DNA from: Planifilum fulgidum | GTDB lineage: Bacteria > Bacillota > Bacilli > Thermoactinomycetales > DSM-44946 | DNA: 64,000 bases | Direction: 5' to 3' | Assembly: GCF_900113175.1 (NCBI RefSeq) | Contig: NZ_FOOK01000006.1 | Coordinates: 1 to 64,000, forward strand | Part shown: positions 1-64,000 of the stretch, piece by piece | Position numbering within the stretch: position 1 is the first letter of the stretch | Layout of the letters: every line of letters starts with the position of its first letter | The notes under the pieces: generated by a model | Databases searched by the model: none | The model's input: the letters and a program-made list of their open reading frames with translations, nothing else | Told to the model about the DNA's origin: nothing | Made by a program: the position numbers and the translations under genes

Positions 1-318
1 AAGGTGTTGCGTCGCCGTTATCATCGGAGTGAGCGGTTGTACATTGTGCTGGACAACTTTTCCCCTCACCACCATAAGAAAGTCAAGACTTGGGCCCGTG
101 AAAACAACGTGGAGTTGATCTATACGCCGACATATGCATCTTGGTTAAACCGGATTGAATGTCATTTTGGCCCGCTTCGCAAGTTCGTTTTCGAAGGAAG
201 CAATTATTCATCTCATGATGAATTGGCTAAAGCCATCCAAGCATACATCCGTTGGCGCAACAAAAACAAACATCACGAAGCCATCTTAAAAGAACAAAAC
301 AAGATCAAGGTTGCCTGA
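1..318 (+). CDS. IS630-family transposase, C-terminal part (cut by window start)
   Basis: The reading frame is open from the first base and ends at 318, so the gene begins outside the window. The visible 105 residues carry the second half of a DDE catalytic core: the second Asp in VLDNFSPHH and the third acidic residue in SWLNRIECHFGPL, a spacing and context typical of IS630/Tc1-mariner transposases. The tail YIRWRNKNKH is also typical. The enzyme would cut and paste its element at TA targets. No terminal inverted repeat could be fixed downstream. It lies next to a decayed gene, so it may have taken part in rearranging this locus. Confidence 0.85.
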   Translation, partial: KVLRRRYHRSERLYIVLDNFSPHHHKKVKTWARENNVELIYTPTYASWLNRIECHFGPLRKFVFEGSNYSSHDELAKAIQAYIRWRNKNKHHEAILKEQNKIKVA

Positions 319-540
319 AGGGGCACTAGTACCAAAGCCCGCTGGGTTTTTGGTTAGATTTTCGATATAATTATCGGTAATTCCATATAGAGGAAGGAGT
401 TGAAAAGGATCTGCAAGGGGGATGGATATGAAAGTTTTTTCGAAAAAAGATTTAGTATCCGTTTCCGCAATCGTTGCAGGGAAAGGAACAGGAGAAGAAA
501 AGGCTCGACTGCGGATAACCGATGAACACCCAAAAAAAGT

Positions 541-1160
541 ATGAAAAATCGCGGGCAATGATTCCGTTTCTGCTTTACTTTCGGCCGTCGGGCTGTTTTT
601 GATGTGGCAATTTGCCGATGGGTCCAAGCCGGCCAAAGCGGTCGCAACGATCATTGCGCCTTGTGTCATGGTGCGGCTTTAGAGAGCCTGATCGGCGTCA
701 TCCCATAGGCTTGGGACCGCGCAGGAGATGGTCGTACCGCAGAAGCGGCGGAATCCCGGGCAGAGGGAACAAATCTTCACCGCCCAGAAAAAAGTATAGG
801 ACGTTCGTCTTCGGCCCCGGATTGCGCTCCATCCTTCGCGACAACGGAAGGGGATGTCAAACTTCAAGGGGATGATCGCAGCTGGAACCTGGTCAATCAA
901 AAAAATATATCGGGCATTCCATGCCGGGGAAACTTGCCAGGGGGACACAGCTGGAACAACACCGCGGCAGATTGCCGCCAGGATGGAACAAGCAATGAGA
1001 GAAGGCCCGACAGCATTCTGAACTGGAGTGTTGAAACAATGAGCTCATGCACGAAGTTATCATCCAAGATGACAACACATTTGGCACCCAGCATGGTTGG
1101 TAACGGATCATCGCGGCGGAACAGAATATATTCCATTCACTCCGCCATCTAGGAAACGCT
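541..1160 (+). pseudogene. Decayed paralogue of the membrane protein encoded at 2154-2924
   Basis: No intact frame runs through this stretch, but the DNA aligns by eye with the gene at 2154-2924. The transmembrane part matches around 565-660 (TTTCTGCTTTACTTTCGGCC against TTTCTCCTCATTTTTTGGCC, then GTCGGGCTG), the GATGTCAAACT...GATCGCAG.TGGA block matches near 855-892, and the AATTTGCCGCCATGATGGA block matches near 969-990 in altered form. Small insertions and deletions shift the frame repeatedly. The match stops near 1160, so the conserved C-terminal HRQKWIDLLLKAEVK end is missing. The remainder of 319-540 shows nothing I recognise. Confidence 0.75.
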
Positions 1161-1304
1161 CTTATCGATTTATTTTCGGTTGCAAAATGAGGTCAGCAGG
1201 CATCCGGCCCCTTTTGAGAGACCCGAAGAAAACCGGGTTAAATTTTTTCTTTTTTGCGCAATCCCTTTGAATGCCTGTATATGGAGGAAGGAGATGACGC
1301 AGCC

Positions 1305-1913
1305 ATGTTTGGAAGACGTGCTCCCTTTTTATTCGCGGCACTTCTCCTGGTTTTCACCGCTTGTTCTCAAAATCCGTCGACCCAAGAAACTGGGAACCAC
1401 CAAAAAAATGAAACAAACTCCGCGGCGAAACAATCCGCACAAAATCCCGACAATGAAAAGCATGCATTCCTCGCGCCGAAATCCAAGCTGGACCGGATGA
1501 AGGATGTCAAAATTTACGTGGATCATCGCCGCTGGAAGTTGAAAGATCAATACAAATATGCCAAGGTCAACATGACGGTGGAGTACGTCTCCGAAGTCTC
1601 CAAAAAGGAGAAGCTCACAGTACACTTTGTGAAAAACACCACCCCGGAGTTTTATGTTTCCATACAGGAAGAAGGGATCAAATTATTCGACGGCGAGGCG
1701 AAATTGAATGTATTTGATAAGAAAAAAAATGAGCAGATGTACGAGTTCATCCTGAAAAACGACAGCGCGGAGGAGGATCAGCATGAGCTGGTCCGGGTCA
1801 TCAAGGTCGAGGACGGAATCTTCGCCATCCACTACACGATGAAAAAGGCCCCGATGGCGAAAAAACATCGGCAAAAATGGATCGATTTGCTGTTGAAGGC
1901 CGAAGTGAAATAG
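1305..1913 (+). CDS. Lipoprotein of unknown function, member of a three-copy local family
   Basis: A start at 1305 is preferred because a strong GGAGGAAGGAG site lies 11 bases upstream and the protein then begins with a standard lipoprotein signal: MFGRRAPF, a hydrophobic stretch and a FTAC lipobox near residue 19. A low-complexity N/Q/K/S linker follows, then a ~130-residue domain beginning DRMKDVKIYVDHRRW and ending HRQKWIDLLLKAEVK. The same domain, with almost the same ends, closes the next gene. The protein should be anchored on the outer face of the membrane. Its function is unknown; sequence and neighbours give no enzymatic motif. Confidence 0.75.
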   Translation: MFGRRAPFLFAALLLVFTACSQNPSTQETGNHQKNETNSAAKQSAQNPDNEKHAFLAPKSKLDRMKDVKIYVDHRRWKLKDQYKYAKVNMTVEYVSEVSKKEKLTVHFVKNTTPEFYVSIQEEGIKLFDGEAKLNVFDKKKNEQMYEFILKNDSAEEDQHELVRVIKVEDGIFAIHYTMKKAPMAKKHRQKWIDLLLKAEVK

Positions 1914-2153
1914 TGCGCCGGGACCTGATGACAGCCGGCACCCGGCCGCGCCGCTTTCCAGAAGCTTGTCGCGAAAATCCGGAAAAAGGTGAAGCGGCGT
2001 ACCGGACTTTGTGATCTTCAAACCGAGGGGCATCGCACCGGTAGGACTTACAGCCATCCAATGAGCAGAAATTATTTTTAATTTCCCGGGAAAAGGGGGC
2101 CGATGCCGGAAACCTTCCTTATTCTGCCAACGCGGAAAAGGAGAGATCCTGCT

Positions 2154-2924
2154 GTGGACAACAATGAAAAGTGGTATCAAGAAACATGGGCAATCATCCT
2201 GTTTCTCCTCATTTTTTGGCCCGTCGGGCTCTATCTCATGTGGCGCCATGCCCGTTGGTCCAAAACGGCCAAGGTGGTCGTGACGATCATCCTCGTCTTC
2301 TGCATCCTTCTGTGGGTCCTGGCAATCCTGGTTGCCGTCTCGCTGTATGTGCTGGATGCCGCCTCAGGGAATGACCGTGTCGGGGAAGCGGAGAGACCCC
2401 GGGTGGAAGAAACGGGTCTTAGCCCCTCCGAAGGAAAAGACGAACAGGATTCTTCCGATCCCAATTCAAACCTTCTGTTCGACCGGATGAAAGATGTCAA
2501 ACTGTATTTCGACGATCGCAGTTGGACGTTGGGCTTCCAAAACAAAAACGGAAACAACATCATCATGGAATATGTGTTGGAAGGAGAGTCGGTCTACACC
2601 CGAAGCGAAATGGTCACGGTCAATTTCCTGGGAGACATGGCGGGCGCAACGCCGCAGCAATTTGCCGCCATGATGGAGCAATCGCTGAGGGAAGAAACCG
2701 ACGGGGATCTGGAATGGAACGTGTTCAATGAGCAAAACAACGAACTGATGTACGAGTTTATTTTGAAAAATGACAGTTGGGAAGCCGATCAGCATGAGGT
2801 GGCGCGGGTCATCGCGGTGGAAGACGGGATCTTCGTCCTTCACTACATGATCGAAGAGGCGCCGATGTCGCCGGAACATCGGCAAAAATGGATCGATTTA
2901 CTGTTGAAGGCCGAAGTGAAATGA
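2154..2924 (+). CDS. Membrane-anchored paralogue with the same C-terminal domain
   Basis: GTG at 2154 is chosen because AAAGGAGAG lies 8 bases upstream; a longer ATG form from 2103 has no such site. The product (256 aa) begins MDNNEKWYQETWAI and has two transmembrane helices in roughly residues 10-70 joined by a basic loop (WRHARWSKTAK). An acidic linker leads to an extracytoplasmic domain that starts DRMKDVKLYFDDRSW and ends HRQKWIDLLLKAEVK, as in the lipoprotein upstream. The pair probably arose by duplication with exchange of the membrane anchor (lipid versus helices). Function unknown. Confidence 0.75.
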   Translation: MDNNEKWYQETWAIILFLLIFWPVGLYLMWRHARWSKTAKVVVTIILVFCILLWVLAILVAVSLYVLDAASGNDRVGEAERPRVEETGLSPSEGKDEQDSSDPNSNLLFDRMKDVKLYFDDRSWTLGFQNKNGNNIIMEYVLEGESVYTRSEMVTVNFLGDMAGATPQQFAAMMEQSLREETDGDLEWNVFNEQNNELMYEFILKNDSWEADQHEVARVIAVEDGIFVLHYMIEEAPMSPEHRQKWIDLLLKAEVK

Positions 2925-2939
2925 TGCGCGGGACTCGGC

Positions 2940-2975
2940 GGCAGTGGACACCCGTTTCCACTGCCTTTTCATTTT
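2940..2975 (+). terminator. Rho-independent terminator
   Basis: Perfect 9-bp stem GGCAGTGGA / TCCACTGCC (2940-2948, 2957-2965) with an 8-base loop, followed by TTTTCATTTT. It closes the paralogue pair. Confidence 0.85.
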
Positions 2976-3025
2976 CACAGAAACCCCATTTCATAAAAGG
3001 ATCAAAAAGTGTTCGGAAGGGTTTC

Positions 3026-3055
3026 TTTCAACTTTCAGAGAACGAAAAATATAAA
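3026..3055 (+). promoter_or_regulatory. Candidate sigma-A promoter for dhaKLM
   Basis: TTTCAA (3026-3031), an 18-base spacer, then TATAAA (3050-3055). It is the best match between the terminator and dhaK. It would give a leader of about 125 bases carrying the cre site. Confidence 0.4.
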
Positions 3056-3150
3056 ACGGCTTTCTTTGAAGATATTTTTCGATCCCGGCGGCTGTCGAAG
3101 AACCCGGTGTCTTCAGCCCGTAAGGTTTTTTCGCGCGTATTTGCCTGCGG

Positions 3151-3166
3151 ATGTAATCGCTTTCAT
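3151..3166 (+). promoter_or_regulatory. CcpA catabolite-response element (cre) in front of dhaK
   Basis: ATGTAATCGCTTTCAT matches the Bacillus cre consensus WTGNAANCGNWNNCW at every fixed position. It lies 23 bases before the dhaK start and downstream of the candidate promoter, a roadblock position. This predicts repression of dihydroxyacetone use when a preferred sugar is present. Confidence 0.7.
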
Positions 3167-3188
3167 CCTTGGACGAGGGGGAATCGAT

Positions 3189-4181
3189 GTGAAAAAGCTG
3201 ATCAATTCGCCTGAACAGGTGGTGCGGGACATGCTGGACGGCATGGTGGCCGCCCATCCCCATCTCAAAAAACTTCCCGGCACGCAGGTCATCGTCCGGT
3301 CCGACGCCCCCGTATCCGGAAAGGTGGGGCTGGTCAGCGGCGGCGGAAGCGGCCATGAACCCGCCCATGCGGGGTATGTGGGAAAGGGCATGCTGGATGC
3401 GGCGGTGGCGGGTGAGGTGTTCACCTCCCCCACTCCCGATCAGGTGCTGGAAGCGATCAAGGCGGTGAACGGCGGCAACGGGGTTCTCCTCATCATCAAA
3501 AACTACACGGGCGACGTGATGAATTTCGAAATGGCCTCGGAAATGGCCGAAGCGGAGGGCATCCGCGTGGCGAAGGTGGTCGTCAACGACGACGTGGCCG
3601 TCGAAAACAGCACCCACACGACGGGCCGCCGGGGAATTGCCGGCACCGTCTTCGTCCACAAGATCGCCGGCGCCTTGGCATCCCGCGGCGCCTCCCTGGA
3701 AGAGGTGGAGGCGGTCGCCAACAAGGTGATCCGGCAGGTCCGAAGCATGGGAATGGCCCTCACTCCCTGCATCGTGCCGGCGGCGGGAACCCCCGGTTTT
3801 CAGCTGGGGGAGGACGAGATCGAAATCGGTCTGGGAATCCACGGGGAACCCGGCGTCTACCGTACCAAACTGATGACGGCGGAAGAGACGGCCCGCACCC
3901 TCCTCGAGCGGATTCTGGAGGACCTTCCGCTCTCGTCCGGCGAAAAGGTGGCGGTCATGATCAACGGGCTCGGGGCAACCCCGCTGATGGAGCTGTACAT
4001 CGTGAACAAGACCGTCTCCCAACTGCTGAAGGAACGGGGCATCGCCGTCCACAGAACCTTCGTCGGTCCCTACATGACCTCCCTGGAGATGGCCGGTTGT
4101 TCCATCACCCTGCTCAAACTGGATGAAGAGCTGACCGACCTGTTGGACGCCCCCGCCCGGACCGCGGCCTGGAACCAATGA
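3189..4181 (+). CDS. dhaK: Dihydroxyacetone kinase, substrate-binding subunit DhaK
   Basis: DhaK binds dihydroxyacetone as a covalent hemiaminal and passes phosphate to it from DhaL, giving dihydroxyacetone phosphate for glycolysis. GTG at 3189 follows GAGGGGG and yields 330 residues, the normal family length, beginning VKKLINSPEQVV (read with initiator Met). The glycine-rich GGGSGHEPAHAGYVG block lies near residue 51 and the substrate-binding histidine falls at 218 in GIHGEPG, the same number as in E. coli DhaK. The frame stays open upstream to 3009, but that part is not conserved. The stop overlaps the next frame, so the genes form one operon with dhaL and dhaM. Confidence 0.95.
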   Translation: MKKLINSPEQVVRDMLDGMVAAHPHLKKLPGTQVIVRSDAPVSGKVGLVSGGGSGHEPAHAGYVGKGMLDAAVAGEVFTSPTPDQVLEAIKAVNGGNGVLLIIKNYTGDVMNFEMASEMAEAEGIRVAKVVVNDDVAVENSTHTTGRRGIAGTVFVHKIAGALASRGASLEEVEAVANKVIRQVRSMGMALTPCIVPAAGTPGFQLGEDEIEIGLGIHGEPGVYRTKLMTAEETARTLLERILEDLPLSSGEKVAVMINGLGATPLMELYIVNKTVSQLLKERGIAVHRTFVGPYMTSLEMAGCSITLLKLDEELTDLLDAPARTAAWNQ

Positions 4182-4201
4182 ATCAAGGAGGCACGGAATC
4201 A

Positions 4202-4831
4202 TTGATTACGTTGAAACAGGTGGAATCGTGGCTCATCGAAGCCAACCGCATCCTGCAGGAAAAAAAAGCTTATCTGACAGAACTGGATCAAGCCATCGGC
4301 GACGGCGACCACGGCATCAATCTGGCCCGGGGGTTTCAGGAGGTGGCCAAGAACCTGTCCGATCAATCGTTCCCGGACATCGGCGCCCTGCTGAAAAGCG
4401 CGGCGATGACTCTGCTGTCCAAGGTGGGGGGCGCTTCGGGCCCCCTTTACGGGACCGCCTTCCTGAAGATGTCGACCGCCCTGAAGGATAAGGCGGAAGC
4501 CGCGCCGGAGGAGTTTGCCCGGGCCCTGGCCGAAGCCGCCGACGGCATTCAGATGAGGGGAAAAGCCCGGGTGGGAGACAAGACGATGCTGGACGTGTGG
4601 AAGCCGGTGGCCGACCTCGCCGTACAGCAGGGAGACCGGCTGTTCTGGGAAGCCCTGCTTGAATGCTCCCGCAAGCAGATGGAGTCCACGCGGGATCTTG
4701 AAGCCAAAAAGGGAAGGGCCGCCTATCTCGGACGGCGTTCCGTCGGCCATCTCGATCCGGGGGCGGTCTCCGCCCACTATCTGTTCGTGGCCCTGTCCAA
4801 CACGATGACAAGGGAGGAAGCCGCGGAATGA
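4202..4831 (+). CDS. dhaL: Dihydroxyacetone kinase, ADP-binding subunit DhaL
   Basis: DhaL holds a tightly bound ADP that is re-phosphorylated by DhaM and delivers phosphate to dihydroxyacetone on DhaK. The Mg-nucleotide site is visible as the aspartates of AIGDGDHGIN (Asp34 and Asp36 from this start), and the glycine-rich VGGASGPLYG loop follows. Two starts compete: ATG 4178, which overlaps the dhaK stop as ATGA, and TTG 4202. AAGGAGG lies between them, 10 bases before the TTG, which is why I prefer 4202 (MITLKQVESWL). Length of about 209 aa is normal. Confidence 0.93.
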   Translation: MITLKQVESWLIEANRILQEKKAYLTELDQAIGDGDHGINLARGFQEVAKNLSDQSFPDIGALLKSAAMTLLSKVGGASGPLYGTAFLKMSTALKDKAEAAPEEFARALAEAADGIQMRGKARVGDKTMLDVWKPVADLAVQQGDRLFWEALLECSRKQMESTRDLEAKKGRAAYLGRRSVGHLDPGAVSAHYLFVALSNTMTREEAAE

Positions 4832-5217
4832 GCTACGTGGGCATCGTGCTGGTTTCCCACAGCGCGGAGCTGGCGGAGGGGCTGAAAAAACTGCTCAAAC
4901 AGGTTCAGCCCCACGTCCCCGTCGCGGCCGCCGGCGGAGGAAACGAGGGTGAAATCGGCACGAGCATGGAAAAGATCGCCGCAGCCATCGAGTCGGTCCG
5001 TTCCGAAAAGGGGGTGGCGGTCTTCATCGACCTGGGCAGCGCCTTGCTCAACGCGGAAATGGCCATCGAAGGGCTGGACGAACCGGAAAAGGTGCGCATC
5101 GCCGACGCGCCGCTGGTGGAAGGCGCCTATGTGGCCGCGGTGGAATCGGGATGCGGCAGCTCCCTGGAGACGGTGCTGCAAAAGGCCCGGAAAGCGAAAG
5201 ACATGAAAAAGCTTTAA
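4828..5217 (+). CDS. dhaM: PTS-type phosphotransfer subunit DhaM
   Basis: DhaM takes phosphate from the general PTS protein HPr and passes it to the ADP on DhaL. The 129-residue protein is only the EIIA-Man-like domain: it opens MSYVGIVLVSHS with the phosphorylated histidine at residue 11, and keeps the VFIDLGSALLNAEMA stretch. The HPr-like and EI-like extensions of the E. coli protein are absent, as is usual in Firmicutes, so the kinase must use the cell's own HPr. The start overlaps the dhaL stop by four bases. Confidence 0.93.
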   Translation: MSYVGIVLVSHSAELAEGLKKLLKQVQPHVPVAAAGGGNEGEIGTSMEKIAAAIESVRSEKGVAVFIDLGSALLNAEMAIEGLDEPEKVRIADAPLVEGAYVAAVESGCGSSLETVLQKARKAKDMKKL

Positions 5218-5270
5218 AGCCCGGTAAAGGATCGTTCGGGCACCGGCTGGCCATCCCGGAACGCAATCAA

Positions 5271-5309
5271 AAAAAGGGAGCCCTTGGCGTGCCAAGGGCT
5301 CCCTTTCTT
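5271..5309. terminator. Bidirectional terminator between dhaM and the monooxygenase gene
   Basis: A 13-bp stem AGGGAGCCCTTGG / CCAAGGGCTCCCT (5275-5287, 5292-5304) with T-rich sequence on the right and an A run on the left, so it can end transcription from both strands. Confidence 0.85.
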
Positions 5310-6504
5310 ACGCCCGGACCCGCTCCTCCCAATCCACCCGGTAGGAGTATAGCCAGTCGTGGGCATTGGGGCTGGCGAACAGCTTGAGGAAAAAGGGCAT
5401 GGTCGCATCCCGCAGCCAGAGCAGGATCCGATTGGACACGGCCTTGTTGTTGCCGATGCTCCGCGAGTACCGGACCACCTTTTCCGCCCTCGGTCTGCGC
5501 AGGCGTTCGAAGGCGGCAAGCGCCTCGGCCGGATCGGGCAGATCCCGGAGGCAGCGGGCCAGGACGATCGCATCCTCCAGGGCCAAGGAGGCTCCCTGCC
5601 CCGCGTGGGGCGAGGTGGCGTGGGCCGCGTCCCCGATCAGGACCACGGGACCCCGGTGCCAGGCGGGTTGAAAGGGAACATCGTAAATCGGGTACATGCC
5701 GATGTCCCCTTCGGTGGATCGGATGATCTCCCGGACCGGTTCGGGATCTTCCGCGTGCCACTCAAGCAGCATCTCCCGCCGCGCGTCGTTGGACAATCCG
5801 CCAAGCGCCCCGCGCGTTGTCGCCTCTGGATGCGGGAGATTGCTGAACCAGTAGATCTCGCCGGACGGTTTCACCAGATAGCCGAAAAAGGCCTTCTTGC
5901 CGAAGATCATCCTCTGGACCCCCGGCGTCGGGGAGAGGCTCGGGTTGTAAGCGAACCCGCCGCAGCTGAGCAGGCCGGTGTATGCGGGGGCGGGAGCTTC
6001 GGGAAAAACAATCCGGCGGGTGCGGGAATGAATGCCGTCACACCCCGCCAGAAAATCGCCCTCCGCCTCCGTTCCGTCCGCAAACCGGGCAAGGACTCCC
6101 CCGCCCGCCGGAAATTCAATATCCTCCAGTTTCTTTCCGTACTCCACCCGGATCCCCTGACGGACCGCCTCCTCAAGGATCGCCTCCTGCAACAGCCACC
6201 GCTTGATGATGATCCCATGCCTCCCCCTGGAACCGTTATACACTTCGCCGAGGCGCTTGCCCCTCCCGCTGATCATCACCATGCGGGCGAAGGGAAACCC
6301 CTTCTCGGTCAGGGGTTGATCGATGCCCAGCGTCCTGAGCACGTCCAGGCCGTTGGGAGCCACGTTCAGAAACAGGCCGGCATACCGCGAGGGAGAAGGC
6401 TTTGTCTCGTACACCACCGCGTCGATGTCCGCCCGTTTGAGAAACAGGGCCAGGGCGGGACCGGCGATTCCGCCGCCGATAATGAGAGCCTTCCGCTTTT
6501 TCAT
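5308..6504 (-). CDS. FAD-dependent monooxygenase (UbiH/PHBH-like)
   Basis: Class A flavoprotein hydroxylase that would use NAD(P)H and oxygen to hydroxylate an unidentified, probably aromatic substrate. The start at 6504 (MKKRKALIIGGG) has GAAAGGGG upstream; an ATG at 6522 would sit inside that site. Visible signatures are the FAD dinucleotide fold IIGGGIAGPALAL with the ribose-binding acid at the end of the second strand (VVYE), the DG motif CDGIHSRTR near residue 160, and the GD motif LIGDAAHATSPHAGQG near residue 290. At 398 aa the length is typical. It is followed by a shared terminator and preceded by a related enzyme; both face away from a MarR regulator. Confidence 0.85.
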   Translation of the reverse strand: MKKRKALIIGGGIAGPALALFLKRADIDAVVYETKPSPSRYAGLFLNVAPNGLDVLRTLGIDQPLTEKGFPFARMVMISGRGKRLGEVYNGSRGRHGIIIKRWLLQEAILEEAVRQGIRVEYGKKLEDIEFPAGGGVLARFADGTEAEGDFLAGCDGIHSRTRRIVFPEAPAPAYTGLLSCGGFAYNPSLSPTPGVQRMIFGKKAFFGYLVKPSGEIYWFSNLPHPEATTRGALGGLSNDARREMLLEWHAEDPEPVREIIRSTEGDIGMYPIYDVPFQPAWHRGPVVLIGDAAHATSPHAGQGASLALEDAIVLARCLRDLPDPAEALAAFERLRRPRAEKVVRYSRSIGNNKAVSNRILLWLRDATMPFFLKLFASPNAHDWLYSYRVDWEERVRA

Positions 6505-6538
6505 GATGAAAACCCCTTTCAATGTTCGGAAATGGGCG

Positions 6539-7854
6539 TTACTTGTTCCCCTGATCCTTGAACATCCTCCGTTTCAGGGGAGGGATGGCGTTGACGAGAC
6601 GGAAAAGGGTCTTGACCGTCGCGAGGGCGAACGCGTTGTCGGACACGGCCTGGTTCATGGCCCGCAAGGAGTTTTTGACCGCCTCGAAACCGTAGCGGAT
6701 CATTTCCACCTCGTAGTCGTGGACCGCCTGGAGAAGCGATTTCTCTCCGCGCTGGGCGGCAACCAGATTTCGGCACAGGAGGGCGGCGTCTTTCAGGGCC
6801 GTGTTGGCGCCGATGCCGCGAAACGGGGTCATGCTGTGAATGGCGTCTCCGATCAGGGTGATGTTTTTCGTGCCCCAGTGGGCAATTGGAACGGAGCTGC
6901 GGATCGTCACCGGAGTGATGGCGGACGGATCGGTGAAATGAACGAGGCGCTTCAGATTGGGATGCCAGTCCGCGATCATCTCTAGGACGACGCGGCGGAG
7001 GATGGTTCCGTCGAGGTCCTTCAGCTCCGCCGGCAGCCCGAACTTTTCCCTCCGGGCGCTGAACCCCCACATGGCGAAGTCCGCCGTGTTATCGTGCAAC
7101 AGGCCGGGCGGAAGCGCGACGGGGTTCCCGTCCTCTCCGGCGAAACCCGGCAAGCCCTCCGGACCGTCGCCGAACTCGTGCACCGCGAGGAACATGCAAT
7201 GTCCGTTGGGTGCCAGGATGGAAGCGGGGCCGTCAAAGAGACGGGGAGGAAGCAGGGATCTCGTTTCCTCCGTCAGTGGAAGTTTTCCCATCACCGCCCG
7301 GACCCCCGTGTCGATCACATCCGCATGGGGCAGGAATTGCCTGCGGACCCTTGAATGCACGCCGTCGGCGGCGACGAGCAGATCCCCCGCGGCGGAGGAA
7401 CCGTCCTCGAAGAACGCGGTGACCCGGCCGTCGTCCGCCACCTCGTAATGGGTGAACTTCTTGCCGAAGCGCAACCGGTCGCCCAAACCGGCAAGCAATA
7501 CCTGCCGCAGGGTGATCCGGCTCACCGATTTGTGACTGTCGATCGGATCCGGAGCCTCCGACGTGTCACCGACAGACAGCAATTCCTCCATTTTTTCGGT
7601 GAAGAAACTGTAGCTGTCCCCTTTCCCTGACGTGGCCAAAAAACGTCAAAAAGGCGCGGAGGCAGGCATGCCTGAAGGGCGCGGCTCCCCTCGGGATTGA
7701 TGTGAATCCGGTATCCCTGAAGGCGTGACGCGGGGGATGGGTCCCGTTCGAAGACCGTCGCGCGGATCCCCGCCATTTTCAGCCCCTGGGCCAGACACAA
7801 TCCGCCGATGCCCCCACCGATGATGAGCACATGGGGCGAAGAAGTCGTCGACAT
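6539..7854 (-). pseudogene. FAD-dependent monooxygenase, frameshifted
   Basis: The N-terminal part (from 7854, MSTTSSPHVLIIGGGIGG) reads in one frame and the rest (VLLAGLGDRLRFGKKF, the DG motif ADGVHSRVR and the GD motif LIGDAIHSMTPFRGIG) in another. The switch lies in a run of six A on the plus strand at 7638-7643. One more T in the coding strand gives DVF-LATSGKGDSY and a continuous enzyme of about 438 aa. The break may be a real mutation or a homopolymer sequencing error. If functional it would be a second class A hydroxylase in the same MarR-linked cluster. The downstream piece has an in-frame TTG at the break, but it would lack the FAD fold. Confidence 0.75.
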
Positions 7855-7940
7855 GATGAACCCTTCCGGAGATTGATGCGCTCCGTGATGATCGGGATGT
7901 CGTCTGATATAATGGAGTTTTATCGAAAATCTTATTTCGA

Positions 7941-7983
7941 AAGATAATCATAACGAAAATCAATTATCTTGATTATCAAGATA
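7941..7983. promoter_or_regulatory. Palindromic operator region between monooxygenase and marR genes
   Basis: A perfect 19-bp palindrome TATCTTGATTATCAAGATA lies at 7965-7983, 28 bases before the MarR start. A second inverted repeat, AAGATAAT (7941-7948) and ATTATCTT (7963-7970), overlaps it on the left. Size and form fit MarR-family sites such as those of MhqR. The site is placed to control both divergent directions. Confidence 0.65.
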
Positions 7984-8010
7984 TTTACATTCTAACAGGA
8001 GGCCGATACC

Positions 8011-8484
8011 ATGTCAACGGGCACACGGGAAGAATTGATCCAACATTTGACCGGCAGTCTGATGCAGGAGTACAGCCTGAGGGTGATCCTCTTCCACCAA
8101 ACCGTCGCCGAAAATCTCGGGCTCAACGTGACGGATCACAAATGTCTGGGGCTGCTCGCCAACACGGGTCCGATCACCGCGGGACGGCTGTCCGAGTTGA
8201 CCGGCCTTTCCACCGGCGCCATCACCACGGTCATCGATCGCCTCGAAAAAGCCGGTTTTGCCCGGCGCGAACGGGATCCGAAGGATCGCCGGCGCGTCAT
8301 CGTGCGCCCCCTCATGGAAAAGGCGGAGGAGAAAATCGGGCCGATCTTTGAATCCCTGCAGCAGTCCATGAATCATCTGTGCTCGCGGTATCAGGACGAG
8401 GAACTGGAACTCTTGATCGATTTCCTTCAGCAGTCCATGCGGATCATGGAGAAGGAATCCGAACGCCTCAAAAAAACCCTTTGA
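8011..8484 (+). CDS. MarR-family transcriptional regulator
   Basis: Dimeric winged-helix repressor of the MarR type, 157 aa. The recognition helix region is GRLSELTGLSTGAITTVIDRLEKAGFARRERDPKDRRRVIV (residues about 57-97); the DPKDRR wing is the family hallmark. The start follows AACAGGAGG by 8 bases. It is divergent from the two FAD monooxygenases and has a palindrome directly upstream, so autorepression together with control of the oxygenases by a phenolic or quinone-like ligand is likely. The ligand is inference. Confidence 0.88.
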   Translation: MSTGTREELIQHLTGSLMQEYSLRVILFHQTVAENLGLNVTDHKCLGLLANTGPITAGRLSELTGLSTGAITTVIDRLEKAGFARRERDPKDRRRVIVRPLMEKAEEKIGPIFESLQQSMNHLCSRYQDEELELLIDFLQQSMRIMEKESERLKKTL

Positions 8485-8530
8485 TCAAACCGGGCCTTCC
8501 GGCAACCCGGTCTCCAGGGAGGAATCGCAA

Positions 8531-9187
8531 ATGGAAGATGTCCGGCTGGTCCGCATTTTGACGGGAAAGCCCCGGGACCTGGGAGGGGGGACGGCGCCGA
8601 CGTGGCGGAGCGGCATCTGCAAAGAGCCGGCGGACGGCCCGGTTTGGCTGGGAAAAACCGGCCTGTCCGGCGACGGGCAGGCGGATCTGAAGCACCACGG
8701 GGGGCCCGACAAGGCCGTCCTGGCCTACGCGGAGGCCCATTATCCCCTGTGGCAAAAGGAACTGGGTCTTCCTCGCTTTTTCCACGGGGCGACAGGGGAA
8801 AATTTCGTCATCTCCGGCCAATCCGAAGCATCGGCGTGCATCGGGGACATCTACCGCATCGGGAAAGCGGTGGTTCAGGTGTCCCAACCCCGTCAGCCCT
8901 GCTGGAAACCGGCCCGCCGCTGGAACGTCCCGGATCTGGCCCTCCGGATGCAAAACACGGGCAGGACCGGTTGGTACTTTCGCGTGCTGGAGGAAGGAGC
9001 CGTGGAGACCGGCACGGAAGTGATCCTTCTCGATCGGCCCTATCCACAGTGGACCATCGCCCGGTGCAACGAAATCATGTACCGCCGCCGGGAGGACCGG
9101 GAATCGGCGATGCAGCTGGCCGCCTGCCCCTCGCTGTCGGAAAGCTGGGTCCGCACCCTTCTCAAGCGGGCGGAAGAGGGCAAATAA
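8531..9187 (+). CDS. MOSC domain protein (YiiM-like)
   Basis: MOSC proteins carry the C-terminal domain of molybdenum cofactor sulfurase; the YiiM group reduces N-hydroxylated compounds with the cofactor bound to a conserved cysteine. Here 218 residues show the typical start GKPRDLGGG and GIcKEP, the HHGGPDKAVLAYAEAHYPLW block (residues about 55-75), GENFVISG, and the cofactor cysteine in PRQPCWKPA. GGGAGGA lies 10 bases upstream of the ATG. It follows marR by 46 bases and could be co-transcribed with it. Confidence 0.85.
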   Translation: MEDVRLVRILTGKPRDLGGGTAPTWRSGICKEPADGPVWLGKTGLSGDGQADLKHHGGPDKAVLAYAEAHYPLWQKELGLPRFFHGATGENFVISGQSEASACIGDIYRIGKAVVQVSQPRQPCWKPARRWNVPDLALRMQNTGRTGWYFRVLEEGAVETGTEVILLDRPYPQWTIARCNEIMYRRREDRESAMQLAACPSLSESWVRTLLKRAEEGK

Positions 9188-9286
9188 AGCTCCCGCGGCC
9201 CGGATGATGGATGGGCGGTTCTTCGGTCAAGGCGCGGGATATAGAGGGCAGTTGCCGGGCTCAGAGATGGCTTTTCCTCCTAAAAC

Positions 9287-9314
9287 TTGACCCCGAAATT
9301 TCCATCTTTACAAT
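9287..9314 (+). promoter_or_regulatory. Sigma-A promoter of the leader-ABC exporter operon
   Basis: TTGACC (9287-9292), a 16-base spacer and TACAAT (9309-9314). Transcription would start about 55 bases before the leader peptide. Confidence 0.65.
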
Positions 9315-9374
9315 TCCGGTCATTTTCCGTAAACTGTTTATGGAAACCGCTTGAAAGAAAGGAGGCACGCGCCA

Positions 9375-9485
9375 ATGCAACCCATCATCATTCACCGGGC
9401 ACTTCTTTCCGATCCGACATCCTGCGGCGCGGAGCAGCCTTTCCCGGAGCGGTTCAGGTTTGATCTCCCCCTTTTATTCGATTAA
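9375..9485 (+). CDS. Leader peptide (36 aa) ahead of the ABC exporter
   Basis: A short frame starting ATG 9375 with AAAGGAGG 9 bases upstream; it encodes MQPIIIHRALLSDP and ends LPLLFD. It lies between a good promoter and a terminator hairpin whose first arm begins 12 bases after the stop codon. This layout (promoter, small well-translated frame, terminator, YheI/YheH-type exporter) is that of bmrB-bmrCD in Bacillus subtilis, where ribosome stalling by antibiotics on the leader lifts termination. The peptide itself shows no similarity that I can judge. Confidence 0.65.
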   Translation: MQPIIIHRALLSDPTSCGAEQPFPERFRFDLPLLFD

Positions 9486-9496
9486 ACGCCAAACCG

Positions 9497-9540
9497 GCCA
9501 CGGGTGTCTGCTCTTCGCGCGCCCGTGGCTTTTCATGTCT
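9497..9540 (+). terminator. Terminator/attenuator in the ABC exporter leader
   Basis: An 8-bp stem GCCACGGG / CCCGTGGC (9497-9504, 9522-9529) followed by TTTT and a second T-rich stretch. It lies between the leader peptide and the first exporter gene with no promoter in between, so it should reduce expression unless disrupted. Confidence 0.65.
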
Positions 9541-9619
9541 TTTCGGCCATGGGAAGATTCCTGTGGCTTTTTCTTTCGCCGCTTTTGAATACTCCCAACC
9601 GAAAGGAAATGGAAACCGT

Positions 9620-11386
9620 ATGAGCATCTTTCGCGATCTGTGGTGGTATTTCAAACGAGAACGACTCCATTACGGGTTGGGCATCCTGACGCTCTTTGCG
9701 GTCGCCCTGCTGGAACTGTTTCCTCCTTATGCCGTCGGAGCCATCGTCGACGCGATCAAACAGCAGAGTCTCACCCCAGGGGAACTGGGCAAATGGCTGT
9801 TTCTCCTGGGCTTGACGGCCGTGGTCCTTTACATCCTGCGCTACATCTGGCGCATTCTGCTCTTTGGGGCGGGGTTCCGCCTGGAACGCCTGCTGCGGCA
9901 ACAGCTGTACAACCATTACACGCTCCTCTCGCCGCGGTTTTTCCATCAGCGCCGCACCGGGGACCTGATGGCCCACGCCACGAACGACATCGAAGCGATC
10001 GAATTGACCGCCGGCGACGGCGTGCTTACCCTGGTGGATTCGCTGTTCATGGGGGGAGCGGTCGTATTTACCATGGCCTTCTTTATCGACTGGCAGCTGA
10101 CGCTGGTCTCCCTGTTGCCCATGCCCCTCATGGCTTGGGCCACCGGCCATTACGGCAACCTGATCCACCGGCGGTTCCACAAGGCCCAGGAAGCCTTTTC
10201 CGCCCTCAACGACAAGGTTCAGGAAAACATCTCCGGCATCCGCGTAATAAAGGCTTTCGGACAGGAAGAGGCGGAAAAGCGCGAATTTGAAAAACTGACT
10301 TCGGATGTCATGCAAAAAAACATCGCCGTGGCCAAGGTGGATGCCCTGTTTGATCCGACCATCTCCCTGATCGTCGGCTTCTCCTTCTTCCTGGCGGTCT
10401 CCTTCGGTTCCTATCTCGTGATTCAGGACCGGATCACCATCGGCGAGCTCACCCAGTTCACCATCTATCTGGGCCATCTGATCTGGCCGATGCTGGCCTT
10501 CGGCATGTTGATCAACATCATGGAGCGGGGCCGGGCCTCCTATGACCGGGTCCGGGAACTGCTCTCCATCCGGCCGGACATCACTGACCGGGAGGATGCC
10601 CTGGATCAAGTTCCGACAGGGGATATCAGCGTTCAAATCGCCGCCTTCACCTACCCCGGCAAGGAAGAGCCCTCCCTCCGGGACATTTCGGTCGACCTGA
10701 AGCGGGGGCAGACCCTGGGGATCGTGGGGAAAACGGGGAGCGGCAAAACCACCTTCTGCCGCCTGCTCCTGCGGGAGTTCGATGTCGAAGAGGGAGCCAT
10801 TCTTATCGGCGGCATCCCCATCACCCGCTACCGGTTGGGCTGCCTTCGGAAGGCCTTCGGCTACGTTCCCCAGGATCATTTCCTCTTCTCGGCCACCATT
10901 GCGGAAAACATCGCCTTCGGCCGACCGGACGCCACCCGGGAGGAGATTGAAAAGGCCGCCCGCCTGGCCTGCATTCACGAGGACATTTTGCAGTTTCCCA
11001 AGGGATACGACACCGTGGTCGGCGAGCGGGGGGTCACCTTGTCCGGCGGGCAAAAACAGCGGATCTCCATCGCCCGGGCCCTGCTCATCGACCCGGAAAT
11101 TCTGATCCTGGACGATTCCCTGTCGGCGGTGGACGCCAAAACGGAAACGGCCATCCTGCAGGCCCTGCGGGCCAACCGGGCCAACCGGACCACCATCATC
11201 ACCGCCCACCGGTTGAGCGCCGTGGAAAAGGCGGACCACATCCTGGTCCTGGAAAACGGGCGGATCCGGGAACAGGGAACCCACGACCAACTGATGGCCC
11301 AGGGCGGCTGGTATGCCGACATGTACCGGCGGCAGCAGCTGGAGTCGCTGGTTGCACAGGGAGGTGTTGCCCGTGGTGATGCGTAG
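9620..11386 (+). CDS. bmrC: ABC exporter half-transporter, YheI/BmrC-like
   Basis: Fused membrane-plus-ATPase half of a heterodimeric drug exporter, 588 aa. Six transmembrane helices fill residues 1-310; the ATPase shows Walker A GKTGSGKTTF near residue 372, signature LSGGQKQR and Walker B ILILDDS. The residue after the Walker B aspartate is Asp rather than the catalytic Glu, so this subunit forms a degenerate site, as known for BmrC. The opening MSIFRDLWWYFK and the FFHQRRTGDLMAHATNDIEA segment resemble YheI. ATG 9620 follows GAAAGGA; the frame is open upstream to 9563 without a ribosome site. It overlaps the partner gene by 14 bases. Confidence 0.85.
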   Translation: MSIFRDLWWYFKRERLHYGLGILTLFAVALLELFPPYAVGAIVDAIKQQSLTPGELGKWLFLLGLTAVVLYILRYIWRILLFGAGFRLERLLRQQLYNHYTLLSPRFFHQRRTGDLMAHATNDIEAIELTAGDGVLTLVDSLFMGGAVVFTMAFFIDWQLTLVSLLPMPLMAWATGHYGNLIHRRFHKAQEAFSALNDKVQENISGIRVIKAFGQEEAEKREFEKLTSDVMQKNIAVAKVDALFDPTISLIVGFSFFLAVSFGSYLVIQDRITIGELTQFTIYLGHLIWPMLAFGMLINIMERGRASYDRVRELLSIRPDITDREDALDQVPTGDISVQIAAFTYPGKEEPSLRDISVDLKRGQTLGIVGKTGSGKTTFCRLLLREFDVEEGAILIGGIPITRYRLGCLRKAFGYVPQDHFLFSATIAENIAFGRPDATREEIEKAARLACIHEDILQFPKGYDTVVGERGVTLSGGQKQRISIARALLIDPEILILDDSLSAVDAKTETAILQALRANRANRTTIITAHRLSAVEKADHILVLENGRIREQGTHDQLMAQGGWYADMYRRQQLESLVAQGGVARGDA

Positions 11387-13118
11387 ATTGCTCGGCTATC
11401 TGAAGCCCCACCGGAAACCCCTGATCCTTGCCTTCGTCGCCCTTCTGGCGGCGACGGCGGCCAACCTGGCCGGACCGATTCTGATCAAGGTGTTTATCGA
11501 CAATCACCTGATTCCCAGAAACCTCGACCGGTCCGTCATCGCCGGACTCGCCGGCGCCTATCTCCTGCTTCATCTGGCCTCGGTGGGAATCAACTATTTT
11601 CAGCTCCTCACCTTCCATAAAATCGCCCAACGGGTGATCCGCCAGCTGCGCATCGACGTATTCACCAAGGTGCAGCACCTGGGCCTGGCCTTTTTCGACA
11701 AGACGCCGGGCGGCTCCCTGGTGTCCCGGATCACCAACGACACGGAATCGATCAAGGAATTGTTCATCAGCGTGCTGTCCACCTTTGTGCAGAACTTCGT
11801 CATGATCCTGGGCATCTTCGTCGCCATGTTCATCCTCGACGCCCGGCTCGCCCTCTTCTGCCTGGTCCTGATGCCGGTCATTCTCCTGATCATGCAGGCT
11901 TACCGCCACTACAGCGCCAAGGCCTACCGCCTCTCCCGGGAGAAACTGAGCCAGCTGAACGCCCGGCTGAACGAATCGATCCAGGGGATGAACATCATCC
12001 AGGCATTCCGGCAGGAAGAGCGAATGCGGCGGGAATTCGGCCGCGTCAACCAGGGACGCTACGAAGCGATGATGAAAATCGTCAAGATCAACGGACTTTT
12101 GGTCCGGCCGGCGATGGATTTCCTCTACGTCGTGGCGATCATGATCGTCGTCAGCTTCTTCGGCGTGCAATCCTTCAGCCGGGTGGTGGAGATCGGAACC
12201 CTGTACGCCTTTCTCAACTATTTGGACCGCCTCTTCGAGCCCGTCAACCAGATCATGTTCCGACTCTCCCAGATGCAGCAGGCGGTGGTGTCGGCGGAAC
12301 GGGTCTTTGAGCTGATGGATCAGCGGCTGCTCGCTCCCACCCAGGAAGGGGAAGACGATCCCGTCATCCGGGAGGGGCGGATCGAATTTCGAAACGTCAG
12401 CTTCTCCTACGACGGCAAGACCGACGTGCTCAAAAACATCTCCTTCACCGCCCACCCCGGCCAGACGGTGGCCCTGGTGGGCCACACCGGGAGCGGGAAA
12501 ACGACGATCAGCAACCTCCTGCTCCGCTTCTACCCGGTGGAGCGCGGGGAAATCCTGATCGACGGCGTCCCCCTGAAACGGTACAGCGACCGGGAGCTGC
12601 GCAGCAAAGTCGGCCTCGTCCTCCAGGATCCCTTTCTCTTTGTCGGGGACGTGAAAAGCAACATCCGCCTTCACAACCCGGACATCACCGACGAAGAGGT
12701 GGTGGAGGCGGCCAAATTCGTTCAAGCCGACTCCTTCATCCGCCGGCTCCCCCGGGGTTACGACGAACCCGTCGTCGAGCGCGGAGCCACCTTCTCCAGC
12801 GGTCAGCGTCAGCTGATCTCCTTTGCCCGCACCATGGCTTTGAATCCGAAGATCCTGGTGCTGGACGAGGCGACGGCCAGCGTGGACACCGAGACGGAGG
12901 AGGCGATCCAGGAAGCCCTGGCCCGGATGCGGCGGGGACGGACCACCATCGCCATCGCCCACCGCCTCTCCACCATCCAGGACGCCGATCTGATTCTGGT
13001 GCTGCACCGTGGGGAAATCGTCGAGCGGGGAACCCATCAGGAGCTGCTGAACAAGAGAGGACTGTACCACAAGATGTATCTGTTGCAGCAGGGACAAGGG
13101 GAAGGGGAAGCGGGCTGA
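11373..13118 (+). CDS. bmrD: ABC exporter half-transporter, YheH/BmrD-like
   Basis: Partner of the preceding subunit, about 580 aa. It has six transmembrane helices followed by an ATPase with Walker A GHTGSGKTTI, signature FSSGQRQL and a normal Walker B with catalytic Glu (LVLDEATASVD), so the heterodimer has one consensus and one degenerate nucleotide site. GTG 11373 has GGGAGG eight bases before it; a second GTG (11376) and an ATG (11379) follow at once, so the exact first residue is uncertain. Overlap with the upstream stop implies coupled translation. Substrate is unknown; multidrug export is inferred from the family. Confidence 0.85.
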   Translation: MVMRRLLGYLKPHRKPLILAFVALLAATAANLAGPILIKVFIDNHLIPRNLDRSVIAGLAGAYLLLHLASVGINYFQLLTFHKIAQRVIRQLRIDVFTKVQHLGLAFFDKTPGGSLVSRITNDTESIKELFISVLSTFVQNFVMILGIFVAMFILDARLALFCLVLMPVILLIMQAYRHYSAKAYRLSREKLSQLNARLNESIQGMNIIQAFRQEERMRREFGRVNQGRYEAMMKIVKINGLLVRPAMDFLYVVAIMIVVSFFGVQSFSRVVEIGTLYAFLNYLDRLFEPVNQIMFRLSQMQQAVVSAERVFELMDQRLLAPTQEGEDDPVIREGRIEFRNVSFSYDGKTDVLKNISFTAHPGQTVALVGHTGSGKTTISNLLLRFYPVERGEILIDGVPLKRYSDRELRSKVGLVLQDPFLFVGDVKSNIRLHNPDITDEEVVEAAKFVQADSFIRRLPRGYDEPVVERGATFSSGQRQLISFARTMALNPKILVLDEATASVDTETEEAIQEALARMRRGRTTIAIAHRLSTIQDADLILVLHRGEIVERGTHQELLNKRGLYHKMYLLQQGQGEGEAG

Positions 13119-13288
13119 CGGCTTCCCCTCTCTGAGGAAGGACACAGCCTGACGGGACTTTTGGGAGGCGGGAGCCGAAAGCCCCCTTGACCCGCGGACC
13201 GATTATCGCATCGCCTCCCAACGCCGATCGAATAAATTTTTCCAATCAAGAGAGACTAACGGGCAAACGGCGAACAGGAGGCGATCGC

Positions 13289-13468
13289 ATGGATATCCGG
13301 CGAGCCAAACAGATTCTCGACTCCACGAAGGAAGTGGAAGTTCACTACCAGGGAAAACCGGTCTGGATTCAAAACGTGGATGAAAGCAGCCAGACGGCCC
13401 GCATCTATCCGCTGGACAACCCGGACAACGAGATGACGGTCTCGGTCCATCAGTTGGAAGAGGTGTGA
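13289..13468 (+). CDS. sspH: Small acid-soluble spore protein, H type
   Basis: A 59-residue protein MDIRRAKQILDS...VEVHYQGKPVWIQNVDE that matches the SspH family over its full length. These proteins are made in the forespore. ATG 13289 follows AACAGGAGG by 8 bases; the frame is open further upstream, but family length fixes this start. A sigma-G promoter would be expected; I could not pick one with confidence (GAATA near 13229 is the best -35 candidate). It shows directly that the organism sporulates or descends from a spore former. Confidence 0.9.
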   Translation: MDIRRAKQILDSTKEVEVHYQGKPVWIQNVDESSQTARIYPLDNPDNEMTVSVHQLEEV

Positions 13469-14035
13469 CCGCGGCCGTCTTCTTTCTCCCGTCTTTTCCT
13501 CCAGTAAACCTCGAAGGCCCGGTCCAGGAACTGAATCACCTCGTCATCGACGGGATAAAATCGATAATCCGGCTTGGGGGATTTCCGCATCTCCCAGGCC
13601 TTTTCCATTTTCTCAAGGTCTCCCCCGAACATCCTCTCCGATAGGCTTACGATCTGCGCCACGACCCGCTGCACGTCCGGGGAATCGGGAGGATGGGACT
13701 GCGTCAGCCCTTTGATCTGCCGATAAAAGCGAATCCACTCCCCGCTTTCCGGGGCCCGGTCCTCCAGGCGCGGAAGGCGGCCGATGATCTCCCGCTCCTC
13801 GGGCGTCAAGGAGCGCTGACCCTCCGCTTTTCCGTACCGGTAAATCTCCAATAACTTCCTCCAGTCGATGGTCCCCTCCATTTGGTAAGAAATCAGCGTG
13901 GTCTCTATCCCGTTCATCAGGTGTTCGATCCGCTTCTTTTCCCTTTCCAGCCGCTCATACTGCGCCTTGAGAAACGCTTCCCAATCCGTTTCCCCCTCCA
14001 GATGCTCCTTGATCTTTTTCAAGGGGAAGCCCAGG
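13450..14035 (-). pseudogene. MerR-family regulator with TipAS domain, N-terminus lost
   Basis: The minus frame from about 14035 to the stop at 13450 encodes the end of a MerR DNA-binding domain (FLGFPLKKIKEHLEGE), the coiled coil (QYERLEREKKRIEHLMNGIETT) and a TipAS-like ligand-binding domain (LTPEEREIIGRL, then YRQIKGL and YRFYPVDDEVIQF). The roughly 40 residues with the helix-turn-helix are missing: upstream the frame runs antisense into a permease. No start codon with a ribosome site is present. It overlaps the end of sspH by 19 bases, tail to tail. In intact relatives such regulators sense peptide antibiotics or drugs and control an adjacent exporter. Confidence 0.75.
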
Positions 14036-14640
14036 AAGGAATCATCACCACCTTCTCCTCCATGAACGGCCTGTTCCTGCCCATTTTGACGGCCATCGTG
14101 GTATCCCGCATCGTCGACATGGAACACAAGGGGGAGACGTGGAGACTGCTCGGGGCCCTGTCCGTAAACCGGCACTTGCTGTTTGCAGCCAAATATGGAT
14201 GTGCGGCTTCCTTGCTGCTGACCGTAGTGCTTCTCCAGACCTTCGCCATCCCGGGAATCGGATGGGCGAACGGCCTGGAAGCCCCGATCCCGTACGACCT
14301 GCTGTTTCGGTTTCTGGCAGGCACCATGCTGGTCAACCTGGTGATCATCGCCCTGCAACAGTGGGTGTCCCTGGCCGTCAGAAATCAAGCCTTCGGCCTC
14401 TGTCTCGGTATGGTCGGGGGATTTTTCGGCCTGACGGCGGACCTGTTTCCCGTTTTCGTCCGGCGGCTCCTCATCTGGTCCAACTATACGGCCCTCAGCC
14501 CCGTCACCCTCCGCTACGGCGACGGCACGGTCCGTTTTGTGACGCAAGACGCCGGATGGATCCTGCCCACCGCGCTCCTGTTGGTCGGAGCGGCCCTCTA
14601 CCTCGCCGGAAGTCTTCATCTTTCCCGGAAGGACATCTAA
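14025..14640 (+). pseudogene. ABC-2 type permease, N-terminus lost
   Basis: From about 14030 the plus frame reads FSSMNGLFLPILTAIVVSRIVDMEHKGETWRLL, the middle of a bacitracin/lantibiotic-type ABC-2 permease, and continues through four further hydrophobic segments to a normal end (SLHLSRKDI). The first helix and N-terminal ~50 residues are absent; upstream, the frame is antisense to the headless MerR gene. The frame is formally open from 13882, but that part is not permease. The neighbouring permease at 14704 is intact, so this was the first of two permeases. The missing ATPase gene probably lay in the deleted segment. Confidence 0.7.
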
Positions 14641-14703
14641 AGCAAGGCAGGCTCCGAACACCGCTTCGCCCTTTCAAACAAACAACCGACAGGGGGATCG
14701 ACG

Positions 14704-15432
14704 ATGTGGAGACTCTTGGAAACGGAATGGATGAAGTGGCGGCGTTCCCGGATGTGGCTCGTCCTGATGACGCTTCCCGTCCTGAGCATTTTGATCGGCA
14801 GCGCCAATTATGCCTTGAACCAGGAGGTTCTCCGGAAGGAATGGTACAGCCTCTGGTCGCAGGTCAGCCTGTTTTACGGGGAATTTTTCCTCCCCGTGCT
14901 GATCGCGATCGCCTGCTCCCATCTGTGCCGGCTGGAGCATGCAAACAAAAGCTGGCGCAACCTGCTGACGGCACCGATCGCCGTGTCCCGGATCTATCTG
15001 TCCAAATTGGCGGTGCTGGCATGGCACATGCTCCTGGTGCAGATGGTCTTCTTCTTCCTTTATCTTTGCGCCGGGAAACTGCTTTCGCTGTCCGCACCGC
15101 CGCCGAAGGAAATCCTCGGATGGATGGTCCGCGGCTGGATCGCATCTGTCACCCTCGGAACGATTCACCTGTGGCTTTCGATGCGCATCCGCAGTTTCGC
15201 CGTTCCGGTCGGGATCGGCCTGTGCGGCGTCTTGGTCGGACTGGGAATGGTGGTGAAGGATTGGGGCCTGTTTTTCCCCTACTCCCTCCTCACCGTCGGC
15301 ATGGGGGTCCTGAGCCAGGAAGGGCTGACGCCGGCGGAGCTCCTTTGGTTCCTCGCCGTCAACTTTCTCTATGCAATCCTCTTCTCCGCCCTGTCCCTAC
15401 GCCGGTTGAAACGTCCGGAAGGACTGGTGTAA
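14704..15432 (+). CDS. ABC-2 type permease, bacitracin/lantibiotic immunity type
   Basis: A 242-residue membrane protein with about six helices. It opens MWRLLETEWMKWRRSRMWLV, the usual basic N-terminus, followed by a long extracytoplasmic loop and FFLPVLIAIACSHLCRLEHANKSWRNLL, the conserved motif of lantibiotic-immunity and BcrB-like permeases (the E..K.W..L signature). It would pair with another permease and an ATPase, but the first is truncated and the ATPase is missing here, so the transporter is probably dead unless complemented elsewhere. Confidence 0.8.
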   Translation: MWRLLETEWMKWRRSRMWLVLMTLPVLSILIGSANYALNQEVLRKEWYSLWSQVSLFYGEFFLPVLIAIACSHLCRLEHANKSWRNLLTAPIAVSRIYLSKLAVLAWHMLLVQMVFFFLYLCAGKLLSLSAPPPKEILGWMVRGWIASVTLGTIHLWLSMRIRSFAVPVGIGLCGVLVGLGMVVKDWGLFFPYSLLTVGMGVLSQEGLTPAELLWFLAVNFLYAILFSALSLRRLKRPEGLV

Positions 15433-15445
15433 GGAAATTGAATGA

Positions 15446-15496
15446 AAAAGGGGCGTGCCGCACTATCCGGCCCGTGGATAGCTGGTCGGCACGCCC
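15446..15496 (-). terminator. Terminator of the GNAT gene
   Basis: Ten-bp stem GGGCGTGCCG / CGGCACGCCC (15451-15460, 15487-15496) with a nested CTATCC/GGATAG hairpin; on the minus strand it is followed by CTTTTTCATT. Confidence 0.75.
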
Positions 15497-15554
15497 TGGT
15501 GCAGTGAGGGAAGAATTCTTCGGGATTGAAAAGATGGCGAAGAAACGGTTACAT

Positions 15555-15983
15555 TCACAAATCACGGGATAACCGAATCATGTCCCTGCATTGAATGCCG
15601 TTTTCGAAAATCGCTTCGGAATAATGCCTTGTGAAGAAGTCAAAATCAATACCAATCATCCGAAAACCGCATTTCTGATAAAACGCCAGTTGCCCGATAC
15701 TTGAATTTCCCGTTCCCACTTCCATCGTTTTATACCCCATGGACTTCGCCGTCTGGATGGCGTGTTTCAACAACTTTTTCCCGATGCCCTTTCCTTGATG
15801 CGACGGCATCACTGCGATATTCACCAATTCCACCGTTTGGGGTCTTGTCGGAAGCAGGACGTAAACGCCGATGATTTGACCCTTCCTTTCCGCCACAAAG
15901 CAAGTTCCCCTACGGATATATTCCTGAACCAGTTCTCGCGACGGATCCCGCCAATAACAATAATTCCATCGGAGGTTTTTCAT
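15555..15983 (-). CDS. GNAT-family N-acetyltransferase
   Basis: A 142-residue single-domain acetyltransferase using acetyl-CoA. Motif A is clear: VELVNIAVMPSHQGKGIGKKLL (residues about 50-72) with the QGKGIG pyrophosphate loop, followed by a MEVGTGNSSIGQLAFYQKCGF motif B as in YvbK-like enzymes. The acceptor substrate cannot be told. It lies alone between the damaged ABC cluster and the toxin-immunity region, with its own terminator. Confidence 0.85.
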   Translation of the reverse strand: MKNLRWNYCYWRDPSRELVQEYIRRGTCFVAERKGQIIGVYVLLPTRPQTVELVNIAVMPSHQGKGIGKKLLKHAIQTAKSMGYKTMEVGTGNSSIGQLAFYQKCGFRMIGIDFDFFTRHYSEAIFENGIQCRDMIRLSRDL

Positions 15984-16080
15984 TCATCTCTCGTATTTGA
16001 AAGTCCAATCCGGTCCACTCTCCTCCATGAGTCCACTACTGACATATTCCTTCAACTTCTTTCGACATCCACTCTTCTCC

Positions 16081-16872
16081 TCACCCCTTATACAACCGAA
16101 TCCCCTTCTGCAGCAGGTATTCATCCACATGACGCTCGAAGGTGCGGAGAAACTTCCGGGTGTTTCCCATTTTGTTCTTCGTTAGCTCCCGGTCGTAGAA
16201 CAGCACCCGAATCTTGCCGTCTTCCATATCTCCTGCCGACTCCGCTCCCAGACGGTCCTGCAGGTAGTCGATCACCCACTCCCGGGGGACATGGGCTTCA
16301 AATTCTTCTACTAGACGAATCACTTCTTCTTTCGTCTTTTTTGTCTCAACTGTATCTTCTACCCGTTCATACAAGGGTTCCGGTCGGTACAAATAGGCCG
16401 GTTTGCCCATATAAGCATTTCGATCTCCATCAATCATCCACAGCTCTTCAAGGCTAGGTAATCCGGCCACTTCAGTAAACAGATTCACCAAAGCCTGTGT
16501 TCGTTGAACATTAATTTCTGCATCTTCCGTTTGAAAAAACTTGAGATTATCGTAATCTTCAACTCTCAGTAATGTGTCATTGACACATAACCGATTAACA
16601 TAGATCTCTTCTTCTACAGTAGGATTAAAAAATGTAACGTAATATAATTCATACCGATCTCTGTCAGTTAACACTTCATTTCGAACCTCATCAATGGAAT
16701 CCAAGTTTCTGAGAGCTTCATCATCGTTAAATGCATATCCATCTAAACGACGAACCTTTCCCCAATGCCTCATCAAGACTTCCGTTACATTCAGACCAAC
16801 TTCCATGTAGTTTTCCTTCAAATACGACCCCCAGTAAGTAAACATCAACCAACGATCAATTTCTTCGTCCAT
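16081..16872 (-). CDS. Putative immunity protein, second of a tandem pair
   Basis: A soluble 263-residue protein starting MDEEIDRWLMFTYWGSYLK, with GGGGAGGGGG upstream of ATG 16872, inside the end of the upstream paralogue. The two proteins differ in the first two thirds (about 60% identity by eye) but are almost identical in the last ~85 residues, from LVEEFEAHVPREWVIDYL to the end. No known domain recognised. Tandem divergent copies directly behind a toxin cassette, together with the lower GC content, suggest an immunity protein. Function is inference from context. Confidence 0.6.
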   Translation of the reverse strand: MDEEIDRWLMFTYWGSYLKENYMEVGLNVTEVLMRHWGKVRRLDGYAFNDDEALRNLDSIDEVRNEVLTDRDRYELYYVTFFNPTVEEEIYVNRLCVNDTLLRVEDYDNLKFFQTEDAEINVQRTQALVNLFTEVAGLPSLEELWMIDGDRNAYMGKPAYLYRPEPLYERVEDTVETKKTKEEVIRLVEEFEAHVPREWVIDYLQDRLGAESAGDMEDGKIRVLFYDRELTKNKMGNTRKFLRTFERHVDEYLLQKGIRLYKG

Positions 16873-17671
16873 TATTCCCCCTCCCCTTATACAACCGAAT
16901 CCCCTTCTGCAGCAGGTATTCGTCCACATGGCGTTCGAAGGCGCGGAGGAATTTCCGGGTGTTTCCCACTTTGTTCTTCGTTAGCTCCCGGTCGTAGAAC
17001 AGCACCCGAATCTTGCCGTCTTCCATCTCCTGTACCGACTCCGCTCCCAGACGGTCCTGCAGGTAGTCGATCACCCACTCCCGGGGAACGTGGGCTTCAA
17101 ATTCTTCTACCAGACGGGAAACGTCTGCTTTCATATCCGTAGTATAGAGTGTATCCTCCACCCTCTCATAAAGGGGCTCCGGACGATACAAATAAGCCGG
17201 TTTGCCCATAAAACCGTTCCAATCAAAATCGAGCATCCATAGTTCCTCAAGGGCGGGATGGCCAGCCACGTCCGTGAACACATCCAAAAACGCCTGCGTT
17301 CGCTGTTCATTTAACTTCACATCTTCCGTTTGAAAATACTTGAGACCATCGTACTCATATAAAAGTAACAACGATCTGTTTACGGACAATCTATTTACAT
17401 AAATTTCTTCCGAAACAGATGGATTGAAAAAAGTGACTTTATATAGTCCATATCGATCCCTGTCACCCAACACTTCCTTTCGAACCTCATCGATGGAATC
17501 CAAATCCTCAAGCCCCTCATCATAATCAAAGGCAACTCCTTCCAAGCGGCGAACTTTCCCCCAATGCCTCATCAAGATCTCAGTTACATCCAGGCCTACT
17601 TCCATGTAGTCTTTCTTTAAGTACGATCCCCAAAAAGAAAACATCAATACCCGCTCAACTTCATCTGTCAT
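16856..17671 (-). CDS. Putative immunity protein, first of a tandem pair
   Basis: A 271-residue protein beginning MTDEVERVLMFSFWGSYLK. The start is 12 bases after the stop of the orphan toxin cassette, and its GTAGGAGGGAG ribosome site lies at the cassette's end, so it is translated from the same transcript. No signal peptide or membrane helix; it would act in the cytosol, where immunity proteins meet incoming toxin. The C-terminal block IRVLFYDRELTKNK is shared with the next gene. I recognise no named immunity family. Confidence 0.6.
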   Translation of the reverse strand: MTDEVERVLMFSFWGSYLKKDYMEVGLDVTEILMRHWGKVRRLEGVAFDYDEGLEDLDSIDEVRKEVLGDRDRYGLYKVTFFNPSVSEEIYVNRLSVNRSLLLLYEYDGLKYFQTEDVKLNEQRTQAFLDVFTDVAGHPALEELWMLDFDWNGFMGKPAYLYRPEPLYERVEDTLYTTDMKADVSRLVEEFEAHVPREWVIDYLQDRLGAESVQEMEDGKIRVLFYDRELTKNKVGNTRKFLRAFERHVDEYLLQKGIRLYKGRGNNGRRN

Positions 17672-17683
17672 TTTGTCTCCCTC

Positions 17684-18133
17684 CTACCAATTGATCTTCC
17701 TTATGACCACTTTGATGTTCAACCGCTCTTCGAAAACCTTCCGCATCGTCTCCAGCGCCTCATCCGGCGCCCGTTTCGGCACTTTCAGCATGTAGACCAC
17801 ATCCGAATCCGCGCGCGTGATTCCATACTCTTTGGCTTTTGGAAACTGATCCAGATGTTGCAGGAGATAATTGATAGACCTTTGATGTTCGGCAAATTGG
17901 ATGTAACGCATCTGTCTTTTGTCACTAGCTGCAGGAAATCCTTCATAAAGGAATCTTTCTTGCTCTTCCTTTGCAACCTCCGCCAGCCGTTCAAAATCCC
18001 GCCTAGACCACCTCGACGATAGTGATTCGTCCGTTCTGATGTTGTCCGGTATCCTAAAGCTTTTCCTTCTGGTGGAATCCTCTTTGTAAGCCGCATCGAG
18101 CACTGAAGCAGACAAACCCCTGGTTTTACGCAA
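17684..18133 (-). CDS. Orphan C-terminal toxin cassette
   Basis: A 149-residue frame (LDAAYKEDSTRRKSFRIP and onward, ending VVIRKINW) with no N-terminal secretion domain. Possible start is TTG 18133, which has no ribosome site. Just upstream on the same strand, 18141-18234, lies a decayed copy of the PrsW gene segment that precedes the toxin cassette in the gene at 19157-21280, but in a different frame with a stop. This is the arrangement of displaced toxin tips in polymorphic toxin loci. The toxin activity is unknown; the charged C-terminus shows no motif that I recognise. Confidence 0.55.
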   Translation of the reverse strand: MRKTRGLSASVLDAAYKEDSTRRKSFRIPDNIRTDESLSSRWSRRDFERLAEVAKEEQERFLYEGFPAASDKRQMRYIQFAEHQRSINYLLQHLDQFPKAKEYGITRADSDVVYMLKVPKRAPDEALETMRKVFEERLNIKVVIRKINW

Positions 18134-18140
18134 CGGATTC

Positions 18141-18234
18141 GCAACCCGTCCTCTTGATCGCCCCGCCCCCGAGGCGGTGGAAGGCGCGTCGATGCCGCCG
18201 CATGCAGCCGCCGTTCCGTTAAGCCAGAACCAGT
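18141..18234 (-). repeat. Decayed partial copy of the PrsW gene at a cassette boundary
   Basis: The sequence matches 19702-19806 at about 75-80% by eye: shared blocks include CTCTTGATCGCC (18151-18162), GAGGCGGTGGA and CGTCGATGCCGCC. A stretch of about 17 bases present in the PrsW gene (around AGGGCGGCGCTCAATAG) is deleted here. It marks the recombination point used to add or swap toxin tips. Confidence 0.7.
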
Positions 18235-18269
18235 AATCCTACCAAGTATGTATTAGGTCAAAATGAAAG

Positions 18270-18308
18270 CTCGTCGACCTCCGGGGACATCTCGCGGAGA
18301 TCGACGAG
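18270..18308 (-). terminator. Hairpin after the immunity gene of the PrsW toxin
   Basis: Eight-bp inverted repeat CTCGTCGA / TCGACGAG (18270-18277, 18301-18308); on the minus strand it is followed by CTTTCATTTT. It separates the PrsW toxin/immunity pair from the orphan cassette. Confidence 0.6.
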
Positions 18309-18377
18309 ACTGAACACCTGTCCTTGTTTTCTTCTTTTCAACCCTTGGCAAATGGAAACTTTAAGAGTGGTTATTCA

Positions 18378-19136
18378 TCAATGATTCCGAAACATCCGCA
18401 CCCACTGTTGCACCTCCGGATCTGAAGATTTTTCCCAACGATCATACAAGGCCTTTCCGCCATCGGGCAAAAACCTTGCAGCACTGACGGCCTCAAAGCG
18501 GGGATCAGGCTGTTGGGGAGGAAGATTGAAAAACCATTCCAACCCTTCGTGATCCACTTTACCCATGGCAACCAGCGGCCTTAAGCACAGGGATGCCTGA
18601 AAAACAGGATACTCAAGCTCTTTTGAGTCAAGTGCCGCTTGCATTGCCGATAATATGTCGTCAGCCAATGTCTGAAAATGAAGTGTATGCGGTCTTTCTT
18701 TTCTGGGTATTAACATGCGTGTGAACGACCCTTCAAGAAAAGCATGTTTCCCATAAATTTCAGGGGAAAGAAACCGTCGAATCAAGGGCTTTTGAATCTC
18801 CCAATCATCTATGGGGCGCACAACTCGGAACGCCAGTTCTTCATAAGCACAATCCTCTCCCCACAACCGATGAGGAAAAAGAGCAGGGCCCTCATCCAAG
18901 AGTTGGGAATCAAGCAGCGATTGACATGCTTCCAAACCAACCGGTTCATACCATTCCAACAACGTCAAAGTGGAATAAAACCGGATCTCACGGCTTCCAT
19001 TATACGCCAAGTGAATAACCCCTCTTAAACGCTGTGGGGAAATTTGCTCCATGTCCCAAACTTGATCTATTCCGACATAATTTCCGTCGTCATCGCATTC
19101 CAACAGTTTGTATGCCTCCGGAAAGGATTCAAACAT
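18378..19136 (-). CDS. Candidate immunity protein of the PrsW-toxin fusion
   Basis: A 252-residue soluble protein, MFESFPEAYKLLECDDD; ATG 19136 has AAGGCGGTG six bases upstream, while a GTG at 19145 would lie inside that site. It begins about 20 bases after the toxin stop. The helical, acidic sequence is reminiscent of repeat-type (HEAT-like) binding proteins, but that is weak. Position, size and lower GC than the housekeeping neighbours make it the cognate immunity protein by analogy with polymorphic toxin loci. Not recognised as a named family. Confidence 0.6.
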   Translation of the reverse strand: MFESFPEAYKLLECDDDGNYVGIDQVWDMEQISPQRLRGVIHLAYNGSREIRFYSTLTLLEWYEPVGLEACQSLLDSQLLDEGPALFPHRLWGEDCAYEELAFRVVRPIDDWEIQKPLIRRFLSPEIYGKHAFLEGSFTRMLIPRKERPHTLHFQTLADDILSAMQAALDSKELEYPVFQASLCLRPLVAMGKVDHEGLEWFFNLPPQQPDPRFEAVSAARFLPDGGKALYDRWEKSSDPEVQQWVRMFRNH

Positions 19137-19156
19137 TTTTGTCACCGCCTTAATGG

Positions 19157-21280
19157 TCAGTTCAAATTTTCAGGTCCTGATATAAAGCGATTAGGCACAA
19201 TTCCCTTGATCAAAATTTCCTTATCACGCCTTGTGTTTTCAATAGCATTCTCCAGTTTTATTATACTTTCTATCAGTTTATCATACCTTCTTTTTGAATA
19301 ATTCTCTCTTTGAATCAATTGATTCAGTTCCTGTTTCTTCATTTCTAAGCTTTGTTTTAGTTCCTGAATAATCCGATCTTGTCCAATAATTTCTGCTTGT
19401 ACTTCTCCTTTAGAAATCGCTTCTTGAAGTTTATCCAAATCAATTTGAATTCGTTGCTTTCCATATCGTTTTGATATTCCTTGTTCAGACGTCGTCGATA
19501 TATAGGGGGAATCATGTTTATTGATGTTAAGGATATGTTCTGTAATACTTGCCCGACCATTTGGATTAGCCGGAATGAGATTTCCCATTTCATCTAGATG
19601 TGCCTTGGGAATTTCCGTTTTTCCGCTTTGACTGGGACGAGTCTTACTGTAAAAATCATTATCTGCACGAAAAACACTATTGTAATGCCTTTTCGCAAAC
19701 CGGATCGTCTTCTTGATCGCCGCGCCCCCGAAGCGGTGGAGGGCGGCGCTCAATAGCGTCGATGCCGCCACCTGCAGCCGCTGTGCCGGGGTAAGCCGGG
19801 ACCATTGGTTCCACCAGGTCCGGGTCTCCGCCAGGGGATTGCGGAGAAAACGGGCGATGGCGTGGCCGTTTTCGGCGATGCTGATCAGGGTGGTGAGGAT
19901 GGTGAAAGCCAGTTGGAGTCCTCCGAACAGCCACCAGCCGAGGGCGAGGGCCCCGAGAAAGATCAGCCCCTGCTCCCAGCCGTCCAGGCCCTCCCACCAG
20001 TTGGCCAGGGAATCGAACAGGCAGGCGAAACAGGCCGTCTCCGCCGATGCGGCCGCTCCGGCAATCACAACCGTCAGGACCAGTCCCAGGAGAGCGAAGG
20101 TTCCGATGATCGCCAGCATCTGCTCCCGGTGCCGGTCCAGCCCCCTTGACAATGCTTCTTCCCGTTTCCGCTTATATCCTTTGTCGAAGACCGTTTCGGC
20201 TCCCAGCAGGGAAAAGGCCAGCTGTTTCCGGTCCTGGACAAACAACAGGCTCTGCGCCAAGAGTCGCGGGTCCGCCAAAAATGCCCAAAACAGGTGACGA
20301 AGCTCCCCGAAGGGATGAATCACCCGTTCTCCCGGCAACCGGGGCAACCGGTCGCCGATCCGGTTCATGTCCCGATAATCCAAAAAGATCCCCAGGGCCA
20401 GCAGGATCAGCAAAGCCGGCTCGGCATAATATCCGCTGCCCAAGGCATCGTGGAGCTTGTTGATCCATTCGGGCAGATCTCCTCCGCTGTCGTTCCACAC
20501 GGCGTGATCCAAGACCGCCCAGAACAGGAGAAACAGGGGGACGAGGAGAAAGGCGCGCCCGCCCTTGCGCCGCCACCGGATTCCCAAACCGACGCCGAGG
20601 GCGGTGAGGGCCGTGATGACGGCGTGACCGGACATCATCTCGGTGGCGAAATAGCTGGACTCGAAATACCCCGGAAACAGGTCGAAAAATTCCCAGTGAA
20701 TCACCTGGCCGTCCCAGATGCTGAAGCCGTAGCCCCAGATTTTTCCGGAAGCCAGCCGGCGGGCCACCTCCTCCATCATTTGAAACCCACCCCCGACGGC
20801 CGCCCCGATCAGAGCGTAATCGCTCAGGCTGAGGGCGGTGGCCCGTCGGGAAAGCCACAGATAAACGAACAGGGGAAGCAGCTTGAAGATTTCCTCGACA
20901 ATCGGCGTCACCACGGCGATGCTCCACCAATCGGAGGGCTCCCCGCCGAAGAGGAGGTGAATGATGGCCACAAACCCCTGGGTGATAAAGGGGATTACCC
21001 AAGCCCCCACCAGAAAAAACGCGGAATAGGTTTTCCAGGTGAACGTCTTGCTTCGGGCCAGGATCCAAAACTGCCACAACAGATAAAGGCTCCACAAAAA
21101 TTGGACGAAAATCTTGCGCGCGTCCTCAAAAAAGAAGAGGCTCAAGAGAAAGACAAGCAGAGAAACCATGGAAAAGACCGTATAAGCGCGAATCCATCCC
21201 GGATGAGAAGCTTTCCACTGCAGCCACTTTTCCTGAAGCCGGTCCAATATTTCTCTCAGCCGCAGGCGAAAATTTTGCAT
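19157..21280 (-). CDS. PrsW-type membrane protease fused to a C-terminal toxin cassette
   Basis: 707 residues; ATG 21280 follows CCAGGAGGAGC. Residues 30-300 form a multi-pass PrsW/CAAX-like intramembrane metalloprotease: PIVEEIFKLLPL with Glu129-Glu130 and Lys133, FQMMEEVARR with Glu170-171, His219 in MMSGHAVITAL and His259 in FWAVLDHAVWN. More helices follow near 390-480 (LLGLVLTVVIAGAAASAETACFACLF). After a GC-rich linker (HRFGGAAIKKTIRFAKRHYNS) the DNA turns AT-rich at residue ~532 and the last 176 residues form a separate module: SPYISTTSEQG, an IDLDKL strand, a coiled coil (QSLEMKKQELNQLI) and RDKEILIKGIVPNRFI. This order resembles ADP-ribosyltransferase-like toxin tips; that is inference. 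Either the tip is released by self-cleavage or PrsW guides export. Confidence 0.75.
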   Translation of the reverse strand: MQNFRLRLREILDRLQEKWLQWKASHPGWIRAYTVFSMVSLLVFLLSLFFFEDARKIFVQFLWSLYLLWQFWILARSKTFTWKTYSAFFLVGAWVIPFITQGFVAIIHLLFGGEPSDWWSIAVVTPIVEEIFKLLPLFVYLWLSRRATALSLSDYALIGAAVGGGFQMMEEVARRLASGKIWGYGFSIWDGQVIHWEFFDLFPGYFESSYFATEMMSGHAVITALTALGVGLGIRWRRKGGRAFLLVPLFLLFWAVLDHAVWNDSGGDLPEWINKLHDALGSGYYAEPALLILLALGIFLDYRDMNRIGDRLPRLPGERVIHPFGELRHLFWAFLADPRLLAQSLLFVQDRKQLAFSLLGAETVFDKGYKRKREEALSRGLDRHREQMLAIIGTFALLGLVLTVVIAGAAASAETACFACLFDSLANWWEGLDGWEQGLIFLGALALGWWLFGGLQLAFTILTTLISIAENGHAIARFLRNPLAETRTWWNQWSRLTPAQRLQVAASTLLSAALHRFGGAAIKKTIRFAKRHYNSVFRADNDFYSKTRPSQSGKTEIPKAHLDEMGNLIPANPNGRASITEHILNINKHDSPYISTTSEQGISKRYGKQRIQIDLDKLQEAISKGEVQAEIIGQDRIIQELKQSLEMKKQELNQLIQRENYSKRRYDKLIESIIKLENAIENTRRDKEILIKGIVPNRFISGPENLN

Positions 21281-21281
21281 T

Positions 21282-21416
21282 TTATGCTCCTCCTGGGTTA
21301 AGAAGGGGGTAATCCATATTAAAAACATCATAATCGGGAATTGGAACGTCCTCAATAAGCAAATGGTTGTATTTAACAAGATCGGGGAGAAACTCCTCAC
21401 GCAAAAAGAACTCCAT
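21282..21416 (-). CDS. Small acidic ORF coupled to the PrsW toxin gene
   Basis: 44 codons, MEFFLREEFLPDLVKY, ending NMDYPLLNPGGA; the stop codon lies directly before the ATG of the PrsW gene and its last codons contain that gene's ribosome site, so translation would be coupled. The composition looks protein-like (acidic, hydrophobic, few rare residues). An in-frame TAG lies two codons before the ATG, and no good ribosome site precedes it, so it may instead be the stump of a longer gene. A GAACTCC/GGAGTTC inverted repeat spans its start. Not recognised. Confidence 0.4.
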   Translation of the reverse strand: MEFFLREEFLPDLVKYNHLLIEDVPIPDYDVFNMDYPLLNPGGA

Positions 21417-21540
21417 CGGCTAGTGTCGACGGAGTTCCGCACCAAAGCTTGACAAGACACTGGATTTTATCCCCGTCCTCTCCCACAGGATGGTGACCGG
21501 ATTTCGCTCCTTCGGAAGGAGATATGAATGCCGGAAACAA

Positions 21541-21568
21541 GAAGCGGCCCTGATCTCAGGACCGCTTC
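21541..21568 (-). terminator. Terminator after psuG
   Basis: Nearly perfect 13-bp stem GAAGCGGCCCTGA / TCAGGACCGCTTC with a 2-base centre, about 30 bases after the psuG stop, followed on the minus strand by TTGTTTC. Confidence 0.65.
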
Positions 21569-21597
21569 TTGTAAATGCGGGAACCCTTTGCAAGGGT

Positions 21598-22521
21598 CTA
21601 CGACCGCCCGTGACGCAGCGGGTGCAGGGCCCGGGCGATCTGCGCCCCCACCCGGGCATTGTGTTTGACGAGGGCGATGTTGGCGCGCAGGCTGTCGCCG
21701 CCGGTCAGGGTTTTGATCCGGTCCAGCAAAAAGGGCGTCACCCGCTTGCCGGAAATCCCTGCCGCCTCCGCCTCGCGCAGGGCGTCGGCGATGATGCGCT
21801 CCATGGTTTCTTCCTCCAGGGCGTCCGCTTCCGGGATCGGATTGGCAATGACGAGGCCGCCCTGAAGCCCCAGTTCCCACTTGGTGTGAATCACCCGGGC
21901 GATCTCCTCCGGCGTGTCCAGGCGCACATCGACGGGATAGCCGCTGGAGCGGCAGTAAAAGGCGGGAAATTCCTCCGTCCCCACGCCGATGACCGGGACG
22001 CCGAGGGTTTCCAGATATTCCAAGGTCAGTCCGATGTCCAGCACCGATTTCGCCCCGGCGCAGACCACCGCCACGTCCGTCCGGGCCAGCTCCTGCAGGT
22101 CGGCGGAGATATCCATCGTCTTCTCCGCCTGACGGTGCACCCCGCCGATGCCGCCGGTGACGAACACGTCAATCCCGGCCATCCGGGCGCAGATCATCGT
22201 GGCGGCGACGGTGGTGGCCCCGGGCTTGCCGGTGGCGATCACATGGGGAAGGTCCCGCCGGCTCACCTTCTCCACTCCGTCATGTTTCGCCAAGAACCGC
22301 AGTTCGTCTTCGGCAAGACCCACCCTGATCTTCCCGTCGAGGATGGCAATCGTCGCCGGCACCGCCCCGTGATCGCGGATGATCGCCTCCACCTCCCGCG
22401 CCGTATTCAGATTGTCCGGATACGGCATGCCGTGGGCGACGATGGTGGATTCCAGGGCGACGACGGGGCGGTTCTCCTCCTTCGCCCTGCGGACCTCCTC
22501 CGACAAATGCAAGAAATTCAT
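21598..22521 (-). CDS. psuG: Pseudouridine-5'-phosphate glycosidase
   Basis: PsuG splits pseudouridine 5'-phosphate into uracil and ribose 5-phosphate, salvaging modified RNA nucleosides. The 307-residue protein shows the family blocks [47 protein letters not shown] (with the catalytic lysine region KVSRRDLP just before) and [31 protein letters not shown] 22521 follows GGGAGGAAC and overlaps the stop of the upstream DinB gene by four bases. The partner kinase psuK is not in the window. Confidence 0.93.
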
Positions 22522-23042
22522 CCCTTGTTCCTCCCTTGACGCCACCATTTCCGAAGCCAGGCGATTTGGGCCTGATGGTAACGGCTGTGGTCGGCGATGT
22601 GCCAGATTCCCCAGCGGATGGTGGCCGTTTTCCCGTCTTCATAATCGACCACCCGGTCCAGGTCATCGTCTGTCAGCCCAAGGCATACGTCCCGGAACCA
22701 TGTCTGAACCCGGTCGTAGGACTCCAGCAGTTCCTCCAGGGGCACCCCGGACACGGCAGGAATCTTCCCCTGCCGGTCAAACATGGGACCGTAGGCTTCC
22801 TGCAAATCCCGGGGAACCGGCTCTCCCCGGAGGCGGTAAACCCAATGGAGATCCACCACCGCCAAGTGACGGATCAACTGTCCTGTGCTGTTGAGGTCCC
22901 CGAAGGGCCCCTTATAGTCCAGCTCCTCCTGGGACATCCCCTTCACCCGTTGCTTCAGTCTCCGGTATGTATCCTCCACGGTTGCGTAAAGGAGGCCGAC
23001 GATCGGGGCCATCCCCGGGACCGGTTTCAGATCGTGATGCAT
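22518..23042 (-). CDS. DinB/YfiT-family protein
   Basis: A four-helix-bundle DinB-like protein, 174 aa, starting at ATG 23042 behind GGGGGAGGAA. Candidate metal-binding histidines lie in [15 protein letters not shown] and [14 protein letters not shown]. Members include bacillithiol-dependent transferases and maleylpyruvate isomerase-like enzymes, but no specific activity can be assigned. It forms an operon with psuG. Confidence 0.8.
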
Positions 23043-23070
23043 TTGTTTCCTCCCCCACGTTTCCTTTGGT

Positions 23071-23100
23071 ATAGTACAGCCATTGTACCACGTTTGACAA
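23071..23100 (-). promoter_or_regulatory. Promoter of the DinB-psuG operon
   Basis: On the minus strand TTGTCA (23095-23100), an 18-base spacer and TACTAT (23071-23076), about 30 bases before the DinB start. Confidence 0.55.
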
Positions 23101-23118
23101 TCCTCCGGAGGTGAACGG

Positions 23119-23583
23119 ATGTATATCTCGGAGCTCCGTAAAAGAATCGGCAGCCTTCCGATCATCGTCGCGGGCGCCACCGTGGTGGTGATGAACGAAA
23201 AAGGGGAGATCCTGTTTCAGCGCCGCTCCGACTCCTTCGACTGGGGTCTCCCCGGCGGCGCCATGGAACCCGGGGAAACCCTGGAAGAGACCGCCCGGCG
23301 CGAATTGAAGGAAGAGACCGGATTGGACGCCGGTGCGCTTCAACTCTTGGGCGTGTTCTCCGGCCCCCGGTATTATTATCGGTACCCCAACGGGGATGAA
23401 GTCTACAATGTCATCGCGCTGTACCGGGCTCGACCGGTCCGCGGAACGCTCCAGATCTCCGACAATGAAAGCATCGACCTCCGATTTTTCGGAAAGGACC
23501 GCCTGCCCCGGCTGGAAAAGCGGGCCGCAGCGCTGTTGGAGGAATGTGGGGAACAAATATGGAAAAAGGAACGGGATTCCTGA
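23119..23583 (+). CDS. NUDIX hydrolase
   Basis: A 154-residue NUDIX enzyme, hydrolysing a nucleoside diphosphate linked to another moiety. The full Nudix box is present: GGAMEPGETLEETARRELKEETGL (residues about 50-73, pattern GX5EX7REUXEEXGU). The start follows CCGGAGGTG. The first ~20 residues (MYISELRKRIGSLPII) resemble YtkD/ADP-ribose-pyrophosphatase-like members that begin with an extra strand. Substrate unknown. Confidence 0.87.
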   Translation: MYISELRKRIGSLPIIVAGATVVVMNEKGEILFQRRSDSFDWGLPGGAMEPGETLEETARRELKEETGLDAGALQLLGVFSGPRYYYRYPNGDEVYNVIALYRARPVRGTLQISDNESIDLRFFGKDRLPRLEKRAAALLEECGEQIWKKERDS

Positions 23584-23971
23584 GCTGCGGGGGCTTACAT
23601 CACTTTTTTCTTTTGTCCGTTTCAAATCCTTGGAGATGTCACCTTGATTTTTATCCCAGTCCATTGCGTTACAATGCCTGCAAGGCACATCCAAGCAGCA
23701 GGGTGCCGCCGGTACGCCTTCAGACCCGTCACCGCTTTTGAAGGCAGGCCTTTCCCATACAGAAAAGGCGGATGCTCTGACGCCAAGGGAAAAATCCTCC
23801 CGGCCACGCGGGAGGATTTCTCATCCGCAAAAACAGTACGAAAGTTCCTCTTGCAAAACTCCCGCCGAGGAAAAGCGCGGATCCGATCCGGAAAGCCGGC
23901 GGTTTGGCAGGATCGTTCCGCTCCGCGGAAAAAATATCGGACCGCCAATGCGCGGTCCAAAGCGGAAAAGG
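23584..23971. other. Intergenic stretch without a gene
   Basis: Between two convergent genes. Apart from the terminator-like hairpins at 23792-23818 and about 23938-23958 (GGACCGCC / GCGCGGTCC region) I see no supported gene; open frames on both strands are short and lack ribosome sites. Confidence 0.6.
23787..23820 (-). terminator. Terminator between the NUDIX and methyltransferase genes
   Basis: Eleven-bp stem AAATCCTCCCG / CGGGAGGATTT with a 6-base loop; the minus side runs into TTTTTCCC. It may serve both converging genes. Confidence 0.7.
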
Positions 23972-24640
23972 TCACTTCTGCAGCCATACCTCCAGGCTGA
24001 TGGTGCTTTCGCGAATGTCGCAGGTCTTGAATCGGCTCTTCGAGACCAACTGCTCGAAGGCCTCTTTGGTATAAGCCCGTTTGATGAGCATGAACTCGAA
24101 GGCCCATCGGGTCATGAGCCGGTTGATTCCGCTCAGCCCCAGATCTTCTCTCACATGCTTTTCGACGGCTTCCCGGGAAACATCCCCCCGCAAATCCAGA
24201 ATCAGCGCCCGGCCCCCGGGCTTCAGCACTCGGTGCATCTCGTCCAGGGCCGTGACCGGCCGGGAAAAGTTTTTGAAGGCCGCCCGGCACACGATGAAAT
24301 CAAAGGAATGATCCGCAAAGGGCATGGAGGAGGCGTCCCCGTGGCGAAAATCGATACCCACACCGGCTTCCCGGGCATTTTTCCGGGCGATTTCGACAAA
24401 CGTCTCGCTGATATCCAAACCGGTGATGCGAAAATTGCCGAGCTTCGCCAACTCGATGGACAAATACCCCGGTCCCGGAGCCAGTTCGAGAATCTCCTCC
24501 CCTCCTGACAGCCCTTCCGCCACCTTTTGGGCGTCCTTTTTGTATTCTTCGATGCTCTTCTTGGTGTTGCGGGCATACCACGTGGCGATCACGCCATTCA
24601 TGCCGATTCCCTTGTATCCCTTCGGGGTTTTTACGGCCAT
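23972..24640 (-). CDS. Class I SAM-dependent methyltransferase
   Basis: A 222-residue UbiE/Coq5-like methyltransferase. The SAM-binding motif I is ILELAPGPGYLSIELAKLG (residues about 52-70), the acidic ribose contact is in TGLDISETFVEIA, and motif II/III are FDFIVCRAAFKNFSRP and LKPGGRALILDL. ATG 24640 follows GAAGGAGG. It lies 50 bases downstream of a PadR-family regulator and is probably controlled by it. The substrate is unknown. Confidence 0.87.
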   Translation of the reverse strand: MAVKTPKGYKGIGMNGVIATWYARNTKKSIEEYKKDAQKVAEGLSGGEEILELAPGPGYLSIELAKLGNFRITGLDISETFVEIARKNAREAGVGIDFRHGDASSMPFADHSFDFIVCRAAFKNFSRPVTALDEMHRVLKPGGRALILDLRGDVSREAVEKHVREDLGLSGINRLMTRWAFEFMLIKRAYTKEAFEQLVSKSRFKTCDIRESTISLEVWLQK

Positions 24641-24690
24641 CGGCAATGCCTCCTTCTTCATCGAGCCTTCCCGAGCAGGCGCAAGTGATG

Positions 24691-25302
24691 TCAGTCATCC
24701 CCCTTCCCGGAATCCGCTTGCCTCCGAAGCCATTCTTCGTCCCAGGCGATCCGGCCGGAGCGCAAATCGCCGATCAGGGAACGGACCCATTTCACCTCCG
24801 CCTCCAGCATGAAGTGCAGATATTCAATCTCCAACAAAAACAGCCGGGGCAATGCCGGCCCCTCCTCGCGAAGGATGCTGTCAAGGCGGGACAATTTTTC
24901 GGCGAGGGCAGCCTCCCGCTCCTCCAGGCAGCGCAGAACTTCGCCGACCTCCAGCAGGGGAAGGAGGGAGAGGGCCGCCGGAAATTCGGGAAACTCCTCC
25001 TTCGGGAAAGAAAGCATCTCCTTGAGCCAATCCCGGGCCGTTTTGAGACCCTTTTCGGTCAACTCATAAACGGTCCGTTCCGGCCGGTTCTCTTCCCGGG
25101 AAGTCTCCCTGACCCGGATGAGTCCGGCCCGGAGTAATTGCCGGATGGTTTGGTAGAGGCTCGCCCTCCGCTGAACATTGATGACCAGATCCTTGCCGCG
25201 CTCCTTGATCAGCCGCTGCATCCGGTAAGGATGCATGGGTTCCTCCGCAAGGAGCACGAGGATGGCCAATGCCAAGGGTGAACGTTGAAACGACCGTGCC
25301 AT
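24691..25302 (-). CDS. PadR-family transcriptional regulator
   Basis: About 203 residues: an N-terminal PadR winged helix (LALAILVLLAEEPMHPYRMQRLIKERG, then RRASLYQTIRQLLRAGLIR and the wing YELTEKG) and a C-terminal helical Vir_act_alpha_C-like region for dimerisation. Two starts are possible, ATG 25302 (MARSFQRSP) and ATG 25323 (MTSKINT). Neither has a good ribosome site; a promoter ending right at 25302 favours the shorter, leaderless form. It probably represses itself and the methyltransferase. Confidence 0.85.
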   Translation of the reverse strand: MARSFQRSPLALAILVLLAEEPMHPYRMQRLIKERGKDLVINVQRRASLYQTIRQLLRAGLIRVRETSREENRPERTVYELTEKGLKTARDWLKEMLSFPKEEFPEFPAALSLLPLLEVGEVLRCLEEREAALAEKLSRLDSILREEGPALPRLFLLEIEYLHFMLEAEVKWVRSLIGDLRSGRIAWDEEWLRRQADSGKGDD

Positions 25303-25309
25303 GGTATTT

Positions 25310-25339
25310 ATTTTACTAGTCATTTTATGTCTATGTAAA
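25310..25339 (-). promoter_or_regulatory. Promoter of the padR-methyltransferase operon
   Basis: On the minus strand TTTACA (25334-25339), an 18-base spacer and TAAAAT (25310-25315). The start of transcription would fall at about 25303, next to the ATG at 25302. Confidence 0.5.
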
Positions 25340-25531
25340 GGGCAAAAAAAATCCCTGACCGGGATTTTTCTCCCCGATTTGTTTCCCGCGGCAACGGGGA
25401 AATCCGGCATGTGAAATCGGCCCGTCCATTGATCGCCATCCGCTTCCGGCGTGACGCATTCAGCAAATTTTTCCCCCACTTGATCCATGAGCCGCCGATC
25501 CCCCGCACTTGACGCGGGCCGACGGGAAAGG

Positions 25532-25553
25532 GCCGTCACGCAAAGGTGACGGC
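25532..25553 (-). terminator. Weak terminator after the VOC gene
   Basis: Perfect 8-bp stem GCCGTCAC / GTGACGGC with a 6-base loop, but only CCTTTCCC follows on the minus strand. Confidence 0.4.
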
Positions 25554-25609
25554 GCAGCCCATATCCTTCGCCTCGAAAAACTTCTCGCCGAATCCTTGGA
25601 ATCCCCGTC

Positions 25610-26008
25610 TCACGACCAGACCGTCATCCGCTCCTGCAGGTTGCTGGTGTGCAATTCCAGCTGGGTTCCGTCGGGATCCAAAAAGTTGATGGAGCGGCCG
25701 ACGCCCCGGCGCACGGGCCCCCGAACGATGCGAACCCCGGACTCCTCCAGCCGGCGGGCCGCCTCATCGAAGTCCTCCTCATCGATGGAGAAGGCGACGT
25801 GATCGACGCCGAAGCCGGAATTCCCGCCTTGATCCCCGGCCTGCGCCTTCTTCTCCACCAGGGCGACCCAGGCCGTTCCCCATTCCAGGTAGGCATCGGT
25901 CCTTCCCCGGTGAACCAGCTTCATCCCGAGCAGATCCCGGTAAAAACCCAGGGATTTTTCCAGATCCGACACGCGAATCGTCACGTGATTGAAACCTTTC
26001 ACCTTCAC
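25610..26008 (-). CDS. VOC-family metalloenzyme, FosB-like
   Basis: A 132-residue glyoxalase-fold protein. GTG 26008 follows GGGAGGAT. Two beta-alpha-beta-beta-beta modules are visible, with the metal ligands expected of the FosA/FosB group: His in FNHVTIRVSDLEKSLGFYRDLLG, His in VDHVAFSID and Glu in TQLELHTSNLQERM. Length, the FLDPDGTQLELH stretch and the LQERM tail resemble the bacillithiol transferase FosB, which inactivates fosfomycin, but generic VOC proteins share these features. It lies beside a DUF3891 gene on the same strand. Confidence 0.75.
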   Translation of the reverse strand: MKVKGFNHVTIRVSDLEKSLGFYRDLLGMKLVHRGRTDAYLEWGTAWVALVEKKAQAGDQGGNSGFGVDHVAFSIDEEDFDEAARRLEESGVRIVRGPVRRGVGRSINFLDPDGTQLELHTSNLQERMTVWS

Positions 26009-26030
26009 CTGAGATCCTCCCGGCACAATT

Positions 26031-26723
26031 TCAGCAAACCACGTCGATGGACAGCTGTCCCTCTTCCTCCGGCTCCCTCGCCGCATTGACGACCCGATAG
26101 GGAATCGTGACGGTGAAGGGCTCCCGGAAGGGGTTTGGAGAGAAGCGCAACTGCCGGGGGCTTTCCCAGACCGGAAGCAGCCTCCGGCCGAAATAATCCA
26201 TGCCCTCCCGGAACCAGGGAAAGCGGTTTTGTCCCGGCTCGTTCAGGCAGACAAAGAGGGAAAGGTGGTCGCAGAACTTGAGGAGGCGAAGATCCCGATT
26301 CAATCCGTCCCGCTCCTCGCTCTTCATCCCCGCCTTCAACCGCTCCTGCCTCTCCAGCTCCTCCTCCCGGAAACGGACCGCCGCCGGGTCCGAAACCCCT
26401 TCGAAAAAGGAGGCGTAATGCATGCTGCACAGACAGCCGGCATACGCATCCTCCGCCGCCACCCGGTCGATCCCGGCTTTATAGGCGGGCAATTTGGGCC
26501 CGAGGGGATAGTCCATGAAGGAATAGGGACGATCCTCCTCCTCGTTCCACAACACCTCCCGGTCCAGAAGCCGCCAACCCACATCATGCATGGCAATGGC
26601 ATAGACCGCGGAGGGGTGAAACCGGCCGATCTCTTTCAGTTTAAGCGCAAAATCGGCGGAAACCAGGGCATGGTCGTGCTGGCGAAACAGAACAAACCGA
26701 TCCCCCTGCTTCCGAACAATCAC
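26031..26723 (-). CDS. DUF3891-family protein
   Basis: About 230 residues. GTG 26723 follows GGGGGAT and gives the usual family start VIVRKQGDRFVLFRQHDHALVSADFA. Paired His/Asp residues (QHDHA, AMHDVGW, KFCDHLSLFVCLNEPG) suggest an HD-like metal-binding helical protein, as proposed for this family. Biochemical function unknown. It precedes the VOC gene by 22 bases on the same strand, so the two are probably co-transcribed. Confidence 0.75.
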   Translation of the reverse strand: MIVRKQGDRFVLFRQHDHALVSADFALKLKEIGRFHPSAVYAIAMHDVGWRLLDREVLWNEEEDRPYSFMDYPLGPKLPAYKAGIDRVAAEDAYAGCLCSMHYASFFEGVSDPAAVRFREEELERQERLKAGMKSEERDGLNRDLRLLKFCDHLSLFVCLNEPGQNRFPWFREGMDYFGRRLLPVWESPRQLRFSPNPFREPFTVTIPYRVVNAAREPEEEGQLSIDVVC

Positions 26724-26894
26724 TGCGGATCCCCCCGCATTCCCGTTATAATGACAAATCCACAAGCGGAGCCCATAGGGGGAACCTCCCCTTACGCCAC
26801 GGAGAAATGCACGTCGCCGGATCCTGCCGGCGATCGCATCCCCGGATCCCCGCTCCTCCCCTTCACCGGACCAATCTACTCCTTAAGGGAGTGG

Positions 26895-27350
26895 TCACAG
26901 CCCCAGGCCCTCCAACTGACGGACATGTCTCCACACATGGACGATGGCGTGTTCCAGCATCTGCTCCACCATATAGATTTCCCGCTCGTTCCAGGAGGCG
27001 GGAAAAGCCTTCCCCAAGTCGTCGTCATAAACGCCGGCGGTCGCCTCCCGGCAATAGGGCAGGCTGAGGGAGAGCACCCTTTCCCACTCCCTTGGGGAAG
27101 AAAGGCGGCTGAGCGCTTCCCGCGCCAGGGGCGGAGAGACGTTCTCCCCCAGTTCCAGCTTCTCCCTCACCCACTGGAAATAAGTAAACATGCTCTCGAC
27201 GATATGTACCAACAAATTGCGGACCGTCCCGAAATCCGTCACCGGCCGATCCAATGCATCCTCCGGCCAGCGGTTCATCATGGTCATCAGATGGTGCAGC
27301 GCCCGCTCGTGTTCCTCTACCAGGGCTTGAACGGCGTTCCTTCCGGACAC
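26895..27350 (-). CDS. DinB-family protein
   Basis: About 150 residues with the four-helix DinB architecture: RNLLVHIVESMFTYFQWVREK in the first half and the histidine-bearing MVEQMLEHAIVHVWRHVRQ near the end. The start is uncertain: GTG 27350 has GAAAGG nine bases upstream, while ATG 27359 is inside that spacing. Similar proteins are metal-dependent thiol transferases or damage-inducible proteins without known activity. It lies downstream of the three small membrane proteins but after a 240-base gap. Confidence 0.75.
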   Translation of the reverse strand: MSGRNAVQALVEEHERALHHLMTMMNRWPEDALDRPVTDFGTVRNLLVHIVESMFTYFQWVREKLELGENVSPPLAREALSRLSSPREWERVLSLSLPYCREATAGVYDDDLGKAFPASWNEREIYMVEQMLEHAIVHVWRHVRQLEGLGL

Positions 27351-27608
27351 GGAATTCATCCTTTCAATTTGGTTTGGGCAATACAACCTTCGCCAAAGGA
27401 AAATCCCTTTCCTTTTCCGCCCTTGCGTGATGCGGAGGAAGGCCCGCCGGACATTTAACGGCCTTTGCTTTGCCCGACATCACTTCCGAAGAAAAACTCC
27501 CACGGCAGACGGGAGAGCGGGCGCCGCCCGGAAGATGCCTCCGGTTCCGCCTCCCGGATCGCTTGAAAGGGGCCCGGGCAACAGGATTCCGACTTTCGGA
27601 ACGACTCC

Positions 27609-28067
27609 CTAAAACCATTGGTTCATGACGCCGAACAGCAAAAAGAGGGATGCCACAGGAAGACCGGAAATCAGACCGAAACCCATGATCATCATGGAAC
27701 TCATGAACCTTTTCACGTCCTCGGAAGCTTGGGGATCCTTGGTGATCTGCGAAGTGGTGAAATAAAGGGACAGAAAGGCAAACAAAATCGTCAGGAGAAC
27801 CACCGCCAAAGGCAGGGTCACATCGGCGAACTCAACCGTCCTCAAGACGACGATGTGATACATGCCGTATAAGAGGATAGACATCGACACCAATTCGACA
27901 AGGAGGAATCGGATGACAAAACTTGAATACGCCCGCTGCCTCCGGGCCTGAAAATCCTCTTCCGAGGAGCTTTCGGAAAGATGAGCAACCACTTGTCTGT
28001 AAACGACAATTCCCCCGATCACCGCAATCACCGACGCGGCCACCAGGGACCATATCGGATTGAACAA
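27609..28067 (-). CDS. Small four-helix membrane protein, paralogue 3 of 3
   Basis: A 152-residue protein with four predicted membrane helices: FNPIWSLVAASVIAVIGGIVVY, a charged segment (HLSESSSEEDFQARRQRAYSSF), LVELVSMSILLYGMYHIVV, LPLAVVLLTILFAFLSLYF, and LISGLPVASLFLLFGV. It is clearly homologous to the gene directly upstream (same WSLV...GG...Y start and SSSEE.F.ARRQ loop). The pattern of two helical hairpins recalls V/F-type ATPase c-subunit-like proteins, but no essential acid is visible. Function unknown; part of the ABC export operon by position. Confidence 0.65.
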   Translation of the reverse strand: MFNPIWSLVAASVIAVIGGIVVYRQVVAHLSESSSEEDFQARRQRAYSSFVIRFLLVELVSMSILLYGMYHIVVLRTVEFADVTLPLAVVLLTILFAFLSLYFTTSQITKDPQASEDVKRFMSSMMIMGFGLISGLPVASLFLLFGVMNQWF

Positions 28068-28110
28068 AGGGGTTTTCTCCTTTCTCTCAAGATCGTTTCC
28101 GCAGGATTGC

Positions 28111-28575
28111 TCAAACCTGGCCGGTGAAAATCAATATCAGCATTCCAAGGGAGGCGATGGCTACCGCGATGATCAATGAACTTCCCACGGCATACAAGCC
28201 TTTGGTTTGATTTTTCATCTGCTCCGTGGTGCGGGGATCCCGCAATATCGGCAACACCATGAGATAGGGGAATAAGTTACCTAAAATGATGATTAAAATC
28301 ACCGCCGCCAGGAACGGAGTCACATCCGTCACGCTTGTGGAGGCGCTTCCCTCTGAGAGAATGAAGTACATGCCATACAGTAGAAAAAGAATTGGAATCG
28401 CCTGGGTCGAAACGTGCCGAATCAAGTACCGATAATATCCCTGCTGTCTCCTCGCGGAAAACTCCTCTTCGGAGGAACTCTCCTCAAGGTGGGAGACAAA
28501 AAGCTTGTAGGGAATCAGTCCCCCGATCATCCCGAGCGCCGATGCGATCACCAGAGACCAAATCGGGTCCAGCAC
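28111..28575 (-). CDS. Small four-helix membrane protein, paralogue 2 of 3
   Basis: A 154-residue paralogue, MLDPIWSLVIASALGMIGGL, loop LEESSSEEEFSARRQQGYYRY, then three hydrophobic segments. GGAGGGGGT precedes the start. The conserved loop should lie in the cytosol. It follows the third paralogue after a gap of about 250 bases holding a hairpin, so it may also have its own promoter. Function unknown. Confidence 0.65.
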   Translation of the reverse strand: MLDPIWSLVIASALGMIGGLIPYKLFVSHLEESSSEEEFSARRQQGYYRYLIRHVSTQAIPILFLLYGMYFILSEGSASTSVTDVTPFLAAVILIIILGNLFPYLMVLPILRDPRTTEQMKNQTKGLYAVGSSLIIAVAIASLGMLILIFTGQV

Positions 28576-28609
28576 CGCTTTACCCCCTCCTTTCCCCGAG
28601 AATTTAGAC

Positions 28610-28638
28610 GGCCCAAGAGGATCGCCGTCTTGGGCCGA
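28610..28638 (-). terminator. Hairpin between two of the small membrane-protein genes
   Basis: Ten-bp perfect stem CGGCCCAAGA / TCTTGGGCCG with a 9-base loop; the T run on the minus side is poor, so it may be a partial terminator that sets expression levels in the operon. Confidence 0.4.
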
Positions 28639-28822
28639 ACAAAGCTTTTAAATAAAATATACCTGATTTGACAGAGAAACAGAAGATTTTCCTTAAAAAA
28701 TGCCGAAATGGATCCCGACGGGAAAAAGACGGATCGTCAACATGCGGACCCTTGCAAAGAGAAACGGTAAAAAATCAGGCATCCGTCTTGTAATACTCCA
28801 TTTTCTTCTTGCGCCGGACAAA

Positions 28823-29275
28823 TCAATAGTGCTTCTCGATGATCGCGAGAAATATGCCCATGGAAATAATCGGAACTGCATTGACCGCCATAGCCGCAGC
28901 GATCATCGACTGTATCATATCTTTCTTAACCCTGGCGGAAGAACGGGGATCATGAAGAACGCCGGCGGTGATGAAATAGATGGACAATAAAGCGACAAGG
29001 ATCATCAAAAAAACGATCACCATCAGCAGAGGCACGTTTCCGGGAACGGCCTTTCCCGAAGAGATCCGGACGGCAGCAATTCCCATTAGTCCGGCCATCG
29101 TCCCTCCAATGACGGCGTATTTCAAGGCAAATTGCCGGAATTCCCGGTTGCTTCGGGACAGAAATTCCTTTTCATCGGATATCCCAGCCAGCTTGGAAAT
29201 GTATTGTTTATAGCCGATCACTCCCCCAACCATGCTGAAGAGCGACGGAATCAGCAAGAGGCATTCCTCAAGCAC
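28823..29275 (-). CDS. Small four-helix membrane protein, paralogue 1 of 3
   Basis: A 150-residue member of the same local family, more diverged: LLLIPSLFSMVGGVIGYKQYI, loop SDEKEFLSRSNREFRQF, then AVIGGTMAGLMGIAAV, LMVIVFLMILVALLSIYF and AVNAVPIISMGIFLAI. It starts 13 bases after the ABC permease stop, so it belongs to that operon. Function unknown; a role as small accessory subunits of the export module is inference. Confidence 0.65.
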   Translation of the reverse strand: MLEECLLLIPSLFSMVGGVIGYKQYISKLAGISDEKEFLSRSNREFRQFALKYAVIGGTMAGLMGIAAVRISSGKAVPGNVPLLMVIVFLMILVALLSIYFITAGVLHDPRSSARVKKDMIQSMIAAAMAVNAVPIISMGIFLAIIEKHY

Positions 29276-29288
29276 GGCTTTCCCCCTT

Positions 29289-30179
29289 TCATCCGGGATC
29301 TTTCGGGCCCTTTTTCAAAGAACTCCTTGAGGAGAAGAAACTCCATTTCTTCCAACGGGCAGGGGAAAGAAAATAAGAGGCGGCGACGAGCAAGCCAACG
29401 GTTAAAAGGGCATAGGCCGAAACATACATCCAATAGATGTCGATCCGCCACTGGAGACCCAATCCCATATGTTCCCCGAAAAAAACGGCCAACTGCGTGA
29501 TCACGGGATGCAGGCCGGCCAAAAGTTCAAAGGGTAGCGGGAGATGGTGAGGAGAGTCCCACAAAAACCGATCGTACAACAGGGCGATGAAAAACATCAA
29601 CACGGGAATGCCGACCAAAATCATCGCCACCGCGACGTAGGCGGTCACCATCGCCGGCCCCGTCCGCCGGATCTGGGTGGAAACAAAGACGCCGAGCGCC
29701 CCCAAGAAGCAGACCGTGATCAGCAGATGAACAAAGGTATAAAGGATCTCCCCCGGGGAAACGCCTCCGAACAGAAAAACGGAGGCGTAAAGAGGAAGAG
29801 AGGCGACGATCAGCAGGATCACAAAGGCTATTGAGGCCAACCACTTGCTGAAGATGATCCCGCTGGATGAAAGGGGCAGCGTCAACAGCACGGAAAGCGT
29901 CTGCCGCTCCCGCTCCCCGCTGATCGTCCCGGCGGTCAAGCCGGGAACGACGAAGGCGAGGATCATCAGATGGATCAGCGCCAGCCCCATGAACAGAAAC
30001 CGGTTTTCTTCCGAATTAAGAAACTGTTCCTTTTCCATCAAAAACATATAGGTGAAGATCAAAAACCCCATGATGCCCAGATAAAGGAACACAATCCAGG
30101 GGGTCCGGGAAAATCGCATCCGCTGGCGAACTTCCTTGTTCAGCACCGGATCATCCCACACCTGCGGCCATCGGTTCAT
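29289..30179 (-). CDS. ABC-2 type permease
   Basis: Integral membrane subunit of an ABC transporter, 296 aa and about six helices. The long first cytoplasmic segment NRWPQVWDDPVLNKEVRQRMRF leads into the first helix; FVVPGLTAGTISGERERQTLSVLLTLPLS is the conserved ABC-2 coupling segment. The ATG overlaps the stop of the ATPase gene by four bases. Together they may export or extract something with the large exported protein made first in this operon. Confidence 0.85.
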   Translation of the reverse strand: MNRWPQVWDDPVLNKEVRQRMRFSRTPWIVFLYLGIMGFLIFTYMFLMEKEQFLNSEENRFLFMGLALIHLMILAFVVPGLTAGTISGERERQTLSVLLTLPLSSSGIIFSKWLASIAFVILLIVASLPLYASVFLFGGVSPGEILYTFVHLLITVCFLGALGVFVSTQIRRTGPAMVTAYVAVAMILVGIPVLMFFIALLYDRFLWDSPHHLPLPFELLAGLHPVITQLAVFFGEHMGLGLQWRIDIYWMYVSAYALLTVGLLVAASYFLSPARWKKWSFFSSRSSLKKGPKDPG

Positions 30180-31111
30180 GGACCCTTTTCCTCCCCGTTT
30201 CCCGCGATTTTCAAAAAAACGTCCTCAATGTCTGTGGCGACTTCTTCAAATCGATACACGGAAATCCCTTCGGCGATCAGGCGGGACAAAATCTCCGCCT
30301 GGCGATGCTCGTCCCCCTCCATCCCCACCGTCAGCTTGCGCTCTTCCACGCGGAGGGAGGTGATCCCTTCTTCCTTTTCCAGCAATTTCACCGCCCGATC
30401 CGCATCCTCCAGCAGATGGATTTCCACGGTCCGGCCTCCCCGATAGCGGTCCATGATCTCCTGCACATTCCCGGCGGCCACCAGTCTCCCCCGGTCCATC
30501 ACGCCGATGGCATCGCAGAAATCGGCCAGTTCCGGCAGGATGTGTGAACTGATGAAAATCGTCTTGCCCATCGACTTCAATTCCCGCAGCACGGACCGAA
30601 ACTCGATCCGGGCACGGGGATCCAGTCCGGATGCCGGTTCGTCCAGGATGAGGAGCTTCGGATCATGAACCAGACAGCGGGCCAATCCCAACCGCTGCTT
30701 CATCCCCCGGGAAAGGTGATCCACATAGGCGTCCCGTTTGTCCGACAGGCGGACCAGTTCCAACAGCCTGGAGATCACTTCCCCCCGCCGGGGCGGCTCA
30801 ATTCCGTAACCAGCGGCGAAAAAGGCGAGATATTCCTCGGCGGTCAACCGGTCGTACACCCCGAAAAAATCGGGCATGTAACCGATTATGCGCCGCACCT
30901 CGTCGGGATGATCCGTCACATCCCATCCGTCGATCCAGGCCCTGCCTTCGCTCGGGGCGAGCAGCGTGGCCAAGATGGCCATGGTCGTCGACTTGCCGGC
31001 GCCGTTGGGACCGATAAACCCGTAGGCCGTTCCTTCAGCCACTTCAAGGTTGAGGGATTTGACCGCCTCCACATTCCCAAACCGTTTGGACAGATTCTCC
31101 GTTCGGATCAT
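30176..31111 (-). CDS. ABC transporter ATP-binding protein
   Basis: A 311-residue ATPase: Walker A GPNGAGKSTT near residue 39, Q-loop replaced by IGYMPDFFGVYDRLTAEEYL (YMPD, common in drug-type ABC-2 systems), signature LSRGMKQRLGLARCL, Walker B LLILDEPASGLD, switch His in SSHILPEL, then a ~80-residue C-terminal domain. ATG 31111 overlaps the upstream stop (ATGA), so translation of all three genes is coupled. Confidence 0.9.
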   Translation of the reverse strand: MIRTENLSKRFGNVEAVKSLNLEVAEGTAYGFIGPNGAGKSTTMAILATLLAPSEGRAWIDGWDVTDHPDEVRRIIGYMPDFFGVYDRLTAEEYLAFFAAGYGIEPPRRGEVISRLLELVRLSDKRDAYVDHLSRGMKQRLGLARCLVHDPKLLILDEPASGLDPRARIEFRSVLRELKSMGKTIFISSHILPELADFCDAIGVMDRGRLVAAGNVQEIMDRYRGGRTVEIHLLEDADRAVKLLEKEEGITSLRVEERKLTVGMEGDEHRQAEILSRLIAEGISVYRFEEVATDIEDVFLKIAGNGEEKGP

Positions 31112-33381
31112 CGCACCACCCGTCCTTCCACTTCCAGGAGAGGTCCTGCCCCGGGCCGGTCCGTCAGGATCACGATGCGATTGAACGGAGAGACAAAATG
31201 GGGCAGCTCGTCCGGAGACAGACGGGAAAGCCGTTTCGCCTCCACCCATCTTCCCCTGTTCCAGTCGTACACCTCCACATAACGCCGCTTTTCCGGGAAA
31301 ACATCGATCCGGAGCGGTTTCCAATCAGCCGGTGCAAAGGGAAGATCATAGGCGATCATCACCGGATTACTATGATCTTTGAGCGCCGAATCCTTCGTGG
31401 AGGAGAGCAAGCGATCTCCCTCCACATATTGGGAGGGAAGGGTGCCGCGGTTCCACAGGATCGTGTTTTCTTTTTTGACCGGTTCGATTTCGACGCGCCC
31501 CAACACCATCGAGAGGTGTTCCTCCTTCGTCTCCCGCCCCCGGATCCCGTAGGAGAAGATGGGCTCTTCCGTCCAGCCCGTCACACAGTATCCCGTCACA
31601 TGACTCTGCATCAGATCTTCCCTCGTCTGTTTCCATTGCTGCTTCATCCTCTGTTTCATCTGCTGTTTCAACTCCGGTTTCGAAAGGTCTTGGATCTCGC
31701 CTTGGGCATCCCGGGAAACATCCTCCGCCTTAAATGTCTTGGTCTCCCCGGGGGCGAGGGAACCGACCCGCCGCACGTCATCTCCCAGGACGAGACTCAC
31801 ATCCCGAAAAAAAAGGCGGGTTCCGTTTTTCACTTCCCAGTGCCACGTTCCGTCCCGAAACCTGGCGACGGCGCGGAGATCCCCACCCAGGGAAGCCGTC
31901 GATTCCGCAGACATCCCGCGCGGGGTCCAATAAGGCACATCCAAAAAGGTGACCGCCGACCGGCCGGATACGCCCGCCCCGAGGCGGTTTTCCCCCTGCT
32001 CCGGAAAAGGCCACAACCAGAGGTTCGATTTCCCGTCCAGCCGGTATGTTCCCGCCTCCTGGCTCCAAAATGCGGAAACGCCCCGAACCTCCGCTTCACC
32101 CGACGCTTTCGTCTCCACGTAGGCAAGGTTGTGGACCAGCACCTCGTCCCCCCTGAGGATCTTGCCATAGGCGTAAATCCCCAAGGTTGCGGCGATCCCC
32201 AGAGACGGAATGATCCACCATGCCCATTCCCGCCGGTTCAGCGTCTTGAGAATCCAAAAGAGAATCGGCCCCACCCCAAGCGCATACACCAAAAAAAGCG
32301 CCGCCATCGCGGAAAGACTGGGAAGTTCGAGATGCGGCATCTTCATCAGGGCCTTTTCCAGGGAAGCATTGCCGGAGCGCGGAACGCCCTCCAACCGAAA
32401 CGACCGTCCTTCCCCTCCGCCCAAAAACAGCATTTCCCGCCACAGCCGTTCGTTTCCGGACCATTCGGCCAAGGGAGAGGCCGTCAAATCATAGGCGGCG
32501 GATATCACCGCCCCCGCCCCGGCCGGACGCCGGGCCAGCAAGGGAAGATCCCCCGCGGAAATCACCGCCCGTCCCCCGTCCGCCAGCCGGACGCGGCCGA
32601 CGGTCAGGGGGGATTTTGGCTCGGGGACGTTTCCCCAGCGGCGGAAGGGCTTCAGATTCTTCAGCGTCGTCGTCCCCTCCCCCTTCACCGGGAGGATCGG
32701 CTCCAGCTCCCCGGAGGACGAAGCGGAGGAGGAACCCGCCACCACCAGCAGACCGCCCTTTTCCACCCAACGGCGAATCGCCCTTTGGCGGGACTTTCCG
32801 AGGGAACCGACATCGATGCCGTTGATCACCAACACATCCAAGCCGGACAAGCCCAGGTCCCTGTTCGGAATCTCCTCCGCCCTTAACCCTTCCACCCGGA
32901 TTTCGGAGTGCCCCGCCGACACCCCCAACCAACTTCTTAACCGGGAAGACAGCTCAGGTGAATCGCTCAACACGCCGATGAGCATCTCCGTGCCCGCAAC
33001 GGTTCCACCGAGCTTTTTCCGGACCGCCACTCCGCCTCCGGTGCGAAATTCGATCTCCGCCACCGGCAACGCCAATTCCCTGGACAACAAAAGGGTGACC
33101 TCCTTGGAGGTTCCCCCCGCCAGTTTCACCCGTTCCCCCGCAAACGAACGATTTCTCAAATGAAACGGTTTGACGATCAGCTCTCCCTCCACGTCGGAAC
33201 CGGAATTGGCGAGCCTGACCCGGACCGGCACCCATTCTCCTTTCATCACTCCGCCAAACCCCGGATCAACTTCCATTCTGATTTGCCCCGGCGACCCCTC
33301 CGCCACTCCCGGAAGACCCAGAAAGAAAGCGAACAGCACCAAAAGTCCCTTCCAAAAACGCGTCCTTGCCCGCTTGGTCAA
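31108..33381 (-). CDS. Large exported/membrane protein of an ABC module
   Basis: A 757-residue protein. TTG 33381 is chosen because GGGGAGGAG lies six bases upstream and a clean signal peptide follows (TKRARTRFWKGLLVLFAFFLGLPGVAEG). Residues ~30-130 look like a beta-sandwich (GEWVPVRVRLANSGSDVEGEL), ~150-215 a class I amidotransferase-like Rossmann domain (LDVLVINGIDVGSL...RWVEKGGLLVVAG). Two helices follow near residues 330-400 (LSAMAALFLVYALGVGPILFWIL and WWIIPSLGIAATLGIYAYG), then a long second extracytoplasmic region. Such proteins occur with ABC-2 modules, conceptually like GldG. Function unknown. Confidence 0.7.
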   Translation of the reverse strand: MTKRARTRFWKGLLVLFAFFLGLPGVAEGSPGQIRMEVDPGFGGVMKGEWVPVRVRLANSGSDVEGELIVKPFHLRNRSFAGERVKLAGGTSKEVTLLLSRELALPVAEIEFRTGGGVAVRKKLGGTVAGTEMLIGVLSDSPELSSRLRSWLGVSAGHSEIRVEGLRAEEIPNRDLGLSGLDVLVINGIDVGSLGKSRQRAIRRWVEKGGLLVVAGSSSASSSGELEPILPVKGEGTTTLKNLKPFRRWGNVPEPKSPLTVGRVRLADGGRAVISAGDLPLLARRPAGAGAVISAAYDLTASPLAEWSGNERLWREMLFLGGGEGRSFRLEGVPRSGNASLEKALMKMPHLELPSLSAMAALFLVYALGVGPILFWILKTLNRREWAWWIIPSLGIAATLGIYAYGKILRGDEVLVHNLAYVETKASGEAEVRGVSAFWSQEAGTYRLDGKSNLWLWPFPEQGENRLGAGVSGRSAVTFLDVPYWTPRGMSAESTASLGGDLRAVARFRDGTWHWEVKNGTRLFFRDVSLVLGDDVRRVGSLAPGETKTFKAEDVSRDAQGEIQDLSKPELKQQMKQRMKQQWKQTREDLMQSHVTGYCVTGWTEEPIFSYGIRGRETKEEHLSMVLGRVEIEPVKKENTILWNRGTLPSQYVEGDRLLSSTKDSALKDHSNPVMIAYDLPFAPADWKPLRIDVFPEKRRYVEVYDWNRGRWVEAKRLSRLSPDELPHFVSPFNRIVILTDRPGAGPLLEVEGRVVR

Positions 33382-33449
33382 AACCTGCTCCTCCCCGTTA
33401 CAACGTTTGATTTCTTCCACCCGCCGGCAACCGTTGCATCGACGCAGGG

Positions 33450-34979
33450 TTATTTCCGCCGCAAAAACTGCACCGCCAAATTGAGCAATTCCTTCAGCGA
33501 CAGATTCCATCCTTTTCCATACAACAAACGGATCAGGTATCGGATCGCATCCGTCTGCCGTTCGGAATAGGGATACCAGTTGATCTCCCGCTTTTTCCTC
33601 CCGGGGTGGGAGATTACCGACACCCGGTGACAGAAGCTCAACAGTCCCTCCGGACCGTGGTACCGGCCGATCCCGCTCCACTTGACCCCGCCGTAGGGAA
33701 GGCCCGGATTCGCCATGTTGATCATGACGTCGTTGATGCACACGTTCCCCGCTTCGATCCGCCCGGCAACCCGGCGGGCTTTCTTGCGGTTCTTCGTCCA
33801 GATGCTGCTGTTCAGGCCGTAGGGCGTGTCGTTGGCCAGCCGGATCGCTTCCTCCTCCGTGTCGAAGGGCATGATCGGCAACACCGGTCCGAAGGTTTCC
33901 TCCCGCATGATCCGCATCGAATGGTCCACATCCGTCAAAACCGTCGGTTCAAAATGGAGCCCGTCGGAACCGGTTCTCCGCCCCCCGCACAGGATTTTCG
34001 CCCCTTTCTCCTTCGCATCGGCAAGATGCGCCTCCACGATGTCCAACTGCCGGGGGAAAGTCATCGATCCCACGTCGGCCCCCTCTTCCGTCAACCGCAG
34101 GGCTTCCGTCCGTTCCTTCACCATCCGGACGAACGTCTCATACACCGACGACTCCACGTAAAGGCGCTCCACCGCCATGCAGGTTTGCCCGGCGTTGGTG
34201 AAGGCGCCCCAGACCGCCGCGTTCGCCGCCCGGCGCAGATCGGCGTCGGCGAAGACGATCATCGGATCCTTTCCGCCCAATTCCAGGTCGACGGGAATCA
34301 GATGCTCCGCGGCGGCGGCCATCACCTTTTTCCCCGTGGCGACGCTGCCGGTGAAAAAGATCTTGTCCGGGCGCGCCTGGATCAGCCGTTCCCCCACCTC
34401 TTTTCCCCCGTGGATCACCTGCACCACATCTTCCGGAAAACCGACTTTCCGGAAGACCTTCTCGATCAAAAGACCCGTGAGGGGGGACACCTCCGACGGC
34501 TTGATCAGCACGGCGTTTCCGGCAACCAGGGCGGAAATGGCCGGAATCATCGCCAACTGAAAGGGGTAATTCCAGGGAGAAATGACGGCCACCACTCCCA
34601 TCGGCCGGTACTCCACCCAGGAGCGCCGGCCGATCAGGGTGATCGGTGTCGACACCTTCTTCGGCTTCAGGATGGAGGCGGCCTTCTTTTCGTAATACTT
34701 TATAAAATCGACCGTCAGCAAAATTTCTGTCATCAGCGCCTCCAGATGCACTTTGCCCGTGTCCCTGACCACCGTCTCCGCCAGTTCATCGGCATGATCG
34801 ACGATATAGCGGCGAAGGCGGTTGATGTGATCCAACCGTTCCGCAAGGGGCAGATTCCCCCAACGCCGAAACGCCTTTCGCGCATGAACCATGGCCCGCT
34901 CAATCGCTTCCGGAGAAGTCTCCTCCAGTTCTCCGAGGCGCTCACCCGTCGCCGGATTGATCATTTCAATGACACCCAT
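33450..34979 (-). CDS. Aldehyde dehydrogenase (NAD(P)-dependent, fatty-aldehyde type)
   Basis: Oxidises an aldehyde to the acid. About 510 aa with all catalytic marks: Asn in ISPWNYPFQL, the FFTGSVATGKKVM cofactor loop, general base Glu in LELGGKDP, nucleophile Cys in NAGQTCMAVE and the EETFGPVLPI motif. The C-terminus is extended (WYPYSERQTDAIRYLIRLLY and about 15 more residues), which resembles the membrane-associating tail of long-chain aldehyde dehydrogenases. GGGGGAGGG precedes two adjacent ATGs; the second (34979) has better spacing. Confidence 0.88.
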   Translation of the reverse strand: MGVIEMINPATGERLGELEETSPEAIERAMVHARKAFRRWGNLPLAERLDHINRLRRYIVDHADELAETVVRDTGKVHLEALMTEILLTVDFIKYYEKKAASILKPKKVSTPITLIGRRSWVEYRPMGVVAVISPWNYPFQLAMIPAISALVAGNAVLIKPSEVSPLTGLLIEKVFRKVGFPEDVVQVIHGGKEVGERLIQARPDKIFFTGSVATGKKVMAAAAEHLIPVDLELGGKDPMIVFADADLRRAANAAVWGAFTNAGQTCMAVERLYVESSVYETFVRMVKERTEALRLTEEGADVGSMTFPRQLDIVEAHLADAKEKGAKILCGGRRTGSDGLHFEPTVLTDVDHSMRIMREETFGPVLPIMPFDTEEEAIRLANDTPYGLNSSIWTKNRKKARRVAGRIEAGNVCINDVMINMANPGLPYGGVKWSGIGRYHGPEGLLSFCHRVSVISHPGRKKREINWYPYSERQTDAIRYLIRLLYGKGWNLSLKELLNLAVQFLRRK

Positions 34980-35105
34980 CATAACCCTCCCCCATCTTTT
35001 TTAAGACCGGTCAATACTCGTACAAAGGGATGGATGAAACCGGATGCAACCATACAATTCGCCAATCTCTTCCCGCCGACCTTCCCGTCCCGCGACGCGG
35101 GAGGT

Positions 35106-35915
35106 TCACGTTCCGTCCCGGACCTCCCGCGTTTTCTGAATCCTTTTCATGATCCTCGTGATCAGCCCGCGGGGCAAAAACCGGACCGAACCGACCAGCA
35201 AGCGATTGGACAGCCCGGGGATCGCCACCCGCCGGCCGGACATGAGCCCCCGGAAACCCTCCCGGGCGACGGTCTCCGCATCCATTTCACCGCGCTGGAA
35301 CAGTCTGGACGTTCCAAACCCCGCCCGGGAACCGAATTCCGTCCGGGTGGGGCCGGGGCAAAGGGCCGTCACCGTCACCCCCGTCCCCCGGACCTCCTCC
35401 GCAATCGCTTCGGTAAAGGAAAGGACATAGGCCTTGGAAGCATAATAGACCGACATCAGAGGGCCCGGCTGAAACGCGGCGGTGGAGGCCACATTGAGAA
35501 TTTTCCCCTCCCCCCGCCGGAGCATGCCGGGGAGAAACGCCTTGGTCAACCGGGTGAGCGCTTCGATGTTCAACCGGATCATTTCCCGTTCCCTCTCCCA
35601 GTCCGTCTCCGCAAACGGACCGTACACACCGATTCCGGCGTTGTTGACCAAGACGTGAACCTCGATCCCCGCTTCTTCCAGCTCCCGAATCAATTCCCCG
35701 CACGCGGCGGGTTCGGACAGATCCTTGACGACCACCCGGACGGAAACGCCGAAGCGCCTTCCCGCTTCTTCCGCCAGCCGCTCCAGCTTGTCCCGGTTGC
35801 GGGCGACCAGAATCAGATCAAATCCGCCTTCGGCAAACCGTTTTGCCAACTCGGCCCCGATGCCCGTCGAGGCGCCGGTGATCAGGACCGTTTTTCCAAC
35901 GCTTTTCCGGTGCAT
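35106..35915 (-). CDS. Short-chain dehydrogenase/reductase
   Basis: Classical SDR, 269 aa. Cofactor motif VLITGASTGIGAELAKRF near residue 9, NNAG near residue 89, catalytic Ser in NVASTAAFQPG and YxxxK in YYASKAYVLSF, then the CPGPTRTEF loop. Closest by pattern to DltE/YqjQ-like SDRs. ATG 35915 has GCGAGGGTG upstream. The substrate is unknown; the adjacent aldehyde dehydrogenase on the same strand hints at shared lipid-aldehyde metabolism, which is inference. Confidence 0.87.
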   Translation of the reverse strand: MHRKSVGKTVLITGASTGIGAELAKRFAEGGFDLILVARNRDKLERLAEEAGRRFGVSVRVVVKDLSEPAACGELIRELEEAGIEVHVLVNNAGIGVYGPFAETDWEREREMIRLNIEALTRLTKAFLPGMLRRGEGKILNVASTAAFQPGPLMSVYYASKAYVLSFTEAIAEEVRGTGVTVTALCPGPTRTEFGSRAGFGTSRLFQRGEMDAETVAREGFRGLMSGRRVAIPGLSNRLLVGSVRFLPRGLITRIMKRIQKTREVRDGT

Positions 35916-36070
35916 GGATTCACCCTCGCTTGACGGATCCGCAGGTGGCACGATCCACCGCCTGCGCATCCGGAAAACCCGCGGGGTTGCCCGCAGAATT
36001 CGGCTTCCACTTTTCCTCCATTATAGAAAAGGCGATCTTGCGCCCGCAATGCCCCCATCATGGTTCTATT

Positions 36071-36091
36071 AAATCGTAATTATTACGATTT
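36071..36091. promoter_or_regulatory. Zur box
   Basis: A perfect 21-bp palindrome with arms AAATCGTAAT and ATTACGATTT around one T, identical to the Bacillus Zur consensus core TCGTAATNATTACGA. It overlaps the -35 element of the promoter below, so zinc-loaded Zur would block RNA polymerase. Confidence 0.9.
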
Positions 36092-36117
36092 ACAAACCCC
36101 GGTCATCTCTCTATAAT
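36089..36117 (+). promoter_or_regulatory. Sigma-A promoter of the zinc-binding lipoprotein gene
   Basis: TTTACA (36089-36094), a 17-base spacer and TATAAT (36112-36117). Confidence 0.85.
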
Positions 36118-36151
36118 AAAACAAGGAGTTTACCGTCGGGAGAGTGAACCC

Positions 36152-37072
36152 ATGCCACGAGACAAAAAACTGCTGGTTGCCTTATCTCTCGTCATGATTC
36201 TGATGGCTGCGGGATGCTCCGGAGAAACGCAGGAAGATTCCGGCGGCGGACTGATGGTTTACGCCAGCGTGTATCCCCTCGCCGATTTTGCCGAAAAGAT
36301 CGGCGGAAAACACGTGAATGTCACCCTCCTCGTCCCTCCGGGAGTGGAACCCCACGATTTCGAACCCACCCCCAGGGACTTGGCCCGGTTGAGCCGCGCC
36401 GACGTCTTCATCTACAACGGAATCGGATTTGAAGCATGGATCAAAAAGGCCAGGGAGATCCTGGATTCCGAGCGGACGGTGACCGTCGACGCCTCCGCAT
36501 CGCTAAAGCCCCTGTACAGCGGATCGGGAAAAGGGCGCCAAGAGGCGGACCCCCATGTCTGGCTGGATCCCGTGCGGGCGAAAAAAATGGCGGAGGCGAT
36601 CCGGGACGCCCTGATCAAAGCCGATCCCGATCACGCCGCCGATTACCGGACCAATTTCGATCGGCTCTCCCGCCGCTTTGACGAACTGGACCGAACCTTC
36701 CGGGAAATCGCGGAAAACGCGGAAAAAAGGGAGTTTGTCGTCTCCCACTCGGCCTTCGGCTACTTGGCGGATCGATACGGCCTTCGTCAGATCGCCATCT
36801 CCGGCTTGTCCCCCTCCGACGAGCCCGGTCCGAAGGAATTGAAGGCGGTGATCGAGGCGGCCAAGCGGCACCGGGTAAAGGTCATCTTTTTCGATTCCCT
36901 CGTTCCGGGGAACCTGGCCGAGACCGTCAAGGAGGAAGTGGGTGCCGAAGCCCTGGTGCTGAATCCCCTGGAGGGGTTGACGCCGCAGGAGGAGAAATCC
37001 GGGGAAGACTATTTCTCCATCATGGAAAAAAACGCCGAAAACCTCGGCAAGGCGCTGGGATCGGCCGAATGA
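36152..37072 (+). CDS. znuA: Zinc ABC transporter substrate-binding lipoprotein (ZnuA/AdcA-like)
   Basis: Captures zinc outside the membrane for an ABC importer. The 306-residue protein starts with a lipoprotein signal ending AAGCSG (Cys22). Zinc ligands of cluster A-I proteins are present: His in VEPHDFEPTPRD, His in ADPHVWLDPVRAK, His in VVSHSAFGYLADRYG and the acid in FFDSLVPGN. The usual His-rich loop is absent (SGSGKGRQEAD instead). No permease or ATPase genes are adjacent, so it must work with a transporter encoded elsewhere. Control by Zur is visible in the promoter. Confidence 0.92.
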   Translation: MPRDKKLLVALSLVMILMAAGCSGETQEDSGGGLMVYASVYPLADFAEKIGGKHVNVTLLVPPGVEPHDFEPTPRDLARLSRADVFIYNGIGFEAWIKKAREILDSERTVTVDASASLKPLYSGSGKGRQEADPHVWLDPVRAKKMAEAIRDALIKADPDHAADYRTNFDRLSRRFDELDRTFREIAENAEKREFVVSHSAFGYLADRYGLRQIAISGLSPSDEPGPKELKAVIEAAKRHRVKVIFFDSLVPGNLAETVKEEVGAEALVLNPLEGLTPQEEKSGEDYFSIMEKNAENLGKALGSAE

Positions 37073-37126
37073 GCCCCCGCCCTTCGGCGGAAACCGCGGA
37101 ACATCTTGAAATCACGGGGTGATCCG

Positions 37127-38071
37127 ATGGAAAAGACCCCTGCCCATCACAACAAATGGATCTCATATAAAATTCCACCGGACTGGGACGGAAAAAAAGT
37201 GGAGGAGGTCCTGAGGGGCCCCCTCGCCCTCTCCAACCGGATGATCAACCGCCTGACCCGGTGCCGCGGAATTCGGCTCAACGGCCGGATGCCCTGGCTG
37301 GGCCGGCGGGTGAAGAAGGGGGATCGCCTGCGCGTCGCCGTCAGACCCCTGGAGCGGTCCGACTTGGTCCCGGAACCGGTTCCCTTCGGCCTTCTTTACG
37401 AGGATGCGGATTTGATGGTGGTGGACAAACCGGCGGGCGTCAATGTCCATCCCGTCCATCCCGGGGAGACCGGCACCCTGACCCACGGCATCCTTTACCA
37501 TTGGCAAAGTCAGGGCTTCGAAGGACGGGTCCGCCCCGTGCACCGGCTGGACCGGGACACCACAGGGGTTCTGCTCATCGCCAAAAACGCCTACATGCAC
37601 CAGCTGTTGGACCGCCAGCTGAAAAACCGGTCCATCGGGCGGATCTACCTCGCCATTGTGCAGGGCCGTCTCACCCGGGAGACGGGCGCAATCCGCCTGC
37701 CCATCGGTCGGGACCCGACCCATCCCCTCCGCCGGCGTGTCGCCGAGGACGGAGCGGAAGCGATTACCCTGTACCGGGTTCTCGCCTCCACCGAACAGGC
37801 CTCCCTGATCGAGGCGAGGCTGGAGACCGGCCGAACGCACCAGATCCGCGTCCATTTCGCCCACCTGGGACACCCCCTGTGGGGAGACCGGCTTTATGGA
37901 GGCCCCGGCAAACTTATCGGAAGGCACGCCCTCCACGCGGAACGCCTGTCCTTCACCCATCCCCTGAAGGAAGAGAAGATGACCTTTTCGGCACCTCCGC
38001 CGCAGGATTTTGCCCGGCTTATGGAGGCACTGGGACTCCGAGGGAACCGCCCGCCGGCCCCTACGGCATGA
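37127..38071 (+). CDS. RluA-family pseudouridine synthase
   Basis: Isomerises uridine in rRNA or tRNA. 314 aa: an S4-like N-terminal part (VEEVLRGPLALSNRMINRLTRCRGIRLNG) and the catalytic domain with VHRLDRDTTGVLLIAK (catalytic Asp), LYEDADLMVVDKPAGVNVHP, IYLAIVQG and LETGRTHQIRVHFAHLGHPLWGD. The start at 37127 has GGGGTGATCC in front; an ATG at 37106 lacks support. It may be the equivalent of YjbO/YhcT of Bacillus. It ends just before a convergent gene. Confidence 0.9.
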   Translation: MEKTPAHHNKWISYKIPPDWDGKKVEEVLRGPLALSNRMINRLTRCRGIRLNGRMPWLGRRVKKGDRLRVAVRPLERSDLVPEPVPFGLLYEDADLMVVDKPAGVNVHPVHPGETGTLTHGILYHWQSQGFEGRVRPVHRLDRDTTGVLLIAKNAYMHQLLDRQLKNRSIGRIYLAIVQGRLTRETGAIRLPIGRDPTHPLRRRVAEDGAEAITLYRVLASTEQASLIEARLETGRTHQIRVHFAHLGHPLWGDRLYGGPGKLIGRHALHAERLSFTHPLKEEKMTFSAPPPQDFARLMEALGLRGNRPPAPTA

Positions 38072-38090
38072 CGGGCGGTTTTTGCGTCTG

Positions 38091-38393
38091 TCACGCCATT
38101 TTCAACAAGGCTTCCCGGCCGGTCATGCCGGGGCGAATCCCGCGGCGCTCCGCCTCCAGGGTAACCGATTCCAGCGGGGCTTCCAGCAAATCTTCCAGAC
38201 TGCGCACGCCGACAGCCCGGCCGGCCAATATCCCGCGCTCCGCCAATTTTTCATTCAGCAGTTTCACATCGAGCGCGCCGCACATGATATATCCTTTGTC
38301 CGTCGTCAAAACCAGCAGCCTCGTCTTGGGAAGCGCCACTTCCACGCCGATCACCCGGAGGCCGTCCACATCAAAGGGTTGAAGCCGTACCAA
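38091..38393 (-). CDS. yunC: DUF1805 protein, YunC-like
   Basis: A 100-residue protein closely resembling Bacillus YunC: VALPKTRLLVLTTDKGYIMCGALDVKLLNEKL and GILAGRAVGVRSLEDLL, ending GREALLKMA. TTG 38393 (MVRLQPF) follows AGGGAGGG. The family has a known crystal structure but no established activity. It closes a four-gene run with YunE- and YunD-like genes. Confidence 0.87.
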   Translation of the reverse strand: MVRLQPFDVDGLRVIGVEVALPKTRLLVLTTDKGYIMCGALDVKLLNEKLAERGILAGRAVGVRSLEDLLEAPLESVTLEAERRGIRPGMTGREALLKMA

Positions 38394-38458
38394 AAAAACT
38401 CCCTCCCTCGATTTCATTCCCTATCAGGGTATGTCGGGGAGGGAAACGGGTTGCCTGT

Positions 38459-38716
38459 TCAATGGAGATGGGGAGGAACGAAGGACGGCTTCCAAAGAGG
38501 AATTTTTCCTTCCTGCGCCATCTTCATCTTCAGCATCTCCACGAGGTAGATCCCCATCATCTGGAACAGTTCCTCTTCGCTCATTTCATCGATCAACCGT
38601 TGGATATCTTCCCGGGTGTGTTCTTCCAACAAACTGAGAACCAGGGTCACCGGATCCTCTTCTTCGTCGTTCAACTGGTCCCGGTACAGTGAATAAACCT
38701 CGTCGACAAATCGCAT
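38459..38716 (-). CDS. Small acidic protein, DUF6154-like
   Basis: An 85-residue acidic helical protein, MRFVDEVYSLYRDQLNDEEEDP, with DIQRLIDEMSEEELFQMMGIYLVEML near the centre. GGAGGGT lies just before the start. Pattern and neighbourhood (between YunC and YunD) match the small DUF6154 proteins of Bacillales. Function unknown. Confidence 0.7.
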   Translation of the reverse strand: MRFVDEVYSLYRDQLNDEEEDPVTLVLSLLEEHTREDIQRLIDEMSEEELFQMMGIYLVEMLKMKMAQEGKIPLWKPSFVPPHLH

Positions 38717-38800
38717 GGAGAACCCTCCTTCTCTCTATTGTAGCCGATCCTTCTCCCCTCTGAAAACGGCAGGGGAACTTCCCTTCGGAACGTCCGGACC

Positions 38801-40231
38801 TTAAACCCGGATCCAACGGGGCACCAAACAGTCCTTGACCGATTCCGGACGCTGGAGCCGCCAGGCGAGCACATCCCGTAAAAATTCCGGAAGATAGTAG
38901 CGGACATCTTCTCCGTTTTGCAGCTCGAAATACCCCACGCCGAAGGTGAACATGTCGACACTGGCCACTTGGTATTTCCGGTCTTCCTGAAGCCGCTCGC
39001 CTCCCACGCGGACGGAGCGGATCTTCTGATAGGGCTTCGCCTCGGGACGGTACTCCACCTGAAGCCCGGAAACATTGATCGTTCCCAGCCGTTCACCCCG
39101 GAATCCAAAACCGCGGATCTTAAGGCGCTGAAACTCCTCCAGCAGGGCCTCCTCCAGCGTGCGCAGGATTTGCCGCCCCGTCAGCATCATTTTACACGGA
39201 TTGATCGGATGTGGACAGATCTGATGCAAGCGCCCCTTTGTCACCGGCCCGCGATCCAGCCCGCCCAACAGCTGCCCGGCATTGACCAGGGCCACCTCGG
39301 CCCCCACCCACTCCCTCAATCCGTCCGCCAGGAGGTTTCCCAAGGGAGATTCCCGGTACCAATCGATGGAGAGGGGGCGATCCAGGCATCCGATCGGGCT
39401 GGAAAGAAATTTTTTTCCCTCCCGCCGGTGTAGCTCGATCCGGCGGAGGATCACTTCGGAATCACCGATTCCCTCCACAGGCCGCACCCGCCCCGATCCG
39501 CCGGCGATGCACCCTCTTTCGGCATCCCACTCCAGCGTGACATGCCCCACATGTTGTCCATACTTGCCCGCCGCGGCGATGAAGGTGTTTCCGACCCGCT
39601 CGGGAACCTCCAGCAGATGGTGGGTGTGACCGCCCAGGATCAGGTCGATCCCCGGCACCTCCTCCGCCAAACGGCGGTCCAGGGACAGACCGAGATGGGA
39701 AAGCAGCACGAGAACATCCACTTTTCCCCGGATCTTGGGCACCCACTCGGCGAGCACCTCCAGAGGATCGGACAGCCGCCAGCCCATCTGTTCATAAAAG
39801 ATCGGATAGGGGATGGTCGCCCCCAGAAAGCCGATGCGAAGGCCTCCCACCTCCCGGACCGCCCACTTTTTCAACCATTCGGGCCGACTCCCCCGGATGG
39901 GCTCGATATTGGTTCCGACAACGGAAAAGGAGACCCCCGCATACACCCGATCCAGAGCCTCCCGGGGAAAGGTGAGCAGTTCGTTGTTGCCCAAGGTCAC
40001 CACCTGATAACCGGTGGCCTCCAACACCGCCCGGTTGGCCATGCCGCCGGTTCCCTCCGTCTCCATCCTCCCCCGGTCCATGTGGTCTCCCACGTCGACG
40101 GCGATCCACGCCTCATCCCCTCGATTTTCCCGCTGAAGCTGTGACAAAAGCGTCGCGATTTTCGGCATCCGCTCGAAATGGCTGTGGAGATCGTTTGTGT
40201 GCAGGATGTGCAAATATTTCAGCCGAGTCAC
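38801..40231 (-). CDS. yunD: Metallophosphatase/5'-nucleotidase, YunD-like
   Basis: A 476-residue bifunctional nucleotidase-type enzyme, predicted to dephosphorylate nucleotides or cleave UDP-sugars. Metallophosphatase motifs: LHTNDLHSHFERM at the N-terminus, VDVGDHMDRGRM, TLGNNELL, LLSHLGLSLDRRL and LGGHTHHLLE; a 5'-nucleotidase C-terminal domain follows (NLLADGLREWVGAEVALVNAG). There is no signal peptide, so it is cytosolic, unlike UshA. GTG 40231 follows TAGGAGGAT. Confidence 0.88.
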   Translation of the reverse strand: MTRLKYLHILHTNDLHSHFERMPKIATLLSQLQRENRGDEAWIAVDVGDHMDRGRMETEGTGGMANRAVLEATGYQVVTLGNNELLTFPREALDRVYAGVSFSVVGTNIEPIRGSRPEWLKKWAVREVGGLRIGFLGATIPYPIFYEQMGWRLSDPLEVLAEWVPKIRGKVDVLVLLSHLGLSLDRRLAEEVPGIDLILGGHTHHLLEVPERVGNTFIAAAGKYGQHVGHVTLEWDAERGCIAGGSGRVRPVEGIGDSEVILRRIELHRREGKKFLSSPIGCLDRPLSIDWYRESPLGNLLADGLREWVGAEVALVNAGQLLGGLDRGPVTKGRLHQICPHPINPCKMMLTGRQILRTLEEALLEEFQRLKIRGFGFRGERLGTINVSGLQVEYRPEAKPYQKIRSVRVGGERLQEDRKYQVASVDMFTFGVGYFELQNGEDVRYYLPEFLRDVLAWRLQRPESVKDCLVPRWIRV

Positions 40232-40332
40232 AGCAATCCTCCTATCCCTGCAATTAGCGACCTTCTTTTCGGAGGCGGCAGGCGTCATGTGCCCCGCAGC
40301 AAAGGCCCGCCGGCGCGAGGCAGAACCGGGCT

Positions 40333-41151
40333 TTAGGACAGCCCCTCCCAAATCATGCGCACCGCCACCAGCAGCAGGGCCAGACGGAGGGCGACGAGCA
40401 GACCCCGACTGCTGAGACGGCTGGAGATCCAGGCCCCCAGCCGGCCGCCGAACCACGCCCCGGGGGCGAGAAACAGGGCCGCTTTCCATTCCACATTCCC
40501 TTGTGCCACATGACCCAAACTACCGATGACCGAGGAGAAGAAGATCATGAACATCGAAGTGGCGGTGGCCACATGGGGAGGAAAGCGGAAAAGGAACACC
40601 ATCACCGGAACCATCAACGCCCCCCCGCCGATTCCGAACAGGCTGGAGACCATCCCCACCAAAAAGGCGACGGCAAGGGCCGTGGGCCGGTGATAACCGT
40701 ACCGGTGAACGGTGCCGTCCGGATCGGTGAATTCCCGGGTCACACTCCATTTGACGGGCCGTTCCTTTCCCCTCTCCCCCACGGTCAGGACGATGGAGAC
40801 AAAAATCAAAAAGAGGCCGAAGGCGATGTAAAAGGAATCCGGCTCAAAGAAACGGTTCAGGTAGGCCCCCGTCGCCGCACCGGGACCGCTTGCCGCAAAA
40901 AAAAGCAAGCCGCTGCGGTAATCCACCCGGCGCTGCCTGGCATAAGTCAAGGTGGACGACAGGGCGGTCAGGACGATCATGACCAGCGACGTCCCCACCA
41001 CCACCTGGGGGGTGAGATGTCGGTATTCCGGAAAGAGGGCGGCCATCAGCAACAGGGAAGGAACCGCGATCACCCCTCCGCCCAACCCCGCCAGGCTGCC
41101 AAACGTCCCTGCCAGCAATCCGATCAATACAAAAAGTATCCATTCCTCCAC
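40333..41151 (-). CDS. yunE: TauE/SafE sulfite-exporter-family membrane protein, YunE-like
   Basis: About 272 residues, eight helices. The two TauE repeats are visible: GLLAGTFGSLAGLGGGVIAVPSLLL near the start and FLVGMVSSLFGIGGGALMVPVMV in the middle, the GxGGG glycine clusters typical of the family. GTG 41151 has GGAGA nine bases upstream. The transported anion is unknown (sulfite or organosulfonate in relatives). It is the first gene of the cluster that runs down to yunC. Confidence 0.87.
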   Translation of the reverse strand: MEEWILFVLIGLLAGTFGSLAGLGGGVIAVPSLLLMAALFPEYRHLTPQVVVGTSLVMIVLTALSSTLTYARQRRVDYRSGLLFFAASGPGAATGAYLNRFFEPDSFYIAFGLFLIFVSIVLTVGERGKERPVKWSVTREFTDPDGTVHRYGYHRPTALAVAFLVGMVSSLFGIGGGALMVPVMVFLFRFPPHVATATSMFMIFFSSVIGSLGHVAQGNVEWKAALFLAPGAWFGGRLGAWISSRLSSRGLLVALRLALLLVAVRMIWEGLS

Positions 41152-41318
41152 TGCCGTCACTCTCCATTGCCCTTTTTCAACCCATCGTAACATGTCCTGC
41201 CCCCGGCGAAAAGAGATGACCGAGCCGCCTCCAGGGGTCCCGCCGGGGATGTCCGCGGACCGGTGACGATGCCGCCTTCCAATCCTCTGTAGGCCTTGCA
41301 GAGTCCCGAAAGGTCGGT

Positions 41319-43103
41319 TCACCGCCCGTCCGCGGCGGTTTTTCCGTCGCCCGGCCGGATCCACAATTTCCGGAAATCCGCCCAGCCGAAGGAATCGAAG
41401 GTCAGCCCCTGAAGATTCCGGGGATATTTGATCCGTTTGTACAGGTGGCACAGAAACAGCATCGTCAAATCGCGGTGAAGAAACCCCTCCACTTCATCGA
41501 TAATCCTCCTCCGCCCCTCGCCGGACGGTTCGCGGACAAACCGATCCGTCAGGCGAAGGGTGGCGTTCAGACGTTCCGGATCCAAAAAGCGGCGAAACAG
41601 GTTGGTGTTGCGAAAAAACATGAACCAGCTCGACTCAAAATCCGAATCGAAAACGTCCGCCATCAAAAACAGATCGGCCTTTTCCTCCAATTCTTTGCGG
41701 TACAGCCAGTCGATCGGCACCGGAACGGGCGAAATCCGCACCCCCACCGCCTGCGCCCGTCTCCGGATCCAGTCGGCAACCTCAGCTTTGGTCCCGCAAT
41801 TCCCCTCCGATTGGTCAAAATAGTACAGAGACAGCGTCTCCCCGGCGTAACGGCTCCCCTCCAACCACGAACGCGCCTCATCCAGGGAGGATGGCGAAAC
41901 CTCCGCCGACCGGCTCTTTTCCGGCAACATGCTGTCGGCAGGAAACCGGTCGTTTCCCCCCAGCTCTTTCACCATCCGCCTGCGGTCGCAGATCTCCCGC
42001 ATCGCCCGGCGAAAACGGATATCATGTTGCGGTCCGGGCCTGCGAAAATTGAAAACCAGCATCTCGCAGGCAAATTGTTCGAACAGCACTTCCCGCTCGC
42101 CGCCGCCTTCATCCTCCCCCGGCAACTGATACCGCGCTTCCCCCTTCTTCTCCCCCGGAACAAGCCAAAGCTCGATCCGATCCAAAAGCGGACGCTCCCG
42201 AAAATAACCGTCGAAGGCTTCAAACACCACCCGGCTGTCCGACAGCTCCCGGATCTGAAAGGGACCGGTCCCCACATGTCGCCGGGCAGACGCTTCGCGG
42301 GGACGGATCGATGTGTTGACGGTTCCGAGAAAACGGGGAAAAAAGGGCAAAGAATCCGTCAAACGGAACCTGATGGCGTGTTCGTCCATTACCTCGATTT
42401 CGGCAATGTAACGGGCCAGCCACGGCATCACGCTATTCGGCGCCTCCATCAATCGCCGGAAGGTGTGGCGGACATCCTCCGCCGACAGCAATCTCCCGTC
42501 GTGAAACCGGACCCCCTTTCGCAAATAAAAAGTCCATTCGGCATGAGCGGAATCCGATTCCCACGCGTGGGCCAGGTGAGGTCTTAGCAGACGCGTTTTT
42601 GCATCATAATGAACCAGGGTGTCATACACCTGGCGAACGAAGTGACACTCCGCCACCACCGACACGGCGGAAGGATCCAGGGTGGTCAGCTTACGGTAAA
42701 GGGGGATTTTCAGCACTTCCCTTCGCCGGTTGTCCGCCTGCTCCACCTGCAGCCCCAGCCGGACGTGGAGGCGCTCCCGGCACCGCTCCCACACCTCTTC
42801 CGGAAGTTCCCCACGGCGCAGGAACTCCATCGCATCATGGACCCGACCCTTTTCCAGCAACTCGGTAAAGTGGGAAACGGCCATCTCCTCCAGCCCCCGC
42901 TGAAAGATGAGAACCGACCGATTTCCCCGTCCGCTTCCGGGCATCCAGAGGATCCATTTTCGCTCCTCCATTTTTCGGATCAGATGCTTCACATTGCGTC
43001 GGGTGCAGCACAGCGTCTCCGCCAATTCCGCCACCGTGACGGGCATTTTTTCTTTTCCCGGATAAGCCGACCGCAATCTGATGTAGTGTTCCACCAAGTT
43101 CAC
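41319..43103 (-). CDS. SgrR-like transcriptional regulator with solute-binding domain
   Basis: 594 residues: an N-terminal SgrR-type winged helix (ELAETLCCTRRNVKHLIRKMEERKWI, then WMPGSGRGNRSVLIF), followed from residue ~150 by an SBP_bac_5 periplasmic-binding-type domain (LTTLDPSAVSVVAECHFVRQVYDTLVHYD, WTFYLRKGVRFHDGRLLSAEDVRHTF) without a signal peptide, so the sensor is cytosolic. In E. coli SgrR senses sugar-phosphate stress and lies near the sugar exporter setA. Here the gene is divergent, 109 bases away, from an MFS exporter, the same logic. Confidence 0.88.
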   Translation of the reverse strand: MNLVEHYIRLRSAYPGKEKMPVTVAELAETLCCTRRNVKHLIRKMEERKWILWMPGSGRGNRSVLIFQRGLEEMAVSHFTELLEKGRVHDAMEFLRRGELPEEVWERCRERLHVRLGLQVEQADNRRREVLKIPLYRKLTTLDPSAVSVVAECHFVRQVYDTLVHYDAKTRLLRPHLAHAWESDSAHAEWTFYLRKGVRFHDGRLLSAEDVRHTFRRLMEAPNSVMPWLARYIAEIEVMDEHAIRFRLTDSLPFFPRFLGTVNTSIRPREASARRHVGTGPFQIRELSDSRVVFEAFDGYFRERPLLDRIELWLVPGEKKGEARYQLPGEDEGGGEREVLFEQFACEMLVFNFRRPGPQHDIRFRRAMREICDRRRMVKELGGNDRFPADSMLPEKSRSAEVSPSSLDEARSWLEGSRYAGETLSLYYFDQSEGNCGTKAEVADWIRRRAQAVGVRISPVPVPIDWLYRKELEEKADLFLMADVFDSDFESSWFMFFRNTNLFRRFLDPERLNATLRLTDRFVREPSGEGRRRIIDEVEGFLHRDLTMLFLCHLYKRIKYPRNLQGLTFDSFGWADFRKLWIRPGDGKTAADGR

Positions 43104-43212
43104 GGCAGCCCCTCCAAAAAAGGTGAAAAGGATATGTTAAGTTTACTCTTTTTGTTCCCCTTTCTCCAGCACATAATGGAAGCATCTCCTGCAGATGGAG
43201 GGGCACAACCTC

Positions 43213-44469
43213 ATGGAACGAATCCTGAACGTCCTTCGCACCTATCATCCACTGGTCTGGGTCCTCGTCGGAGGAACCGCCTTTGCCCGGACCGCGTCCT
43301 TTATGAGCCTCCCCTTTCTGGCTCTGTATCTGTCACGCACCACCGGGCTGGATCCGTTTGTTACCGGAACGATCGTGGGAGCCGGGGCGCTGGCCGGCAC
43401 CTTCGGCGGTTTCATCGGCGGAAATCTGTCGGACCGTTTTGGCCGCAAACGGGTGATGTTGTCGACGCTATTTGTGTGGGCGGCCGTCTTCTGGGGATTT
43501 GCGATGGCTGAAGAAGCCGCCCTGTTTCTGATATTGAACCTGTTGAACGGGCTCTGCCGCTCGTTCTTTGAACCGACCGGCCAGGCGCTCCTGGCCGATG
43601 TGACGCCGCCGGACAAGCGGATGCGGGTCTTCGGCTTTCGATACATGGCCATCAATGTGGGCGCCGCCGTCGGTCCCCTGATCGGCGCATATCTGGGGAT
43701 GGTGTCGGGGAAGATCACCTTCTGGATCACCGGAGGCGCCTATCTGCTGTACGCCGTCGCACTCCTGATCATGATGAACCGATTTGCTCCGGCCGTTCCG
43801 GCCGCGCCGCCGGAAAGGACCCGCTTCACCGCCGCCCTGCGGGTGATCTGCAAGGACGCCGCTCTGGGCTGGTTCATCCTGGGGGGAATCCTTGGTCAAA
43901 TCGGATACGCCCAGATTGAAAGCACCCTGCCCCTGCACCTGAAAACGCTGTTCGGAGAAAACAACGCTCTGTACCCGGCGCTTCTGACGTTAAACGCCGT
44001 CACGGTCATCCTGTTGCAGATCGTTGTCACCCGCTGGGCGGAAAAGCGCTCCCTGATCGGAAACCTGGGACTGGGCTGCCTCCTGTTCGGTCTCGGTCTG
44101 GGCTGTTTTGCCATCGGTGAACACCGGGTCGTCATGATGCTCGGCATGTTCATCCTGACGATCGGGGAAATCCTGACCTTTCCCACCAGCAGCCTGTTCA
44201 TCGACCGGTTGGCTCCCGAATCCCTCCGGGGAACCTACTTCGGAGCCAACAGCTTCCGAAATGTCGGCTTCTTCATCGGTCCCTCCCTCGGCGGATGGCT
44301 GCTCGGATCCCACGGCGGCAAGACCGCCTTCGGCCTCATCGCCCTCCTGACGGTCTGCGGCGTCCTGTTCTACTGGATGGGATACCGGGCGTGGCTCCAA
44401 AGAAAAAAAGCCCCGGAGAAGGAGTCCGTTTCGAACACTTCCCTTTCGGCGGCAAAAGCCGTCCGGTAA
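43213..44469 (+). CDS. MFS transporter, probable efflux
   Basis: A 418-residue major facilitator protein with 12 helices. The loop 2-3 motif GGNLSDRFGRKRVM is typical, as is the FFEPTGQALLADVTPP stretch of YttB/drug-exporter-like families. ATG 43213 follows GGAGGGG. Divergent partner of the SgrR-like regulator, so its substrate is probably the ligand of that regulator (a sugar, sugar phosphate analogue or peptide); this is inference. Confidence 0.87.
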   Translation: MERILNVLRTYHPLVWVLVGGTAFARTASFMSLPFLALYLSRTTGLDPFVTGTIVGAGALAGTFGGFIGGNLSDRFGRKRVMLSTLFVWAAVFWGFAMAEEAALFLILNLLNGLCRSFFEPTGQALLADVTPPDKRMRVFGFRYMAINVGAAVGPLIGAYLGMVSGKITFWITGGAYLLYAVALLIMMNRFAPAVPAAPPERTRFTAALRVICKDAALGWFILGGILGQIGYAQIESTLPLHLKTLFGENNALYPALLTLNAVTVILLQIVVTRWAEKRSLIGNLGLGCLLFGLGLGCFAIGEHRVVMMLGMFILTIGEILTFPTSSLFIDRLAPESLRGTYFGANSFRNVGFFIGPSLGGWLLGSHGGKTAFGLIALLTVCGVLFYWMGYRAWLQRKKAPEKESVSNTSLSAAKAVR

Positions 44470-44509
44470 TTCGTTGATCCGACCGTTCGATGTGATATAG
44501 GGATAGAAT

Positions 44510-44538
44510 TTGACAGGTCGAGATTCATCAATTATACT
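44510..44538 (+). promoter_or_regulatory. Sigma-A promoter of the carbonic anhydrase gene
   Basis: TTGACA (44510-44515), 17 bases, TATACT (44533-44538). Downstream at 44576-44591 an inverted repeat ACGACA-4-TGTCGT could bind a regulator; the leader is about 140 bases. Confidence 0.8.
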
Positions 44539-44684
44539 ACTTCCCGCAAAATAAATATAATTCCTATCAGATTACACGACAAATATGTCGTACCGTCTGT
44601 CGAATCTTTCTCCACGCCAGGAAGTAAAAACCGCATAACGGAGGATGTTGCACCTTCGGGATCCTTCATTGGGAGGTAAGTGAG

Positions 44685-45206
44685 ATGAAAAATCAGCCCA
44701 CCAGCAACGCCAAGGCTTTGCTCGAATCCAACCGGGCATACGCCCAGAGGTTCAATCAGGGAGATTTACCGTCTCCCCCCGCTCGCAAAGTTGCCATTGT
44801 GACTTGTATGGATGCAAGATTGGATCCATTGGCGTTTTTGGATGCACAGCTCGGTGACATCCACGTCATCCGGAACGCCGGTGGCCGCGTCACGGAGGAT
44901 GTCATCCGATCCTTGGTCATCTCTGAACAGCTGCTGGATACAAAAGAGATCATCGTGATTCACCATACCGACTGCGGAATGCTCACCTTTAAGAACGAGG
45001 ATCTGTATGCACGAATCGAAAAAAACCTTGGTGAAAAGGCGGGGAAGGAAGCGCGAAAAATCGACTTTTTGCCCTTCAGGGATCTCGAGGAAAGTGTCAG
45101 GGAAGACATGGAGAAACTGAAACAATCCGAACTGATTCCGGAGGATGTCCGTATCTACGGAGGGATCTACGACGTCCGAACCGGAAGAGTGGAACCGGTT
45201 GAGTGA
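44685..45206 (+). CDS. Beta-type carbonic anhydrase
   Basis: Interconverts CO2 and bicarbonate with zinc. 173 aa; ligands are seen in VTCMDARLDPLAFL (Cys and the Asp-Arg dyad) and in IIVIHHTDCGMLTF (His and Cys), with IRNAGGRVTEDVIRSL between, as in the short clade of Gram-positive and mycobacterial enzymes. A GGGAGGTAAG site precedes the ATG. Single-gene unit with its own promoter. Confidence 0.92.
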   Translation: MKNQPTSNAKALLESNRAYAQRFNQGDLPSPPARKVAIVTCMDARLDPLAFLDAQLGDIHVIRNAGGRVTEDVIRSLVISEQLLDTKEIIVIHHTDCGMLTFKNEDLYARIEKNLGEKAGKEARKIDFLPFRDLEESVREDMEKLKQSELIPEDVRIYGGIYDVRTGRVEPVE

Positions 45207-45345
45207 TCAGTTTGTGACCAAGCGGCGAGATTCATCTTCCGATCTGACGGCTTTTGCAAATCATGAATTCTTGACCGAATACCACCCGCTGTTGGAATGC
45301 CGGGCCTTTGGGCTTGACTCTGTTGAGCAGATGATGGAAATATAA
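45199..45345 (+). CDS. Possible short ORF behind the carbonic anhydrase gene
   Basis: A 48-codon frame from TTG 45199 overlapping the preceding stop, with a weak GGAAGAGTGG site; it encodes DQFVTKRRDSSSDLTAFAN and ends DSVEQMMEI. It looks protein-like but I do not recognise it; it may be a gene remnant. Confidence 0.25.
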   Translation: MSDQFVTKRRDSSSDLTAFANHEFLTEYHPLLECRAFGLDSVEQMMEI

Positions 45346-45637
45346 CCCCAATTTTTATCCGGCGATCGTTCCCGGCATTCGACCGGAAAGCGATCGCCAA
45401 GTCGTCTTACACTCATAGTTGTAGAACACGCACTGGTCAAGAGTTCGATGCAAGATTGATCCAGGCAGTTGTCCCCACTCCGCTCCCGGACGGGCGCCTG
45501 CCGCGCGGCTCCGGTTTCCCATCCGCCCGGCGCTCCCCTCCCCAGGCGTGAAAAGACGCTTTCCACCAACTAACCGCTTCCCAAAAAAATTGAAAAAATC
45601 ACGGCAGCGGACTCCCTGTCCACGGCTCCTCGCCAGT
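45346..45637. other. Gene-poor stretch with a strong hairpin
   Basis: A long stem-loop GGCGATCG (45361-45368) / CGATCGCC (45391-45398), with an inner TTCCCGG/CCGGAA stem, follows the carbonic anhydrase region. It has no T run. No supported gene between it and the pseudogene at 45638. Confidence 0.5.
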
Positions 45638-46233
45638 CTACACTTCATTTTCCAGCCGCTTGATCCAACCACTGGAGGGATGGTGAATCCGGAGTGAGGA
45701 GAGCAGCCACCGCTTCTCCTCCCCGTTCAGAAACGGGAGGTGCGTAAGGAAATCCGCTTCGTCCTTGGGACGGGGATTTTCGCCTTGAAAAGCAGTTGCC
45801 AGGCGGGGGAGACGTACGGTCGGCCCAGCGGGTCCTTTCTCGCCAGCCGGCCGAGAGGCATCCGGATCGACGGATCTCTCCGGAACAAAACCTCGTCGCC
45901 TTCCCGATCGATCAACAAAAATTCGAGCGCCTGGCCTTCTTTGCAAAAATGGAGCTCGTGCCGAGGAGGTTCCACATCCCTTTCCGATCGGCAACAAACC
46001 AAACGGCCCTCCCCCGGCACCGCCACGGCTTTCTCCCAATCTTCGAAAAACCGAAGGAGCGAGGCGTTGTTTTCCCGAAAAAGGCAGAGATCCACATCAT
46101 CATGGGCACGCGTCTGTCTGCCGCACGCAAGGTCCAAAGCCCACCCGCCGGCGATGAACCAGGGATGTTGAAATCCCTCCATCAGGCGAATGACCCGGTC
46201 CAGTTCCGGAGAGAAAACGGCGCACTTCTTCAG
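45638..46233 (-). pseudogene. Aminoglycoside nucleotidyltransferase-like protein, frameshifted
   Basis: The first frame encodes WFIAGGWALDLACGRQTRAHDDVDLCLFR, the nucleotidyltransferase core (GG, then the Asp pair) of ANT(2'')/LinB-like and DUF4111-neighbour families, up to SPAWQLLFKAK. The C-terminal part (NPRPKDEADFLTHLPFLNG to KRLENEV) continues in another frame. Adding one A in the run at 45777-45780 joins them. The start is also odd: a good AAAGGAG site is followed at 10 bases by CTG 46233 and not by ATG, GTG or TTG. Either a decayed resistance-type gene or sequence error. Confidence 0.65.
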
Positions 46234-46269
46234 CCCTTACTCACTCCTTTCGCCGCAGGGGGGCCACGC

Positions 46270-46318
46270 AAAAAGGGAGCGGCGCGGCATTGCCTACCCC
46301 GCGTCTGCTCCCTTTTAT
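46270..46318. terminator. Bidirectional terminator
   Basis: GGGAGC (46275-46280) pairs with GCTCCC (46307-46312), with a GCGCGG/CCGCGT inner stem, flanked by AAAAA on the left and TTTTA on the right. It ends the small protein gene at 46343 and may protect the pseudogene. Confidence 0.65.
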
Positions 46319-46342
46319 TGCCTCCTGTTTTTCTTCCGTCCG

Positions 46343-46531
46343 TTACCGTTTCTTTTCCATAGAGGCCGCCTGAAATCTCCCAAATTCCCGATCAAACTGT
46401 TCCATCCGACGCCGCTCGATCCCGTGGGTCACGCTCATCGCCGCATAGACGCAAATCACCAGCATTCCGAAAAGGACGGCGACGATCAAGATCCCGTGTT
46501 CCCTCGCCAGCGAGGCTGCCAGTTCCGCCAA
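46343..46531 (-). CDS. Small single-pass membrane protein
   Basis: 62 residues: an N-terminal amphipathic part (AELAASLAREHG), one membrane helix (ILIVAVLFGMLVICVYAAMSV) and a basic/acidic tail (GIERRRMEQFDREFGRF). TTG 46531 has AGAGGAGA nine bases upstream; a GTG at 46540 would be too close. Followed by a terminator. Not recognised. Confidence 0.6.
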   Translation of the reverse strand: MAELAASLAREHGILIVAVLFGMLVICVYAAMSVTHGIERRRMEQFDREFGRFQAASMEKKR

Positions 46532-46724
46532 AAGACCCACTCTCCTCTGATTGGTTTACCTTCCCTTGCCTATCATTCTCCCTCCGTATATACAAACCGC
46601 AACGGATTGAGATTGGTTTCGCCTTTTTTTAGTAAAAGAAGTGTAATATTCCTCAAAGCCCATCCTTGCGAAGGAAAACCGGTTGCCATAGAAGTTCGGC
46701 AAGACCTTGCCGTGCCGCCCGGAA

Positions 46725-46754
46725 ACAAAAAACCGACACCTGCCCGGGTGTCGG
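46725..46754 (-). terminator. Terminator of azlCD
   Basis: Perfect 8-bp stem CCGACACC / GGTGTCGG with a 6-base loop, followed on the minus strand by TTTTTTG. Confidence 0.85.
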
Positions 46755-46787
46755 CAAAGCTTCCTCATCCGGCGGAGCGACCGCCCC

Positions 46788-47102
46788 TCATCCGGCAAAC
46801 GCCTGGATCGCCGCCACGGTGCCAATCGCCCCCGCGATGACGATCAGCATGTTCAACCGGAAACAGGCGAGAAGGGCGGCGACGGCTCCCCCCGCAATCC
46901 CGACCAGCGGCTCCCCTTCCTCCACCGACAGGATTCCCGGAAAAATGAGCGCCCCCAAGGCGGCGTAGGGGATGTTTGCCAGCCACCGCTCCATCCAGGG
47001 AGAGACGCTTCGCTGCCCGATCAGTAGCGCCGGTAGCATGCGCGGAATATAGGTAACCAGCGCCATCCCGAGAATGATCCAAAACCAGTCCATCCCGATC
47101 AC
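46788..47102 (-). CDS. azlD: Branched-chain amino acid export subunit AzlD
   Basis: A 104-residue protein with about four helices: FWIILGMALVTYIPRMLPALLIG is the conserved AzlD signature, followed by WLANIPYAALGALIFPGIL. It pairs with AzlC to form an exporter of branched-chain amino acids and analogues. GTG 47102 overlaps the azlC stop by four bases; an ATG at 47093 is possible. Confidence 0.9.
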   Translation of the reverse strand: MIGMDWFWIILGMALVTYIPRMLPALLIGQRSVSPWMERWLANIPYAALGALIFPGILSVEEGEPLVGIAGGAVAALLACFRLNMLIVIAGAIGTVAAIQAFAG

Positions 47103-47830
47103 TCCATCCTTTCAACCCGCCGTTTTTCCGGGGCGGGAGACTGATCCTTCGGCATCAGATACGCTCCGCATCCGGCCGCCGCGACGGTGGCCAGTACCGT
47201 GGCCCACCCCCCGCTCAAGAACAGGCCGAACAGGGCGTTCAGGGCCATTCCGATCAGGGCGACGGCCCCCGCCCACCACCTTTTGCGTACCGCCGGAATC
47301 AGCAGGGCGATAAACATGGCATACAGGGCGATGTTCATGCTGTCGCTGATCGCCCGGGGAATCGCCTTGGCAAACAGAACCCCGATGACGGTTCCAAAGA
47401 CCCATGAACCGTAGGCAACCGCGATCAAACCGGCCAGATACAGGGGATGAATCCGCCCGTTACCGCCCTTCTCGTCCATGGAGGCGACGGCGAAGGTCTC
47501 GTCGGTAATGCCGAAGGCAAGGGCTCCCCTCGCCCAGGGGGGCACATGCTTCAGCCGGTCCATCAGGGAAAGGCTCATGACGAAGTGGCGAAAATTGAGC
47601 ACCAGTGTGGCAAAGATGATTTCCATGCCCAGCGCGCCGGCGGTCGCCATCTGGACCGCCATGAACTGGCTCGCCCCGGCGAAAACCATCATCGACATCA
47701 TTACCGTCTCCGCAAAAGAAAGACCCGACTGCCGGGCGATCACGCCGAAGGCGATGGCGATCGGAATGTAGCCGATCGCGATGGGAACGGCCGAAGCCAA
47801 CCCCTTCCTCCATTCTTGTCTGCTTCTCAC
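47099..47830 (-). CDS. azlC: Branched-chain amino acid exporter AzlC
   Basis: A 243-residue AzlC/YgaZ-type protein. Conserved IPIAIAFGVIARQSGLSFAETVMMSMMVFAGASQFMAV and NFRHFVMSLSLMDRLKHVP with ITDETFAVAS are present. GTG 47830 lies closely behind TAGGAGC. In Bacillus azlCD is repressed by AzlB (Lrp-like); no such regulator is adjacent here. Confidence 0.9.
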   Translation of the reverse strand: MRSRQEWRKGLASAVPIAIGYIPIAIAFGVIARQSGLSFAETVMMSMMVFAGASQFMAVQMATAGALGMEIIFATLVLNFRHFVMSLSLMDRLKHVPPWARGALAFGITDETFAVASMDEKGGNGRIHPLYLAGLIAVAYGSWVFGTVIGVLFAKAIPRAISDSMNIALYAMFIALLIPAVRKRWWAGAVALIGMALNALFGLFLSGGWATVLATVAAAGCGAYLMPKDQSPAPEKRRVERME

Positions 47831-48182
47831 CGCTCCTACCCCCGTCCGAAAGATTTCTCTATCTGTGGGTGTTAAGAACGATCATATAAAATCTTTCGGG
47901 AAACAACAAGATGCCGCCAAAAAAAGGAGGAGCGCCCCACAAATCCCCCGGAGGGCGCCAGTTCGCCGCCGGCGGCGCCATCACGGCATTTTGTAGTATA
48001 ATGAGATAGAAAAGAAGTTAGAAAAACAACAGGGAGGAAAGGAGTGACCGCCCGCGCCTCCTCCATAAAACTCCCATCTGCGGAACAGAAAGAATATATT
48101 TGACCTGCGAAACGGAACTTGCCGGCGGCTCGCGCAAGCTCCTCGGGCAGGATGCGATTGATTCGTTGGGAGGTTTGCATCT
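47831..48182. other. Divergent intergenic region with a long leader of the CNNM gene
   Basis: A TATAAT with an extended GTAG just before it at 47997-48002 would start transcription toward the CNNM gene about 170 bases before its start. The leader contains several GC-rich inverted repeats (GGAGG...CCTCC at 48032-48062). I could not match it to the Mg (M-box) or Mn (yybP-ykoY) riboswitch by eye. GGCGCC repeats lie upstream of the -10. Confidence 0.4.
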
Positions 48183-49508
48183 TTGGAAGGAGTCATAGGA
48201 ATCACCACGTATTTATTCATGGTGATTTTTCTTGTCCTGTTGAACGGTTTTTTTGTGGCTGCGGAATTTGCCATCGTGAAGGTGCGTTCCACCCGGATCG
48301 CCCAGCTGAAAAATCGCCGCGGAAAAATCGCCCAAAAGGTTCTGGCCAATTTGGACGCCTATCTGTCCGCCACCCAGCTGGGAATCACCCTGGCCTCGCT
48401 GGGCCTGGGATGGATCGGCGAACCGGCCATCGCCCGCATGCTGGAACCGCTCCTTTCCTACTTCGGACTTCCGGACTGGCTCATCCACACCGTCGCCTTT
48501 GCCATCGCCTTTTCCATCATCACCTTCCTCCATATCGTGCTCGGCGAAATGGCTCCCAAGTCCCTGGCGATTCGCAAGGCCGAAGCCGTCACCCTGTGGA
48601 CCTCGGCGCCGCTGGACTGGTTTTACCGGCTTTTCAAACCCTTTATCTTCATTCTCAACGGGGCGGCCAACCTGATCCTCAAACTGCTGGGGATCGAGAT
48701 GAGCGAAACCCAGCAGGCGCACACGGAAGAAGAGATCCGCATGCTGATCGCCCAGAGCCACAAAAGCGGCATGATCGACCAGACGGAGCTCGCCCTGTTT
48801 GACAACATTTTCGATTTCACGGAACGGGTGGCCCGGGAAGTGATGGTTCCCCGGGTCAACATGAAATGCGTCTACCGTGACAAACCCTTTGAGGAAAACC
48901 TGAAGGTGATGAAGGAAACCCACCACACCCGCTTTCCCTTGTGCGGCATCGACAAGGACGACATTCTGGGCATCGTCCACATCCGGGATGTGTACGAACA
49001 ACTGTCCGAAGGAAAAACCCCTTCCTTGACCGACCTGGCCCGCCCCGCCGTTCTGGTGCCTGAAACCATGGAACTGAAGGACATTTTGCGAAACCTCCAA
49101 CGAAACCGGGTGGGGATGGCCATTGTCGTCGACGAATTCGGAGGGACTTCCGGTCTGGTGACCACGGAAGACATCATTGAAGAGATCGTGGGCGAAATCC
49201 AGGATGAATTCGATAACGAAAAACCCTTTTTCCTTCAGAAAGGACGGGAGACATCGATCGATCCCCATCTGCTCATCGAAGAAGTGAACGAATATTTCCA
49301 AATCGATATCGACGATCCGGACAATGACACCATCGGCGGATGGCTCTTTTCCCGGCTCGAAAAGGTGCCGGAAGTGGGAGACGAAGTGGCTTACGGCGAC
49401 TTGATTTTCCGCGTGCAGGAAATGGATAACCGAAGGATTACCCGCATTTTGGTCAAACCCAGGGAAACCCGGAAAGAAAACCAAGAAGCCGGCGCATCTT
49501 CCGGCTGA
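48183..49508 (+). CDS. CNNM/CorC (HlyC)-type membrane protein
   Basis: 441 residues: a DUF21/CNNM membrane domain (VIFLVLLNGFFVAAEFAIVKVRSTRI with the family EFA motif), two CBS domains from ~residue 205 (VPRVNMKCVYRDKPFEENLKVM and LKDILRNLQRNRVGMAIVVDEFGG) and a C-terminal CorC_HlyC domain (INEYFQIDI-like, GGWLFSRLEKVPEVGDEV). Relatives such as MpfA export magnesium. TTG 48183 has GGGAGG nine bases upstream. Confidence 0.9.
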   Translation: MEGVIGITTYLFMVIFLVLLNGFFVAAEFAIVKVRSTRIAQLKNRRGKIAQKVLANLDAYLSATQLGITLASLGLGWIGEPAIARMLEPLLSYFGLPDWLIHTVAFAIAFSIITFLHIVLGEMAPKSLAIRKAEAVTLWTSAPLDWFYRLFKPFIFILNGAANLILKLLGIEMSETQQAHTEEEIRMLIAQSHKSGMIDQTELALFDNIFDFTERVAREVMVPRVNMKCVYRDKPFEENLKVMKETHHTRFPLCGIDKDDILGIVHIRDVYEQLSEGKTPSLTDLARPAVLVPETMELKDILRNLQRNRVGMAIVVDEFGGTSGLVTTEDIIEEIVGEIQDEFDNEKPFFLQKGRETSIDPHLLIEEVNEYFQIDIDDPDNDTIGGWLFSRLEKVPEVGDEVAYGDLIFRVQEMDNRRITRILVKPRETRKENQEAGASSG

Positions 49509-49515
49509 CCCGATC

Positions 49516-49556
49516 AAACCAATCCCTGTACCAAACCGGGATTGGTTTGTTTGTTT
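49516..49556 (+). terminator. Terminator after the CNNM gene
   Basis: Perfect 11-bp stem AAACCAATCCC / GGGATTGGTTT with an 11-base loop, followed by GTTTGTTT. Confidence 0.9.
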
Positions 49557-49602
49557 CCGTCTTCTCCGCCCCTTTTCTGACAGGGAACCTCCTTTGGTCC
49601 GA

Positions 49603-49632
49603 TTGAAGGGGCCGGTCCGCATCCGTTATACT
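49603..49632 (+). promoter_or_regulatory. Promoter of the sigma-54 activator gene
   Basis: TTGAAG (49603-49608), 18-base spacer, TATACT (49627-49632). Confidence 0.55.
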
Positions 49633-49680
49633 CAGAATAGATGAATAGTTTCGGAAAATCAAAGAAAGGAGGCCGTCGCG

Positions 49681-51594
49681 TTGGAGCCCCTCACGCATCT
49701 GCCGCCGTCCCTCGTCCCGTCCTGGGAGCGAAGCAAGCGATACGGGGTGGATCCCCGCAGGGCGAACAATGAGCTCCTTCCCAAGGGCGAGTTGAAGGAT
49801 CGGAAGGAACAGATGAAGGAATGGCTCAACGCCGCTTCGGACATTTTCGAGCAAATGTACGGCATGCTTCGAAAATCGCCGTACATGGTCATCGTGTCGG
49901 ATCGGGAGGGGTACGTCATCGCCACCTGGGGGGATCCCCCCTTTACCGACCGGGCGAGGAAAGTGTGGCTGGACGAGGGTGCCAACTGGCACGAACGGAT
50001 CAAAGGAACCAACGCGATCGGCACCGCCCTCGCGGAACGGCAGCCGATCAGTGTGGTCGGGGAACAGCACTATTGTGAGGAAAACCATTTTCTCACCTGT
50101 TACGCCACACCGCTTTACGCACCGACGGGGGAACTGCTGGGCGTGCTGGATATCAGCGGCGACGCCCGGATGCACCACCCCCACACGATGGGGATGGTGC
50201 TGACCGCCGCCCAGGCCTGCCAAACCCGGCTGCTTTTGCAAAGCGTCCGGCGGGAACTGGTTCTCACCTTCCGGGAAGCGGACACGCTCGCGGAAGGGTA
50301 TGGAAGGCCGCTGATCGCCGTGGACGCCAACGGGCTGATCTCCCGGATCAATCAGGATGGCGCCCGCTTGCTCAACACGCCTCAGGCGGAGTGCATCGGA
50401 CAACCCCTCACCCGCTGGTTCGAGCCGCAGGATGCAAAGGCGCTCCTCTCCCTCAAGGATGCCGCCGAATTGCCCGTAAAAGCCCCTTCGGGAACGTCCT
50501 GGATCGCCCGTCCGGTGCTGGATGAACGGAAACGAACCCACCGCGTCCTGCTGAGTCCCCCTTCGGCGTCCGAACGGAAAAACGCCGCCCCGCCGTCCGT
50601 CCCCCCTGAAGAGACGGTTCGCATTTCATTGGAAAGGGGAATCGCCTCCTGTCCCAAATTTCAGAAAGCCCTCAAACTGGCCATCCACGTGTCCCGCACC
50701 GATGCCACCATTCTTCTCCGGGGGGAAACCGGAACCGGAAAAGATCTGGTCGCCCGGGAGATCCACAAGCGGAGCGGCCGAACCGGTCCGCTGGTGGTCG
50801 TCAACTGCGGAGCCATCCCGGAATCGCTTCTGGAAGCGGAACTGTTCGGTTATGAGAAGGGCGCCTTCACCGGAGCCCGGAACGGCGGACACCGGGGAAA
50901 ATTCGAAGCGGCCCACAAGGGGACGCTCTTCCTGGACGAAATCGGCGAAATGCCCCTGTCCTCCCAGGCGGTCCTCCTCCGGATTCTGGAGGAAAAACAG
51001 GTCACCCGGATCGGCTCCAACCGCCCCATTCCCGTCGATGTCCGCATCATCACCGCCACCAACAGGGACTTGGCCCGGGAGGTGAGGGAAAACCGCTTCC
51101 GCGCAGATCTCTATTACCGGATCTGTGAAGTGGAGATCCATCTGCCTCCCCTTCGGGAACGATCCGATCTCTTTCTGCTCGCCGAATACTTTCTGGAGCA
51201 GGTATCCCGCGAGTTGAACATCGACCCGGTCCGCCTAAGCGATGAAGTGCGCGAAATGCTTTCGCGTTATCACTGGCCCGGCAACATCCGGGAACTGAGG
51301 CAAGTGCTGCGCCAGGCCGTCTTCCACGCCCATTTCGTGCGGGGATCCTCCGCCCTTTCCGCCGAAGATCTGGTTTTTCCCCAGGCGCAAGCGGGCAAGC
51401 CGGATGCATCTTCCCACTCCGTTTCCCTGGAAGAACAGGAGGCGGAAACCATCGCCCAAGCCATCCGGATTTCCCGGGGCAATCTTTCAAAGGCGGCCCG
51501 GATGCTGGGAATCGGCCGGACCACCCTGTACCGGAAATTGAATCGCTATCCCGGGCTGAAAAACATCCGGGTGCAGCACCAAAGGCACGGATAA
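49681..51594 (+). CDS. Sigma-54-dependent transcriptional activator (AcoR-like)
   Basis: 637 residues. GAF-type sensor at ~60-190, PAS-like segment at ~205-300, AAA+ domain from ~315: Walker A GETGTGKD at 348-355, sigma-54 contact loop GAFTGA at 394-399, Walker B GTLFLDEIGEM, R-finger region ITATNRDLAREV, then a Fis-type helix-turn-helix near the C-terminus (ISRGNLSKAARMLGIGRTTLYRKL). TTG 49681 follows AAAGGAGG. In Bacillus AcoR drives acetoin use. No -24/-12 promoter or acetoin gene is evident next to it, so the target is unknown. Confidence 0.9.
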   Translation: MEPLTHLPPSLVPSWERSKRYGVDPRRANNELLPKGELKDRKEQMKEWLNAASDIFEQMYGMLRKSPYMVIVSDREGYVIATWGDPPFTDRARKVWLDEGANWHERIKGTNAIGTALAERQPISVVGEQHYCEENHFLTCYATPLYAPTGELLGVLDISGDARMHHPHTMGMVLTAAQACQTRLLLQSVRRELVLTFREADTLAEGYGRPLIAVDANGLISRINQDGARLLNTPQAECIGQPLTRWFEPQDAKALLSLKDAAELPVKAPSGTSWIARPVLDERKRTHRVLLSPPSASERKNAAPPSVPPEETVRISLERGIASCPKFQKALKLAIHVSRTDATILLRGETGTGKDLVAREIHKRSGRTGPLVVVNCGAIPESLLEAELFGYEKGAFTGARNGGHRGKFEAAHKGTLFLDEIGEMPLSSQAVLLRILEEKQVTRIGSNRPIPVDVRIITATNRDLAREVRENRFRADLYYRICEVEIHLPPLRERSDLFLLAEYFLEQVSRELNIDPVRLSDEVREMLSRYHWPGNIRELRQVLRQAVFHAHFVRGSSALSAEDLVFPQAQAGKPDASSHSVSLEEQEAETIAQAIRISRGNLSKAARMLGIGRTTLYRKLNRYPGLKNIRVQHQRHG

Positions 51595-51623
51595 GCACCG
51601 CCGCCCCATCGCCTCCGAACAAA

Positions 51624-51651
51624 ACAAAAAACCCCTTGCGGGGTTTTTTTC
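51624..51651 (+). terminator. Terminator after the sigma-54 activator
   Basis: AACCCC-TTGC-GGGGTT stem flanked by AAAA and TTTTTTT. Confidence 0.9.
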
Positions 51652-51700
51652 GCCCGATCAAGGGCAAACCGATTTGGGAGATTTCCCTTCGTGATGCCGA

Positions 51701-51799
51701 TCACAGGCCTCCCACAAACACGAAAATGGTCGCGATCACCAAGAGGAAGATCAGCAGACGACGCCAGCTCGCAAGATAACCATAACCGCTGTAGGACAT
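51701..51799 (-). CDS. YjcZ-like sporulation micropeptide
   Basis: 32 residues: MSYSGYGYLASWRRLL, then one hydrophobic helix ending VFVGGL. A Gly/Tyr-rich start followed by a single helix is the hallmark of the YjcZ family of small sporulation-associated membrane peptides; the short size fits. GGTAGGGAG lies directly upstream. Identification rests on pattern only. Confidence 0.6.
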   Translation of the reverse strand: MSYSGYGYLASWRRLLIFLLVIATIFVFVGGL

Positions 51800-51906
51800 C
51801 TCCCTACCCCCTTTCATTTGTCCCTATACTTTATGCCGCATCTCCAGATGGGGCCGGGTAAATGTCCATTCCGGAGCAAAAATGGGTGAAAGGCCCGCCG
51901 GCGCCC

Positions 51907-52836
51907 CTAAAACAGACTGAGCTGGATCGGCTCCTCCGGGATCCCCGCCCCGCTTCCGGTTTCCCGCTCCGAAGGGGAGGCCCCTTCCCTCACCGCTTCA
52001 TTTTCGATGCCGGCATCCCTCATGTGCCGCCGGATCCGCGCGAAAAGCTCCGCCCGGTACTCATCGGGCGGATAAGCCCCCTCGTACAGCCGGACCAGGC
52101 GGGGATACTCCCGCGGAAAGGCGGTCTGAATGCGGCGGAAAAACCAGCTTTTCACGGCCGGTCGCAACCGGAGCACGGAGGGCACCACAAAACGCGCGCC
52201 GCATTCCCGCGCCGCCTTCATGTACGATCGAAGGTGTTCATCGGAGTCGGCAAGGTACGGCAGGATCGGCGCCAGAAACAGGCCCGCCGGAATCCCCGCC
52301 TCGCTCAGTTTCCGAACCGCCTCCAGGCGCTGTTTCGGATGGGGGGAGGCGGGCTCCGTCAACCGCCACACCCGTTCGTCCAGGGTGCTCAAACTGATGT
52401 TGACCGAGGTGAGAACCATTTCCCGGAGAATGTCCCTGTCGCGAAGGATCAGGGGAGACCGCGTGGTGATGCTGGTCGGTATCCGAAAATCCCTCAGCAC
52501 CTTCAATATGGATCGGGTCAGCTCCCATTTCGCCTCCACCGGCTGATACGGATCGGTGGCCGTGCCCACGGCCACTTCCCCACCCTTCCACTTCCTCCGT
52601 TTCAGCTCCCGATACAGCACCTCCGCCGCATCCCGCTTGACGATGATGTTGTGCTGAAAACTGTCGTCGGCGTGAAATCCCAGGTAGCTGTGGGTGGGCC
52701 GGGCATAACAAAAATGACACCCGTGGCTGCAACCGCGGTACGGATTGATCGACCAGCGGAAGGGCATGCCCTCCACCCGGTTCAGCACCGACACGGGACG
52801 TTTGGGAAAAAGCCGCCGCGGCGTCCGCCCGGCCAT
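51907..52836 (-). CDS. Radical SAM protein (SplB/Rv2578c group)
   Basis: 309 residues. The iron-sulfur cluster motif is YRGCSHGCHFCYARP (CX3CX2C) near residue 40, then DPYQPVEAKWELTR and LILRDRDIL and the radical SAM barrel. This COG1533 group includes spore photoproduct lyase relatives but lacks a proven reaction. ATG 52836 follows GGGGTGATT; an ATG at 52860 has no ribosome site. The protein ends in IQLSLF, which matches the bacterial sliding-clamp binding pentapeptide QLSLF. Confidence 0.85.
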   Translation of the reverse strand: MAGRTPRRLFPKRPVSVLNRVEGMPFRWSINPYRGCSHGCHFCYARPTHSYLGFHADDSFQHNIIVKRDAAEVLYRELKRRKWKGGEVAVGTATDPYQPVEAKWELTRSILKVLRDFRIPTSITTRSPLILRDRDILREMVLTSVNISLSTLDERVWRLTEPASPHPKQRLEAVRKLSEAGIPAGLFLAPILPYLADSDEHLRSYMKAARECGARFVVPSVLRLRPAVKSWFFRRIQTAFPREYPRLVRLYEGAYPPDEYRAELFARIRRHMRDAGIENEAVREGASPSERETGSGAGIPEEPIQLSLF

Positions 52837-53018
52837 CGGAATCACCCCGAATGCGAACATTTGTTTCTAATATACCATAACCCTTTTTTGTTTACCACTA
52901 ACAGAAAACTAACCAAAAAAAGGGAGAAGTGTCACGGGCAGAGGCCTTCTTCCTGTCCCGACCGGCAAATCGAACCGGTCCGCTTTTAAAATCGACCGGC
53001 AATTCGCCCATTTCCCCC

Positions 53019-53046
53019 TTGCCGACATCGAAAAATTTGTTACAAT
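53019..53046 (+). promoter_or_regulatory. Promoter of leuCD
   Basis: TTGCCG (53019-53024), 16 bases, TACAAT (53041-53046). The leader of about 60 bases is too short for a T-box. Confidence 0.6.
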
Positions 53047-53112
53047 AGAAAGCATATATATTTCATACGGCAATGCTTCGCCGAAAAAAAGAGAATGCAA
53101 GGTGAGGGGAAC

Positions 53113-54525
<1,413 letters not shown>

Positions 54526-54723
54526 ACCTCCGGCCATCGCGGAGGCTCCGTTTCCGTCACGGAATGGCCGCCGGCCGAAAGCCGGAAAAGGGCGTGACAA
54601 ACCCTGGTCGGGAGGCGATTTTTCCATCCGCGAAGCACCGCCTCCCCCCGATCCCTTGTCGACAGCCGGCCTCCGGCCCGGCCGGAGGAAACCCATCATT
54701 TTCGGAATCAGGGAGGGTATCGT

Positions 54724-55362
54724 ATGGAACCGCTCAAAACCCACACCGGCAAGGTGGCTCCCCTAGACCGGGTGAACGTGGACACGGACCAGATCATCCC
54801 CAAGCAGTTTTTGAAACGGATTGAACGGACCGGTTTCGGCCAGTTTTTGTTTTACGATTGGCGATACGACGAAAAAGGAAACCCCAACCCCGATTTCGTC
54901 CTCAACCAGGAGCGCTACCGCGGGGCGAGCATCCTGCTGACCCGGAACAACTTCGGGTGCGGCTCCTCCAGGGAACACGCCCCTTGGGCTCTTTTGGACT
55001 ACGGATTTCGGGTGATCATCGCCCCCTCCTTCGCCGACATTTTTTACAACAACTGCTTCAAAAACGGCATTCTTCCCCTCGCGCTGCCGGAAGAACAGGT
55101 GGAAGAGCTGTTTCGGCGCACGGAAGAACACGACGGTTACGAACTCACCGTCGACCTGGAAAACTGCCGCCTGTCCGATCGTTACGGCCTGCAGCTCTCC
55201 TTCGAAGTGGATGAATACCGGCGCCAATGCCTCCTCCAGGGATTGGACGACATCGCCATCACCCTGCAACTGGAGGACAAAATCGCCGCCTACGAAGCCC
55301 GGTATCCCGAATACTATCTCCTGGATCCGGAGGGTGAGGCGGTTCGGGAGGGCACAAGCTGA
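54724..55362 (+). CDS. leuD: 3-isopropylmalate dehydratase small subunit
   Basis: Swivelling subunit that completes the active site of LeuC. 212 aa: [20 protein letters not shown] at the start and [21 protein letters not shown], the substrate-binding loop. GGGAGGGT precedes the ATG. The 198-base gap to leuC holds GC-rich inverted repeats but no supported gene; no promoter is obvious, so both are likely on one transcript. Confidence 0.95.
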
Positions 55363-55470
55363 TTCTGAAAAATGCTCCAGGAAAAAATGGAGAGACCGGT
55401 GAATTCCCCATCGCTTGGCGGCCGGAGGGATTTGCCGCGGCGCCCCCGCGTGCGGAACGCCGTGATGGCC

Positions 55471-55516
55471 AAAACAAAGGGAGCCGTTTTCCGCCATCAA
55501 AGCGGAAAACGGCTCC
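55471..55516 (-). terminator. Terminator of the symporter gene
   Basis: Perfect 15-bp stem GGAGCCGTTTTCCGC / GCGGAAAACGGCTCC (55480-55494, 55502-55516), followed on the minus strand by CTTTGTTTT. Confidence 0.85.
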
Positions 55517-55554
55517 ATCCGTCACGGAGGCGGATTCCTTCAGGGAACGCCTCC

Positions 55555-57042
55555 TCACTCCCCTTCCAGGGGACGGGTGGAACGGTCGAACTCCTCCAGG
55601 ACCTCCTTGGGAGGCGGCGGGGTGAGCAGGCTCACCACCACGATCGCGATCACCCCGAGCACAAAGGCGGGCAGCAACTCGTAGAGGTAATCCGACCAGC
55701 CCAGAACGTTTTTCCACAGGATCACCGTGGCGGCGCCGGTGATGATCCCGGCGTAGGCCCCGTACACATTCATCCGCTTCCAGTAAAGGGAGAGGAGAAC
55801 CAGGGGACCGAAGGTGGCGCCCAGTCCCGCCCAGGCGTAGGAGACCAACTCCAGGACGTTCTGCTCCTGGGCGAAGGAGAGGTAGATGGCGATCGCCGCG
55901 ACGAGCAGCACGCCGATGCGCCCCACCCAGATCAATTCCTTTTCCGAAGCGTTTTTGCGGAACAGGCGCTTGTAGAAGTCCTCCGCCAGGGCGGTGGATG
56001 TCACTAGCAGGAACGAGTCCACCGTGCTCATGATGGCCGCCATGATCGCCGCCAGCATGAACCCGGCGACCCAGGGGTTGAACAGCAGGTTGGACAAGGC
56101 GATGAAAATGTGCTCCGGATCCGCCACGGAGACCAATCCCTTTTCCGACGCGGCAAATCCGACGAATCCCGTAAGAATGGCGCCGTACAGGGTGAGGACG
56201 ACCCAGATCATGGCCAGCATCGTCGATTTGGCCAACATTTGGGGGCTCTTGATCGCCATGAACCGGACCAGAATGTGGGGTTGGCCGAAATAACCCAGCC
56301 CCCAGGCCAGGTTGCCGGCGATGAAGGAAAAGATGGCGAGGGCGCCCACATTGTCCCCGGCCAGTCCCAGATGCATCGGGCTGGTGGCGGCGATGGTGTC
56401 CACCGTCTCGCCGAATCCCCCGATGTAGACGATCACGGCCACGGGCATGATCAACAGGGCGAAGAACATCAGGAGTCCCTGAAACAGGTCGGTCCAGCTG
56501 ACCGCCAAAAACCCGCCCAAAAAGGTGTATCCGACGATGACAAGGGCTCCGATAAACACCGCGATGGTGAAATCCGCGCCGTAGGCCGCCTCAAACAGCT
56601 TGCCGGCCCCGACCAGACCGGACGCCGTGTAAAAGAGGAAGAAGAGGAAGATCATCAGGGCGGACAAAACCCGCAAAAAACGCGTCTTGTCACGAAAACG
56701 GAACTCGAAATAATCCGGCAGGGTCAGGGCATCCAGCACCTGGGTGTAGCGGCGGAGCCTTTTGGAGGTGTAGATCCAGTTCAGCAAGGTCCCGGTCGCC
56801 AGCCCGATGGCGATCCAGAGGGATCCCATCCCCACTCCGAAGGCGAATCCGGGCAGCCCCAGCAGGAGCCAGCCGCTCATGTCGCTGGCCTGGGCGCTCA
56901 TGGCCGTAACCCAGCTGCCCAACTTTCTGCCGCCCAACACGTAATCGGAGAAGGTTCGGGTCATCCGGTACGTGACGATCCCGATGACCAACATGGCGAC
57001 CAGATAAAGGGAGAAGGTGATGATGGAACCGTTGAGAGCCAT
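55555..57042 (-). CDS. putP: Sodium/proline symporter (SSS family)
   Basis: Imports proline with sodium. 495 aa, 13 helices. SDYVLGGRKLGSWVTAMSAQASDMSGWLLLGLPG is the PutP signature with the sodium-site serines; GYFGQPHILVRFMA and MAAIMSTVDSFLLVTSTALAEDFY follow. ATG 57042 has AAGGAGGTGG upstream, which lies inside the end of the small upstream ORF. No proline catabolic genes adjoin it, so a role in osmoprotection (OpuE-like) is equally possible. Confidence 0.9.
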   Translation of the reverse strand: MALNGSIITFSLYLVAMLVIGIVTYRMTRTFSDYVLGGRKLGSWVTAMSAQASDMSGWLLLGLPGFAFGVGMGSLWIAIGLATGTLLNWIYTSKRLRRYTQVLDALTLPDYFEFRFRDKTRFLRVLSALMIFLFFLFYTASGLVGAGKLFEAAYGADFTIAVFIGALVIVGYTFLGGFLAVSWTDLFQGLLMFFALLIMPVAVIVYIGGFGETVDTIAATSPMHLGLAGDNVGALAIFSFIAGNLAWGLGYFGQPHILVRFMAIKSPQMLAKSTMLAMIWVVLTLYGAILTGFVGFAASEKGLVSVADPEHIFIALSNLLFNPWVAGFMLAAIMAAIMSTVDSFLLVTSTALAEDFYKRLFRKNASEKELIWVGRIGVLLVAAIAIYLSFAQEQNVLELVSYAWAGLGATFGPLVLLSLYWKRMNVYGAYAGIITGAATVILWKNVLGWSDYLYELLPAFVLGVIAIVVVSLLTPPPPKEVLEEFDRSTRPLEGE

Positions 57043-57043
57043 A

Positions 57044-57142
57044 TCAGGACCACCTCCTTCTTTCGCGCAGATAATAGACAATTCCGATGATCATCAGAAC
57101 ATTCATCGGAACGAGAAAGAAAAACCACGTCAGGAAAGGCAT
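57044..57142 (-). CDS. Symporter small accessory protein
   Basis: A 32-residue peptide, MPFLTWFFFLVPMNVL, one membrane helix and a basic tail (REKR-like RERRRWS). AAAGGGGGC lies before the ATG; its stop codon is two bases before the symporter start, and its last codons form the symporter's ribosome site, so translation is coupled. Small helices encoded directly before SSS symporters are a known annotation class; the exact role is unknown. Confidence 0.65.
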   Translation of the reverse strand: MPFLTWFFFLVPMNVLMIIGIVYYLRERRRWS

Positions 57143-57239
57143 CGCATCGCCCCCTTTGAAAAGGCTTACATGATTTTTTCATCATACCACAAAACGTGAA
57201 CAAAAATTGACAAACAAATATATCCATCCGGCGCCCGCC

Positions 57240-57461
57240 TTATCCCCGAATCTCCCTTTTCTGTCCCATGATCACGCGCCTCGCCGAAAGGTATGTATCC
57301 TTGTCGATCAAGCCCAGCCGGTGCATCTCTTCCAGTTCCTCCTCCATCATTTCCAAATCCCCCAGCCGATCCCCCGTGTAAATCCAGATGCCGAACCTTT
57401 TCAGAAGCCGGCGGACGTCCTCCATCGTGCGAATCGAAAACACGGACCTTCTCTCCCGCAT
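57240..57461 (-). CDS. yqgQ: YqgQ-like protein (DUF910)
   Basis: A ~73-residue helical protein; the core MEDVRRLLKRFGIWIYTGDRLGDLEMMEEELEEMHRLGLID matches YqgQ of Bacillus, which binds single-stranded nucleic acid in vitro according to its structural description. Possible starts are 57461 (MRERRSVF), with GGGA close before it, and 57482 (MSNELGKM); the family length favours the former. Confidence 0.8.
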   Translation of the reverse strand: MRERRSVFSIRTMEDVRRLLKRFGIWIYTGDRLGDLEMMEEELEEMHRLGLIDKDTYLSARRVIMGQKREIRG

Positions 57462-57529
57462 TTTTCCCAATTCATTTGACATCCATGTTACAATGAAAAG
57501 AAGTACGGATGCAAGCAAAGGATGAGATC

Positions 57530-57925
57530 ATGGCGCACTCCGAATTCATACAGGTGAAACGCCTCCGGGGCGAGCTTTTGCTCTCCCAGAAGCGAAACCA
57601 CTGGGGCTGCACCTTGACCACCAAGGAACTGATCTTTCAAAAACCCCATCTCTCCTATCACTTGCTCCTGGACGACATCATCGGCATCGTTCCCTTCCAC
57701 CCGAAACACGGGCCCGGAGCAGAGGGATGGATCAGCCCATGGGAAACCCCGGACCCCTCCGCATCCACCTATAAAATCACCGCCAACCGCCTGACGATCA
57801 TCCGCCGGAGCGGGGCCGTCAGGCGGGGACAGACCGACCTGATCCTCCCCCTCAACCAGCGCTTTCTCCGCTATTTCCGGGAGCACACCGACTTTACCGC
57901 CCTACCGACGAAGGTCCACTTGTGA
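57530..57925 (+). CDS. Hypothetical protein, possibly PH/GRAM-like
   Basis: 131 residues from ATG 57530, which has AAAGGATG in front. Alternating strands (ELLLSQKRNHWGCTLTTKELIFQKP, SYHLLLDDIIGIVPF, STYKITANRLTIIRRSG) suggest a small beta-sandwich of pleckstrin-like type with a C-terminal helix (LNQRFLRYFREH). Not recognised as a named family. Divergent from yqgQ, followed by its own terminator. Confidence 0.6.
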   Translation: MAHSEFIQVKRLRGELLLSQKRNHWGCTLTTKELIFQKPHLSYHLLLDDIIGIVPFHPKHGPGAEGWISPWETPDPSASTYKITANRLTIIRRSGAVRRGQTDLILPLNQRFLRYFREHTDFTALPTKVHL

Positions 57926-57991
57926 CATCCATCCTCGAAAAAAAGCGACTGCCCTTCCCGGAGGAGACGGGCAATCGCTTCTTTCATTTCC

Positions 57992-58019
57992 GGGAGCCGG
58001 GATTTTCCGGCTCCCTTTT
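57992..58019 (+). terminator. Terminator after the hypothetical gene
   Basis: Perfect 9-bp stem GGGAGCCGG / CCGGCTCCC, 6-base loop, then TTTT. It touches the stop codon of the convergent bioY. Confidence 0.8.
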
Positions 58020-58615
58020 CATGCATTCGGCCCCTTCCCGGGATCAGAGGAGCGCTTTCCCCGGGACGGAAGAATCGGATACGCCCGGTAGATCCCGAAG
58101 GAGGCAAAAGCGGCGACGACCGCCTTGATCAAATCGCCGACGATGAAGGGCAATACTCCCGTAAGCAGGGCCTCCTTCCAGCCGAGCCCCACCCCCGTCA
58201 CCAGCCAAAACACGCCCCCGGCATAGATCAAAAGCATCCCGCCCAGCACGTGGTACACCGTCAGTTTCCAGACCGAAAGCCGGACACTGCGTTCGGACAG
58301 GAAACCGATCAGCCAGGCGGCCAAAATCCAGCTCCATACATACCCGGCCGTCGTCCCCGCCAAAACGGCCAGCCCCCCTTTGCCTCCGGCCAGAAGCGGC
58401 GCGCCGAAGGCCACCAGCAGGATGAAAACCGCCATGCTGGCCGCCCCCCAGCGGGAACCCAGCACCGATCCCGCCATCATCACCGCCATCGTCTGCAAGG
58501 TGATCGGAATGGGCAGGGGAATCTGGATTTGCCCCGCCACCGCCACGATCGCGGCGAACATCGCCGCCAGGATCATATTGCGAAGCGCCAAGACCCTTCC
58601 GGACAACCCTTTCAC
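58019..58615 (-). CDS. bioY: Biotin transporter BioY
   Basis: Substrate-binding membrane subunit of the ECF-type biotin importer. About 198 aa with six helices; LPIPITLQTMAVMMAGSVLGSRWGAASMAVFILLVAFGAPLLAGG is the BioY signature, with KGGLAVLAGTTAGYVWSWI following. The start is uncertain: GTG 58615 lies behind AAAGAG, and TTG (MALRNMIL) further in behind GGAAGG is also possible. A BirA box overlaps its promoter, so it is repressed when biotin is plentiful. Confidence 0.9.
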   Translation of the reverse strand: MKGLSGRVLALRNMILAAMFAAIVAVAGQIQIPLPIPITLQTMAVMMAGSVLGSRWGAASMAVFILLVAFGAPLLAGGKGGLAVLAGTTAGYVWSWILAAWLIGFLSERSVRLSVWKLTVYHVLGGMLLIYAGGVFWLVTGVGLGWKEALLTGVLPFIVGDLIKAVVAAFASFGIYRAYPILPSRGKRSSDPGKGPNA

Positions 58616-58654
58616 CTCTTTCACAACCCAAAGATGAAAACATGCAACGTCAAC

Positions 58655-58684
58655 AGCATAAAAAAATAGGTTGACAATTGTCAA
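58655..58684 (-). promoter_or_regulatory. Promoter of bioY
   Basis: On the minus strand TTGACA (58679-58684), an 18-base spacer and TATGCT (58655-58660). Confidence 0.65.
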
Positions 58685-58708
58685 CCTATTTTTCATTTAT
58701 GGTTAACA
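58679..58708 (-). promoter_or_regulatory. BirA operator (biotin box) of bioY
   Basis: On the minus strand TGTTAACC, 14 bases, GGTTGACA: one change from the Bacillus BirA site TGTTAACC-N14/16-GGTTAACA. The right arm contains the -35 hexamer. It also forms half of a longer perfect palindrome (TAGGTTGACAATTGTCAACCTA centred at 58675). Confidence 0.8.
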
Positions 58709-58724
58709 TTTGCCGAAAGCCGGC

Positions 58725-59606
58725 TCATTTTTCTCCCAACAGTTCCCGCACATAATTGGGCAGCTGGAAGCAGCTCCGGACAATGTCCCGGTTGACATAC
58801 CGGGTGTTCTCATCCCGCAGCCGCTCCTCGATCCCGTCCAGGGGCTCGTGCCGCTTGGAAGCCAGGGTGAAGCTCCAAATCCCACCGGGATACGTGGGAA
58901 TGGTGGCCAAATAGGTGCGAACGCAGGGGAACAGCTCCATCAGGGTCCGGCGGACTTTGGTCAACACATGCGGGTGAAAAACGGGCGACTCGCTCTGGCA
59001 AACCATGATTCCGTCGTCTTTGAGCGCCCGGTGAACGTCCCGATAAAAAGGTTCTTCAAACAGTACTTTCGCCGGGCCCACGGGGTCCGACGAATCGACG
59101 ATAAACACGTCGTATTCCCCTTTTTTCTCCTTCACAAAGGCCGCCCCGTCCTCAAACACGAAGTGGACGCGCGGATCAAGATCCCCTTCTCCGGCGATCG
59201 ACGGGAGATACTTCCGGGAAACGTGAACCACCCGGGGATCAATCTCCACCATGTCCACCCGTTTGACGGACGGATATTTGACCACTTCCCGGACCGCCCC
59301 GCAGTCCCCGCCGCCGATGATGCACACGTCGGACGGCTCCGGATGGGCCGCGAGGGGGATGTGGCTGATCATCTCGTTGTAGATCCATCCATCCCGTTCG
59401 GTCGTCTGCACAATCCCATCCAATACCAGGGCCCGACCGAATCCCTCCGTCTCGATGATCGAAATCTCCTGAAAGGCCGACTTCTCCTGATGCAGCAACG
59501 ATTTGACCTTCCAATTGACCCAAAAACCGAATTCTTCCTCGGAATCGGACAACCACCAACCGTCATCGCGGCAGACATATCCTTTGCCGTATTGTTCCTT
59601 TTCCAT
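58725..59606 (-). CDS. speE: Spermidine synthase (polyamine aminopropyltransferase)
   Basis: Transfers an aminopropyl group from decarboxylated SAM to putrescine. 293 aa; VCIIGGGDCGAVREVVKYPSV is the nucleotide-binding motif, MVEIDPRVVHVSRKYLPS the acidic contact, and FIVDSSDPVGPAKVLF the catalytic Asp region. ATG 59606 follows GTGAGGAGG. The ~20-residue N-terminal addition (YVCRDDGWWLSDSEEEF) is longer than in most relatives. No speA/speB/speD nearby. Confidence 0.92.
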   Translation of the reverse strand: MEKEQYGKGYVCRDDGWWLSDSEEEFGFWVNWKVKSLLHQEKSAFQEISIIETEGFGRALVLDGIVQTTERDGWIYNEMISHIPLAAHPEPSDVCIIGGGDCGAVREVVKYPSVKRVDMVEIDPRVVHVSRKYLPSIAGEGDLDPRVHFVFEDGAAFVKEKKGEYDVFIVDSSDPVGPAKVLFEEPFYRDVHRALKDDGIMVCQSESPVFHPHVLTKVRRTLMELFPCVRTYLATIPTYPGGIWSFTLASKRHEPLDGIEERLRDENTRYVNRDIVRSCFQLPNYVRELLGEK

Positions 59607-59743
59607 GTCAGCCTCCTCACACCCTCCGCGTTTTTTTCATTGTAACACAACTGTCCATGCCATCCCCTCCTGGGGATTCGCCCTGAACGAATAACCTGTC
59701 CCGACATATGATATTACGACAATTGAGGACGGGAGTGGAAGCC

Positions 59744-60472
59744 ATGGTGCGAAAATTTCGCGTAACCCGGCCGGAAAATCTTTCCCTCTCCGCCCGACAT
59801 CCGGCCAATTCCTTCGTGCAGGTCGTCCGCAGGGTGCGGGGCGGCGTCGTCTCCATCCTGACAGAAGAAGAAGGGACGGAAAACCTGAATGACCTTTTGC
59901 TCCGCCTCTTCCTCCCCGAATGGAAAGGCCACCAGGAAACGCCCATCCGCCATTTCGGATCCGGCTTCGTCATCCACCCGGACGGATACATTCTGACCAA
60001 CGAACACGTGGTGCGACGCGCCGGAACCGTTTCGGTCCGTCTCTACGGTTACCGCCGCCCCCTGATGGCCCGCGTCGCATGGCAAGACCCCCATCGGGAT
60101 TTGGCCGTCATCAAGATTCACCCGCCGTTCCCGCTTTCCCCCCTCCGTTTGGGATCGTCGGAAGCGACGGCGGTCGGCGAATGGGTCATCGCGGTCGGCA
60201 ATCCCCTTGGCTTGGACCACACCGTGACCGTGGGAGTGGTCAGCGGCAAAAACCGTCCTCTACGCATCGCCAACCGCAGTTACGACAACGTCATTCAGAC
60301 CGATGCGGCGATCAATCCGGGAAACAGCGGGGGACCGCTCATCAACATCCTGGGTGAAGTGATCGGCATCAACACCCTGATCATCTACCCGTCTCAAAGC
60401 ATCGGATTCGCCATCCCGATCGACGACGTGAAACCGTTGATCCGCCCGTTTGTGCGGGGAATGATGGGATAA
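59744..60472 (+). CDS. Trypsin-like serine protease, HtrA-related, without anchor or PDZ
   Basis: 242 residues from ATG 59744 (GGGAGTGGAAG upstream). The protease core is complete: His88 in ILTNEHVV, Asp119 in HRDLAVIKI and Ser195 in GNSGGPLINI, with NPGNSGGP and IGFAIPIDDV as in DegP/HtrA. Unlike HtrA there is no N-terminal membrane helix or signal peptide and the protein stops at the end of the protease domain, so no PDZ. It is therefore probably cytosolic or forespore-located. Substrates unknown. Confidence 0.85.
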   Translation: MVRKFRVTRPENLSLSARHPANSFVQVVRRVRGGVVSILTEEEGTENLNDLLLRLFLPEWKGHQETPIRHFGSGFVIHPDGYILTNEHVVRRAGTVSVRLYGYRRPLMARVAWQDPHRDLAVIKIHPPFPLSPLRLGSSEATAVGEWVIAVGNPLGLDHTVTVGVVSGKNRPLRIANRSYDNVIQTDAAINPGNSGGPLINILGEVIGINTLIIYPSQSIGFAIPIDDVKPLIRPFVRGMMG

Positions 60473-60815
60473 AAAAGAAGGAAGGAAATGAGAAGCGAAA
60501 CAAACCGCGGATTCGCCGAGGAAACCGAAAGGGGGATGAAATCCAAAAAAACAGGGACCCGGACCTGGTCCCCGAGGATGAAGAAATTTGTTCAGAGAGG
60601 TCATCCAGCTCGCAAACAAAGCGTCCATGCGGGAAAAGGCATGAAAGGGCGACTCAAACCTTCATGAAGAAAGGACATTGGTTCGGGAAAGTCGGCCGGG
60701 TCCGAACCGACCGGAAAACCCCGTAAGTTGCTGTCAGAAACGTACGCGACGATGAGAATGATAAAGAATCATTGCGTTCACACGTCCGCTTCGGTTGGTT
60801 TCGCCTGCCGGAAAT
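60473..60815. other. Intergenic stretch
   Basis: Between convergent genes; besides the terminator at 60541-60572 I see no gene or clear regulatory site. Open frames lack ribosome sites. Confidence 0.55.
60541..60572 (-). terminator. Terminator of the hypothetical gene at 60816
   Basis: Six-bp stem GGGACC / GGTCCC with a 7-base loop; on the minus strand followed by TGTTTTTTTGG. It lies about 240 bases after the stop codon. Confidence 0.55.
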
Positions 60816-61178
60816 TCAAGGGGTCACGCCTTCCTTGATGCGCCCCAGCTCATCCTGCAAGCGGTGGGCCCAGCTCCTTTCCCCGATCTCCTCGGCCAGA
60901 CGGGCCATCTCCTCAAGCTTGTGAACCTTCCAACAATAATCCAGGTTGGCATCCAACGCCTTCTCCCATTCCGACAGGAGAGGCCGGGGAATGCTTCCGA
61001 TCAGTTTGTTGTACACGTGCAACCGGGCAATCGTCCATTCAAACCAGTGTTTCTTGTTCGGATGGACCGTAAGGGCATCCAAGGATTCCAGCCACTCATT
61101 CAGATCGATCAAAGTCAATCGTTGTCCCAGACGGTACTTCCACCACAATTCCGCCAAACGCCTGTGGAAAAGTTCCAT
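60816..61178 (-). CDS. Hypothetical helical protein
   Basis: 120 residues beginning MELFHRRLAELWWKYRLGQRL; Trp- and Leu-rich, predicted all-helical, no signal or membrane segment (TIARLHVYNKLIGSIPRPLLSEWEK in the centre). The start has only a weak GGGTGG site. Codon use looks like that of its neighbours. Not recognised. Confidence 0.55.
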   Translation of the reverse strand: MELFHRRLAELWWKYRLGQRLTLIDLNEWLESLDALTVHPNKKHWFEWTIARLHVYNKLIGSIPRPLLSEWEKALDANLDYCWKVHKLEEMARLAEEIGERSWAHRLQDELGRIKEGVTP

Positions 61179-61493
61179 GATCGATCCGCTGCCACCCACC
61201 CACCCGGACCAATGCCCTTGGGGGGCTCCAATTGTCCCATCCGCATCCGAGATGCAACCGGGGCATCAGTGCCCGGTTTGCGCACGGCAGCAGGCTTCAC
61301 CTCCCCATCTCCAGATATTGAGACAAGATCCAAAACATGAATATGTGATTCTGGAAGCATATTTGGTCATTACCAGTTCCCATCTTCAGTATAATGCCGC
61401 AATTGTTCACATGTCAACCCCTCACGCTCCCTCCGAGCTTGTGATAATATATCTTATGGTGCTCCATGGCTCGGTTGGGAGTGTGGTGTCTTC
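61179..61493. other. Divergent intergenic region before the GntR gene
   Basis: Holds promoters for both directions in principle: TATAAT at about 61391-61396 and GATAAT at about 61443-61448 on the plus strand, neither with a good -35. No small gene seen. Confidence 0.4.
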
Positions 61494-62279
61494 GTGACGA
61501 AAACGAAGATCGATGAAGTGAAGGAAATCCTCGCCCGGCGGATTGAGGAGGGGGCTTACGCGCCGGGACAACGGCTGCCTTCCGAACGGGAACTGGCGGA
61601 AGAAATGAAAGCCAGCCGTCCCACCATCCGCGCGGCGCTCCTACGCCTGCAATCGGAGAACAAAGTGGACATCGTTCCGCGAAGCGGGGTTTATGTGAGA
61701 TTCTCCACAACCAAGGTGACGGTGGGTTCCGCCAATCCTCCGCTGCTTCTCGCCGGGACGGAAAATGAGCGCCGGACCGATTCGACGGAGGTCCACGAAA
61801 GCCGGGAGCCCTATACCTTCACCCGCCTTTCCGAACCGCCGTCGCTGCGGGCCGCCGGAAAGGAAATCGGGCAAAAATTGAACATCGGCCCGGAAGTGAA
61901 AGTGTGGCATTGCCGCGGAGTGCACGTGGTTTCCCAGGTGCCCTTCCACCTGTTTGACAGCTACTACCCGGCATCGCTTTTGGAAGGCTGGCGGAAAGAG
62001 GACGATGAGGATTTCATCCCCGTTCTCCGCTGGCTCCGCGAAAAAAAGGGAATGCGCCCGACCCGGGCGGCCGAACGGTTGAACGTCCGCATGCCGACCG
62101 CCGAGGAAGCGGCCGCCCTCCGCATTGCGAGAAGTCAGCCGGTGCTGGAAATGGACCGCTGGGTGTGGGCCTGCGACGGCAAGAAAAAAGAACTCCTCTG
62201 CGAATACAGCCGGATCGTGTTCAACGCTTCCCTGCACCAATTCGTCTACGAATACCCCCTGCGGGAAGCCGATGGATGA
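61494..62279 (+). CDS. GntR/HutC-family transcriptional regulator
   Basis: 261 residues. N-terminal winged helix: EILARRIEEGAYAPGQRLPSERELAEEMKASRPTIRAALLRLQSENKVDIVPRSGVYV, then a UTRA-type ligand domain (WHCRGVHVVSQVPFHLFDSYYPASLL, VLEMDRWVWACDGKKKELLCEYSRIVFNA). HutC-type members sense sugars, histidine derivatives or other small molecules. GTG 61494; the GGGAG site is a little distant. No obvious target operon; the CDF gene downstream is behind a terminator. Confidence 0.87.
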   Translation: MTKTKIDEVKEILARRIEEGAYAPGQRLPSERELAEEMKASRPTIRAALLRLQSENKVDIVPRSGVYVRFSTTKVTVGSANPPLLLAGTENERRTDSTEVHESREPYTFTRLSEPPSLRAAGKEIGQKLNIGPEVKVWHCRGVHVVSQVPFHLFDSYYPASLLEGWRKEDDEDFIPVLRWLREKKGMRPTRAAERLNVRMPTAEEAAALRIARSQPVLEMDRWVWACDGKKKELLCEYSRIVFNASLHQFVYEYPLREADG

Positions 62280-62359
62280 CAGGCTCCGGAAGGATGGAAC
62301 TTCTTCCGCCCATTGGGTATAATGAGGTCGACAATCGCACGCTCGGGGAGTTTTCCGCC

Positions 62360-62455
62360 ATGATTCCAATCCGACGCAACCGCTCAAAAACAAAACCCGG
62401 TGACGCAGAACGTCACCGGGTTTCCTGTTTGCCCGGATGCAAATTCTCTGTATGA
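62360..62455 (+). CDS. Short ORF overlapping a terminator before the CDF gene
   Basis: 31 codons from ATG 62360, CGGGGAG ten bases upstream, downstream of a TATAAT at 62318-62323. The frame reads through both arms of the terminator hairpin. Product MIPIRRNRSKTKPGD and onward is basic. Either chance or a leader peptide. Confidence 0.25.
   Translation: MIPIRRNRSKTKPGDAERHRVSCLPGCKFSV
62393..62430 (+). terminator. Terminator between gntR and the CDF gene
   Basis: Perfect 13-bp stem AAACCCGGTGACG / CGTCACCGGGTTT with a 5-base loop, followed by CCTGTTT. Confidence 0.8.
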
Positions 62456-62497
62456 ACACCAATTTTTTCGCGCACACCATAAGGGGAGGGTCATCCT

Positions 62498-63361
62498 TTG
62501 AAACCGCAACGCGCCGCAGGCCTTTCGATTGTGAGCAATTTGACCGTCGTGCTTCTGAAATTGGCAACGGGCCTATACACCGGATCGGTGGCCGTCCTTT
62601 CCGAGGCGATCCACTCCCTGCTGGACCTGGCCGCTTCCATCATGGCCTTTTTTTCTGTCCGGTTGTCCCAAAAACCCCCCGACCGAACCCACCCCTACGG
62701 TCACGGAAAGATCGAAAACCTCTCGGGAACCGTCGAAACCCTGCTGATTTTCGTGGCGGGCATCTGGATCATCATCGAATCCTGCGAAAAAATACTGAAC
62801 CCCTCCCCGCTCCATTTCCCGCTCCTCGGGGCGGCCGTCATGGCATTCGGGGCCTTCATCAATCTGGTGGTCGGGCTGATCGTCAGAAGAGCGGGAATCC
62901 GGGCGAAATCCGTCGCCATGCGCTCCAATGCGCTCCATTTGCTGACGGACGTCTATTCTTCGGCCGGCGTGGCCCTCAGCCTGGTGCTGGTCAGCCTCAC
63001 GAACTTCACCCTGCTGGACCCGCTGATCGGGATCGGCATCGCCCTGTTCATCATGAAGGAAGCATACCAATTGGGGAAAGAATCCTTTCTTCCCCTGCTG
63101 GACGTGAGGCTGACCCCCGAGGAAGAGGAGAAAATCCGGCAGATCCTCCATTCCTACGCCGATGAATACATCGAATACCACGCCCTGCGCACGCGCCGGT
63201 CCGGGCCCGAGGAACACATCGATCTTCACCTGATCGTTCCGTCCGAAATGAGTGTGGAAGAAGCCCACCGCCTGTGCGACCGGATCGAAGCGGAAATCCA
63301 CCGATCCTTTCCCCAGGCTCAGGTGTTGATCCACATCGAACCGGAGGAGGAAAGGCTGTGA
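62498..63361 (+). CDS. Cation diffusion facilitator (zinc/iron/manganese efflux)
   Basis: 287 residues, six helices plus a cytosolic domain. The metal-site residues are visible in VLSEAIHSLLDLAAS (HxxxD), the THPYGHGKIENLSG loop and SNALHLLTDVYSSAGVAL (second HxxxD); the C-terminal domain ends with EAEIHRSFPQAQVLIHIEP. TTG 62498 follows GGGAGGG. Probably exports a divalent metal as a proton antiporter; which metal cannot be told. Confidence 0.9.
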   Translation: MKPQRAAGLSIVSNLTVVLLKLATGLYTGSVAVLSEAIHSLLDLAASIMAFFSVRLSQKPPDRTHPYGHGKIENLSGTVETLLIFVAGIWIIIESCEKILNPSPLHFPLLGAAVMAFGAFINLVVGLIVRRAGIRAKSVAMRSNALHLLTDVYSSAGVALSLVLVSLTNFTLLDPLIGIGIALFIMKEAYQLGKESFLPLLDVRLTPEEEEKIRQILHSYADEYIEYHALRTRRSGPEEHIDLHLIVPSEMSVEEAHRLCDRIEAEIHRSFPQAQVLIHIEPEEERL

Positions 63362-63744
63362 CGGTAAAAGCCTTCCCCTTCGGAAAATGCAGACAATGAC
63401 TCTCCGGGCGGAAGAAAGGAGTGTTCGAAACCGGGCGTTCCCGGGCCGGTCTGAAGATTGAGGGAAGGGCCGCCGAACGGGTCGGGGGGATGGCGGGGAC
63501 GGGCAGCGGTGGGCTGGACATGATCCAGCGGGAATACAGCCGCGTGTTGACCCAGAGGACCGGATCGCCTCAGTCCCTAAACGGGCGCCAAACCTCCCGG
63601 ACCCGCCTCCACGGCCATCATCCGGTGCTCCCGGTCCGGGAACAGGCGCCTTCGAAACGATCTTGCTATCCCCGCCGCACCCGGAGCGGGGGGAATTTGG
63701 CGTCCGCGAACAGGGGCGACGCTCCGGGCAGCGAAATGACGGAT
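63362..63744. other. Gene-poor stretch before the Crp/Fnr gene
   Basis: An open frame from GTG about 63422 (behind AAAGGAG) encodes FETGRSRAGLKIEGRAAE and runs on, but its composition after residue 40 looks non-coding and it crosses the promoter below. I do not accept it as a gene. Nothing else recognised. Confidence 0.45.
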
Positions 63745-63773
63745 TTGTTTTTCACGGCACATGTGCCTACAAT
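63745..63773 (+). promoter_or_regulatory. Promoter and operator of the Crp/Fnr gene
   Basis: TTGTTT (63745-63750), 17 bases, TACAAT (63768-63773). The spacer contains a perfect 12-bp palindrome GGCACATGTGCC (63756-63767), placed where a repressor would block the promoter. Confidence 0.65.
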
Positions 63774-63802
63774 AGGAGCAAAAACAGCCGGGAGGTGGTG
63801 GG

Positions 63803-64000
63803 ATGCCATCGGCGCCGAACGTCAGCCTCCGCAAGTTTCCCGTTTTTCACAACCTCCCCAAACGGCGCGTGCAGGAAATCATGGGGGACGCCTTCTTCCG
63901 GAGGTATCACAAGGGACAAATCCTGTTCATGGAGGGAGATCCGCGGGACCGAATCTATTTCCTGCTGAACGGATTCATCAAGTTGGTCAGCATGAATGAT
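63803..64000 (+). CDS. Crp/Fnr-family regulator, N-terminal part (cut by window end)
   Basis: 66 codons visible before the window ends. GGGAGG lies seven bases before ATG 63803. The sequence LRKFPVFHNLPKRRVQEIM, then YHKGQILFMEGDPRDRIYFLLNGFIKLVSMND is the start of a cyclic-nucleotide-binding-like beta roll as in Crp/Fnr (for example ArcR or Fnr of Bacillus). No N-terminal cysteine cluster is present before the roll. The DNA-binding domain lies outside the window. Confidence 0.85.
   Translation, partial: MPSAPNVSLRKFPVFHNLPKRRVQEIMGDAFFRRYHKGQILFMEGDPRDRIYFLLNGFIKLVSMND

Follow-up and report, generated by a model that had tools for sequence, protein, structure and literature searches.

In the window, the whole 64,000-nucleotide stretch of Planifilum fulgidum DNA that we analysed, three genes of an ABC exporter are followed on the same strand by three genes for small four-helix membrane proteins. 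Do these six genes make up one system? The sequence-only reading had taken them for a single operon encoding an export system of a kind not described before, in which the small proteins might form a hetero-oligomeric ring or channel. It had placed all six genes correctly; all lie on the minus strand.

31108..33381, minus strand: Big, the exported subunit, 757 aa, TTG start
30176..31111, minus strand: ABC ATPase of the DrrA/GldA type, 311 aa
29289..30179, minus strand: ABC-2 permease, GldF-like, 296 aa
28823..29275, minus strand: SmA, subunit-c-like protein with a double hairpin and Gly in place of the rotor carboxylate (from family profile match, alignment and tree)
28111..28575, minus strand: SmB, subunit-c-like protein with a double hairpin and Gln in place of the rotor carboxylate (from family profile match, alignment and tree)
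27609..28067, minus strand: SmC, double-hairpin subunit-c-like protein, rotor Glu of helix 2 kept (from profile, alignment, tree and AlphaFold2 model)

The spacing of the genes divides the locus. Two 4-base ATGA overlaps, noticed before and present as described, join Big to the ATPase gene and the ATPase gene to that of the permease, and SmA starts 13 bp after the permease gene. The single operon proposed earlier thus stands for Big, the ATPase and the permease, with SmA close behind, but probably not for SmB and SmC, which are separated from each other by 43 bp and lie 247 bp beyond SmA. This gap has features of its own.

28576-28822, minus strand: intergenic spacer of 247 bp that separates SmA from SmB
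28641..28694, minus strand: promoter-like block of about 50 bp, AT-rich, AGGAAAATCTTCTGTTTCTCTGTCAAAT...TATTTTATTTA (from the spacer alignment of G000, G001 and G002)
28610..28636, minus strand: 9-bp inverted repeat within the SmB leader, GGCCCAAGA...TCTTGGGCC, kept in three species in the same alignment

Because the gap holds a promoter-like block that is conserved in the three aligned species, the locus is probably transcribed as two units. The block was not among the sites listed by a promoter consensus scan. Rfam gave no match to the SmB leader, and a known RNA element was therefore ruled out there. Taken together, the conserved block and the inverted repeat suggest that SmB and SmC are under separate control. 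Elsewhere in the window, also on the minus strand, we observed an SgrR-like regulator (41319-43103; SgrR_N and SBP_bac_5 domains) and a 767-aa open reading frame (19157-21460) whose first third carries a PrsW-protease domain and whose long remainder is unassigned.

The domain matches of the ATPase and the permease agree with the identities given to them earlier. The ATPase matches the Pfam families ABC_tran (103 bits) and DrrA1-3_C (40 bits), as well as drrA (2e-76) and GldA (2e-63), and the permease matches ABC2_membrane_2 (55 bits, cut-off 27.2) and GldF (1e-7). Since the drrA and GldA scores are below the equivalog cut-offs, and that of GldF is also below its cut-off, the cassette is by these profiles GldA/GldF/GldG-like, and its proteins are not orthologues of the true gliding GldA and GldF. 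Big has, in this order, an N-terminal signal or transmembrane segment, an extracytoplasmic amidotransferase-like domain (DUF7408, 27.4 bits for a Pfam cut-off of 27), two central transmembrane helices (approximately residues 356-409) and a C-terminal beta domain. Its structural model is of moderate confidence (pLDDT 64, pTM 0.45) and was used for two purposes alone: to delimit the helices (356-380 and 384-409) and to search for the amidotransferase-like fold. The latter matched 3soz (E 7e-9) and 2gk3 (E 8e-8), two solved proteins with this fold, which supports the domain recognised by the sequence-only reading. We also considered Big as an active class I glutamine amidotransferase. Its sole cysteine, Cys599, is far outside the amidotransferase-like domain, which is left without a nucleophile, and this activity was therefore ruled out. 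Nor is Big a giant, as had been thought: 757 aa is an ordinary length for its subunit family (about 640-830 aa).

Families and gene order together put a DrrA/GldA-type ATPase, a GldF-like permease and an exported GldG-like subunit in one operon. Outside the genus the cassette is widespread, with homologues in 10 order genomes and at 13 named loci of Paenibacillus and Cohnella, and in most of these relatives the cassette is followed, in the same direction, by genes for a membrane protein of about 550 aa, a MoxR AAA+ ATPase, a DUF58 protein and a BatA/VWA protein. In the window, the MoxR-DUF58-BatA part does not adjoin the cassette, and the DUF58 genes of the genome are on other contigs. GldG-like proteins have been described in association with MoxR and vWA proteins (PMC5898192). 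The ABC cassette by itself is thus of a known kind, the GldG/MoxR type, and Big, the ATPase and the permease make up a GldA/GldF/GldG-like ABC-2 exporter cassette, presumably with an export or assembly function at the cell envelope. The membrane protein of about 550 aa, whose gene in most cassettes of other genera stands between those of the permease and MoxR (e.g., L046:6035-7756 and L033:14321-16021), has no Pfam family.

A single dedicated exporter, with SmA, SmB and SmC forming a hetero-oligomeric ring or channel together with the ABC permease, has two points in its favour: the linkage of the genes in all three genomes of the genus (3/3), maintained at a Big identity of 59-69%, and the mere 13 bp between the permease gene and SmA. 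The pattern outside the genus argues against it. None of the 23 cassettes found there has a small-protein gene nearby, and the lone small genes have neighbours that vary from genome to genome, with no cassette beside them. The two are also apart at the level of genomes: among the 39 other genomes of the order, the ABC subunit is present in 10, the small proteins in 7 and both in 0, and when all 42 genomes are counted (Big in 13, a true member of the small-protein family in 10) the overlap is restricted to the three genomes of the genus. This co-occurrence count alone is only suggestive, since the probability of no overlap is 0.10 if the two are independent, and it indicates that they are not tied rather than that they avoid each other; the argument is carried by the neighbourhood data. 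The promoter-like block in front of SmB-SmC also speaks against a single system. In one genome of another family of the order (G005, locus L050) the site is empty: DUF3891 is encoded within 164 bp after the permease gene, and in the window it is encoded beyond the small genes. The VOC and DUF3891 genes of the window (25610-27386, minus strand) have counterparts that adjoin the cassette in G005 (L050:3476-4695), with DUF3891 directly after the permease gene.

The sequence-only reading had itself named a gene-neighbourhood survey as the check on its proposal, and outside the genus the survey found each of the two, small proteins and ABC genes, in the absence of the other. A general role of the small proteins as subunits of ABC exporters is thereby rejected. 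The proposal of an undescribed six-gene system also fails by the criterion set for it in advance: the two parts have no overlap outside the genus, even at the genome level in the order. We consider a dedicated export system improbable. The position of the small genes beside the cassette is a peculiarity of one genus, and the linkage in 3/3 genomes leaves room for a functional tie between small proteins and exporter within it.

What, then, are the small proteins? As had been recognised, SmA, SmB and SmC are homologous, with 39% identity between SmB and SmC and 25% between SmA and either of them. The charged loop SSSEE.F.ARRQ, previously attributed to all three, is common to SmB and SmC and absent from SmA, which has ISDEKEFLSRSNRE instead. 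For SmC, the AlphaFold2 model predicts the four helices (pLDDT 89, pTM 0.81), and the charge balance of its loops gave no clear orientation. In the tree, the three proteins and their orthologues in the genus form one clade (support 100/98), and their multiplication therefore belongs to this lineage.

Direct searches of SmA, SmB and SmC against Pfam (including PF00137) and NCBIfam gave nothing significant. The family profile, searched over 399 genomes of the class, retrieved shorter relatives in other families (E 4e-25 to 1e-7), and these lead to subunit c of rotary ATPases. Two of them, L087 and L084 (matched by the profile at 1e-7 and 3e-12), pass the PF00137 (ATP-synt_C) cut-off with 27.6 and 25.6 bits versus 24, match subunit C in NCBIfam (7.5e-12 and 2.1e-8) and rank directly below the normal atpE in whole-genome PF00137 searches. 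The first hairpins of the shorter relatives resemble subunit c, e.g., IKEQPEQASKVQTNFFIGVAISEAIPLIL in L084. When the profile was built without L087 and L084, its top match in the PDB was still a subunit c (4cbj), with an E of 0.017 that is weak alone. Run over the phylum (398 genomes), the full profile gave 15 matches outside the window's genome, of which 14 were atpE, and the order-wide profile search matched the same atpE loci. Compared by hhalign with 29 subunit c sequences, hairpin 1 reached 95.5% with a score of 44 (shuffle maximum 19) and hairpin 2 reached 88% with a score of 32 (shuffle maximum 12).

One could suppose that this likeness is a convergence of hydrophobic helices and that the small proteins are an unrelated family of four-helix membrane proteins. 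The likeness is indeed centred on helices 2 and 4, PF00137 does not match the window proteins directly, and the fold search was unhelpful: with the SmC model as query, Foldseek found nothing but generic helical bundles, with no subunit c and no E below 0.3. Yet convergence would hardly explain that, across hundreds of complete genomes searched with the profile, atpE is almost the only membrane protein retrieved, that two members pass the curated PF00137 cut-off, that each hairpin separately exceeds all shuffles and that 15/18 members have a Glu where the alignment places the rotor carboxylate. We judge it very improbable. The weakest link is the window's genus: when its four sequences are used alone, hairpin 2 reaches only 54% in hhalign and hairpin 1 only 4%, and the place of the genus in the family rests on the profile matches and the tree, the connection to subunit c running through the relatives. 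On this evidence, the small proteins belong to a double-hairpin family homologous to rotary-ATPase subunit c, and it is this membership that is new here. In a search of open-licence papers, no orphan double-hairpin subunit c turned up for Bacilli, which is weak evidence of novelty.

The genes of the family outside the genus are lone and away from the atp operon, and each of the 16 carriers tested, like the window's genome, has a separate canonical atpE elsewhere. No relatives of the L084 protein were found in plasmid records. Several carriers of a lone c-like gene also encode proteins of about 150-176 aa with a weak PF00137 match restricted to the inner-helix part (positions 7-46), at G363:C3:203236, G059:C20:70164, G347:C18:37510, G004:C1:808055 and G017:C47:4488; these are possibly another c-like or glycine-zipper family.

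The rotor position of helix 2 is a Glu in 15/18 family members, the exceptions being G059 (Val), SmB (Gln) and SmA (Gly), whereas the equivalent position of helix 4 is never a Glu and once an Asp among the aligned members. The lone members and SmC thus have a fused double hairpin with the carboxylate in hairpin 1 only. The G059 protein (L027:2097-2564, from another family of the class) is a lone member with a loss comparable to those of SmA and SmB. The glycine motif GxGxGxG of the inner helix is found in 0/18 members of the family, versus 25/29 true subunit c sequences (same small-residue pattern). Most members have an enlarged first loop, and their two hairpins are strongly diverged from each other.

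In A. woodii and C. aceticum, subunit c1 shows this distribution too, with its carboxylate in hairpin 1 and that of hairpin 2 lost (PMC7911925). The small proteins could accordingly be minor four-helix subunits of the cell's own ATP synthase c ring, as c1 is in acetogens, altering its ion-to-ATP ratio or conductance, and the fused hairpins and single hairpin 1 carboxylate fit this. The remaining traits fit it poorly: the glycine motif is absent and the hairpins have diverged, the first loop is enlarged where ring and central stalk would be in contact, the genes are distant from the atp operon, and two of the three window copies are without the carboxylate, which is expected to stall rotation. 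Such a role seems highly unlikely to us. We file the small proteins as derived c-like proteins because they have a c1-like architecture but did not come out as subunit c in tests that define it, and they are probably not parts of the ATP synthase.

The explanation we favour, and regard as likely, is that two unrelated things meet at this locus: a GldG-like ABC cassette, and an orphan Bacilli family derived from subunit c. This family would have originated when two hairpins of rotary-ATPase subunit c were fused, and SmA, SmB and SmC would be a triplication of it specific to the genus. The small proteins probably assemble into a membrane oligomer of their own, made of c-like proteins and possibly a ring; the idea of a ring, already raised by the sequence-only reading, gains an unexpected basis in their homology to subunit c, which forms rings in rotary ATPases. 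Family members that carry the Glu would have an ion-binding site; in the genus SmC alone would be the ion-binding member of the oligomer, with SmA and SmB in structural roles, and the oligomer of the genus may be co-expressed with the ABC exporter or act on it.

A bolder proposal, which we hold to be rather unlikely, is that the orphan fused-hairpin paralogues of subunit c are stand-alone ion-binding rings or channels in the membranes of Bacilli, independent of any ATPase, and that in this genus a three-component hetero-oligomer, with one ion-binding and two carboxylate-free members, was recruited to a GldG-type ABC exporter. To our knowledge, subunit c is known only as part of rotary ATPases. 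If the proposal were true, a conserved, duplicated and unlinked c-like family that keeps the ion-binding Glu would be a rotor part working outside the motor. The locus also offers a natural series, with the Glu kept or replaced by Gln or Gly, in which the role of the carboxylate is testable. And a false lead is removed: the ABC operon is an ordinary cassette of the GldG/MoxR type, and the interesting part is the lone rotor-like family.

Comparison with known systems places both halves of the locus. The family shares with subunit c (PF00137, AtpE) homologous hairpins and, in most members, the Glu-x-x-Pro of the outer helix; it differs in having two fused hairpins, no GxGxGxG, an RQP loop that is not kept, a location outside the atp operon and, in SmA and SmB, no carboxylate. 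V-type subunit c has four helices and one carboxylate, in its last hairpin; the ratio of one carboxylate per four helices is the same here, but the carboxylate is in the first hairpin. Closest in architecture is c1 of the hybrid-rotor Na+ F-ATP synthases of Acetobacterium woodii and Clostridium aceticum (PMC7911925), with its duplicated hairpin, four helices and carboxylate in hairpin 1 only. Subunit c1 is encoded in the atp operon beside atpE2/atpE3, sits in the c ring and has hairpins that are 58% identical in C. aceticum (PMC7911925), whereas the family described here is unlinked to the atp operon and has strongly diverged hairpins without the glycine motif. The ABC cassette, in turn, resembles GldA/GldF/GldG and the GldG-like/MoxR/vWA modules (PMC5898192) in its GldA/DrrA-type ATPase, its GldF-like permease and its large exported amidotransferase/flavodoxin-like protein, and differs in that the archaeal GldG-like protein has one C-terminal transmembrane helix (PMC5898192) and Big has two central ones.

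Follow-up and report, generated by a model that had tools for sequence, protein, structure and literature searches.

Why should a radical-SAM protein end in a peptide of the kind by which bacterial DNA polymerases and repair proteins bind the β sliding clamp? The question is raised by a minus-strand gene of Planifilum fulgidum in the window (the whole stretch of 64,000 nucleotides that was analysed), whose product a sequence-only reading had taken for a relative of spore photoproduct lyase (SPL) coupling DNA repair to replication. We propose, with a probability of about 0.74, that it is a damage-inducible radical-SAM repair enzyme of the SPL fold, which is tethered to the β clamp by a flexible C-terminal tail.

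Gene and predicted protein

The locus contains the following features:

52860-51907, minus strand: open reading frame of the radical-SAM protein as listed (317 aa, ATG at 52860, TAG stop)
52854-52867, minus strand: candidate LexA (SOS) box GAAACAAATGTTCG (reverse complement CGAACATTTGTTTC), matching 13 of the 14 positions of CGAACRNRYGTTYC
52841-52848, minus strand: ribosome-binding-like GGGGTGAT before the ATG at 52836, read directly from the sequence
52836-52834, minus strand: second Met codon, the likely real start, which would give about 309 aa
52708-52731, minus strand: CxxxCxxC motif of the [4Fe-4S]/SAM site (C44, C48, C51), invariant in 43 aligned proteins
51925-52005, minus strand: variable, probably disordered linker, residues 286-312 (15% identity, low pLDDT)
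51910-51924, minus strand: clamp-binding-like pentapeptide QLSLF, residues 313-317, recognised by sequence and conservation

The frame is open for 317 codons on the minus strand, and its TAG stop (51907-51909) directly follows the codons for PIQLSLF (51910-51930), which confirms the C-terminus originally reported. Because GGGGTGAT precedes the ATG at 52836 and the initial ATG of the listed frame lies within the LexA-type box, translation probably starts at 52836; the protein would therefore have about 309 residues, and the box, being upstream of this start, would lie in the promoter region. Promoter prediction gave no sigma-70-like promoter ahead of the gene. The product matches the radical SAM profile PF04055 with 68.1 bits (cut-off, 29.5 bits), and a search of the 3.38 Mb genome (62 contigs) returned one match.

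Downstream of the gene lies a 32-codon frame, MSYSGYGYLASWRRLLIFLLVIATIFVFVGGL (window positions 51701-51799, minus strand), which had no match in a Pfam search and resembles the tiny YjcZ-type sporulation membrane proteins. A gene for a GAF/PAS sigma-54 activator with a Fis-type helix-turn-helix (49681-51594, plus strand) converges on the radical-SAM gene. No conserved operon partners were seen by eye at eleven loci with longer flanks, where some of the frames are spurious.

Homologues and their phylogeny

Many relatives lack the gene: of 61 genomes searched, 31 gave a match, and in 12 of these, besides its own genome, the match was close. Matches were found in 56 of 348 genomes of the window's phylum (loci taken for 50 of 61 matches), in 112 of 299 Pseudomonadota (110 of 112), 53 of 151 Chloroflexota (50 of 56) and 41 of 119 Acidobacteriota (40 of 42), these three phyla being named after the titles of the seed records. 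Furthermore, 16 loci came from mixed genome contigs, 6 from 35 plasmid records and 4 from 10 phage records. Among the control genomes, that of Caulobacter vibrioides gave a hit with the PA0069 profile. C-termini were collected from 306 loci, leaving 298 rows after removal of 7 duplicates and 1 open frame, and a single FastTree tree was calculated for these rows from the core columns only and midpoint-rooted. The P. fulgidum protein falls with the Rv2578c-family protein of Tsukamurella and the PA0069-type protein of Sinorhizobium into one clade of 223 members (support 90).

Recurrence of the clamp-like tail

According to two clamp-binding papers (PMC3716654, PMC13254535), QL[S/D]LF is the clamp-binding consensus and terminal positions are usual, in agreement with the sequence-only reading; QLSLF at residues 313-317 fits the clamp-binding pattern Q-phi-x-[L/M]-[F/L], of which a six-residue form also exists. 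We scored a relaxed pattern, Q..[LM][FLWIY] or Q[LMI].[LF].[LIFMV], within the last 14 residues. It is present in 198 of the 241 distinct homologous rows scoring at least 150 bits and in 15 of the 57 rows below 150 bits, while shuffled tails and internal 14-residue windows match at 1.56% and 0.16%, respectively. Within the clade 190 of 223 members from at least five phyla carry it (shuffled tails of clade members, 1.6%), compared with 23 of 75 rows outside. Stricter definitions give the same picture: the published consensus fits 105/223 clade members, i.e., over half of them miss its exact form, versus 13/75 outside (shuffled tails, 0.4%); with M allowed at position 2 the numbers are 135/223 versus 18/75 (0.5%), and for Q-x-x-[LM]-(x)-[FL] they are 172/223 versus 22/75 (1.75%). 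Among the 33 clade members lacking the relaxed pattern there are several near misses (QLALADL, QLPLAS), and some have nothing similar.

Of the 198 rows meeting the relaxed pattern, 195 have L at position 4, and at position 5 there are 111 with F and 42 with L; among 43 hand-picked representatives, 42 have Q at the site of Q313 and 40 have L at that of L316. Variants such as QMSLL, QADLF, QLALPI and QLSLPI occur. The motif or a variant of it terminates all 13 close rows (E<1e-75, counting the own protein); absence from close homologues, which would have refuted the original reading, was thus not observed. No single observation speaks more strongly for selection on the motif than the contrast within nine proteins of the same order (own included): their cores are 55-79% identical and the terminal five residues 88%, whereas mean pairwise identity in the linker is 15%.

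Chance can be excluded as the origin of the PIQLSLF end, judging from this recurrence, the shuffled tails, the identity contrast between linker and motif and the rarity of the pattern elsewhere. Of 1583 other frames of at least 200 aa, 12 have the relaxed pattern (frames were taken from stop to stop, many not being real genes), and at least two of these 12 are genes of the family that the filter had missed. Among the window's 294 stop-to-stop frames with 100 aa or more, one other carries it; this frame has 112 aa and ends ..QPALLPGGDRRRL.

In the clade, the motif is carried by 104/108 Pseudomonadota, 34/45 Chloroflexota, 18/25 Acidobacteriota, 6/10 rows of the window's phylum, 13/13 relatives, 9/16 rows from mixed genome contigs and 6/6 from plasmid records (four actinobacterial, two proteobacterial). 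The expectation that the pentapeptide would be conserved across COG1533 thus held in the Rv2578c/PA0069-like clade and, beyond it, in some side branches and was rejected for the family as a whole: the motif was seen in none of 30 genuine SPLs (30 loci out of 41 listed matches), in 6 of 77 closed frames of viral paralogues (the best 80 of at least 365 relatives, 3 open frames being dropped) and in the above-mentioned 23 of 75 rows outside the clade. Motif-bearing rows outside the clade include L067, L070, L285 and L293, with endings such as KQLTLF or KQLSLF, which suggests that the tail is present on other COG1533 branches too; the putative clamp tag may have originated repeatedly.

The distant COG1533 paralogues L067, L068, L070, L282, L285, L293 and L014 end in QLSLF, QLTLF or QLKLF. 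Clamp-like tails were also noticed on a few radical-SAM paralogues of phages or viral contigs (L302, L382, L404 and L425, with QMSLFE, QASLFEGEK, QLELW and QMGLL), and none was present on the one archaeal virus protein fetched (L304).

LexA-type boxes

CGAACRNRYGTTYC is the B. subtilis-type LexA consensus, and LexA may well bind the candidate box that resembles it at 52854-52867. Three box types were scored, GAACN4GTTY, GTTCN7GTTC and CTGTN8ACAG, of which the latter two are LexA-box types known in Pseudomonadota. Any of them, counted in any lineage, precedes 147 of 221 clade genes versus 3 of 74 genes outside. The box type tracks lineage within the clade. GAACN4GTTY occurs there in 12/13 relatives, 7/10 phylum rows, 20/45 Chloroflexota and 0/108 Pseudomonadota; the Pseudomonadota have GTTCN7GTTC in 64/108 (1.4 expected) and CTGTN8ACAG in 28/108 (0.4 expected). 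Boxes are rare in the Acidobacteriota of the clade (2/25), and the alpha type is found in 4/45 Chloroflexota.

Counting only motif-bearing rows, 12 of 14 relatives have a GAACN4GTTY-type box at a comparable distance (0.57 expected), as do 17 of 35 Chloroflexota (0.27 expected) and 5 of 17 rows of the window's phylum (0.17 expected); none of the 27 Acidobacteriota and none of the 104 Pseudomonadota with the motif has one. Among rows without the motif, GAACN4GTTY is present within 350 bases in 3/32 of the phylum (0.37 expected; two of these three, L054 and L056, are inside the clade), 2/12 Chloroflexota (0.07 expected) and 1/16 relatives (0.5 expected). Independent pairs gave no signal of motif and box changing together along the tree (median p 0.625).

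The P. fulgidum genome, which encodes both LexA and DnaN, has 27 distinct sites of a looser box, with 30 strand hits versus 22 for the reversed control. Among 20 other sites chosen by hand, the same box type precedes three recognisable SOS-type genes, namely lexA, a Y-family polymerase gene and a YolD-like gene; of the remaining 17, several are inside frames. As the excess in the genome is small and three of the 20 sites precede recognisable SOS-type genes, it is the conservation across species that carries weight. One Y-family polymerase behind a LexA-type box (L309, G000:C2 near 28136) has an internal QMDLF.

SOS control of SplB-like genes is already known. As reported in the respective papers, SplB-like genes of alpha- and beta-Proteobacteria have LexA sites and had been assigned to SOS regulons by 2012 (PMC3323433), SplB-like COG1533 genes belong to the SOS network of Bacteroidetes (PMC8565304), some operons pair SplB-like genes with ImuB-C genes (PMC3765255), and the table of the Streptomyces venezuelae LexA regulon includes a 'Radical SAM protein' (PMC9380542). 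The SOS-regulated splB genes (PMC3323433, PMC8565304) are likewise COG1533/SplB-like genes with LexA sites, but their descriptions, in the parts available to us, mention no clamp motif.

Fold and relation to spore photoproduct lyase

An AlphaFold2 model built from the 43-row alignment has a mean pLDDT of 89.6 and a confident core, with values below 50 for residues 291-308 and a mean of 56 for the last block; the motif is thus predicted to sit in an accessible, flexible segment. Structure searches with this predicted model placed SPL best in both cases (E 1.2e-10 in one). The top match aligned over 261 residues with Z 20.7, an rmsd of 3.2 Å and 15% identity; six SPL entries rank first (Z 20.4-20.7), and the next family follows at Z 17.2. 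The matches also include PFL activating enzyme, RlmN and viperin.

The kinship with SPL that had been assumed is therefore borne out at the level of the radical-SAM fold, but the family tests for SPL failed (TIGR04070, 17.4 versus 400 bits; PF20903, 19.6 versus 27 bits), and hence the spore photoproduct should not be assumed to be the substrate. In the solved SPLs the catalytic cysteine besides those of the cluster is Cys140, which serves as hydrogen donor. BLASTP puts Thr100 opposite the position of the SPL cysteine, hhalign aligns this stretch differently, and the only cysteines among the columns conserved to at least 90% in the 43 proteins are C44, C48 and C51 of the cluster. The protein is therefore not an SPL, and SPL chemistry is not supported; with an SPL-like fold that lacks conservation of the additional SPL cysteine, it probably differs from SPL in chemistry and substrate. 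Furthermore, the P. fulgidum genome has a separate gene for a genuine SPL (G000:C10:44433-45446, L346; 621 bits), which indicates that the gene in the window does not encode the spore enzyme, and the 30 SPL loci differ from it in having neither the tail nor a GAACN4GTTY-type box.

Over most of its core the protein matches the Rv2578c and PA0069 families best (COG1533, 'SplB-like'), which belong to the same clade. Since the scores are below both curated NCBIfam cut-offs (NF038135 for Rv2578c, 269.1 versus 430 bits; NF033668 for PA0069, 244.2 versus 360 bits), the protein represents a sister lineage rather than a member of either named family. Most of the sampled members of this clade share the clamp-like tail, and many share the LexA-type boxes.

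Discussion

In the model that we favour, LexA would repress the gene until DNA damage lifts the repression. The core (about residues 10-285) would form an SPL-like radical-SAM barrel whose [4Fe-4S]/SAM site generates a 5'-deoxyadenosyl radical, and the flexible C-terminal tail would tether the enzyme to the β clamp. The promoter box and the terminal tag, two unrelated signatures, lead to one and the same context: the response to damage at replicated DNA. We regard clamp binding as very likely and a role in DNA repair as likely. In the original reading, which as a whole is partly supported, the clamp tag is strongly backed by conservation, and the link to DNA damage gains independent support from the boxes. 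PMC3716654 and PMC13254535 name E. coli Pol II (QLGLF), UmuC (QLNLF) and RecB (QVEMEF) as clamp clients. These share with our protein the peptide pattern and the DNA-damage setting, but none of those named is a radical-SAM protein, and for the present protein binding is predicted.

It is also conceivable, though improbable, that the tag binds the clamp and the enzyme does not repair lesions, acting instead as a fork-control or clamp-competing factor or as a modifier of nucleotides or RNA. DNA repair is suggested only by fold, boxes and radical-SAM site, and among the enzymes matched at this level of fold similarity are some with peptides, RNA or nucleotides as substrates (PFL activating enzyme, RlmN and viperin); moreover, the toxin SocB is described as blocking replication via a clamp motif. 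However, the best structural match is SPL, an enzyme acting on a DNA lesion, and a mere competitor would not need the many invariant columns of the core.

Much less probable is that the terminal Q-L-x-L-F docks to a partner other than DnaN or acts as a proteolysis signal. C-terminal hydrophobic residues can indeed serve as protease signals, but a free C-terminus seems not to be needed, because 39 of the 187 clade rows with a recognisable motif extend at least two residues beyond its fifth position. Q at position 1 and L at position 4 vary least, and five- and six-residue forms both occur; the clamp consensus published in PMC13254535 shares these features. Finally, that a short hydrophobic tail has simply been inherited without function, as the relatedness of the species and the mere 24 changes needed by parsimony on the tree could suggest, is scarcely credible and already contradicted by the sequences, since the linker has decayed to 15% identity beside a motif at 88%, and shuffled tails and other frames rarely match.

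In open-licence PMC full text, we found no report linking the sliding clamp to the COG1533/SplB-like family. According to a 2016 archaeal review (PMC4929162), the substrate of the archaeal SplB-like enzymes is unknown, crosslinks having been suggested, and SplB-like genes adjoin nreB in some archaeal genomes, NreA being a partner of PCNA. We would put at even odds the broader idea that an SPL-fold family in at least five phyla comprises an unrecognised class of β-clamp clients, released by LexA upon damage and carried by the clamp to replicated DNA, which directly reverse or open a non-spore lesion there, e.g., a crosslink. If the proposal is true, the enzyme would be, to our knowledge, the first of the radical-SAM type with a demonstrated role as clamp client, and the clamp tag would tell where the enzyme works, namely on replicated or gapped DNA.
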